A DNA stretch of 34,199 nt. Source: Archaeoglobaceae archaeon (GTDB lineage: Archaea; Halobacteriota; Archaeoglobi; Archaeoglobales; Archaeoglobaceae). The stretch lies in NCBI GenBank assembly GCA_015520485.1, contig WAPX01000014.1:1-34199 (forward strand), read 5' to 3'. A program made the position numbers and the translations under genes. Shown piece by piece: positions 1-34,199 of this stretch. A model generated the notes under the pieces. That model made no database searches and was not told the DNA's origin. It saw only the letters and a program-made list of their open reading frames with translations. Each line of letters begins with the position of its first letter. The stretch's first letter is position 1.

Positions 1-943
1 CCTTAGTAACAACTCCTTCAGGCAAGAGAATTATCAGCACTATCAGCAATGCGTAGAGTATCATTTCGTCGGATATGTGTACGGGAGAGAACGAATTGAG
101 GAACGTTGATACTTGAATCAACACCCAGTTTTTGGCAACGTATATAGCGAAACCTCCAGCCGCACTGCCGTAAAAGGTTCCTATACCTCCCGCTATAACG
201 CCAAGTATTATTTCGAGCATTAAAGGAATGCTGAACGAATCAACGCCCACTGTCATCTCGTAGTGGACTGACAGAGCTCCAGCCAGTCCTGCGAAAAAAG
301 CGCTGACGCAAAAAGCGAGCAGCTTGTACTTTACGACGTCTATTCCAACAGCCTCGGCAAGGTCTTCATCATCCCTTACAGCCCTGAGCTTGACGCCAAT
401 GCTGGAGTTTACGAAAGCGTACATGGCTGCAAGGCAGGAGAAGCAGAATACGAGGGCAATGTAGTAGTTTTCCACCACTCCACCCGGCAAGGCTTTGGAG
501 AATGGAATTGAAAAACCCTCATAACCTCCAAAAATTCCAGAGTATATGTTTGCGAGCTGAATAAAAATCAGCGGAAGTATTGCCGTAACAAGTGCCAAGT
601 AGTATCCCTTAAGCCTCAGGCAGATCGCACCTATACCCAGTCCGAAGAGAGTGGCTACTATTCCCCCCATCAGAATGGTCAGGAAAATGGGCATGTTGGG
701 ATGTGGGATTCGGGAAGTGCAGAGCAGAGCAGTTGTGTAAGCTCCAATACCTATAAACACTGTATGCCCCAAGTTCGTCTGTCCAGTATATCCAGCAATT
801 AAGTCCCAGCTCACGCAGTAAACCACGAAGATAAACGCCAGTCCAAGCATGTAGAGCACAGCAGTGTTGACAGCCACTGGAAGTGCAGCAAATATCGCCA
901 TGCTGAGAGCGAAGAAAATTAAAGCTCTTGTTTTGCTCTTCAT
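1..943 (-). CDS. livM: Branched-chain amino-acid ABC transporter permease LivM (cut by window edge)
   Basis: This is the second membrane permease of a LivFGHMK-type ABC importer. The minus-strand frame opens with ATG one base after the livH stop and stays open to base 1, giving 314 codons; the stop lies outside the window. The protein has a hydrophobic N terminus, the LivM signature SWDLIAGYTGQTNLGH near residues 46-61, and a later RAVRDDEDLAEAVGID segment, which is the ABC-coupling loop typical of this family. The last visible residues (LLIVLIILLPEGVV) match the usual LivM C terminus, so only a few residues are missing. The livH/livM order and spacing indicate one transcript. The ATPases LivG and LivF would be expected just beyond the window. 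The substrate could also be another amide or small amino acid rather than leucine. Confidence 0.93.
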   Translation of the reverse strand, partial: MKSKTRALIFFALSMAIFAALPVAVNTAVLYMLGLAFIFVVYCVSWDLIAGYTGQTNLGHTVFIGIGAYTTALLCTSRIPHPNMPIFLTILMGGIVATLFGLGIGAICLRLKGYYLALVTAILPLIFIQLANIYSGIFGGYEGFSIPFSKALPGGVVENYYIALVFCFSCLAAMYAFVNSSIGVKLRAVRDDEDLAEAVGIDVVKYKLLAFCVSAFFAGLAGALSVHYEMTVGVDSFSIPLMLEIILGVIAGGIGTFYGSAAGGFAIYVAKNWVLIQVSTFLNSFSPVHISDEMILYALLIVLIILLPEGVVTK

Positions 944-944
944 T

Positions 945-1814
945 TCACTCTACCCCCATAAGTCCCTGCGGTCTGACAACGAGTATTGCTATTATCGCGA
1001 GCATTGCAACGACTTCAGCCCATTCAGAGGCGAATAAGATGGATACGGCGACCTGCATGTAACCGATAATGAACGCAGCTATGATGCTACCTCTAACACT
1101 ACCAAGACCGCCGAGAATGACTATTGCAAATGCGTATATCAGAACCCTCAACGCGGTCATCGGATTCACAGCATAAATCTGAGCGTAGAGTATCCCGCCA
1201 ACTCCTGCGAGCAGAGCTGACAAAAACATGGTTATTATATAAACTTTTTCAACGTTTATTCCTATGAGCATAGCTGCCTCGCAGTCCTGAGATGTTGCGA
1301 CTATCTCCTTTCCACGTCTGGTTTTGTTTATGAAGCAGTCCAGTGCGACAATTATGGTTATGGAAATGATGAAGGCAAGAATTCTCGTGTACGTTACAGG
1401 GATTCCTGCTATGGATACGCAACCTGAAACAAAGGGTGGAATTGATATAGAGACATCGCTGAACACTGACAGCAGGATTTCCTTGATAAGCAAAGCAACG
1501 GCAAGCGTTACAAGAATTACCATCACTTCGTATCGCCTGACCGGCTTAACTGTAAAAACGTAAACGGCAACGCCAACAAGTCCAACCAGCAGACACGCCA
1601 CAGCTGAGGCAAAGAGGAGCGCAGTTACTCCCGGAACAGCTCTGGAAACGAGGTCGTACAGAACCAACGTGAAGTACGCTCCGAGAGCGAAGTATATTCC
1701 GTGAGCAAAGTTTAGAACTCTTGCAACCCCGAAAACGAGGCTGAAACCGGAGGCTACAAGAGCCCAGATCCCTCCCACTATGCTGCCGAGCACGATTATT
1801 TCAGCCAGACTCAT
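945..1814 (-). CDS. livH: Branched-chain amino-acid ABC transporter permease LivH
   Basis: This integral membrane permease partners LivM in an ABC importer for branched-chain amino acids or related compounds. The protein starts MSLAEIIVLG and contains the LivH motif LNFAHGIYFALGAY near residues 34-47, several hydrophobic helices, and the ending ILVVRPQGLMG that is standard for the family. The frame stays open upstream to about 1868, but the ATG at 1814 is chosen because AGGAGAT sits just before it and because homologues begin at this point; the protein is then 289 residues. A short inverted repeat lies about 34 bases upstream. No periplasmic binding protein gene (livK) is next to it. The upstream neighbour on the same strand is the unrelated ATP-grasp gene, 124 bases away. 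Confidence 0.93.
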   Translation of the reverse strand: MSLAEIIVLGSIVGGIWALVASGFSLVFGVARVLNFAHGIYFALGAYFTLVLYDLVSRAVPGVTALLFASAVACLLVGLVGVAVYVFTVKPVRRYEVMVILVTLAVALLIKEILLSVFSDVSISIPPFVSGCVSIAGIPVTYTRILAFIISITIIVALDCFINKTRRGKEIVATSQDCEAAMLIGINVEKVYIITMFLSALLAGVGGILYAQIYAVNPMTALRVLIYAFAIVILGGLGSVRGSIIAAFIIGYMQVAVSILFASEWAEVVAMLAIIAILVVRPQGLMGVE

Positions 1815-1847
1815 GGTATCTCCTGCTTTTTTTGCTTCTCTGACACT

Positions 1848-1864
1848 TTGATACTCTCTATCAA
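1848..1864. promoter_or_regulatory. Inverted repeat upstream of livH, possible operator
   Basis: The arms TTGATA and TATCAA are perfect inverted copies separated by five bases, lying 34-50 bases before the livH start codon, where a promoter or repressor site could sit. No known regulator is implied by the sequence. Six-base arms can occur by chance. Confidence 0.3.
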
Positions 1865-1938
1865 GCAAGCGTTACGGAATTGGAGCCTGCAGAAGTGAGT
1901 AAAAAGATTACGGTACGTTTTCAACTCCTCTGGAATTA

Positions 1939-3060
1939 CTAAATTTCCGAAAACTTTAGACACAGCCTTTCCAGCAGCTTCTTTCTTTCTAACACCTTAT
2001 TCAAAACCTCTGCACCGTTACCCGTCGAAATAATCGATGTAACAGGCTGGTAACGTTCAAATTCTTCACCCCACCTCGGTATGTCCGCGAAGAACGGACT
2101 GTGTGGCGAGATATAGGCTCTCAGTTCTGAAGGACTGTAGTAAATAGCCCTGCAGGCGACCCTTTTTGGCTTTAATTTCAGGTCTTTCAGGTTTAATTTT
2201 CCCTCGAAAGCTTTGACATGGAGGTCGAACAGACTTGCGTCGTGGCTGAGCTCAAAAGAGTCGAGACTTCCCGGAATTCTCGGATTCAGCTCGAGAACGA
2301 AAACGCTATCGTTGCAAACGACCATGTCCACGCCACAGCAACCTTCCACGTCAAACAGGCTTGCAACTTCCTCGGAAACTCTCCTCGCCTTAACAAGCAC
2401 ATCTCTGCTGAGCGGGGATACTGCTTCAACTGGCGTAACGTTTCCGGAGTAGAGAAATCCGCATGCATTCATTTCCTTCCAGCCGGAGAGGAGTTTGTTT
2501 ATTGCTATGCACTTCGTGCAGCTGCTGCTGGATAGAACTATTGCCGATATCGTTTCCCCTTCCACGTACTTCTGCGGAATGTATTCCCTCTTTTTTCCCC
2601 TTTCGTCTCTTTCGCTTTCGAATTTCAGGGCTTCAAAATCGCCTGAAAAATCGCCTGAAAAAACTATCCCCGCGCCTCCCCCACCAAACCTCGGTTTGAG
2701 GATAATTTTGCCGTTTTCAAAGCTTTCTCCAATTTCGGGATACGCTATTCCGGCTCTTTCAAGCTCTCTGTAAAACTTCAGCTTGTCCAGACACCTGTCA
2801 TCAAAGCTTCCAGCTACCTCCACCTTTCTCCTGATTCTGCTCGCAAATTTTTCCATTCCCGTCGTGAGGACGGCAAACGTTCCTTTCGCTTCGCACAGCC
2901 TCACAACAAGCTCTACGGAATTCTCGTCAAACCTGTAGTATTCGTCGGCGTAAAGCTTTAAGTCTTCATCGCAGTACTTGGCCACGGCAAAAACTTCGTA
3001 TCCTGATATTTTCGCTGATTTTACGGCATTTCTCGCATTTATTCCTGCAACGACTGCCAT
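1939..3060 (-). CDS. ATP-grasp family carboxylate-amine ligase, function unknown
   Basis: This is a 373-residue protein of the ATP-grasp superfamily, resembling the predicted ATP-dependent carboligases related to biotin carboxylase (COG2232 type, from memory). The N-terminal 90 residues look like a nucleotide-independent pre-ATP-grasp fold. The glycine-rich loop KPRFGGGGAGIVFSG lies near residue 122, and the metal-binding segment VLELNPRIPGS near residue 257. ATP-grasp enzymes join a carboxylate to an amine or thiol through an acyl-phosphate. The ATG start lies 22 bases inside the 3' end of cofE, so the two are translationally coupled. That hints at a role in cofactor chemistry (F420, or methanofuran as for MfnD), but the substrate cannot be read from the sequence. 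Confidence 0.8.
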   Translation of the reverse strand: MAVVAGINARNAVKSAKISGYEVFAVAKYCDEDLKLYADEYYRFDENSVELVVRLCEAKGTFAVLTTGMEKFASRIRRKVEVAGSFDDRCLDKLKFYRELERAGIAYPEIGESFENGKIILKPRFGGGGAGIVFSGDFSGDFEALKFESERDERGKKREYIPQKYVEGETISAIVLSSSSCTKCIAINKLLSGWKEMNACGFLYSGNVTPVEAVSPLSRDVLVKARRVSEEVASLFDVEGCCGVDMVVCNDSVFVLELNPRIPGSLDSFELSHDASLFDLHVKAFEGKLNLKDLKLKPKRVACRAIYYSPSELRAYISPHSPFFADIPRWGEEFERYQPVTSIISTGNGAEVLNKVLERKKLLERLCLKFSEI

Positions 3061-3809
3061 TCCTTTATAATCCTCCTTATAACGTCCTCCTCATCACTTC
3101 TGTACACGCTTCGAAATTCGCCCTCTCCGCCCTCTAAGAGATTTTTGATACCCCTGAAAACGACTGCCGGTATCGAGTAATCTCCCTCTCCCATCAGCAG
3201 GTTCGCAAAAGCGGCAATTTCATCAGCCACGCACTCGCTCGTTTTCGTCAGCCTCTTTCCGAAAAGGTCTTTTTTGCCAATCCAGTTTTTCAGGGGATTC
3301 ACTCCAGAACATCCTATGGCAAAGCCCGTAACGCCCTTCCTAAAGCACCTTCCGTTCGTATCCGTGAGTATCACTCCAACTTCGCAGCCAGAAATTTCTT
3401 TTATGGCAACTCTTAACTTCCTTGCACTCAAATCGGGGTTTTCCGGTGGAAGCAGTACGAAACCTTCCTCGACGTTTGACCTGTCCACGCCAGCGTTTAC
3501 GCATACGTTGCCAAACTTCGCTTTGACTAGCAGAAACGGATGACTTATCAGAATTTCCTCGCTTTCCTCAAGCACGGCCTGAACGAACCTCGCCTCTTCC
3601 CCGAGCTTTTCCGCTATTTCAACAGCTTCTCTGGAAGGAGTGTAGCTGTCCAGTTTTCTCACCCTGCCCTCAGCCCTCGACACGATCGTGGAGCTGACAG
3701 CAACCACATCTCCATTCGAAACGCATGGTGCTATTATTTCAGCTATTTCCCTCAGCGTCGTTTCCTTAAGCAGAGGAAACCTTACGGGTATTACTCTTAC
3801 CTCCGACAC
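3039..3809 (-). CDS. cofE: Coenzyme F420-0:L-glutamate ligase CofE
   Basis: CofE adds gamma-linked glutamate residues to F420-0 using GTP, completing the F420 side chain; F420 is the hydride carrier used by Archaeoglobales in the reverse methanogenesis pathway. Family motifs are clear: SSTIVSRAEGR, FVQAVLEESEE, VKAKFGNVCVNAGVD, ILTDTNGRCFRKG and VADEIAAFANLLMGEG. The frame extends to a TTG at 3866, but there is no ATG. The GTG at 3809 is preferred because the family begins just before the RVIPVR strand and because a TATA-like element (3828-3837) sits about 25 bases upstream. This gives 256 residues. The 3' end overlaps the ATP-grasp gene. The other F420 gene in the window, cofD, is 12 kb away. 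Confidence 0.93.
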   Translation of the reverse strand: MSEVRVIPVRFPLLKETTLREIAEIIAPCVSNGDVVAVSSTIVSRAEGRVRKLDSYTPSREAVEIAEKLGEEARFVQAVLEESEEILISHPFLLVKAKFGNVCVNAGVDRSNVEEGFVLLPPENPDLSARKLRVAIKEISGCEVGVILTDTNGRCFRKGVTGFAIGCSGVNPLKNWIGKKDLFGKRLTKTSECVADEIAAFANLLMGEGDYSIPAVVFRGIKNLLEGGEGEFRSVYRSDEEDVIRRIIKEWQSLQE

Positions 3810-3827
3810 GCACGTTTTTGGATGCCT

Positions 3828-3837
3828 GGATAAATAC
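3828..3837 (-). promoter_or_regulatory. TATA-like element of cofE
   Basis: On the minus strand the sequence reads GTATTTATCC. Its centre is about 25 bases before the GTG at 3809, the normal archaeal distance to a transcription start, so cofE would be leaderless. This supports the shorter start. Confidence 0.45.
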
Positions 3838-3904
3838 AGTTTTTCCTGAAGTTCAGCGGACAGCAACGGACAAACGTTAATTACTGCAAATCAGAACTAC
3901 GGAT

Positions 3905-5206
3905 ATGTTAGACCTCCTCAGAGTGGAAGCGATGAAAGCGGCGGAGCTGATAAGGAAGGCTGAAAGCGTTCACATCTTCACTCATTACGATGCAGATGGA
4001 ATAAGCAGCGGTGCTGTGCTTGCAACAGCCGTAAACAGGCTGGGAAAGCAGTTTCACGTTACATTTTTTAAAGGTCTCAACTCCGTGCCTGAAAGTGAGG
4101 CTGACCTGATAATTTTATCGGATATGGGCAGCGGATGCCCGGACATAGTTGAAAAAATCGAAAGAGACGTTGTTATAGTTGACCACCACGCACCAGTGGG
4201 CAGGATAGAGAGCGGAAATAAGGTTGTCGTTCACGTAAATCCACACCTCTCCGGACTGGACGGAACGTATGAACTCTGTGCGAGCGGAGCGGCGTTCGTT
4301 GTAGCTGATTGTTTGGGGGATAACGACGACCTCACAGGTGTTGCAGTAGCTGGCATACTTGGGGATAAGCAGAAAATTACTGGAGGCAACGCCGAAATAA
4401 TAAACAGAGGGGTTAAATCGAAGAACATAGAAATCAAAAAGGGCCTGAACCTACACTCCGGAAAACTCAGAGACGTTTTGAGAACGTCAACAGAGCCTTT
4501 TCTCGATTTTTACGGAAAAGAAGAGGAACTCGACGAATTTCTCAAAAAAGCGGGATTCAGCGGTGAAGAGGAAGTTGACGAGCTGAACGAGGAGGAGACG
4601 AGGAAACTCGCCAACGCCATTGTTCTCAGGCTGATTAAGCAGGGAGCTTACGAAGGAGTCCTTGAGGAATTTATAGGTAAAAAAATTATTTTAAAAAGTG
4701 AGCTGATAGAGAACGCCATAACGTTTACGGATGTCGTCAATTCATGTGGAAGAGCTTCTGCCTGCAGCATCGGATTTGCGATATGCGTAAAAGACGACAG
4801 GTACCTCGAAAAGGGATACGAAATCTGGAGAAAGTTTCAGACAGAGTTGCTTGAAGAAATAGTCAGAAGGAGGGAAGAGGTAAAAGAGGGCGAATGCATC
4901 AGGTACCTCGTCATGGAGAATGCACCCTCCACGGGTCCGGTGGCGACTGTGCTTTCGAGATACCTCTTCTCGGACAAACCTTTTATAGCTGTGAACATTA
5001 AAAACGAGACCGCGAAGGTTTCGTCGAGAGCGAATCCGAAGATAAAGGTTGACCTCGGAGAAGTTATGAGAATTGCGGCTGAGAAAGCTGGAGGAAGAGG
5101 TGGAGGACACAGCGTCGCCGCTGGAGCGACGATACCCCCTGAAAACGTGGAAGAGTTTATCAGAGAGGTGGATAGTCTTTGCTGTGCGATGCTGAACTCT
5201 TCTTAG
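3905..5206 (+). CDS. RecJ-like DHH/DHHA1 single-strand exonuclease or phosphoesterase
   Basis: This archaeal DHH-superfamily phosphoesterase has 433 residues. The metal-binding motifs of the DHH domain are all visible: HYDADGISSG at 27-36, SDMGSG at 72-77 and VDHH at 92-95. The C-terminal DHHA1 domain carries the substrate-binding GGRGGGHSVAAGA near 396-408. Archaeal RecJ-like proteins degrade single-stranded DNA or RNA 5'-3' or 3'-5' and some (GAN, Cdc45-like) travel with the GINS replisome; which group this belongs to cannot be decided by eye. The ATG at 3905 has a TATA-like TTAATTA about 26 bases before it. The 3' end overlaps pcc1 by 28 bases. A fully conserved motif set suggests an active enzyme rather than a Cdc45-like relic. 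Confidence 0.88.
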   Translation: MLDLLRVEAMKAAELIRKAESVHIFTHYDADGISSGAVLATAVNRLGKQFHVTFFKGLNSVPESEADLIILSDMGSGCPDIVEKIERDVVIVDHHAPVGRIESGNKVVVHVNPHLSGLDGTYELCASGAAFVVADCLGDNDDLTGVAVAGILGDKQKITGGNAEIINRGVKSKNIEIKKGLNLHSGKLRDVLRTSTEPFLDFYGKEEELDEFLKKAGFSGEEEVDELNEEETRKLANAIVLRLIKQGAYEGVLEEFIGKKIILKSELIENAITFTDVVNSCGRASACSIGFAICVKDDRYLEKGYEIWRKFQTELLEEIVRRREEVKEGECIRYLVMENAPSTGPVATVLSRYLFSDKPFIAVNIKNETAKVSSRANPKIKVDLGEVMRIAAEKAGGRGGGHSVAAGATIPPENVEEFIREVDSLCCAMLNSS

Positions 5207-5427
5207 AGTGTGACTGCGCAGAATTAATAGCAAAAGCGCTAAGCGTTGACGACCCCACGTGGTGCAGAAGCGAAGGTGAGGGAAAGATCTTAAGGATAAA
5301 AATAAAAACTGAAAGAGTTGAGAGCCTGCTTTCAGCGTGCGAAGACTACTTCAGGACTTTGAGAGCGGCCGTGAATGCACTCGAATCCCTGAAAAAGTTT
5401 GAATATGGAGCAAATAGGTTAAAGTAA
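5179..5427 (+). CDS. pcc1: KEOPS complex subunit Pcc1
   Basis: This is a small protein (82 residues with the TTG start at 5179) with the Pcc1 pattern: an N-terminal strand (AELFLECD), then DDPTW, a central strand ILRIKIKTE, and the helix SACEDYFRTLRAAVNALE. Pcc1 is the dimerising subunit of KEOPS, which makes the universal t6A37 modification on ANN-decoding tRNAs with Kae1, Bud32 and Cgi121. No ATG or GTG start exists in this frame, and a stop lies just upstream, so translation must begin at TTG 5179 or very near it, inside the end of the DHH gene. Translation is therefore probably coupled. The other KEOPS genes are not in the window. Confidence 0.8.
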   Translation: MLCDAELFLECDCAELIAKALSVDDPTWCRSEGEGKILRIKIKTERVESLLSACEDYFRTLRAAVNALESLKKFEYGANRLK

Positions 5428-5435
5428 AAATGAAA

Positions 5436-5445
5436 ATTTATAAAA
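5436..5445 (+). promoter_or_regulatory. TATA box of the zinc-finger gene
   Basis: The sequence ATTTATAAAA lies 41-50 bases before the ATG at 5486. It predicts a start of transcription near 5465 and a leader of about 20 bases containing the GAGGTG ribosome site. Confidence 0.6.
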
Positions 5446-5485
5446 CTGTTAAGCTTAGCTGAATGGGAAAAAAGAGGTGCAGGAT

Positions 5486-6076
5486 ATGGAGATTTACTGT
5501 GATGTTTGTGGTGAAGAAACAGAACACGAGTTGATCAGAGCTGATAAAAACCTGTACAGGTGCAGGTTTTGCGGAAGCGTTGTAGAATTAAGGCCTGAAA
5601 AGGAGGTCGAGCTGAGAGCGATAATCAGCTCTGGGGCAACATCCAAGAGGGGCAGGATAAGGGTAAAACCCGGCGATTTGCTCGAAACGGGGGATGAGTT
5701 AATCGTCGAAGTTGACGACGGCTTCAAGATTGGAGAGATAACGTCTCTCGAATTTAAAAACGGGTCGAGGAGAAATTCGGCCATCGCAAAGGACGTTTCG
5801 ACCGTGTGGTTGAGGGACGTTGGTGAAGTGTTCGTGAAGATAAGTCTCCACAAAGGTGCGATAACAACCCCCTACAAACTGCTCGTTTCCGGAGATACCG
5901 AATTCGAGGTTGGAGAGGTGCTCGAGATAAACGGAAAACGCTTCAGAATAGAGAGGATGAAACTCATAAATGGAAGGCTGCTAAAAAAAGAGGGAGACAG
6001 AGCAGAGGCGAGGGAGATAAGGAGAATTTACGCAATGTACCAGAGACATTACAGGAAACGCAGGAGACGAACGTAG
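5486..6076 (+). CDS. HVO_0476-family zinc-finger protein
   Basis: This archaeal protein has no assigned function; it matches the COG1326/HVO_0476 zinc-finger family in layout. The N terminus has a zinc ribbon with CDVC at about residues 5-8 and CRFC about 20 residues later. A beta-rich middle follows, with repeated short strands such as RIRVKPGDLLETGD and VEVDDGFKIGEITSLE. The C terminus is strongly basic (HYRKRRRRT), which suggests RNA or nucleic-acid binding. The ATG at 5486 is chosen over the GTG at 5477 because GAGGTG (5474-5479) makes a good ribosome site six bases before it. A TATA box at 5436-5445 supports an independent promoter. It precedes DUF655 and ksgA, so a role in RNA or ribosome biology is plausible, by context only. 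Confidence 0.8.
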   Translation: MEIYCDVCGEETEHELIRADKNLYRCRFCGSVVELRPEKEVELRAIISSGATSKRGRIRVKPGDLLETGDELIVEVDDGFKIGEITSLEFKNGSRRNSAIAKDVSTVWLRDVGEVFVKISLHKGAITTPYKLLVSGDTEFEVGEVLEINGKRFRIERMKLINGRLLKKEGDRAEAREIRRIYAMYQRHYRKRRRRT

Positions 6077-6175
6077 CTTTTGCTATCATACCGCAGTGAT
6101 TTGACTCAGCTGTTTTTTAATTGCTTAAAATTGTACGTATAAGTTCAGCTGAGATTGCCATAGATGTCGATGGTG

Positions 6176-6182
6176 TTATATA
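6176..6182 (+). promoter_or_regulatory. TATA box of the DUF655-ksgA transcript
   Basis: TTATATA ends 32 bases before the ATG at 6215. It predicts a transcript start near 6205 that would carry DUF655 and ksgA, whose genes are nine bases apart. Confidence 0.55.
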
Positions 6183-6214
6183 GTTAGTGCACTCAGGTAA
6201 AAAAGGGATTGGCA

Positions 6215-6832
6215 ATGGATGCGACAAGGAGGGCTGATAGAGGCAGAAATGCCAGAAGCTCCAGAGGGAGAGACAGAAAAGCTGAGAGAAGGCTTGAGGA
6301 CTACGCCTACGTTATCGATTTCCTGCCCTACGGTCATCCAGAGGATAAAAGACCGATACACAGAAGGGAACCACTCGCCCAGCTGGTTGGGGAAAACTAC
6401 TTCACACTGCTCGAAGTAAGTATAAAGAAGGATGCATCACCGCTCATTATGGACAGGCTATACATAGGCAAGGGGGAGAGAGATGTCGTCAACAAAATAA
6501 AGAAGAAACTCAGGTACGAGGAGCTAACTCCCGCAGCAAAATCGGAGCTGCCATACGTTCTGGAGCACATAGTAAAGCAAAACGAGGACAGGTTCGTTGA
6601 GTTCTTCAACAAGGCTGAACCCATAACCACAAGGCTGCATCAGCTTGAACTGTTACCCGGAATTGGGAAGAAAACTATGTGGGCGATTATAGAGGAGAGA
6701 AAGAAAGAGCCTTTCAAGAGCTTTGAGGACATAGTGAAAAGGGTTAGAATAACACACCCCGTAAAGCTGATAACGAGCAGGATAATATACGAGTTGAAGA
6801 CTCCAAATGTGAAGTACAGACTTTTTACTTAG
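6215..6832 (+). CDS. DUF655 protein, predicted RNA/DNA-binding
   Basis: This is an archaeal conserved protein of the DUF655 family (COG1491), about 205 residues. The N terminus is very basic and arginine-rich (RRADRGRNARSSRGRDRK). The middle has the family block DYAYVIDFLPYGHP near residues 30-43. Near the C terminus, LLPGIGKKTMWAIIEERK is a helix-hairpin-helix motif that binds the nucleic-acid backbone. The gene normally travels with ksgA and RNA polymerase or ribosomal genes in Euryarchaeota, and here it is directly upstream of ksgA by nine bases. An alternative TTG start at 6209 would add two residues. The exact biochemical role is unknown. Confidence 0.85.
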   Translation: MDATRRADRGRNARSSRGRDRKAERRLEDYAYVIDFLPYGHPEDKRPIHRREPLAQLVGENYFTLLEVSIKKDASPLIMDRLYIGKGERDVVNKIKKKLRYEELTPAAKSELPYVLEHIVKQNEDRFVEFFNKAEPITTRLHQLELLPGIGKKTMWAIIEERKKEPFKSFEDIVKRVRITHPVKLITSRIIYELKTPNVKYRLFT

Positions 6833-6841
6833 TTTTATTTT

Positions 6842-7588
6842 ATGAAGTTACATAAATTCAGGGGTCAGCACATACTGAAGAACAGAAAAATAGCCTTCAG
6901 AATGCTCCGGCACTCTGAAGTTGAGTCATCTGATACGGTCGTTGAAGTGGGATGCGGAACCGGAGTTCTGACGGAACTCCTGCTTTCCAGAGGTGCGAAA
7001 GTTGTTGGGATAGAGATAGACAGGAGATTTGTTGAAATACTGAAAAACAGGTTTAGGAGAGAGATCGAAAACTCGCAGTTTGAGCTGCTGTGCGGCGACG
7101 CTTTAAAGGTTGACTTTCCGGAGTTCGATAAGTTCGTTTCCAACATTCCCTACTCCATCTCCTCTCCTCTAACCTTTAAGCTGATTGAGCATGAGTTTGA
7201 CAGGGCAGTGGTGATGTACCAGAAAGAATTTGCGGAAAGGCTTGTGGCTACGAAGGGGAAAAAATACGGAAGGTTAAGCGTAATGGTCAGAGCCTACGTT
7301 TCTCCGAAGATTGTTGAAATCGTTGACAGAACAAATTTCTACCCCGTCCCCAGAGTTGACTCGGCAATAGTCGTCATGGAGCCGTATCCCGAAATAGAGG
7401 CTGACGTTTCCGCCTTGGAAAAGGTCGTTTCTGCTTGCTTTCGTTTTCGCAGAAAAAAACTCGCCAGAATTTTAAAGCAGCTGGGATTTCCGGAAAGTAC
7501 TGTGAGGAAGTACGGGGATAAAAGGGCTGAAGAGCTCACGCCACAGGAGTACGCTGAACTGGCAAATCGTCTGAGCGATTCTGCCTGA
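6842..7588 (+). CDS. ksgA: 16S rRNA (adenine-N6)-dimethyltransferase KsgA/Dim1
   Basis: This enzyme dimethylates two adjacent adenosines in the 3' terminal helix 45 of 16S rRNA, a late quality-control step of small-subunit assembly. The N terminus has FRGQHILKNRKI, the family signature. The SAM-binding motif VEVGCGTG is at 34-41, the ribose-binding acidic residue in GIEID follows at 56-60, and the catalytic NIPY motif is at 101-104. The C terminus RRKKLARILKQLG is the rRNA-binding helical region. The 248-residue length is normal for archaeal versions. It sits nine bases after DUF655. A 10-base direct repeat (CTGAGCGATT at 7571-7580 and 7585-7594) covers the stop codon. Confidence 0.95.
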   Translation: MKLHKFRGQHILKNRKIAFRMLRHSEVESSDTVVEVGCGTGVLTELLLSRGAKVVGIEIDRRFVEILKNRFRREIENSQFELLCGDALKVDFPEFDKFVSNIPYSISSPLTFKLIEHEFDRAVVMYQKEFAERLVATKGKKYGRLSVMVRAYVSPKIVEIVDRTNFYPVPRVDSAIVVMEPYPEIEADVSALEKVVSACFRFRRKKLARILKQLGFPESTVRKYGDKRAEELTPQEYAELANRLSDSA

Positions 7589-7616
7589 GCGATTTGCACG
7601 GTCGGTAATAATCAGC

Positions 7617-7626
7617 TATTTATATT
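7617..7626 (+). promoter_or_regulatory. TATA box of the AOR gene
   Basis: TATTTATATT has its centre about 25 bases before the ATG at 7646, so the AOR transcript is probably leaderless. Confidence 0.6.
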
Positions 7627-7645
7627 TTGAAATTAAGTATTAATC

Positions 7646-9511
7646 ATGGGGTACATGGGTAAGATTCTTGACGTCAACCTCAGCGAGGGCAGCGTCAAAG
7701 TCGGGAAAACGGACATGGAAATAGCCGAGAAGTACATCGGCGGTAAGGGCTACGCAACTGCCGTCCTGTACGAAATTCTCAGGGAATATTCAAAAGAGGG
7801 AATTTCTCCAAAGGACATAAACCCCCTCGGGGAAGAGAACGTAATAGTATTTGCCACTGGACCCGCAACCGGAATCGCGGGCTTTCCATCATCTGGCAGG
7901 TATCACGTAATGGCTCTCAAATCTCCTTTAACGAATTCCATTGCGAGTGCGAATTCTGGAGGTAAATGGGGGCCTTACTTAAAATTTGCCGGATTTGACG
8001 CTGTAATAGTAAGAGGTGCTTCTCCTGAGCCGGTATACCTCGAAATCTTCGATGGAGGGGCAGAAATAAGAACGGCAACACACCTGTGGGGAAGGACGAC
8101 ATTTGACACGACAAAAATTCTTACCGAGAAGTACGGAAAGTGCAGCGTAACGTGCATAGGTCCGGCAGGAGAGAATGGAGTTCTGTTTTCAGCCATAATA
8201 AATGACAACCACAGAGCGGCTGGGAGAACCGGCGTTGGAGCAATAATGGGAAGCAAGGGATTAAAGGCGATAGTTGTTGGTGGAAGCAACAGACCTGAAC
8301 CGGCTGAACCGGGGAGGTATAAAGAAGTCGTTAAGAAAGCTGTGGAAAAAATAAAGTCCCATCCAGTAACAAGTGAAGGTCTGCCTAAGTACGGAACTGC
8401 CGTTCTCGTCAACATAATAAACAATGCCGGAATATTCCCGACGAAGAACTGGCAAACCGGAGTGCATCCAAAAGCTGATGCCATAAGCGGTGAAACTCTC
8501 GCCGAAAAGTACCTCATAAGAAATGGTGCCTGCTGGGGCTGTCAGATAGGGTGTGCGAGAGTAACGAAGGTTGATTCTGGAGCTTATCAGATAAAGTACT
8601 CTGAAGGCCCGGAGTACGAGTCGATATGGGCTCTTGGGGGAACAACAGGTATAGAAGAACTCGACGCAGTAATCAAGGCAAACCACCTTTGCGACGAGCT
8701 CGGAATTGACACGATATCAATGGGTTCAACAATAGCCTGCGCAATGGAACTCGTGGAGAAAGGTTACATTCCCGAAGAGCTGCTTGAAGGGATCGATCTG
8801 AGGTTTGGAAACGCTGCGGCAATTGTTGAAATGGTCTGGAGAACTGCATACAAGAGCGGTTTTGGAAAGTATCTGGCTCTCGGCAGTAAGAGGCTCGCAG
8901 AGCTCTTCAACTGTCCCGACCTTTCCATGAGCGTTAAGGGACTGGAGCTTCCGGCTTACGATCCAAGAGGTGCGAAGGGTATCGGCCTCAACTACGCAAC
9001 TGCAAACAGAGGTGGCTGTCACGTTACAGGCTATACCATATCTCCGGAGATACTTGGTTGCCCTGAGAAGATCGACCCGCTTAGCTACGAGGGCAAAGCC
9101 CAGTGGGTTAAGGCATTCCAAGACTTTACCTGCGTTGTAAATTCAGCCGTAAACTGTCTGTTCACGACGTTTGCTCTCGGTGCTGAGGACTACGCACACC
9201 TGCTCTCCGCAGTTACGGGCAGGGAGCTGAACACCGAAGATATAATGCTGATCGGAGAGAGGATATACAACCTCGAAAGGTACATAATGAACCTGTACGG
9301 CTTCGACGGAAAAGACGATGTCCTGCCCAGAAGGCTGCTCGAAGAACCAATGCCTGAAGGAGCTGCAAAGGGAGAAGTCGTCGACTTGGACAGGCTGAAA
9401 GAGGAGTACTACAAACTCAGGGGATGGGAGAACGGAAAGCCGACGAAAGAGAAGCTTGAGGAGCTCGGCATTCCCGAGTTAAAGCTCTCCAAAGTTTCGC
9501 CAGTAGTATGA
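7646..9511 (+). CDS. aor: Aldehyde ferredoxin oxidoreductase (tungstopterin AOR family)
   Basis: This 621-residue member of the AOR family oxidises aldehydes to carboxylates with ferredoxin as electron acceptor, using a tungsten bis-pterin and one [4Fe-4S] cluster. The N-terminal domain begins GYMGKILDVNL and has the pterin-contact regions GGKGYATAVLY and SGRYHVMALKSPLT. Cluster cysteines are C296, C299 and C303 in ACWGCQIGC; the fourth is probably C504 in VNSAVNCLF. The second pterin motif YDPRGAKGIGLNYATANRGG lies at 438-457. All key sites are present, so it should be active. The aldehyde substrate is not predictable; the family also includes formaldehyde, glyceraldehyde-3-phosphate and carboxylate-reducing enzymes. 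The gene appears to be a single-gene unit with its own TATA box and a following oligo-T terminator. Confidence 0.95.
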   Translation: MGYMGKILDVNLSEGSVKVGKTDMEIAEKYIGGKGYATAVLYEILREYSKEGISPKDINPLGEENVIVFATGPATGIAGFPSSGRYHVMALKSPLTNSIASANSGGKWGPYLKFAGFDAVIVRGASPEPVYLEIFDGGAEIRTATHLWGRTTFDTTKILTEKYGKCSVTCIGPAGENGVLFSAIINDNHRAAGRTGVGAIMGSKGLKAIVVGGSNRPEPAEPGRYKEVVKKAVEKIKSHPVTSEGLPKYGTAVLVNIINNAGIFPTKNWQTGVHPKADAISGETLAEKYLIRNGACWGCQIGCARVTKVDSGAYQIKYSEGPEYESIWALGGTTGIEELDAVIKANHLCDELGIDTISMGSTIACAMELVEKGYIPEELLEGIDLRFGNAAAIVEMVWRTAYKSGFGKYLALGSKRLAELFNCPDLSMSVKGLELPAYDPRGAKGIGLNYATANRGGCHVTGYTISPEILGCPEKIDPLSYEGKAQWVKAFQDFTCVVNSAVNCLFTTFALGAEDYAHLLSAVTGRELNTEDIMLIGERIYNLERYIMNLYGFDGKDDVLPRRLLEEPMPEGAAKGEVVDLDRLKEEYYKLRGWENGKPTKEKLEELGIPELKLSKVSPVV

Positions 9512-9513
9512 AG

Positions 9514-9556
9514 TCTTTTTATTATTACTTTGATTTTTTTAAAAGTTATTTTTGAA
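9514..9556 (+). terminator. Oligo-T terminator after AOR
   Basis: Three T-rich runs (TCTTTTTATTATT, GATTTTTTT and TTATTTTTG) follow the AOR stop codon at once. Archaeal RNA polymerase terminates on non-template T tracts, so this is a convincing intrinsic terminator. Confidence 0.6.
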
Positions 9557-9653
9557 GTTGCTCAGTATCTGGTTGTACTACTGGCTGCATATTCATATTA
9601 CTTCATAAAAAATTAAAATACCTAATATTCAAAGCAAAATTAGCTGAGATTGT

Positions 9654-10241
9654 TTAAATTAACTTTTGAATAATCAGCCTGAAATAGCCAACATAAGGAA
9701 TTCTGTAAACTGCGACCCCTACAATCCAGCTTGGCTTTACCGGGCGCGTCAGCTCAGGTTCGTCGGGAATGGGATTGTGATCTCCCTGAGTTATGTATCC
9801 GGAACTGCTCGCGATTACGACCTTTCCTACGGGTTTATTCGTCACTATTAACATGTTGTGGTACACTCTCAGTTCTCCGAGCTTTCCTGTTGTTCTGTTG
9901 ATTCCAACTATTGGCTGACCCCTGTTTACCCATGCTATCACTCTGTGGATTATTGGAGTTACGTGGTCGTTGCCGTTCGGATGGTATACTATTACATCTC
10001 CGTAGTCGCCGAACGACCTGTAACCAACTTTTTTCCCCTCAACCCATGTGACAATGCTCTTCTTAGCGGGGCTCACAACTATTACGACGTCGCCTATGTT
10101 GAGGTGGGGAACCATACTTCCCGACTCCACTGCAACCATGAACGGCCAAGTGCCCGTTAACGCGTAACCAGCACTGAGGATAACCGCAACAATAATTAGT
10201 GCATAGGCAACATCCTTAAGCGTTCCCAGAATGTCGTCCAT
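9654..10241 (-). CDS. Archaeal type I signal peptidase (Sec11-like)
   Basis: This membrane serine protease removes Sec signal peptides on the outer face of the membrane. One hydrophobic helix occupies residues 10-29, followed by the catalytic serine box ESGSMVPHLNIGDVV with Ser42. The second motif IIHRV supplies His99, marking the archaeal/ER type with a Ser-His arrangement instead of the bacterial Ser-Lys dyad. The third motif TQGDHNPIPDEP has the conserved aspartates near 154 and 160. There is a hydrophobic C terminus. The length of 195 residues is typical. The gene diverges from the polD small subunit with only 11-17 bases between the start codons, so each gene's promoter must lie within the other gene. 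Confidence 0.93.
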   Translation of the reverse strand: MDDILGTLKDVAYALIIVAVILSAGYALTGTWPFMVAVESGSMVPHLNIGDVVIVVSPAKKSIVTWVEGKKVGYRSFGDYGDVIVYHPNGNDHVTPIIHRVIAWVNRGQPIVGINRTTGKLGELRVYHNMLIVTNKPVGKVVIASSSGYITQGDHNPIPDEPELTRPVKPSWIVGVAVYRIPYVGYFRLIIQKLI

Positions 10242-10258
10242 GTCTGGAGGAAATGGAT

Positions 10259-11776
10259 ATGGTAATTAAAGATGTCGACACGAGCAGGCTTATAATAAAA
10301 AAATTCGCCTTGGAAGGGTTCAACGTGCAGCCCAAAGCCATAGAAATGCTCAGTTCTTTAAAGCCGGGTGAAATTGACAGAGTTATATCCCGGGTATGCC
10401 AACTATGTGCCGGGTCGTTTATAGTCACGGAAAAGGACGTTAAAAAGGTTCTGGATGGCCTAAACGGTAACAGGTGTACCGGGTTAAACAGAAGAAAGAC
10501 TGAAAAAATGAAAAAACATGTAAACGGCGTGAACCGCGAAAAAATGGAAAAGATTACCGTAAAAAACAGTGTAAACCTAACGCAACCCATTCAGGTGCTT
10601 AAAGACGTCAGTGGGAAATCCTGCTGTCAGGGAAAAATAGAGGATTTCGTGGCGTACTTCAACTCCCGCTACGAAAAGCTCTCGTCAATTCTCAGGACGA
10701 GGGTTAATCCGGTACCCATTTCTGCTCTGAGGAGGCTGAAGTCTCAGAACATCGAAGTTGTGGGTATTGTAAACGACCTTAGAGAAACCAGTAACGGAAA
10801 CGCCATGTTCGAGCTCGAAGATAAAACCGGCCTTGTTAACGTTGTAGCCACAGGAAAGCTCAAAGACGTGGCAATGGAACTGCTCGGTGACGAGGTAATT
10901 GCCGTAAGTGGTATGTGGAACGGCAGGTGTATAATTGCAGACAGAATAACCTTTCCGGATTTGCCGGTAAACGGGAACGGTAAAAAAGGATGGGGTTTTT
11001 ACATAGCCTTCATATCTGATACTCACTTCGGCAGTACAACTTTCATGAACGACGCCTGGCAGAGGTTTGTCGACTTCATGAACTGCGAAGCCGGTAACGA
11101 GAAAGCACACAAACTTGCCGAGAGCATAAAGTACCTGATTGTAGCTGGAGACATCGTGGATGGAGTAGGAGTATACCCCAATCAGGAGAAGGAGCTCTCG
11201 ATTACTGACATCTACTCTCAATACGAATTCGCAGCGGAACAGATAGAAAAACTGCCCAAGCGGCTGAAGATAATTTTGTCTCCCGGAAACCACGATGCAG
11301 TCAGACAGGCTGAACCCCAGCCAAAGCTGCCGGAGGAATTCGCATCTCTATTCCCCAAAAACGTAATACACGTGGGAAATCCCGCTCTGGTTACGCTCGA
11401 CGGAGTTAAGGTTCAGATTTACCACGGAAGGAGCATAGACGATTTAATATCGAAAATCCCGAGGCTCAGCTACGAGAAACCTCAGGAGGCAATGGTAGAA
11501 CTCCTGAAGAGGAGACACCTCTCTCCGGCTTACGGAAAGAGGTCTCCAATAGCTCCGGAAAAAGAAGACTACCTCGTTATTGAGGACGTGCCGGACGTTC
11601 TGCACTCCGGACACGTTCACACTTTTGGAACAGCATTTTACAGGGGTGTTTTCGTCGTTAACTCAAGCACCTGGCAGTCCCAGACGGAATTCCAGAAAAA
11701 GATGAACCTGAATCCCATGCCCGGTATAGTTTCGATATACAACGGAGAAACTGCTGCAAGGCTGAAGTTTGCCTGA
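10259..11776 (+). CDS. polB: DNA polymerase D small subunit (DP1), 3'-5' exonuclease
   Basis: DP1 is the small, proofreading subunit of PolD, the euryarchaeal replicative DNA polymerase. Counting from the ATG at 10253, residues 1-110 form the N-terminal domain plus a basic linker, 150-235 an OB fold, and the rest a calcineurin-type (Mre11-like) phosphoesterase. Its metal motifs are complete: SDTHFG at about 255-260, AGDIVDG at 298-304, PGNHD at 344-348 and GHVHTFG near 464. All are intact, so exonuclease activity is expected. The ATG at 10259 is preferred because GGAGG (10246-10250) is eight bases before it but only two before the ATG at 10253; the two choices differ by two residues. The large catalytic subunit DP2 is not in the window. 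It is followed by the phosphomevalonate dehydratase subunit. Confidence 0.94.
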   Translation: MVIKDVDTSRLIIKKFALEGFNVQPKAIEMLSSLKPGEIDRVISRVCQLCAGSFIVTEKDVKKVLDGLNGNRCTGLNRRKTEKMKKHVNGVNREKMEKITVKNSVNLTQPIQVLKDVSGKSCCQGKIEDFVAYFNSRYEKLSSILRTRVNPVPISALRRLKSQNIEVVGIVNDLRETSNGNAMFELEDKTGLVNVVATGKLKDVAMELLGDEVIAVSGMWNGRCIIADRITFPDLPVNGNGKKGWGFYIAFISDTHFGSTTFMNDAWQRFVDFMNCEAGNEKAHKLAESIKYLIVAGDIVDGVGVYPNQEKELSITDIYSQYEFAAEQIEKLPKRLKIILSPGNHDAVRQAEPQPKLPEEFASLFPKNVIHVGNPALVTLDGVKVQIYHGRSIDDLISKIPRLSYEKPQEAMVELLKRRHLSPAYGKRSPIAPEKEDYLVIEDVPDVLHSGHVHTFGTAFYRGVFVVNSSTWQSQTEFQKKMNLNPMPGIVSIYNGETAARLKFA

Positions 11777-11823
11777 TTTTCTGTTTTAAGTGTGCAGTAT
11801 AATCTAATCCGTGAGGTGCCTGA

Positions 11824-12291
11824 ATGCCAGCACAGAAAACCCTGAGGTTTAAACTCAGGAAGATATTTTCGGAGCTGGAGGACAGCATAGATGGAACGAT
11901 GCTTTTGTCCAGAAAGCCCGTTTCCTTTCTTGGAGATATAGACGTGGAAACCGGAGAAGTTGTCGCTGGAGACAGCGACGTGTTCGGTGAGAGAATAGCC
12001 GGCAAAATCTTCGCTTTTCCTTCTGGCAGGGGATCGACGGTGGGAACGTACACGATTTTACAGCTGGCGAAAAATGGAAAGGCTCCAGAGGCGATAATTA
12101 ACAGAAGAACTGAAAGCATAATCGTTGCAGGTGCTGTTATTTCGAACATACCCCTGTTCGATTCCCCCGAGCCCGATATTTTCGCGCATAACTTAAAACC
12201 GGGGCTGTACAGGGCTCGCATAGTCGATGAAGGAGAGTTTGCGATACTGGAAGTAGAAACTTCAGGAATTGATGTAAGAATTACGGGTTAA
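11824..12291 (+). CDS. Phosphomevalonate dehydratase small subunit (aconitase X swivel domain, DUF126)
   Basis: This is the DUF126/AcnX swivel-domain protein, 155 residues. In archaea it pairs with the large AcnX subunit to dehydrate 5-phosphomevalonate to trans-anhydromevalonate phosphate, a step of the archaeal isoprenoid route. Family blocks include LSRKPVSFLGDIDVETG, the AGKIFAFPSGRGSTVGTYTI region with its conserved GRGSTVG loop, and VAGAVISNIPLFD. GAGGTG sits five bases before the ATG. The large subunit gene is not in the window, although the two are adjacent in many archaea. The gene lies 47 bases after polD small subunit and 20 bases before a site-2 protease, and is probably co-transcribed with the latter. 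It fits the family length, so it is not a fragment. Confidence 0.88.
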   Translation: MPAQKTLRFKLRKIFSELEDSIDGTMLLSRKPVSFLGDIDVETGEVVAGDSDVFGERIAGKIFAFPSGRGSTVGTYTILQLAKNGKAPEAIINRRTESIIVAGAVISNIPLFDSPEPDIFAHNLKPGLYRARIVDEGEFAILEVETSGIDVRITG

Positions 12292-12311
12292 AGGTAAAGG
12301 GGTTTGTTGCC

Positions 12312-13367
12312 ATGGATCCGGCCACGCTGGAATCGATTGTGCGCGAGGTACAGAAAACGTTCAGAGTCTATTCAGTGGAAAAATTTGAAGAAAACGGAGA
12401 GGTCCGCTTCAGGCTTTACGTAATTGAACCGGATTTAAAAACTTTAAACGAGCTGTCATATAGAGCTGGCGAACTTGGTATAGACGTTGAGCTGAAAAAG
12501 AGTCTGGGAGAGGAGTTCATAGAGGTCAGGCGAAAAAAGCCTGAAAAAAGCAGGCTGTGGTTAAACGTTCTTCTCCTCGCCCTTACATTTGCAACAACGA
12601 CTTATGTTGGCATGAGCTTCTATCCTCCAAACCAGAACAGGCTTGCCGGTGGTGTTGTTTTCTCTGCAGCAATTCTGTTCGTTCTCGGCAGTCATGAAAT
12701 GGGGCACTACTTCGCAGCCAGAAAGTGGGGTGTAAAAACGTCCCTGCCCTACTTCATACCTGCCCCCACAATTCTCGGAACTTTTGGAGCTGTGATAACG
12801 CAGAAAAGCAACTGCCCGAACAGAAAAGCTCTGTTTGATCTGGGCGTCTCCGGACCTCTGGTCGGCATTCTTTCGTCAGTAATCGTTACGTACATCGGCC
12901 TTAAAATGCCAGCTCCCAGCGTAAGCTTTCACACGCATTACGTTGTAATTGGAGAGCCACCCCTCTACAGAGCTGTTGAATTTTTAGCCCACTTCCGCGG
13001 TAATTTCATGAACCCGGTTGCCTTCGCCGGATGGGCGGGTATGTTTCTCACCTGTCTGAACATGATTCCGGTTGGACAGCTTGATGGGGGGCACGTTTTG
13101 AGGGCGATGATTGGAAAAGCGAGCGATCAGGTTTCAAAGGTTATGCCTCTGGTCGTGCTCGGTATAGGCTACTGGGCAGATATGTGCTGCGGTGGAGGTG
13201 CGATATGGATAGTCTGGTCGCTGATACTGCTTTTCTTTTCATTCGTGCCCCATCCAAGTCCAGTGGATGACAGCACAAAAATCGATAAAAAAAGGTACGT
13301 TACAGGCGTTATAGCCTTCGTAATTGCAGCTCTCTGCTTTACTCCGGCACCTTTCAGGATGAAGTAA
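12312..13367 (+). CDS. Site-2 protease family membrane zinc metalloprotease (M50)
   Basis: This 351-residue intramembrane protease is of the M50/site-2 type, which cuts transmembrane segments of anchored regulators or signal-peptide remnants. Residues 1-80 form a soluble cytoplasmic domain, then transmembrane helices begin near 82. The zinc site HEMGH is at 128-132 and the third ligand motif LNMIPVGQLDGG at 249-260, with Asp258; both are intact. Further hydrophobic helices continue to the C terminus. A short glycine-rich segment GGVVF and the PYFIPAP strand resemble archaeal family members. It follows the phosphomevalonate dehydratase subunit by 20 bases. No anti-sigma or transcription-factor partner is visible nearby, so the substrate is unknown. 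Confidence 0.9.
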   Translation: MDPATLESIVREVQKTFRVYSVEKFEENGEVRFRLYVIEPDLKTLNELSYRAGELGIDVELKKSLGEEFIEVRRKKPEKSRLWLNVLLLALTFATTTYVGMSFYPPNQNRLAGGVVFSAAILFVLGSHEMGHYFAARKWGVKTSLPYFIPAPTILGTFGAVITQKSNCPNRKALFDLGVSGPLVGILSSVIVTYIGLKMPAPSVSFHTHYVVIGEPPLYRAVEFLAHFRGNFMNPVAFAGWAGMFLTCLNMIPVGQLDGGHVLRAMIGKASDQVSKVMPLVVLGIGYWADMCCGGGAIWIVWSLILLFFSFVPHPSPVDDSTKIDKKRYVTGVIAFVIAALCFTPAPFRMK

Positions 13368-13391
13368 TTAACGTAGTTTAACTTCAAACTT

Positions 13392-14723
13392 TTAGGTGTC
13401 TTTAAGTTTTTTATGCAGATAGTCATCGTATGCCTGAAGGTCGAGCAGTCCGTGACCGCTGAAGTTGAAGAGTATTACCTTCTCCTCACCCTTCTCCCTC
13501 GCCTCTATTGCTTTATCTATCACAACTCTTATTGCGTGATTCGTTTCGGGAGCTGGCACTATACCCTCGCTCCTCGCGAACATCACTCCAGCTTCGAAGG
13601 TTGGAATCTGACTCACGGCTGTAGCCTTTATTATTCCGTGCTTTACGAGCAGGCAGAGAGTTGGAGCGTCTCCGTGATACCTCAAACCACCGGCGTGTAT
13701 TGGTGGCGGTATGAACGTGTGCCCAAGGGTAAACATCTTCAGCAGGGGCGTGAGGCCTGCTGTGTCTCCGTAGTCGTACCTGTACTCTCCACCTGTCAGA
13801 GTTGGACATGCCTTCGGCTCAACGGCAATTATTTCAATTCCCTCTTTTTCGGCTTCTCTCACGAACGGGTAGCAGAGTCCTGAGAAGTTGCTTCCTCCAC
13901 CGACGCAGCCAACTATTACGTCCGGTTTTTCGTCAACAATTTCAAGCTGCTTTTTTGCCTCCAGCCCGATTACTGTCTGGTGCATCAGAACGTGGTTCAG
14001 AACGCTGCCCAAACTGTATTTCGTATCCTCGTGCTTTACTGCATCCTCTATTGCCTCGCTTATTGCAATTCCCAGGCTTCCCGGATTGTTCGGGTCTTCG
14101 CTCAAGATTTTTCTTCCGACTTCTGTCCTTTCTGACGGCGAGGGTACGACTTCTCCACCCCATGTCTCCATCAGAACTCTCCTGTACGGTTTCTGCATGT
14201 AGCTGACCTTTACCATGTAAACCATGCACCTCAAATCAAACAGCCTGCACGCAAAGCACAGAGCAGATCCCCACTGACCGGCTCCGGTTTCAGTTGTTAG
14301 TCTCTCGACACCCTCCTCAGCGTTGTAGTATGCCTGAGCTACTGCAGTATTCGGCTTGTGACTTCCCGGAGGGCTCGCACCCTCGTACTTGAAGTATATC
14401 CTCGCCGGAGTTTTCAACGCCTTTTCGAGCCTTTCAGCCCGAATGAGAGGTGTTGGTCTCCAGATTCTGTAAACGTCTCTTACTTCCTCCGGAATTTTAA
14501 TCCACCTTTCACTGCTCATTTCCTGCTTTATCAGAGCTTTCGGGAATATTGGCTCTAAGTCTTCTGGCTTTACGGGCTCTTCTGTAACCGGATGCAGCGG
14601 AACCGGCAGGGGTTCTGGCAGGTCCGGGATTATGTTGTACCACTCCCTGGGCATTTCGTTCTCGTCAAGCGTTATCTTCTTCTCGTTCTTCTCGTGTTTC
14701 ATAGGCTGAGGGAATAACTGCAT
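13392..14723 (-). CDS. trpB2: Tryptophan synthase beta chain, TrpB2 type
   Basis: This PLP enzyme condenses indole (or O-phosphoserine) with serine to make tryptophan; the TrpB2 subgroup works without a tight TrpA partner. The N-terminal extension with [17 protein letters not shown] is typical of TrpB2. The PLP lysine is in [10 protein letters not shown] (K123 from the first ATG), the next motif is [12 protein letters not shown], and the phosphate-binding GCVGGGSNF follows. The length of 443 residues fits TrpB2 (about 430-450), longer than TrpB1. The ATG at 14723 is used; a second ATG at 14702 is possible. No other trp gene is nearby, so it is a stand-alone locus, as is common for TrpB2. An inverted repeat (14740-14755) sits just upstream. 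Confidence 0.94.
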
Positions 14724-14739
14724 GATTTAAACCTTGTTC

Positions 14740-14755
14740 TTGTTCTGCGGAACAA
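14740..14755. promoter_or_regulatory. Inverted repeat before trpB2, possible operator
   Basis: The arms TTGTTC and GAACAA are perfect inverted copies around TGCG, 17-32 bases before the trpB2 start codon. A third related TGTTC half-site is at 14763-14767. The location near the predicted transcription start would suit a repressor site, but no matching regulator is known from the sequence. Confidence 0.35.
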
Positions 14756-14866
14756 ATCCCGCTGTTCGGGTTTCGAAATCATACTTACGTGGATCACGCA
14801 ATTACGTAAACTGGACACGCACAGCATCGACAACAGTATTAAACTGACTGCACACAGCAACAGAAA

Positions 14867-15856
14867 ATGAAGCCTGAAAAGCCCGTGAGGTTGAGGGATT
14901 TCGTGAAGTTCAGGGACTGCTACTTTTCGGTCGTTTCTTACTTCAACTATCCTGAAGTTAAATGCCTGCTGAGGTACGCCCCGGCTGAAATGGTTTCAAA
15001 CGAAAATTTGGAGGTAAGGGGAAATTACGTAAAGCTGAGTCACGAGCAGGCACTGGAGTTCTTCAGGGAGTACGAAAGAGGAGGCATATTTTACATTCCA
15101 GCCTGTGAAGTTGAAGTTTTAAAGCCAGAAGAGTTAACGCCCAAGATCGTTGAAAAGGACGGTGTTGCGAAAAAAGTTTACGAGTTTTTCAGAGTTCCAC
15201 CGTCGCACAAGGGCGTTACCGGCTCCCGGCTGATCGGTTTGAACAGGGAGGATTCAGACGTTGACTTCGTGGTTTACGGAGACTGGTGGTTCAGGGCGAG
15301 AGAAGAGCTGATTAGAGGTGTGAAAAGAGGCGTTCTCTCCCAGCCAGACGAAGACTGCTGGAAAAAAATATACAGAAAAAGAAGGCCGGCAATAGACTTC
15401 GACACGTTCGTTCTGCACGAAGAAAGAAAGTTTCACAGAGCTTTTATCGGAGAGACTTACTTCGATCTGCTCTACGTCAGAGACTACGACAGGATTTACG
15501 AATTTGAAGAATTTTCGGGAATTAAAGCCGGCATGGCTGAGATAACCGGAAGACTTGCAGACGATTCAGCGGTGTTTGACTACCCTGCAAGGTACCCGCT
15601 CGAGGACGTTGAGTTCGTCCATGCAGAGCTCTTTGATACAGATGAAACTGAAATTAGATTAGACGACGTTCTGAGTCTCTCGTCGATAGAAGTTCTCTCC
15701 TTTACCCACACCTACGCAGGTCAGGCGTTTGCCGGGGAGAGAGTGAGGGCTTACGGTGTCGTGGAAATAGGCTCGAAGGTAAAACTCGTGGTGGGCACAC
15801 GAAGGGAATGTGAAGAGTTTATAATTTCTGAAAGTCTGGTAAACCGCAATGGTTGA
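14867..15856 (+). CDS. Predicted nucleotidyltransferase (Pol-beta type fold, COG1665-like)
   Basis: This is a 329-residue archaeal protein of unknown substrate. The central motif [21 protein letters not shown] (about residues 124-144) matches the Pol-beta nucleotidyltransferase signature: GS, then two metal-binding aspartates in DVD. A third acidic residue is probably in PAIDFDTF. The N-terminal 110 residues and a C-terminal beta-rich segment (about 230-329) do not resemble a known domain by eye. A TATA-like element near 14838-14845 is about 25 bases before the ATG, so it seems leaderless. The final eight bases overlap cofD, so the two genes are probably co-expressed. Whether it acts in F420 synthesis, RNA end modification, or otherwise is unknown. 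Confidence 0.8.
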
Positions 15857-16769
15857 GGACAAAAATTACGACCTGTGTTTTATTTCTGGAGGAACAGGAA
15901 CTCCGAAACTGCTCAGAGGCTACTCCGTATTAAATCCGTACTTCAGTGTTGTTGTGAACGTTGCTGAAGACATCTGGATTTCTGGAAATAAGCTGTGTCC
16001 GGACATAGATTCCGTTATTTACGCAATAGCTGGAGTAATAGACGACGAAAAGTGGTGGGGTGTGAAAGGGGACACCTTCGTAACTCACGAGAGGTTAAAG
16101 GAGCTCGGCTTTGACGAGGGGCTGATGATAGGTGATACCGACAGGGCAACACACATAGCGAGGAGCGAACTTCTAAGAAAGGGATACACTCTAACTCAGG
16201 CTACGAGGATCGTAAAAAACTCTTTTCAAGTCAAAGCTGAAATCCTGCCGGCGTGTGAGGAAGAGGTTAAAACGTACGTTAAAACCCCGGAGGGATGGAT
16301 GCACTTTCAGGAGTTCTGGGTTTTGAGGAAGGGCGAACCCGAAGTGGAGGACGTGGAGTTCAGGGGGGTTGAAAAAGCTGTCATCACCGAAGACGCAGGC
16401 AGAGCCATGGAGAACAGCGACGCTGTGGTTATAGGCCCGAGCAACCCGGTAACGAGCATACTGCCGATACTTGAGGTTAAAGGCGTGAGAAAACTTCTGA
16501 AAGACAGAGTCGTGATTGCCGTGTCACCCATAGTAAAAGGTAAGCCCGTGAGTGGTCCGGCTGCAAAGCTCATGAAGGCAAAGGGTCTGGAGGTGTCTGC
16601 AAACGGCGTTGCAGAATTTTACTCGGACTTTCTGGATCTGATTGTCGTTCACAGCGGTGACAGGTGCAGTTACAGGCACGAAGAGACGAACATACTGATG
16701 AAGAGCAGAGAAGACGAGGTGAGGCTGGCAAAATTCCTGCTCGGGGTTGTAGAAAAACTTTTAAGATAG
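15849..16769 (+). CDS. cofD: 2-phospho-L-lactate transferase CofD
   Basis: CofD transfers the phospholactate (or related) moiety from its guanylylated donor to Fo, giving coenzyme F420-0. Family signatures are clear: [12 protein letters not shown] near residues 14-25, [13 protein letters not shown], then [12 protein letters not shown] with the metal-binding aspartate, and [11 protein letters not shown] and [18 protein letters not shown] near the C terminus. The 306-residue length is normal. The ATG overlaps the upstream nucleotidyltransferase by eight bases, so it is translated as part of the same unit. With cofE elsewhere in the window, two of the four terminal F420 steps are represented; cofC and the Fo synthase genes are not visible. 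Confidence 0.95.
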
Positions 16770-16798
16770 TAATTATATTTTTGGTGTAAACCGAATTC

Positions 16799-17827
16799 TC
16801 AGTAGATGTAGGCATCGACCACCACGTGTATTACGCCGGGAGAGTAATTTTTAACCTTTTTTACGCACTCTATTCTTGCATTTTTTCCTGCAGCTCTGGC
16901 TGCTGAGATAACTCTCCTTACAGGCCTCTCCAGAACGGCTTCGGGTACGGACTCGTGGTAGTGAATCCACCCCCTTCCCTTCAGAGCCCTTATTGCCACT
17001 GGTAAAAACTCGTGGCAGTTTATATGCCCCATCACAACTCTGTCAGCAACTTTTTCCGGAGTTACGAACATCGAATCTCCGAGCACCGGAATTACTCTAT
17101 CCTCAACTTCGTTCAACCTTATGTTTTCAATCAGGTAATGATAGGAGTCCGGATTGATTTCTATGGCGTAAACCTTTGCTTTTTTTGCCATTGGGATCGT
17201 GAAGTACCCTATCCCGGCAAACATGTCAACGACCACTTCGTTTCCAACAATTGTTCCCATTCTCATCCTCTCAGCCTGATTTCCGGGGCTGAACATGACC
17301 TTCGACACGTCGAACCTGTACAGACATCCCCATTCTCTGTGGATTGTCTCTCCATCTCTCCCGGCAATAAGCTCGACGTCCGGTTTTCTGAGCATGCCCC
17401 TCTTACCCCTGTCCCACCACACCGATTTGCAGTGGGGGTTTATTTCGAGCAGAGTCTCTCCTATCAGGCGGGCGTAATCTCTGAGCTCTTCCGGCATTTT
17501 AACGAGTATGACGTTTCCGATTACCTTGTAAGCTGAGGGTATGAGTTTTTCCAGTTTTTTCATTTCACTTTCTGGAAGTTTCCGTTTCAAAGCCTCTTTC
17601 AGGTTTCTGGCTCTTGCGTAAACGGGTTTTTGCTGTTCTACGATTTCGAACTCAAATTCGGCCATCTCCTTTAGAGGTTTCAGAGATACCAGATCGCATT
17701 CTACGACTGGTATTTCCACCTGATCGCCCCTGGAAACGATCAATCTTTTTCTGTCCCTTAAATTCAGTATTTCCGCCAGTTCCACCGCTTTTCCAGCATC
17801 TTTTTTATTCACCCTGAGTGCTTTCAC
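16799..17827 (-). CDS. taw2: Taw2-like tRNA wybutosine aminocarboxypropyltransferase (Trm5/TYW2 family)
   Basis: This is a 342-residue class I SAM-binding protein of the archaeal Trm5/TYW2 group, acting on G37 of tRNA-Phe. The SAM motif VDMFAGIGYFTIPMA and the following YAIEINPDSYHYLIENI are typical of both enzymes. The distinguishing block reads VVMGHINCHEFLPVAI followed by GWIHYHES. In Trm5 methyltransferases this block normally carries an N-x-P element; its absence and the HYHE segment favour Taw2, which adds the 3-amino-3-carboxypropyl group to the wyosine precursor. The N-terminal 100 residues carry the family D1-like domain. The start is GTG, with a TATA-like element about 26 bases upstream, so a leaderless transcript is likely. 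A Trm5 role cannot be ruled out. Confidence 0.8.
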   Translation of the reverse strand: MKALRVNKKDAGKAVELAEILNLRDRKRLIVSRGDQVEIPVVECDLVSLKPLKEMAEFEFEIVEQQKPVYARARNLKEALKRKLPESEMKKLEKLIPSAYKVIGNVILVKMPEELRDYARLIGETLLEINPHCKSVWWDRGKRGMLRKPDVELIAGRDGETIHREWGCLYRFDVSKVMFSPGNQAERMRMGTIVGNEVVVDMFAGIGYFTIPMAKKAKVYAIEINPDSYHYLIENIRLNEVEDRVIPVLGDSMFVTPEKVADRVVMGHINCHEFLPVAIRALKGRGWIHYHESVPEAVLERPVRRVISAARAAGKNARIECVKKVKNYSPGVIHVVVDAYIY

Positions 17828-17847
17828 GTCAGAAAATTAGAGCAAGC

Positions 17848-17857
17848 GTTAAATAAG
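17848..17857. promoter_or_regulatory. Shared TATA-like element between taw2 and nifU-like genes
   Basis: GTTAAATAAG lies between the divergent starts. Its centre is about 24 bases from the plus-strand ATG (17877) and 26 from the minus-strand GTG (17827). No other good TATA element is present in the 49-base gap, so the same element may serve both directions, giving leaderless transcripts both ways. Confidence 0.45.
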
Positions 17858-17876
17858 TGTAAGCCAAGCAGCGAGT

Positions 17877-18137
17877 ATGGAAGAGGGTAGTGGAGACAAA
17901 AACTCATCTCTGAGAGAAAAAGTTGAAAGAGTTATTGACGAAGAAATAAGGCCTGTGCTCGTTCAGGACGGTGGAAACATTGCGGTTATCGACGTTGACG
18001 AGGAGAAAGGTATCGTGCTCGTTCAGCTTCTCGGAGCGTGTCACGGCTGTCCGATGTCCCAGTTCACTCTTGGCATGTTCGTGGAGCAGAGGTTAAAGCA
18101 GAAGGTGCCTGAGGTAAAGAGAGTGATTCCGGTTTAA
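17877..18137 (+). CDS. NifU C-terminal-domain iron-sulfur scaffold protein
   Basis: This is an 86-residue protein made only of the NifU/Nfu C-terminal domain. It holds or carries a labile [4Fe-4S] cluster bridged between monomers for delivery to target enzymes. The family blocks PVLVQDGGNIAVIDVDEE and LLGACHGCPMSQFTL are present, with the cluster cysteines in CHGC. The acidic N terminus (about 12 residues) is short. It begins at an ATG 24 bases after a TATA element. The iron-sulfur demand in this organism is shown locally by AOR. The next gene, only 29 bases downstream, encodes a cysteine-rich unknown that may be co-transcribed. Confidence 0.92.
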   Translation: MEEGSGDKNSSLREKVERVIDEEIRPVLVQDGGNIAVIDVDEEKGIVLVQLLGACHGCPMSQFTLGMFVEQRLKQKVPEVKRVIPV

Positions 18138-18166
18138 AACTCTGTAAAGCTGTTCAGGGGGTAGTC

Positions 18167-18613
18167 ATGGAGTCTTTTGAGAAACCCAAAGACGGAGATG
18201 TCATCATCATAGAACCTCTGAACAGCATAGTGTTTGATGGAAAAACGATATCCGGTAAGAGAGTTAGCTGCAAGCTCTTCGGTGGATTCTGCGACTGTGG
18301 CGGAGTAATGTACCAGAAAGCCCAGTTCAAAAACGGAAAGTACGGAATACTCGTATCAGAGTGCGAGAAATGCTGGAAAAATAAAGCTCTTGTTTTCTCA
18401 GGTGATGGAAAGGTTAAGTCAAAACTCGACGTCAGGGTTGTCGATAGAAGCACGATATCCGATTTCATCAGGTCTGTTTTGAGTCCCTCTGAATTTCAGG
18501 CGCTGCTATCAAAAGCTTCTGGCGAGACCTACAGCTACACGACCTTCAGCAGAGCAAAGAAAAAACTCGAGAACATGGGGATAGACGTCGATAAAATTCT
18601 GGGTCTTTTTTAG
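18167..18613 (+). CDS. Unknown small protein with a C-x-C ... C-x-x-C zinc-ribbon-like pattern
   Basis: This is a 148-residue protein I do not recognise. Cysteines are arranged as C42-x-C44 (FCDCGG) and C66-x-x-C69 (CEKCW), a spacing that suggests a zinc ribbon or a metal or iron-sulfur site. The N-terminal part is beta-rich (DVIIIEPLNSIVFDGKTI). The C-terminal half (about 95-148) has two predicted helices with basic residues, ending KKKLENMGIDVDKILGLF, that could be a winged-helix-like or small helical domain. AGGGGGT precedes the ATG. It follows the NifU-like gene by 29 bases, so it may belong to the same transcript. An iron-sulfur or RNA-binding role would be speculation. Confidence 0.65.
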   Translation: MESFEKPKDGDVIIIEPLNSIVFDGKTISGKRVSCKLFGGFCDCGGVMYQKAQFKNGKYGILVSECEKCWKNKALVFSGDGKVKSKLDVRVVDRSTISDFIRSVLSPSEFQALLSKASGETYSYTTFSRAKKKLENMGIDVDKILGLF

Positions 18614-18655
18614 CTCGATTTGGAGGGATTGAAGATTTAATTCGAATTTAAGTTT

Positions 18656-18671
18656 CAATAAATAAAAAAAT
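18656..18671 (-). terminator. Oligo-T terminator between convergent genes
   Basis: On the minus strand the sequence reads ATTTTTTTATTTATTG just after the end of the MBL hydrolase gene. This T tract should terminate minus-strand transcription in the gap between the two convergent genes. Confidence 0.5.
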
Positions 18672-18681
18672 CTGTAAAAGA

Positions 18682-19251
18682 TCAAATTTTAATAACCTCA
18701 CCCGGTTTAACTACTTTTGCTTCTACACCCTCCTTCAAAAGTAATTCTACAAGTTTTTCCGCGTTTTCCCTCTTGTTCTCTTTCTCGTAGTCGTAATGGA
18801 ATGGAACGACGAGTTCTGGCTCAAGTTTCTTCAACTCCTCAACGTACTGGTCGAAGAAGTCTGGAAAACAGGCAGTAAAAGCCAATTTAACACCCTCTGC
18901 TTTCGGGAATTTTGCCGAGTCTCCGGGGTGCAAAACTCCCCCGTAAAAGTAGCTGACAGATTCTTTGGCCTTCCAGCACCAGCTCTCCAGCACTTTTATT
19001 CCATCCACCTCGTCTCCGGGTTTCACGGCTTTTCCACTTATTCCAAATTCATCCAGAGTTGCTCTGGGTGCGATGAGCATATCGTATTCGATTCTCTTCA
19101 GCTTCTCCACGTCTATGTGATCCGTGTGCTCGTGAGTTACGCAGACGATTCTGTACTTTTCTTTTGGATTCACCGTATAATTTGGATCTATGAGTAAATC
19201 GAAATCTCCAGAGATTTCCACACACGAGTTACCGAGCCATCTGACTTCCAT
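18682..19251 (-). CDS. MBL-fold metallo-hydrolase (UPF0173-like)
   Basis: This is a 189-residue metallo-beta-lactamase-fold protein, the small kind found widely in archaea. The metal motif THEHTDHID gives H40, H42, D44 and H45; a further histidine and aspartate are in LHPGDSAKF near 112-116, and a last histidine in VPFHYDYE near 154. All ligands for a two-metal site are present, so it should be an active hydrolase. The substrate is unknown; related proteins include lactonases, glyoxalases and RNases, and the short compact form resembles UPF0173. It is read from the minus strand 31 bases after a methyltransferase, probably in one transcript. Confidence 0.88.
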   Translation of the reverse strand: MEVRWLGNSCVEISGDFDLLIDPNYTVNPKEKYRIVCVTHEHTDHIDVEKLKRIEYDMLIAPRATLDEFGISGKAVKPGDEVDGIKVLESWCWKAKESVSYFYGGVLHPGDSAKFPKAEGVKLAFTACFPDFFDQYVEELKKLEPELVVPFHYDYEKENKRENAEKLVELLLKEGVEAKVVKPGEVIKI

Positions 19252-19282
19252 GTAATACAGTAACTACTCTCAGGATAAAAAT

Positions 19283-19852
19283 TCAGTGGTTTTCGTCGAT
19301 TTTTCCGATAACGAGAGCGACGTCTCTGCCGTACCTGAGGTCGATAAAATCAACTTTTTCTACGGTGAAGCCGGCTTTTTTCAGCAGTTCTGAAATTTCT
19401 TCAACGCTGTAAAATCTGGCGTTTCTGTAGAAAGGGCTGTTCTTCTTCCGGTACTCTTCGGCAAGTCTCCCTTCCGGAACGAAGCAAGCGATAACTTTAC
19501 CACCCGGTTTGAGAACTCTGCCAGCTTCCCTCAACGCTTCAAGCGGATTCTCCACAAAGCAGATTGTAAAGGCAAAAAGGACGAAGTCGAAAACCCTTTT
19601 GAAGGGCAAACTTAAAGCATCGGCTAAAATAACCTCAACTCCACGCTTTTTCGCGAGTTTCAGCATGTTTGAGGACACGTCAACCCCAGCTACGACACCA
19701 TCCAGATTTTTCGCAAACCTTCCGGTGCCTACTCCCACTTCCAAGCCCGTGCCTTCGGGCAGGTTTCTCTTTATGAGTTCGAGCTCCTTTAAAAAAGCCT
19801 CTCTATGCTTATCGTACCAAGCATCGTATTCCATCCACCTTTCATCAAACAC
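19283..19852 (-). CDS. Class I SAM-dependent methyltransferase, substrate unknown
   Basis: This is a 189-residue UbiE/Methyltransf_11-type methyltransferase. Motif I reads LEVGVGTGRFAKNL near residues 38-51, then GVDVSSNMLKLA, then ADALSLPF, and motif IV-like FVLFAFTICFVENPLEAL, followed by RVLKPGGKV. The N-terminal stretch MFDERWMEYDAWYDKHRE is the usual start of this class, which supports the GTG at 19852 over the internal ATG at 19831. A TATA-like TTTTAAA is at about 19864-19871. The substrate cannot be inferred. It lies upstream of the MBL hydrolase gene on the same strand. Confidence 0.85.
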   Translation of the reverse strand: MFDERWMEYDAWYDKHREAFLKELELIKRNLPEGTGLEVGVGTGRFAKNLDGVVAGVDVSSNMLKLAKKRGVEVILADALSLPFKRVFDFVLFAFTICFVENPLEALREAGRVLKPGGKVIACFVPEGRLAEEYRKKNSPFYRNARFYSVEEISELLKKAGFTVEKVDFIDLRYGRDVALVIGKIDENH

Positions 19853-19995
19853 GTTAGCGGACGTTTAAAATCCCCCGTATTCTGTACGCGTTCTTTCTGA
19901 CTGTCAATCATTTCAAACTTCCTGCTGAGTTTAACAATTTAATGACATTTAACAGTTTCAGCGACGTAAAGGAAAAATTATAATGTCAACAAACA

Positions 19996-21402
19996 TTACT
20001 CCGGTACATCAAGTCCGATCGTGTTTCTGTACCTCATTCCAGGGAAGCTTATCTTTAATACTGCGCTGTAAGCCTTTGTTCTCGCCTCCTCGCAGTTTGA
20101 ACCCCTTCCAACAACTGTTAGAACTCTTCCTCCCGTTGTGCAGTAGTGTGAGTTACACGTGGCAATACCGTTGGCGTAAACAACTGCGCTTTCCATCGCT
20201 TTTTCAATACCATCTATCGGCTGATTTGTGTAGTGGTCTCCCGGATAACCGGGCTTAAATCCTTCCCTCCCCTTTAAAGCGCCGCTCACGGCACAAACAG
20301 CAACGCAGCAATCCCTGCTGAACACAATTTCAGAATTATCAAGCTCCCCGTTTATTACTGCAAGGGACAGCTCGTAAATGTCGCTTTCGAGTCTTGGCAG
20401 TTTCGCTTCAGCTCCGGGATCGCACTCTCTAACGTTGACCTCGAGGACTCTGGGTATCAGTTCGTCCCCCTCTCTGACGAGCATTATGACGGGATAAAGA
20501 ATTCCCCTGAAGTCGTAGTTCCTGATTATCGGATTCACCACAGTATCCATTATCTTCTCCTCTACTTCCTCGCTGACAGCGGGATGAGGACTCACAGCAC
20601 CCATTCCACCCGTGTTTGGATTTATCAGCTTGCCCTTCTCAAAAAACTCTTTTGCCTGCTCGAGCGTTATGAACTTCTTCCTGACGCCAATGTAGAAATT
20701 CCTCATACCTTCCACGTCGTCGGGATCGAAAGCCCTCTTGTAGTCTTTTGCGTGGCTGAAAGACTTTGCCGTTTTTCCATCCGTTATTGCGGTAAAAGCG
20801 ACCTCTATCCCGTAAAGCCTCTCCTCGACAACCACTCTGTTACCGGCATCTCCAAATTTTCTGTCGATCATTATTTCGTCAACTGCTGTAAGGGCTTCTT
20901 CCAGACAGTCACAGACGTAAACACCCTTTCCAGCAGCCAGCCCGTCTGCCTTTACAACTACCTTTTTCCCTCTTTCGAACTGCTCTCTTATGTACTCCTT
21001 TGCTTCTTCGGGGTCGTCGAAGTTTCTGTAATCGGGAACGGGCACACCTATTTTTGACAGAAAATCCTTCGCCCAGCACTTGCTCGCCTCTATCAGCGTT
21101 TGACTTTTTTTCGGACCAAAACACGGAATGCCTTCCTCCTCGAGTCTGTCAGCTATCCCGAGACTGAGGGGCTCTTCCGGACCAACGAAAACGAGGTCAA
21201 CGTCGAGCTTTTTTGCCGCTCTTACCACCCCTTCTAAATCTCTTATTGATTTTGCCTCGTTCAGCTGTTTGCACTTTGGAAAGAAGTTGCTTCCAGCGTT
21301 TCCGGGAGTTACGTACACCTCGTCAACTTTCTCGCTTCTCGAAAAAGCGTGTGCTATTGCGTTTCCCCTGCCTCCAGCATCCACTACGAGAACCCTGACC
21401 AT
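19996..21402 (-). CDS. purD: Phosphoribosylamine-glycine ligase PurD (GARS)
   Basis: PurD joins glycine to 5-phosphoribosylamine with ATP, the second step of purine synthesis, and is an ATP-grasp enzyme. Motifs: N-terminal DAGGRGNAIAHAF (about 8-20), the ATP-binding stretch VVKADGLAAGKGVYVC (near 148-163), the glycine-rich NTGGMGAVSPHPAVS, and EVNVRECDPGAEAKLP near the catalytic metal site. The ending HYCTTGGRVLTVVGRG is a standard C-terminal signature. The length of 468 residues is somewhat longer than bacterial PurD (about 430), as in other Archaeoglobales-like proteins. A TATA-like element (21421-21432, minus) is about 24 bases upstream of the ATG. No other purine gene is adjacent. Confidence 0.95.
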   Translation of the reverse strand: MVRVLVVDAGGRGNAIAHAFSRSEKVDEVYVTPGNAGSNFFPKCKQLNEAKSIRDLEGVVRAAKKLDVDLVFVGPEEPLSLGIADRLEEEGIPCFGPKKSQTLIEASKCWAKDFLSKIGVPVPDYRNFDDPEEAKEYIREQFERGKKVVVKADGLAAGKGVYVCDCLEEALTAVDEIMIDRKFGDAGNRVVVEERLYGIEVAFTAITDGKTAKSFSHAKDYKRAFDPDDVEGMRNFYIGVRKKFITLEQAKEFFEKGKLINPNTGGMGAVSPHPAVSEEVEEKIMDTVVNPIIRNYDFRGILYPVIMLVREGDELIPRVLEVNVRECDPGAEAKLPRLESDIYELSLAVINGELDNSEIVFSRDCCVAVCAVSGALKGREGFKPGYPGDHYTNQPIDGIEKAMESAVVYANGIATCNSHYCTTGGRVLTVVGRGSNCEEARTKAYSAVLKISFPGMRYRNTIGLDVPE

Positions 21403-21497
21403 GCAGGTACTGCAATTTTGAAAGTAATAGCGTTTTGGTTTTGCTCATGTCGAATTCGCAAATAACGGGATTTACGGGAACACATTCGTAATTTTAT

Positions 21498-21526
21498 TAA
21501 ACAATTAAACAAATAAAAAACAAGTA
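21498..21526 (-). terminator. Oligo-T terminator after cdc48
   Basis: The minus strand reads GTTTTTTATTTGTTTAATTG and on to further T-rich sequence directly after the cdc48 stop codon. This is a likely archaeal T-tract terminator separating cdc48 from purD. Confidence 0.5.
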
Positions 21527-21542
21527 ATACACAAACGAACAA

Positions 21543-23966
21543 TTATCCGTAACCAACAATGCCCTTTGCCGTAACTTTTGCTCTCTCCTGCTTGGACTTC
21601 TCCTCGAACCTTTCGTAGAACGACATCATCGACTCAGTTATGCTTGGCTTGACCTTCTTTAATGCCTCGATGAAGTGTCTCCTTTCAACGTATTCTGCGT
21701 CCAGGTTCTCTCTCATCGCGAGCATGACTGCTTCTCTGCAAATCGCTTCTATGTCAGCTCCAACGTATCCTTCAGTGAGCTCGGCGAGCTCCATCAGGTC
21801 AACTCCTCTGAGTGGCATGTTGCGCGTGTGTATTCTGAATATCGCAAGCCTGCTCTTCTTGTCTGGAGGAGTGACATAAACGAGTCTGTCAAATCTACCG
21901 GGTCTCAGCAGAGCTGGATCCAGCATGTCAGGTCTGTTCGTGGCCCCTATTACTATAACCCCTTCGAGGTCTTCAAGCCCATCCATTTCTGTCAGAAGCT
22001 GGTTCACGACTCTTTCCACAGCTCTCGTTCCCTCGTCAACACCTCTTATTGGTGCTATTGCATCTATTTCGTCAAAGAATATGATGCACGGAGCCACCTG
22101 TCTCGCCTTGCGAAATATCTTTCTAACGGCTTTTTCGCTCTCTCCGAGCCACTTGCTGAGAAGCTCGCTCCCCTTCACGCTTATGAAGTTTGCGTTGCTC
22201 TCGTTCGCAACAGCCTTGGCTATCAGCGTTTTACCAGTTCCCGGAGGTCCGTAGAGAAGAACCCCTTTTGGAGGTCTTATCCCGAACCTCTTGAACTTTT
22301 CCGGATAGCGAAGCGGCCACTCCACGGCCTCTATAACTTCCTTCTTAACGTCTTCAAGCCCTCCAACGTCATCCCAGCTGACTTTTGGAATTTCAACCAG
22401 CACTTCCCTCATTGCCGAGGGTTCAATTCCCTTCATTGCCTCCTTAAAGTCGTTCATAGTAACTCTTATCGATTCGAGCAGATCTGCAGGCAGTTCCTCG
22501 CTGTTCAGGTCTATGCGCGGTAAGTACCTCCTCAGAGCCACCATTGCGGCTTCCTTGCACAGAGCCTCTATGTCCGCTCCAACGAATCCGTGAGTCTGAT
22601 CAGCTATCGTCTGAAGCATAACTTTTATTATGTTTCTGTCCAGCTCTCCTCTCATTTCCTCCGGTATCAGCTTGTCTATACAGGCTTTGATTTCCTTTTC
22701 ATCGTCGGTGTCCTCAACTTCCTCGATAGCGAGTAAGACTTTCTCGGAATCCTCGTCGTTCTCTTCCAAGGACTTCTTCAGGTTGTACAGCGCTGGCAGG
22801 ACAAATTCTCTTTTGTACTCCGGCTCGAGAGGCATGTTCCTCGTGTGAATCTGAAGGATTTCGAATCTGCCCTCTCTATCGGGCACACCTATCTCTATCT
22901 CTCTGTCAAACCTTCCCGGCCTTCTGAGAGCTGGATCCACCGCATCTATTCTGTTCGTAGCTCCAATGACTATAACCTGGCCTCTTTCTTCCAGCCCGTC
23001 CATCAGGGTTAGAAGCTGAGCAACCACCCTTCTCTCAACCTCTCCCGTTACGTCCTCTCTTCTCGGCGCTATCGAGTCGATTTCGTCTATAAAAATGATT
23101 GAAGGACTGTTGTCCTTCGCCTCCTCGAATATCTCTCTGAGCCTCTGCTCGCTCTCCCCGTAGAACTTGCTCATTATTTCCGGACCGTTTATCGTGTAGT
23201 AGCTCGCACCTATTTCGTTCGCAACAGCCTTGGCTATCAGCGTTTTACCAGTTCCCGGAGGTCCGTGAAGTAAAACGCCCTTTGGCGGATCTATTCCGAG
23301 TCTCTGGAACAGTTCAGGATAGCGTAGTGGAAGCTCTATAATTTCTCTTACCTTCTGCAGCTCAGCTTTCAATCCACCTATGTCTTCGTACGTAACTCCT
23401 CCTCTGCCAAGCCTCTCAAAGCCCTTTGCTGGTCTGTCCCTGTATATCACTCTTGTGGTTTCGTCAATTATGACCACGCCTTTTGGCTCCGTTTTTACGG
23501 CCACGAAGAGTAAGGCCTGATTCTGACCGTACTTCCCGAATCCCGCAAGAGCTGGAGCACCGATTATGGGAATTAAATCTCCTTCTATAACAGGCCTCTT
23601 TAAGAGCTGGTGTTTCAGGTAATCTCCAACGTCCATTCCGTAAACTCTGAAGTCCATCTTTTTGAGGGGGGCAATTATCACAACTTTTGCAGGCTGATAA
23701 TTTGCCTTTCTGACTTTAATCGTGTCTCCAACGCTGACTCCCGCATTTTCCCTTATAAATCGATCAATTCTTATTATGTCCCTCCCCCAGTCTCTTTTTG
23801 GAGCTCTCCAGACCTTTGCAACTGTTTTTCTCTTACCTTCAATTTCTATTATGTCTCCGGGTGAAATTTGAAGTCTGATCATTGCATCCGGATCTAAACG
23901 AGCGATACCTCTACCAGAATCGCTCGGATAAGCCTGATTTACTTTGAGTGTTAGTTCAGGTGCCAT
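21543..23966 (-). CDS. cdc48: CDC48/VAT-type AAA ATPase with an extra segment in D1
   Basis: This is the archaeal homologue of p97/Cdc48, a hexameric unfoldase that feeds proteins to the proteasome or remodels complexes. Residues 1-180 form the N domain (double-psi barrel plus C part). D1 has Walker A GPPGTGKT at 235-242 and Walker B FIDEID at 292-297; D2 has Walker A at 573-580 and Walker B FFDEID at 630-635. Both [23 protein letters not shown] sensor regions are intact. The protein is 807 residues, longer than the usual 730-760, because of about 69 extra residues, many acidic, in the D1 lid (about 384-452). D1 and D2 share a 52-base perfect repeat at their Walker A loops. A strong TATA box (23988-23999) is about 27 bases before the ATG. 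Confidence 0.96.
22201..22252 (-). repeat. 52-base perfect repeat, D2 copy
   Basis: This stretch in D2 of cdc48 is identical base by base to 23215-23266 in D1. It encodes the Walker A loop and the first helix ([17 protein letters not shown]). Silent positions are identical as well, although the flanking codons differ, which suggests recent copying between the two domains. Confidence 0.9.
22611..22817 (-). other. Extra acidic segment in the D1 lid of CDC48
   Basis: These bases encode about residues 384-452 of CDC48, between HTRNMPL and [11 protein letters not shown]. In typical CDC48 proteins these two parts are joined by about 12 residues. The segment is rich in Glu and Asp (for example [10 protein letters not shown] and [10 protein letters not shown]) and looks helical. 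Confidence 0.75.
23215..23266 (-). repeat. 52-base perfect repeat, D1 copy
   Basis: This is the D1 partner of the repeat at 22201-22252. Both copies end at the same codons of the Walker A loop. Confidence 0.9.
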
Positions 23967-23987
23967 GAATATGATTAATATAAGAAC

Positions 23988-23999
23988 ATATATAAATAC
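23988..23999 (-). promoter_or_regulatory. TATA box of cdc48
   Basis: The minus strand reads GTATTTATATATG over this stretch. Its centre lies about 27 bases before the ATG at 23966, so a short-leader or leaderless transcript is expected. Confidence 0.65.
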
Positions 24000-24099
24000 T
24001 TCCCTGAGCGGTGCTGCAAGCCAGTATTCGTTAAAAATTAAGAGATTGTGACCTGAACAGGTGAAATTAAATACTGAAAAGAGCTAAACTATTTATAAC

Positions 24100-24837
24100 T
24101 TACAATCTACCCAGCCACATCTTTATTATGCATTTGAACATGTACAGACTATCTTTTGCAATTTTAACTCTCGTCTCCTCCCCCTGCTTCCAGCGAACAG
24201 GTATTTCAACAACATCGTATCCCATTCTCTGAGCAAGAACGAGCACTTCTGTATCCCAGAACCAGTGGTTATCTTTCACGTTTGGAATTATCGAGAGTAT
24301 GACATCCCTTCTGAAGGCCTTGAAACCACACTGGTGGTCAGAGAGCTTGGATCCGAGAAGCAGCCTGACGAGAAAGTTGTACATCTTTGACGGTATGTCT
24401 CTCTTCAAAGGCCTCTCAGTAACGCTACCCTTTTTCAGCCTCGATCCAATGGCTATTCCGTGCTTCATGGCTTTATCCAGTAACTCCGGAAGGTGAGACA
24501 AATCAGTGGAGAGGTCAACATCCAGAAAGGCAATTACATCACCCTTTGCAAAAGAGAACGCTCTGTTGAGGGCTCCACCCCTGCCAAGCCTTTCATCGGA
24601 GTGCAGATGCAGTATTTTTTTACCGTCTGCGAGTCTCGCCGCAATTTTGTCAGTTCCATCAGTGGAACCATCTTCAGCTATTATTACTTCGTAGTCGTAT
24701 CCGGTCCTTTCCATCGTTTCAACAACGGCTTTTACAGCCCTCTCTATGTTTCTGGCTTCGTTGTAAGCCGGTAAAATCACTGACACTTTCGGCTTTTTTT
24801 GTCTTTCTGTTACATTTTTCGCTACCGTTTCTGCCAT
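24100..24837 (-). CDS. Family 2 glycosyltransferase (dolichol-phosphate sugar transferase-like)
   Basis: This is a 245-residue GT2 enzyme of the DPM1/AglD/AglJ type, which moves a hexose from a nucleotide sugar to a polyprenyl (dolichol) phosphate on the cytoplasmic face. The donor-binding motif is AEDGSTDGTD at 54-63, and the DXD-like metal site is LDVDLSTD at 105-112. Later blocks DHQCGFKAFRRD and DTEVLVLAQRMGYDVVEIPVRW match the family. There are no transmembrane helices of its own, unlike AglD, which has a fused membrane domain. The divergent neighbour encodes a flippase-like membrane protein of the sort fused to GT2 in AglD. A TATA-like element at 24860-24868 probably serves both. Confidence 0.88.
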   Translation of the reverse strand: MAETVAKNVTERQKKPKVSVILPAYNEARNIERAVKAVVETMERTGYDYEVIIAEDGSTDGTDKIAARLADGKKILHLHSDERLGRGGALNRAFSFAKGDVIAFLDVDLSTDLSHLPELLDKAMKHGIAIGSRLKKGSVTERPLKRDIPSKMYNFLVRLLLGSKLSDHQCGFKAFRRDVILSIIPNVKDNHWFWDTEVLVLAQRMGYDVVEIPVRWKQGEETRVKIAKDSLYMFKCIIKMWLGRL

Positions 24838-24859
24838 CAGGCTAAAAAGGCGAAAACTG

Positions 24860-24868
24860 TATTAAACT
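24860..24868. promoter_or_regulatory. Shared TATA-like element between GT2 and flippase-like genes
   Basis: TATTAAACT is the only good TATA element in the 50-base gap. Its centre is about 27 bases from the minus-strand start (24837) and 24 bases from the plus-strand start (24888). One element may therefore drive both genes, each leaderless. Confidence 0.45.
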
Positions 24869-24887
24869 GTTTTCAGTCGCAGCACTG

Positions 24888-25808
24888 ATGAGCAAACGGT
24901 TCAAAAAACTGTTCAGAGTTGTCCAGTACCTCGTGGGAATTGCAATACTTGCAGTTCTTCTGTACAGCATAAAAGGTGACCTGAAAAACCTCAGAAGTGT
25001 TGACCTGAAGCTATTTTTGCTCTCAGTATTTATGTACGACCTGCTTAACGTCGTGCTGTCGTACAGAGTTTACTACCTGCTGAAAAAAATTGGATACCGT
25101 ACACGCCTGTCCTGCGTTTTCCTCGCAAACTTAGGGGGCATGGTTGCGGGAGATGTAACTCCGGGTAGGAGTGGATACATCCTCACGGCAAAACTGCTCG
25201 ACAGGTGCGGTATTCCAGCTTCAGATGGAATGGCTGCTGTAATTGCGCCACAGGGCATAGACTTCGTTGTGAAAGGTGCTGGAGCGAGCTTGGCAATAGC
25301 AGTTTTCGGATTTTCAAATCCACTTGCGGGGCTTGCAGTTGTTGCCGTTGGAGGAGTAATTCTTGCTTTTATATGGTACGAAAAATCAATTCACTTTGCC
25401 AAGAAACTTGCCCCAAAGTTCGTTCTGAGCATTCTCGATAAATCCGGTATTTCCAACGCAGTCTCCGGGATGGTCAAATCGGGCGTGGAAACGAGAAGGT
25501 TTGCTCCTCAGATACTGATGCTCTGCCTCCTCGGCTGGGTATTCGTTGGAATTCAGTGGATGTTTGTTGGCCACTCATGCGGCGTGCTTTTCCCGGCTTA
25601 CGTTTACTTTCTGCTTCAACCCCTCATATCTGCGTTGATGTTTGTTCCCATCACTCCGGCAGGACTTGGTATAATGGAAGGTGGTGCAGTCGTTGTTCTC
25701 TACGCTCTTGGAATTCCACCGGCAAAAGCCGCTGTTTTCGCTATTCTAATAAGGTTGAGCTGCGTTTTAGCGGATTTGCCGGGAGTTGCTACGTGGTTAA
25801 AGCGTTAA
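24888..25808 (+). CDS. Flippase-like / lysylphosphatidylglycerol synthase TM-domain membrane protein
   Basis: This is a 306-residue integral membrane protein of the UPF0104/LPG_synthase_TM family, with about seven or eight hydrophobic helices. The conserved segment GGMVAGDVTPGRSGYILTAKLL (about residues 83-104) and the C-terminal FVPITPAGLGIMEGGAVVVLYALG are the family signatures. In bacteria the family includes the lysyl-PG flippase part of MprF; in archaea the same domain forms the membrane half of AglD-like dolichol-phosphate sugar transferases. The divergent GT2 gene makes a sugar-lipid role likely here: moving or handling the dolichol-linked product. The precise function is not established by sequence. 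The ATG at 24888 is chosen by the TATA distance of 24 bases. Confidence 0.85.
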   Translation: MSKRFKKLFRVVQYLVGIAILAVLLYSIKGDLKNLRSVDLKLFLLSVFMYDLLNVVLSYRVYYLLKKIGYRTRLSCVFLANLGGMVAGDVTPGRSGYILTAKLLDRCGIPASDGMAAVIAPQGIDFVVKGAGASLAIAVFGFSNPLAGLAVVAVGGVILAFIWYEKSIHFAKKLAPKFVLSILDKSGISNAVSGMVKSGVETRRFAPQILMLCLLGWVFVGIQWMFVGHSCGVLFPAYVYFLLQPLISALMFVPITPAGLGIMEGGAVVVLYALGIPPAKAAVFAILIRLSCVLADLPGVATWLKR

Positions 25809-25961
25809 AACTAAAATTAAAATGTTAAAAAATAATAAAAGAATAAAATGTATTTTTTATCCTAACTTTTTTAGATTCTATCTTATACTTGGATTTTTAA
25901 TAGAAAACTACAAATATCAAATGTTAAGAAGTTGCAGAAAGACTTGATTCGGGTGAATATC

Positions 25962-26777
25962 ATGAGCAAGCATAAGAATTTAATTAAGCTGATTGTTTTG
26001 GTTGCTTTAATCGCAGCTGTTCTAACTGGAGTTCTGAGGTTTCATTTCCAAGTAACCAAATCTCGGACCGTTAAGTTTCCTGAATATCTGGGAAATTTAA
26101 CCGCTGATTACACTGCCAGTATAATGTTTTCAAAGGTTTTACTCCTTCAGGAATCCTACAGCTATCACGTTAACGCTTACAGGTACAAAATACTCTATAG
26201 ACTCTGGAATGCTCCGGTAACAATTAAAAAGGAAGCTTTTCCGTGTATAGTCCTTAAACTCATTGGTGATGGCGAGAATATAATCTACTTTAACTACAGC
26301 CATATATATGTTTCAAATTTAAGTGCGTTCAATATAGTTAAGAGGCTTACCAAAAGAAACGAACTGGGCATTATTTGCAATCAGTATCCTGAGAGAGGCA
26401 AGCTCTTTAAGAACGGAAGTTATAGTTTGAGTGCTTTCTACGAGGTATATCCACCAATTCAGACAGACGGTAGATACGACCACGTAAACTTAAAGCTCGC
26501 AGACAAACATGTGTCGTACACTTCAGTTAAAATCTACATTTACGATCCCAACAACACCGTTCTAAAAATCTACCCTCACATGAAAGAGTACAGCCTGAAA
26601 AAGATAAAAAACGGCTGGTTGATTGAGAGTAACTCTTCGAGTGGACCTATTGGGGTTGAGTTCCTGTTAAAACACGGAGCAATTAAAGGATTTTACCAAA
26701 ACGTTTCAAATGTCTTGAGCTTGGTGGGAAAAGCAGGTTCTGCTGGATTTGGTGGAGGAATGATTGGAGGTAGATAG
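25962..26777 (+). CDS. DUF2207-like membrane-anchored protein, probably truncated
   Basis: The protein has 271 residues from the ATG at 25962, which has GGGTGA five bases before it; an earlier TTG at 25932 is less likely. One transmembrane segment near residues 10-27 is followed by an extracellular beta-rich domain (about 35-240) resembling the N-terminal part of DUF2207 proteins, seen in GRYDHVNLKLADKHVSY and KIYIYDPNNTVLKIYPHMK. DUF2207 proteins usually continue with a second transmembrane pair and end in a glycine-rich tail. Here only a short tail GSAGFGGGMIGGR remains, as though an internal segment were lost. The gene is AT-rich and its codon use differs from its neighbours. The function is unknown. 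The DUF2207 assignment is by memory and moderate. Confidence 0.6.
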   Translation: MSKHKNLIKLIVLVALIAAVLTGVLRFHFQVTKSRTVKFPEYLGNLTADYTASIMFSKVLLLQESYSYHVNAYRYKILYRLWNAPVTIKKEAFPCIVLKLIGDGENIIYFNYSHIYVSNLSAFNIVKRLTKRNELGIICNQYPERGKLFKNGSYSLSAFYEVYPPIQTDGRYDHVNLKLADKHVSYTSVKIYIYDPNNTVLKIYPHMKEYSLKKIKNGWLIESNSSSGPIGVEFLLKHGAIKGFYQNVSNVLSLVGKAGSAGFGGGMIGGR

Positions 26778-26811
26778 GTTTTGTGATAAAACATATAATC
26801 GCTATCTAAAT

Positions 26812-26994
26812 TTATTGTTTAGGTACTCTACCAGAGGGTGTCAAAATAAACACTTCCAGTAGTTGTAGAAGGCCATAAAGCTCTTCAGCCAGCTCTGCAT
26901 TCAAAAGAACTTTTAAGGAAACCGTTTCAGAGCCTGTTTGCTCTTTCTTTAAGCTTAAAGAGGAACCCCCAACAGCATTTTTCTCACCAAACAT
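26812..26994 (-). CDS. Doubtful small ORF of 60 codons, unrecognised
   Basis: The minus-strand frame starts ATG and encodes a 60-residue peptide with an amphipathic leucine-rich centre (LLNAELAEELYGLLQLLEVF) and a charged N terminus. A TATA-like GGTATTTACGG is about 35-40 bases upstream and GAGAT precedes the start closely. It could be a real small protein, a relic of a longer gene, or chance. Nothing around it is repeated in this window. Confidence 0.3.
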   Translation of the reverse strand: MFGEKNAVGGSSLSLKKEQTGSETVSLKVLLNAELAEELYGLLQLLEVFILTPSGRVPKQ

Positions 26995-27109
26995 CTCTAT
27001 ATCTCAAACTAAGCTTCTGTAAAGCCCGTAAATACCAGTTTTTATCCTATTCTTGACACTCTCATGCAAGAAAGACGGAAAGAATTTTCAACTTTAAAAC
27101 CTCTTAAAA

Positions 27110-27119
27110 GCTTTTAAAC
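27110..27119 (+). promoter_or_regulatory. TATA box of trm10
   Basis: GCTTTTAAAC has its centre about 26 bases before the ATG at 27141, which favours that ATG over the GTG at 27132 and suggests a leaderless trm10-tatD transcript. Confidence 0.5.
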
Positions 27120-27140
27120 AGCTTTTTTTCCGTGTGGCAA

Positions 27141-28133
27141 ATGAGGTTATCAGAAGTCTTTAAAGAAGTCCTGAAAGAAAAGGGAATTACGAGGATATGG
27201 CCGTGCACGGACATGTGGAAACTTTCAGCTCTCGTAGCGGAAAACAGGGCAGTGGTCTGCAAAGCAAGGAACTGCAGAATTTCAATGAATCTGGATGAGA
27301 AGTGTGAGATGAAAAGTGCTCAGGCCTGCGTGATTCCGGCCAGTAAATGCGATGAAGTAATTCTGAGCGGAGATGAACTGCTGAAAAGAGCTGGTAGATA
27401 TCCATTCGTGCTGATAGACTGCAGGTATCACAGCGTCCACACGGAAAAGGAGTTAAGGAGGTTGAGGCTGCAGCTAAAATGCACCGTGGGAGTAATAAGA
27501 AAATTCATGTGGAGCGGGAAAATGGTTGTTACCGGAAAAAAATTTCCCGAAGTTGAGACTCCTTTCTACCGTGAAGCCGAAGAATTTTTTAAAGAAAAAA
27601 ATATAGAAAAAATATTGTTACTTGACCCAAATGCAGAAGAAGAATTTTCAAATAATGATAAATATGACTGTTACGTTATCGGTGGTATAGTTGATCTGTG
27701 TGGCAACAAAAAAGGACTCACTTCTAAACTCGGAAGGGAGCTGGAAAGAAGTGGCGTGGAAGTTATTTCAAAGAAGTTTACGTTAAAGGGTGACGTAACA
27801 GGAGTACCGGACAGAATAAACTCCATAGCGGAAATACTGCTCATGTGCGTGATAGACGGAAAGAATGTTGAAGAAGCAATATACTCCGTCCAGTCTCCAC
27901 TCGTGGCGAGGTGGAGGCTGAGAAAAGAGCTTGCAAAACTCTCTTTCAGACTCGATAAACTTGCTGAACTGGACTTTCCTGTAAGAGCTGTGAAAAAGCA
28001 GGATCTCAAAAAGCTTGAATGGTTGAAAATCAGAGAAAAGGACTTTTACCGGGAGTGCAGAAAACTCGGTTTTTACGTTATCGACGAATCGTTTCTGAAA
28101 ACGATTTCGGGTGATGAGTATGGCGTTCGATGA
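27141..28133 (+). CDS. trm10: Archaeal Trm10 tRNA m1A9/m1G9 methyltransferase (SPOUT)
   Basis: Archaeal Trm10 methylates N1 of A9 or G9 in tRNA using a SPOUT trefoil-knot fold. Family blocks are visible: WSGKMVVTGKKFPE near 125-138, LLLDPNAEEEF, then the knot region YVIGGIVDLCGNKKGLTS, and GVPDRINSIAEILLMC followed by EEAIYSVQSPLVARWRL. The N-terminal 75 residues contain six cysteines (C22, C40, C45, C55, C63, C70 from the ATG at 27141), a possible metal-binding domain for tRNA that I do not recall in other Trm10 proteins. The total of 330 residues agrees with the archaeal form. The 3' end overlaps tatD by 14 bases. Confidence 0.85.
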   Translation: MRLSEVFKEVLKEKGITRIWPCTDMWKLSALVAENRAVVCKARNCRISMNLDEKCEMKSAQACVIPASKCDEVILSGDELLKRAGRYPFVLIDCRYHSVHTEKELRRLRLQLKCTVGVIRKFMWSGKMVVTGKKFPEVETPFYREAEEFFKEKNIEKILLLDPNAEEEFSNNDKYDCYVIGGIVDLCGNKKGLTSKLGRELERSGVEVISKKFTLKGDVTGVPDRINSIAEILLMCVIDGKNVEEAIYSVQSPLVARWRLRKELAKLSFRLDKLAELDFPVRAVKKQDLKKLEWLKIREKDFYRECRKLGFYVIDESFLKTISGDEYGVR

Positions 28134-28956
28134 CTCTAATAAAAGTGTGGAAAGTACAGAAATGCCCGGATTTAATTCAGCAGAGCTGCGAGAGATAAAC
28201 TTGATAGACTGCCACGCACACATGGAGCTGTACAGGAAAAGCGATGTTGAAAAGGAGATTAGAAAAGCAAAAAGCTGTGTAAGAGCAGTTTTCGACTCAA
28301 TGACTGAGTACAGAAAAGCTCACGTTCACAAAAGCTGGGAACTTCTGAAAAATTACTTCGGCTTCATTTTTCCAACTTTGGGTTATCACCCGAACGAAGC
28401 CAAAAGGGGAAACTGGGAAAAGGTCGAAAGAGTTGAAGAATTTCTGCTCGATCACGCAAAAGAGATAGTAGCCGTGGGAGAGATAGGACTGGATTTTTAC
28501 CATGCGACAGCAGATAGAGAGCGGGAAAATCAGCTGAAAATTTTCAGACATTTTCTTTCTATCGCATCCGAACTGGATTTGCCTGTTGTCATTCATGCGA
28601 GAGAGGCGGAGGAAATAGCCATAAGGGAAGTTGAAAGGGCGGGTGTTGAAGCTTACTTTCACGCTTTTGCTGAAGCCGAACTGACGAAAAGCGCACAGGA
28701 TGCAGGATACATAGGAATAAGCACGGGAATAGCGTTTATGCCTCAGGTTAAGAGGGTTGCTGAAAAGGCATCTGTTGAAAGGATGTTCGTTGAAACGGAC
28801 AGCCCGTTTATGAGTCCGTTCAAGGGTATGACGAACAACCCCTGCAACGTATCAGTTGCTGTGAGAGAACTGGAAAAGCTTAAATCTATTGAAGCTGATG
28901 AAATAATGTCTGCAGTACTCAAAAACGTCAGGGACTTCTTCGGAGTTGAGCTATAG
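28120..28956 (+). CDS. tatD: TatD-family metal-dependent hydrolase (DNase-like)
   Basis: This is a TIM-barrel metallohydrolase of the TatD family; TatD proteins cut DNA or RNA ends and serve in repair or tRNA processing. Metal motifs: DCHAHMEL near residues 28-35 from the start used, the glutamate in VGEIGLDF, HAREAEE, FHAFAEAEL and VETDSPFMSP. All six ligand positions appear intact. The start at 28120 (MAFDDSNK) is preferred because GGTGA at 28110-28114 is five bases before it; upstream ATG and GTG codons at 28114 and 28111 would add two or three residues. The 14-base overlap with trm10 points to coupled translation. An inverted repeat follows at 28982-29028. Confidence 0.9.
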   Translation: MAFDDSNKSVESTEMPGFNSAELREINLIDCHAHMELYRKSDVEKEIRKAKSCVRAVFDSMTEYRKAHVHKSWELLKNYFGFIFPTLGYHPNEAKRGNWEKVERVEEFLLDHAKEIVAVGEIGLDFYHATADRERENQLKIFRHFLSIASELDLPVVIHAREAEEIAIREVERAGVEAYFHAFAEAELTKSAQDAGYIGISTGIAFMPQVKRVAEKASVERMFVETDSPFMSPFKGMTNNPCNVSVAVRELEKLKSIEADEIMSAVLKNVRDFFGVEL

Positions 28957-28981
28957 GTTTCGAAAGTTCTCAGAAAATATA

Positions 28982-29028
28982 ACGATAAATTATTTGATAT
29001 TTTCGAGTACGTATTTCTAATTTATCGT
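28982..29028. promoter_or_regulatory. 11-base inverted repeat after tatD
   Basis: The arms ACGATAAATTA (28982-28992) and TAATTTATCGT (29018-29028) are perfect inverted copies with a 25-base spacer. It could be a stem-loop in the 3' UTR of tatD or a dyad site before the next gene. No T-tract follows directly, so a classical terminator is not certain. Confidence 0.4.
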
Positions 29029-29143
29029 AATGGTTCATACTTTTTAGGAACCTTTGTTAAACCTTAAAAAGCGTTTTTTGGCCCTGTAAAGGGTATTTAA
29101 AAATTATCAACCGTGCATGATTACAATAATTATGTTCCAGAAA

Positions 29144-29154
29144 GTTTATATAAG
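29144..29154 (+). promoter_or_regulatory. Strong TATA box of the 53-residue gene
   Basis: GTTTATATAAG is close to the archaeal consensus and is the best TATA box of the plus strand in this window. It predicts a start near 29173 and a leader of about 13 bases that includes GTGAT, a match to part of the archaeal anti-Shine-Dalgarno site. Confidence 0.65.
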
Positions 29155-29185
29155 ATAATGACAGTAAATGGTACAGTGATCTGAT

Positions 29186-29347
29186 ATGAGGCGATTCGAC
29201 CGCAGATCTTTTGAAAGAAAGGGTTTAAACAAGCTTTTGAGCAAAGATGAAAAGCTGCTGCTGGACAACCTACAGGATTTGAAGGCCGAGAGCCTCAGAA
29301 TGAGTATCAAGGAAATAGCCAGAATGGTTCTGCCCGACGAGTACTGA
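29186..29347 (+). CDS. Small basic protein of 53 residues, unknown
   Basis: This short frame starts MRRFDRRSFERKG and ends RMVLPDEY, 53 residues, with no other start needed. It has a charged, arginine-rich N terminus and two leucine-rich helices (KLLSKDEKLLLDNLQDLKAESL and IKEIARMV), so a helix-turn-helix or coiled-coil-like fold is possible. Codon use resembles that of neighbouring genes and a strong TATA box lies 32-42 bases upstream, which is why I consider it real. I do not recognise a family. It precedes the MoaD-like gene by 74 bases on the same strand. Confidence 0.6.
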   Translation: MRRFDRRSFERKGLNKLLSKDEKLLLDNLQDLKAESLRMSIKEIARMVLPDEY

Positions 29348-29392
29348 TTTTGGTATTGCAAGGCGGCACTCATAGGTGTAAAGCGAGTCAAA

Positions 29393-29402
29393 GCTTTAAA
29401 AG
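29393..29402 (+). promoter_or_regulatory. TATA box of the MoaD/ThiS-like gene
   Basis: GCTTTAAAAG has its centre about 24 bases before the ATG at 29422, giving a leaderless transcript. Confidence 0.55.
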
Positions 29403-29421
29403 CGAACGGTAAAGGATTCTT

Positions 29422-29637
29422 ATGGGAATAGTGAAGTTGAAGATAAGGTTTATAGGTTTCGAGGAGGGTGATAAGTCCGTGGAGGTTGAAGAGGGCAAAA
29501 CTTACTCGGATTTGATACTCAGCCTCGGCATAAATCCAGAAACGGTAATAGTACTGCGAAACTCCACACCTCTCCCGCTTGACGAAAAAGTTGAAGGTGG
29601 AGAAATAACAGTGATGAGAGTAATTTCGGGTGGTTAA
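29422..29637 (+). CDS. MoaD/ThiS-like ubiquitin-fold protein with C-terminal Gly-Gly (SAMP candidate)
   Basis: This 71-residue beta-grasp protein ends exactly in VISGG, the di-glycine tail needed for activation by an E1-like enzyme. Family features are the opening strand VKLKIRFIGF, the helix YSDLILSLGI, and the late strand ITVMRVISGG. Such proteins serve as sulfur carriers for molybdopterin/tungstopterin or thiamine, or as archaeal ubiquitin-like modifiers (SAMPs), or both. The JAMM protease gene that can remove such modifiers lies just beyond the decayed transposase, about 990 bases downstream, so the pair probably belonged together. AOR in this window needs pterin, giving an alternative role. 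No E1 (UbaA-like) gene is present. Confidence 0.85.
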   Translation: MGIVKLKIRFIGFEEGDKSVEVEEGKTYSDLILSLGINPETVIVLRNSTPLPLDEKVEGGEITVMRVISGG

Positions 29638-29678
29638 TTTAAATTCTCTTCTATTTTTGCTTTTATTTTATTACCTTG

Positions 29679-29688
29679 AGCAAAACTA
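29679..29688 (+). repeat. Left candidate terminal inverted repeat of the IS630 relic
   Basis: AGCAAAACTA matches the reverse complement of TAGTTTTGCT at 30555-30564. The two sites lie just outside the transposase frame on either side. Confidence 0.5.
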
Positions 29689-29695
29689 TTAATAC

Positions 29696-30551
29696 ATGGG
29701 CAGAAAGCGAATCTACGAAGTTGTAAAGCACTTGCCACAGAAGAACTCGATAAGAGAATCAGAAGGCTCGAAAAAGATACGAGAGCTTAAAAGGCTTTGC
29801 ATAAGATACACAGAAGGAATAACTCAGAGAAATTAAGGAAAGAGATTCGTGGACGACGAAAGAGGTTCAGGAACTGATAGAAGCAGAGTTTGGAGTGAAT
29901 TATTCTTCGTGGCAGGTCAGAAGAATTCTCGGATATTTCGGAATGAAGTACGCCAAGCCCTACCAGAAGGATTACAGAAAGCCTGAAAATGCTGAAGAGA
30001 GTTTAAAACGCACGTCACTTCGTGACGGCGCGCCGTGCTACGCACGCGAAACCTGAGTAAAGCCGAGATCAAACGTCATAAGATTTACCGATGAAAAGGC
30101 TGTTGAAGCAAGCAAATACTGCAAGGCTGTGGAGCTTTGGAAAGCATTAAGAGTTGCCACGTTACCAAGGTTTCAGGATTCTACAGCCTGAACGGAGAGA
30201 GCGTAATAGAGTTTTCAGAAAGAAACAGGTCAGAAGACTTCATATCTCAGGAAGATAAGATGTTAATCAAAAAAGGATCGTAATCATTCTCGATTTCAAA
30301 ACGCATAATGCAAAGTAAGAGAGGAGGCTGAAAAACTTAATATTGCTGGTTTTTCTTCCTCTTTACTCTCCCGATTTGAATCCGATTGAAAACGTTTGGA
30401 AGTGTTAAAAGGTTTCTGAGACATCTCCGTTGAATATAGAAGAACTTAGAGAAACGATTGCTAAGGCATTCAAAAAGTTAACGGAGTCGATATCTTTTGC
30501 GAAGGGATTGAGAAGTTCTTGGGTGATAAGTTTAGGATGTTATGCACTTAA
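29696..30551 (+). pseudogene. Decayed IS630-family transposase
   Basis: This is a relic of a DDE transposase of the IS630/Tc1-mariner group. The N terminus MGRKRIYEVVKHL is followed by frameshifted pieces: EELDKRIRRLEKDTR (another frame), SWTTKEVQELIEAEFGVNYSS, then WQVRRILGYFGMKYAKPYQ, next VIRFTDEKAVEA, GFYSLNGESVIEFSE, IVIILDFKTHNAK, and the catalytic DDE end FLPLYSPDLNPIENVWK. The last coding piece (EGIEKFLGDKFRMLCT) ends at 30551. At least four frameshifts, internal stops and probable deletions make it inactive. A GC-rich palindromic block (30009-30048) interrupts the middle. Candidate 10-base inverted repeats flank it. Confidence 0.85.
30009..30048. other. GC-rich palindromic block inside the transposase relic
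   Basis: Three palindromes lie side by side: CGTCAC-TTC-GTGACG (30013-30027), GGCGCGCC (30027-30034) and CGTGC-TAC-GCACG (30034-30046). The block is much richer in GC than the surrounding AT-rich DNA. Confidence 0.7.
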
Positions 30552-30554
30552 CCG

Positions 30555-30564
30555 TAGTTTTGCT
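30555..30564 (-). repeat. Right candidate terminal inverted repeat of the IS630 relic
   Basis: TAGTTTTGCT is the exact inverse of AGCAAAACTA at 29679-29688 and lies four bases after the last transposase codon. Confidence 0.5.
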
Positions 30565-30623
30565 TCAGACAACCGTTATGTTTCACCACAACAGCTTTTT
30601 ACAGCTCACTTAGAACTTTCTTA

Positions 30624-31097
30624 ATGGTTTTTGATAAATTTCGCCAGTTTTTCGGGAAAAAGAGTGAAAACAAAAATGAAAAAATTGAAAAAGAGTGTAG
30701 AAGCAAAATAAAAAAGGTTAAAGCAAGTTATACGATTTCTAGGGAAGTGCTGGAAACAGCCATAGCCGCTGCAAGGGAAAGTCACCCCCACGAGTTCATA
30801 GCCATGCTTGGTGAGAGCAAAAAGAGGAAAAACCACATAGACGAGCTCATTTTTCTTCCTTCCATCAGCGGTGGCGTCAGTGCTATCATACACATGGACA
30901 TGCTGCCAATGGGGATGAGAGTTCTTGGAACCGTGCACAGCCACCCTTCACCTTATCCGTATCCATCTGAGCAGGACCTGGAATCCTTCTCGAAAAGGGG
31001 AAGGGTTCACATAATCATCGCTTACCCCTATACTATGAACAGCTGGAGAGCGTACAGCAGTTCCGGAGAACCGGTAACCGTGCGTGTTGTGGATTAG
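30624..31097 (+). CDS. JAMM/MPN+ metalloprotease (AfJAMM-like, deubiquitinase-type)
   Basis: This is a 157-residue JAMM-domain protease that can release ubiquitin-like proteins. The zinc site is complete: Glu57 in HPHEFIAML, His105 and His107 in GTVHSHPSP, and Asp118 in the SEQDL motif (H-x-H, seven residues, S-x-x-D). From memory the sequence is close to A. fulgidus AF2198 (the AfJAMM structure), through HPHEFIAML, ELIFLP, IHMDMLPMGM, and SHPSPYPYPSEQDL. The first 32 residues are a basic, coiled-coil-like extension (KKSENKNEKIEKECRSKIKK) not present in that protein as I recall it. The gene sits 72 bases after the dead transposase; a MoaD-like protein is encoded on its far side. Confidence 0.9.
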   Translation: MVFDKFRQFFGKKSENKNEKIEKECRSKIKKVKASYTISREVLETAIAAARESHPHEFIAMLGESKKRKNHIDELIFLPSISGGVSAIIHMDMLPMGMRVLGTVHSHPSPYPYPSEQDLESFSKRGRVHIIIAYPYTMNSWRAYSSSGEPVTVRVVD

Positions 31098-31117
31098 TGC
31101 CGCTGTAATATACGAAG

Positions 31118-31191
31118 TGGGGCCGCCGAGATTTGAACTCGGGTCACCGGCTCCCAAAGCCGGGAGGATCACCAGGCTACCCCACGGCCCC
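31118..31191 (-). tRNA. tRNA-Pro (anticodon TGG)
   Basis: The minus strand folds into a 74-base tRNA: acceptor GGGGCCG pairs with CGGCCCC, the anticodon stem CCGGC/GCCGG encloses the loop TTTGGGA with anticodon TGG, and the T arm has GGTTCAAAT. The discriminator base is A and the 3' CCA is not encoded. A TATA-like element at 31214-31224 lies about 25 bases before the tRNA 5' end. Confidence 0.93.
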
Positions 31192-31230
31192 TCTGAACAG
31201 CAAGAGATAACTCGATTAAAAATCTATCGA

Positions 31231-31911
31231 TTATAGCAGGTGTATCTCGGTTATTTTCCTGAACTCAAGGTCGAGTAGCACCATCGAGAACACGGCTATT
31301 ACAAACGAAACTATGTATATGTTGCTTGCAACAGCCTTCTCGTAAATGTTTGCAAGAATAGAGGCTAAATAAAACATCATAAATACGAGGTACGCCATGA
31401 GCGATGGCTGTAAGTTTGCAGGCTCAATTATTAGTGAGAGAAGTTTAATGTATTTAAAAAGTTTTACAAGTATTGCAAACACAACGAGTGCAGTAACAAT
31501 TATTACTACATCTGCCACATTCGGGCTTAGCCTAACCCTTTCGAATATCATCCACAAAACGGCTATGTAAAAAGGAATATTCAGACAATCCTTGCAGAGC
31601 TTAACCTGCGACATTGAACTCTTCAGTATTGTCCTCAGCAGGATAACGTTGAAGATCAGTATGTAGAGAATAACCGTAAGTTCAAGCACTTTTCTCGCAG
31701 ATGCAAGAAAAACGTAACTGTGTGTTCCGGGAATTACATCAAGCAAAAGCCTTGTAAGTGCAATGGTTACCAGAGCAAGAAGTGCGTAAAAAGTTTCCTT
31801 TATCTTCCAGTTAAGCTCCTCTATTTGAGCCCTGCACAGTATGGAGTAGTTTATCAGCGCCACCGCAAAGCTGATTGTGCAGAGGAACGAAATGACGTAC
31901 GCTGAAATCAT
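31231..31911 (-). CDS. Unknown polytopic membrane protein
   Basis: This is a 226-residue protein with about seven hydrophobic helices (for example MISAYVISFLCTISFAVAL at the N terminus, VFLASARKVLELTVILYILIFN near 70-90, and VADVVIIVTALVVFAILVKLF near 130-150). Short charged loops and two conserved-looking cysteines (LCKDCLNI near 105-112) may lie at one membrane face. No family was recognised. It has a TATA-like element 25-30 bases before the ATG at 31911 and stops beside the tRNA-Pro promoter. The neighbours tRNA-Pro and topA give no functional clue. Confidence 0.6.
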   Translation of the reverse strand: MISAYVISFLCTISFAVALINYSILCRAQIEELNWKIKETFYALLALVTIALTRLLLDVIPGTHSYVFLASARKVLELTVILYILIFNVILLRTILKSSMSQVKLCKDCLNIPFYIAVLWMIFERVRLSPNVADVVIIVTALVVFAILVKLFKYIKLLSLIIEPANLQPSLMAYLVFMMFYLASILANIYEKAVASNIYIVSFVIAVFSMVLLDLEFRKITEIHLL

Positions 31912-32036
31912 CGCATATTATGCTTGCAGAATAACTTAATAAATTTTCGAAAAAGATTTAGTGTGACAGCCTTTTGCGCATAATCTTAAAGGTTTACGTT
32001 ATAAGTCTTTAACTGAAAAGCAAGTAACACATTAAA

Positions 32037-34112
32037 CTACTGCGAAGTTTTTGCTGCACTCTGTTTGATTTTACCTTTGCCCTCATTTTTACCCTCTGAT
32101 CTGTTTTTCCACTCGAGGTAATTGCAGTAGGGACAGCCAAGATCCCAGTATCCCTTCTTAGTTCTTATCTTTATTTTGTTGATGCCGTGTTTTTCGCACA
32201 CCTTGCTGGTGACATACACAGTCCCCTTCTTCGGTAAGGGCAGGGTAAATTTGCAGTCAGGGTAGCCCGAACACCCTATAAACCTCCCGTTTTTGCTCTT
32301 CTTTATCACGAGCTCTTTTCCGCAGTCTGGACACTTCCCAACGACCTTATCGAGCTTTACACCGGTTTTAAGGTCTTTTGACAGTTCTTCGAGGTCTATT
32401 TTGCTCAGAATGCCATCGAGTATGTTTATCGATTTGCTTACTACCTCCTCTTCACGTTTTTTACCTTCCGCTATTGCGTACATTTCCTCCTCAAGCTTGG
32501 CGGTCATATCGGGCAGAGTTATCGTTTCTGCGCTCTTTTTTAGAGCGTCTATGACGGCAAAAGCGGTTTGCGTTGGTCTCAGGGGATTTCCGTAAATGTA
32601 CTTTCTGTTGTACAGCTTGCTCAGTATTTCGTGCCTCGTCGATTTCGTTCCGAGACCGAGTTTTTCCATTATTTTAATGAGGTTTCCGGTACCGTACCTC
32701 GCCGGAGGCTTCGTTTCCTTTTCTTCAAGTCTCTTCTCCTTTATTGCAAGTGTTTGCCCCACTTTGAGGAGTGGAAGCTCAACCTCTTCAGCTTTCGAGT
32801 AAACGTAAATGCTCCTCCAGCCAGCTTTTATGAGTGTTTTTCCGGTCGCTCTAAAAATCTGACCGTTGCAATCTATTTCCACCTTTCTCCAGTCCCACAC
32901 AGCCTCGTCAGCGAGAGTGGCCAGAAAACGCCTCACGACGAGCTCGTAAATTATCCACTCATCTTTTCCAAGCTTTTTCCTGTCAGCAACTGCGGTGGGG
33001 TGTATTGGTGGATGATCCTCGCTCTTCTTTTTCCCCTTTGACGGCTTCATTTTTCCAGTCAGAACAATTCTCGCCTCTCTGTCGAATTCCGAGTTGACGA
33101 ACATGCTGACTATTGAGCTCAGGTTGAGAGTTGATGGATATACGGTGTTATCTGTTCTCGGGTAGGATATGTAACCCTCCATGTAAAGGCTCTCAGCCAG
33201 ACTCATAGCTTTTGACGGACTCATAAATCTGGACGCCTCTCTGAGAAATTCGGTCGTATTGAACGGCGTCGGCTTTGATTCGATTTTCTCCTTCCTCGTA
33301 AACGACCTGACAACTCCAATATCACCTATGGAGCTGAACGCTTTCTCAGCTTCACTCCTGTCCTCGAACCTCTTCACGTGTTTTGCAGTAAAACAGGAAC
33401 CGTTGCAGAACTCTGCGTATATCTCCCAGTAAGGCTTGGGTTTAAAGTTCTCTATTTCCCTTTCTCTCTCCACGATCAGCCTCAGGGTGGGAGACTGAAC
33501 CCTTCCAACACTCAGGAAGTTTTTGCCCAGCCTACCAGAAGACACAGAGATAAGCCTAGTTAGAGCGGCACCCCATATGAGGTCGATTTTCTGCCTCGCC
33601 TCAGCTGATTTCGCGAGGTTTAAGTTAACGCTTACAGTATTTTCGAATGCCCTTTTTATGTCTGCAGGAGTTATGGCGCTGTACTTGGCTCTATCCACCC
33701 TTACATCCGGGTTTACGCTTTTAACCATTTCAAGGGCTTCAACTCCTATCAGCTCTCCCTCCCTGTCGTAATCTGTCGCCACTGTCACTCTGCTAACTTT
33801 TTTTGCGAGCTCCCTGAGGAGTCTTACAATTCCCTTTTCCTTGACCTCCTTTACTATTTCAGCTCTTAACAGCTCTCTCAGCGGAACTTTTTTCCAGTCG
33901 CTGTACTCTTTCGGGAAGTCGAGTTTTACGACGTGTCCCTTCAATCCAACAACATAAGCGCTGTTTGATGGGGAGCAGTAGTAGTTAACTCCGTACTTAT
34001 TTTCCTTTCTGACGTCCTCGAACAGAATTGAGGCTATTCTCTTCGCCGTGTTATGCTTCTCCGTTATTATCAGCCATCCGTTCGAACGCTTGGAATTTTT
34101 ACTTCTTGACAT
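32037..34112 (-). CDS. topA: DNA topoisomerase I (type IA) TopA
   Basis: This is a type IA topoisomerase, 691 residues, which relaxes negative supercoils. The Toprim domain at the N terminus has the acidic triad ATDYDREGE (D114, D116, E118), and the catalytic tyrosine is Tyr317 in YISYPRTDNT. The central topo fold continues through GRVQSPTL and the late helical region. Near the C terminus, a Cys4 zinc finger (C594, C597, C614, C620) and a second Cys/His metal site (C639, H642, C660, C663) are visible, then a basic tail KNRSEGKNEGKGKIKQ. No helicase domain is fused, so this is not reverse gyrase. Its 3' end is 125 bases from the start of the next minus-strand gene. Confidence 0.96.
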   Translation of the reverse strand: MSRSKNSKRSNGWLIITEKHNTAKRIASILFEDVRKENKYGVNYYCSPSNSAYVVGLKGHVVKLDFPKEYSDWKKVPLRELLRAEIVKEVKEKGIVRLLRELAKKVSRVTVATDYDREGELIGVEALEMVKSVNPDVRVDRAKYSAITPADIKRAFENTVSVNLNLAKSAEARQKIDLIWGAALTRLISVSSGRLGKNFLSVGRVQSPTLRLIVEREREIENFKPKPYWEIYAEFCNGSCFTAKHVKRFEDRSEAEKAFSSIGDIGVVRSFTRKEKIESKPTPFNTTEFLREASRFMSPSKAMSLAESLYMEGYISYPRTDNTVYPSTLNLSSIVSMFVNSEFDREARIVLTGKMKPSKGKKKSEDHPPIHPTAVADRKKLGKDEWIIYELVVRRFLATLADEAVWDWRKVEIDCNGQIFRATGKTLIKAGWRSIYVYSKAEEVELPLLKVGQTLAIKEKRLEEKETKPPARYGTGNLIKIMEKLGLGTKSTRHEILSKLYNRKYIYGNPLRPTQTAFAVIDALKKSAETITLPDMTAKLEEEMYAIAEGKKREEEVVSKSINILDGILSKIDLEELSKDLKTGVKLDKVVGKCPDCGKELVIKKSKNGRFIGCSGYPDCKFTLPLPKKGTVYVTSKVCEKHGINKIKIRTKKGYWDLGCPYCNYLEWKNRSEGKNEGKGKIKQSAAKTSQ

Positions 34113-34199
34113 TGGAACATGAATTTTTGGCTTGGATTACAATTACTTTTTGGTATGCTGAACACTTAACCCGAAACGATTTTTGAAAGGTTCTTAAAA

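Follow-up and report, generated by a model that had tools for sequence, protein, structure and literature searches.

In the 34,199-nt stretch of Archaeoglobaceae DNA analysed here (contig WAPX01000014.1; hereafter the window), a gene for a SAMP2-type ubiquitin-like protein is preceded by a gene for an overlooked 53-residue microprotein and followed by a JAMM metalloprotease gene, with a decayed insertion element in the spacer between the last two. Our comparisons show that it is the microprotein, and not the JAMM protease, that constantly accompanies SAMP2: the SAMP2-JAMM pair is real, yet it is limited to one genus, interrupted by the insertion element in the window, and not a general archaeal module. 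The account we consider probable is that the locus consists of this constant-partner microprotein, then SAMP2, then, in this genus only, an AfJAMM-type desampylase, that an IS630 element entered the spacer later, and that the products would work through an E1-like protein, an Ncs6-type thiolase and JAMM-mediated recycling.

The 71-residue protein (positions 29422 to 29637, forward strand) is identified by its profile matches as a SAMP2-type ubiquitin-like or sulfur-carrier protein. It scores 66.1 bits against the Pfam SAMP2 family (PF21965; cut-off 27), its closest solved relatives by sequence are Haloferax volcanii SAMP2 (4hrs, 2l32), TtuB and Pyrococcus furiosus SAMP2 (5lda), and it ends in RVISGG with the stop codon immediately 3' of the Gly-Gly. 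Its 57.8 bits against the NCBIfam SAMP2 equivalog (NF041919) lie below the curated cut-off of 70. Downstream on the same strand, the 157-residue product of positions 30624 to 31097 is an AfJAMM-type JAMM/MPN+ metalloprotease with a predicted desampylase role. It carries the complete EXnHSHX7SXXD motif and a Prok-JAB domain (58.5 bits, cut-off 25), is about 57% identical to its A. fulgidus homologue AfJAMM (AF2198; phmmer E 7.5e-41 against 1oi0), and its residues E57, H105, H107, S115 and D118 are invariant among nine homologues; its score against the haloarchaeal desampylase family NF041370, 26.1 bits, is below the equivalog cut-off of 130. Each of the two genes has a single match in the source genome. 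The JAMM proteins of the window genus also bear an N-terminal extension with a hydrophobic or basic start and a variable linker (window positions 30624 to 30725, and loci L061, L062 and L063), which is longest in the window, at 34 residues, and is missing from most other Archaeoglobales JAMM proteins.

Between the two genes lie the remains of an IS630-type element (positions 29679 to 30564, forward strand), with HTH_33 (37.6 bits, cut-off 25) and DDE_3 (37.7 bits, cut-off 28.6) transposase pieces in shifted frames and no intact transposase ORF. The earlier note's description of a Gly-Gly beta-grasp gene and a complete AfJAMM-type JAMM gene on one strand, with a decayed IS630 between them, is thus borne out by the profile scores, the full JAMM motif and the broken transposase. 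The ends of the element may be marked by a perfect 10-nt inverted repeat, AGCAAAACTA (29679-29688 and 30555-30564); chance can also produce inverted repeats this short, so these ends are tentative, and a TA target duplication was not identified. With the ends so placed, the 41 nt from SAMP2 to the element and the 59 nt from the element to JAMM add up to a spacer comparable to those of congeners. A second IS630-type remnant occurs elsewhere in the source genome, on contig C48 (L169:272-770), directly 5' of an ITPase-like gene and a MoaD-like gene.

Synteny dates the insertion relative to the pair. Among five congeners compared, three (G041, G042 and G044) have both genes and lack the element, and in all three SAMP2 and JAMM are adjacent on the same strand, separated by roughly 67, 37 and 79 nt, respectively; neither gene has a match in the other two genomes, G040 and G043, which are incomplete (76% and 68%). 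Since the two genes adjoin in relatives free of the element, and the window retains a similar spacer of about 100 nt, the IS must have entered a pre-existing pair. Sequence and synteny together establish that it inserted into this spacer and then decayed, leaving both genes undamaged. A further candidate for an IS-free sister, L179 (contig JALTDM010000131.1, labelled Bacteroidales; JAMM 98% identical), was excluded: its final 617 bp are 98.9% identical to window positions 30705-31321, and it looks chimeric because unrelated ABC-transporter/GntR-type sequence upstream is joined to them inside JAMM, at an A-rich stretch.

The pair belongs to a larger block, whose order of Trm10, TatD, 53-residue ORF, SAMP2 and JAMM is common to the window, G041 and G042. 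In the window the block is headed by a Trm10-like tRNA methyltransferase gene (27132 to 28133, forward strand), which scores 218.7 bits against NCBIfam Trm10, under the equivalog cut-off of 550, and continues with a gene for a TatD-family metal-dependent hydrolase (28111 to 28956, forward strand; Pfam TatD_DNase, 179 bits). The presence of the Trm10-like gene in first position agrees with a published survey that links archaeal ThiS-type ubiquitin-like genes to tRNA modification. Beyond the block the genes differ: a convergent tRNA-Pro (TGG) gene bounds it in the window (31117 to 31191, reverse strand, about 20 bp past the JAMM stop codon) and was the only Rfam match in the region, whereas G041 and G042 have GATase/DUF2148 genes and G044 has serpin and nucleotidyltransferase genes, the serpin gene lying between JAMM and the nucleotidyltransferase-family gene (L061:1686-2948).

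Outside the genus the pair disappears. Among the matches listed with both coordinates given, 4 of 47 genomes place JAMM no more than 5 kb from SAMP2, and 4 of 80 place it that close to the microprotein; all are of this one genus, and the next nearest JAMM is 44 kb away. Genomes that carry SAMP2 and JAMM on separate contigs are unlikely to have them closely linked, although contig ends could still hide cases. A scan of a second contig collection gave 64 JAMM loci, spread over Archaeoglobi, Thermoplasmata, Methanosarcinales, Thermococcus and Micrarchaeota; SAMP2 lies in the flanks (up to 3 kb per side) at only three of them, which are those of the same congeners, and at none of the other 61. Adjacency is thus a single evolutionary event in one genus, and Jab-Ubl neighbours are, as published, rare in archaea. 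The earlier proposal of a modifier/deconjugase module pulled apart by an insertion is supported in part: SAMP2 and JAMM are neighbours in three IS-free congeners, and the pairing is confined to their genus.

This distribution also lends weight to the idea that adjacency arose by a chance rearrangement in the ancestor of the genus, that the genes work unlinked as they usually do, and that the pair carries no special meaning. Adjacency is a single event in one genus, JAMM is near-universal (243 of 246 phylum genomes) regardless of its position, and the window and some congeners have T-rich stretches 3' of SAMP2 at which transcription may stop ahead of JAMM. Against it, the pair and the three genes upstream have persisted across divergent species while the flanks were variously rearranged. 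We regard chance as a serious contender that falls somewhat short of even probability.

The microprotein shows a very different distribution. Encoded just upstream of SAMP2 (positions 29186 to 29347, forward strand), and left out of the region delimited by the earlier note, it has the sequence MRRFDRRSFERKG...LPDEY, with a basic N-terminus and a predicted single long helix that an AlphaFold2 model places at residues 6-48 (mean pLDDT 86). About 33 nt 5' of its ORF lies a TATA-box-like sequence, GAAAGTTTATATAA (29140 to 29153, forward strand), which is similar in four of four genus genomes in an upstream alignment and would be a promoter. Congeners share 79-87% identity in the microprotein, and within the genus dN is about 0.06-0.16 while dS is about 1 or more, or saturated, with differences mostly at third codon positions, a pattern indicating that the ORF is under purifying selection.

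Among the matches listed with both coordinates given, the microprotein gene immediately precedes SAMP2 in all 54 genomes, ranging from Archaeoglobales to Methanosarcinaceae-like families, and several genera have a 4-nt overlap between its stop codon and the SAMP2 start codon. BLAST places it beside SAMP2 in 10 of 11 Archaeoglobaceae genera with SAMP2 loci, where the next-best neighbour family reaches 4 of 11. Within the order it was detected in 46 of 57 genomes, and a profile search recovered it from 123 of 392 phylum genomes in 40 genera; SAMP2 was present in 353 of the 392. At further methanogen loci a SAMP2-like protein is encoded just 3' in 8 of 10 cases, and likewise in most of another locus set. 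Several of these methanogen-family SAMP2-like proteins end in QG, RG, SG or AG rather than GG (L145, L146, L147, L149, L156, L158 and L160) and so have lost the penultimate glycine.

Across the phylum the microprotein measures 40-57 residues, with a mean column identity of 45% and the majority consensus MSKFxKRxxERKGxKKxExLEEKLIxENLEDLK; the phylum-wide alignment lacks a conserved stretch of 7-10 columns. Some methanogens, including G066, G115, G119 and G173, keep it with no SAMP2 match in the phylum search, and no SAMP2 was seen 3' of it at the loci read in G115 or G344. In the light of these cases it may be independent of SAMP2. Gene order suggests that the microprotein probably acts with SAMP2, as a putative adaptor, chaperone or regulator. 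A bolder reading is that in Archaeoglobales as a whole, in Methanosarcinaceae-like families and in several others of the Halobacteriota it is a dedicated, undescribed component of the archaeal ubiquitin-like/sulfur-transfer pathway that steers SAMP2 between tRNA thiolation and conjugation, to which JAMM was added in this genus to make a three-gene unit; we hold this tentatively, as close to an even call.

The source genome encodes the partners that such a pathway would need: one E1-like (ThiF/E1) protein, on contig C15, and an Ncs6-type protein on C8 (TIGR00269, 145 bits, cut-off 62.75). Following what is known of these families, the E1-like protein would adenylate the C-terminal glycine of SAMP2, which would pass sulfur to the Ncs6-type thiolase for tRNA 2-thiolation and could also become isopeptide-linked to proteins, and the JAMM protease would free SAMP2 from these conjugates and recycle it, with the microprotein perhaps joining at the SAMP2 step. 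In Haloferax, tRNA thiolation requires SAMP2 and UbaA, and NcsA is itself modified by SAMP2 in conjugates that HvJAMM1 collapses (PMC4048286); PfJAMM1 of Pyrococcus cleaves several SAMPs, and CsJAMM of Caldiarchaeum cleaves SAMP precursors (PMC6043591). These three enzymes supply the precedent for a JAMM desampylase. The AfJAMM studies that the earlier note also invoked do not, AfJAMM having been inactive on the substrates tried, namely ubiquitin derivatives, labelled casein and D-alanine compounds (PMC300881).

The activity of CsJAMM also raises the possibility that JAMM chiefly matures SAMP2 precursors by trimming residues past the Gly-Gly, more than it releases SAMP2 from conjugates. Several Archaeoglobaceae SAMP2 genes encode one to three residues beyond GG (NAS, STS, N or NFR; L042, L060, L045, L049 and L038), which would make their products precursors in need of trimming, and in those genera the role is plausible. 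As the chief function we think it unlikely: SAMP2 of the window genus, like that of most other genera, ends exactly at GG and has no tail, so that trimming is unneeded there.

Least likely of all is the suggestion, also made earlier, that the small protein is a MoaD making pterin for the aldehyde ferredoxin oxidoreductase (AOR) at 7646-9511; the window does hold a complete AOR, the protein does match the ThiS/MoaD superfamily (PF02597; 26.5 bits, cut-off 22.5) and a published survey finds some ThiS-family genes near AOR genes, but it scores far better as SAMP2, lies some 20 kb from AOR and shows no genomic link to MoaE or other MoCo genes, and pterin synthesis is unlikely to need it because the source genome has two more Gly-Gly MoaD-like proteins (on C19, ending MPPFSGG, and C48, ending PPIAGG) and a MoaE on another contig.

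To our knowledge, archaea of this kind carry out ubiquitin-like conjugation with an E1 and with no recognised E2 or E3, and candidate partners of SAMPs are therefore wanted. The microprotein, encoded beside SAMP2 in all the genomes compared over a large part of a phylum, qualifies as one: no Pfam or NCBIfam family matched it above cut-off, a literature search with fragments of its sequence found nothing, and it has no entry in a published gene-context table (PMC2948915, Table 1). Returning to the locus as we read it, with a predicted desampylase joined to SAMP2 in this genus, the two genes would be a naturally matched enzyme and substrate on which cleavage could be assayed directly, and SAMP2 of the genus may provide the substrate that AfJAMM assays were missing.

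One close parallel is the SAMP2/HvJAMM1/UbaA/NcsA system of H. volcanii, whose counterparts, a SAMP2-type protein, a JAMM protease, an E1-like protein and an Ncs6-type thiolase, all occur in the source genome. Unlike that system, the window has SAMP2 and JAMM side by side and both score under the respective NCBIfam equivalog cut-offs for SAMP2 and for the haloarchaeal desampylase; no microprotein was detected in those families whose SAMP2 matches, of haloarchaeal type, are strongest. The window SAMP2 is likewise related to PfSAMP2 of the P. furiosus JAMM1-SAMP2 system, and the JAMM protease resembles AfJAMM in identity and complete motif, differing from it in the N-terminal extension seen in the window genus; in the relative genome G001 the gene before JAMM is instead isopropylmalate dehydratase-like, and SAMP2 is far away. 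The association of Jab with cytidylyltransferases (Makarova & Koonin 2010) has an echo in G020, where a nucleotidyltransferase-family gene is beside JAMM, and in G044, where it is next but one, whereas in the window, G041 and G042 no such gene comes after JAMM. Finally, the Caldiarchaeum subterraneum Ub-E1-E2-E3 operon with Rpn11 (PMC6043591) also brings ubiquitin-like and JAMM genes close together; the window differs from it in having no adjacent E1, E2 or E3 and in using a modifier that is SAMP-type rather than Ub-type.
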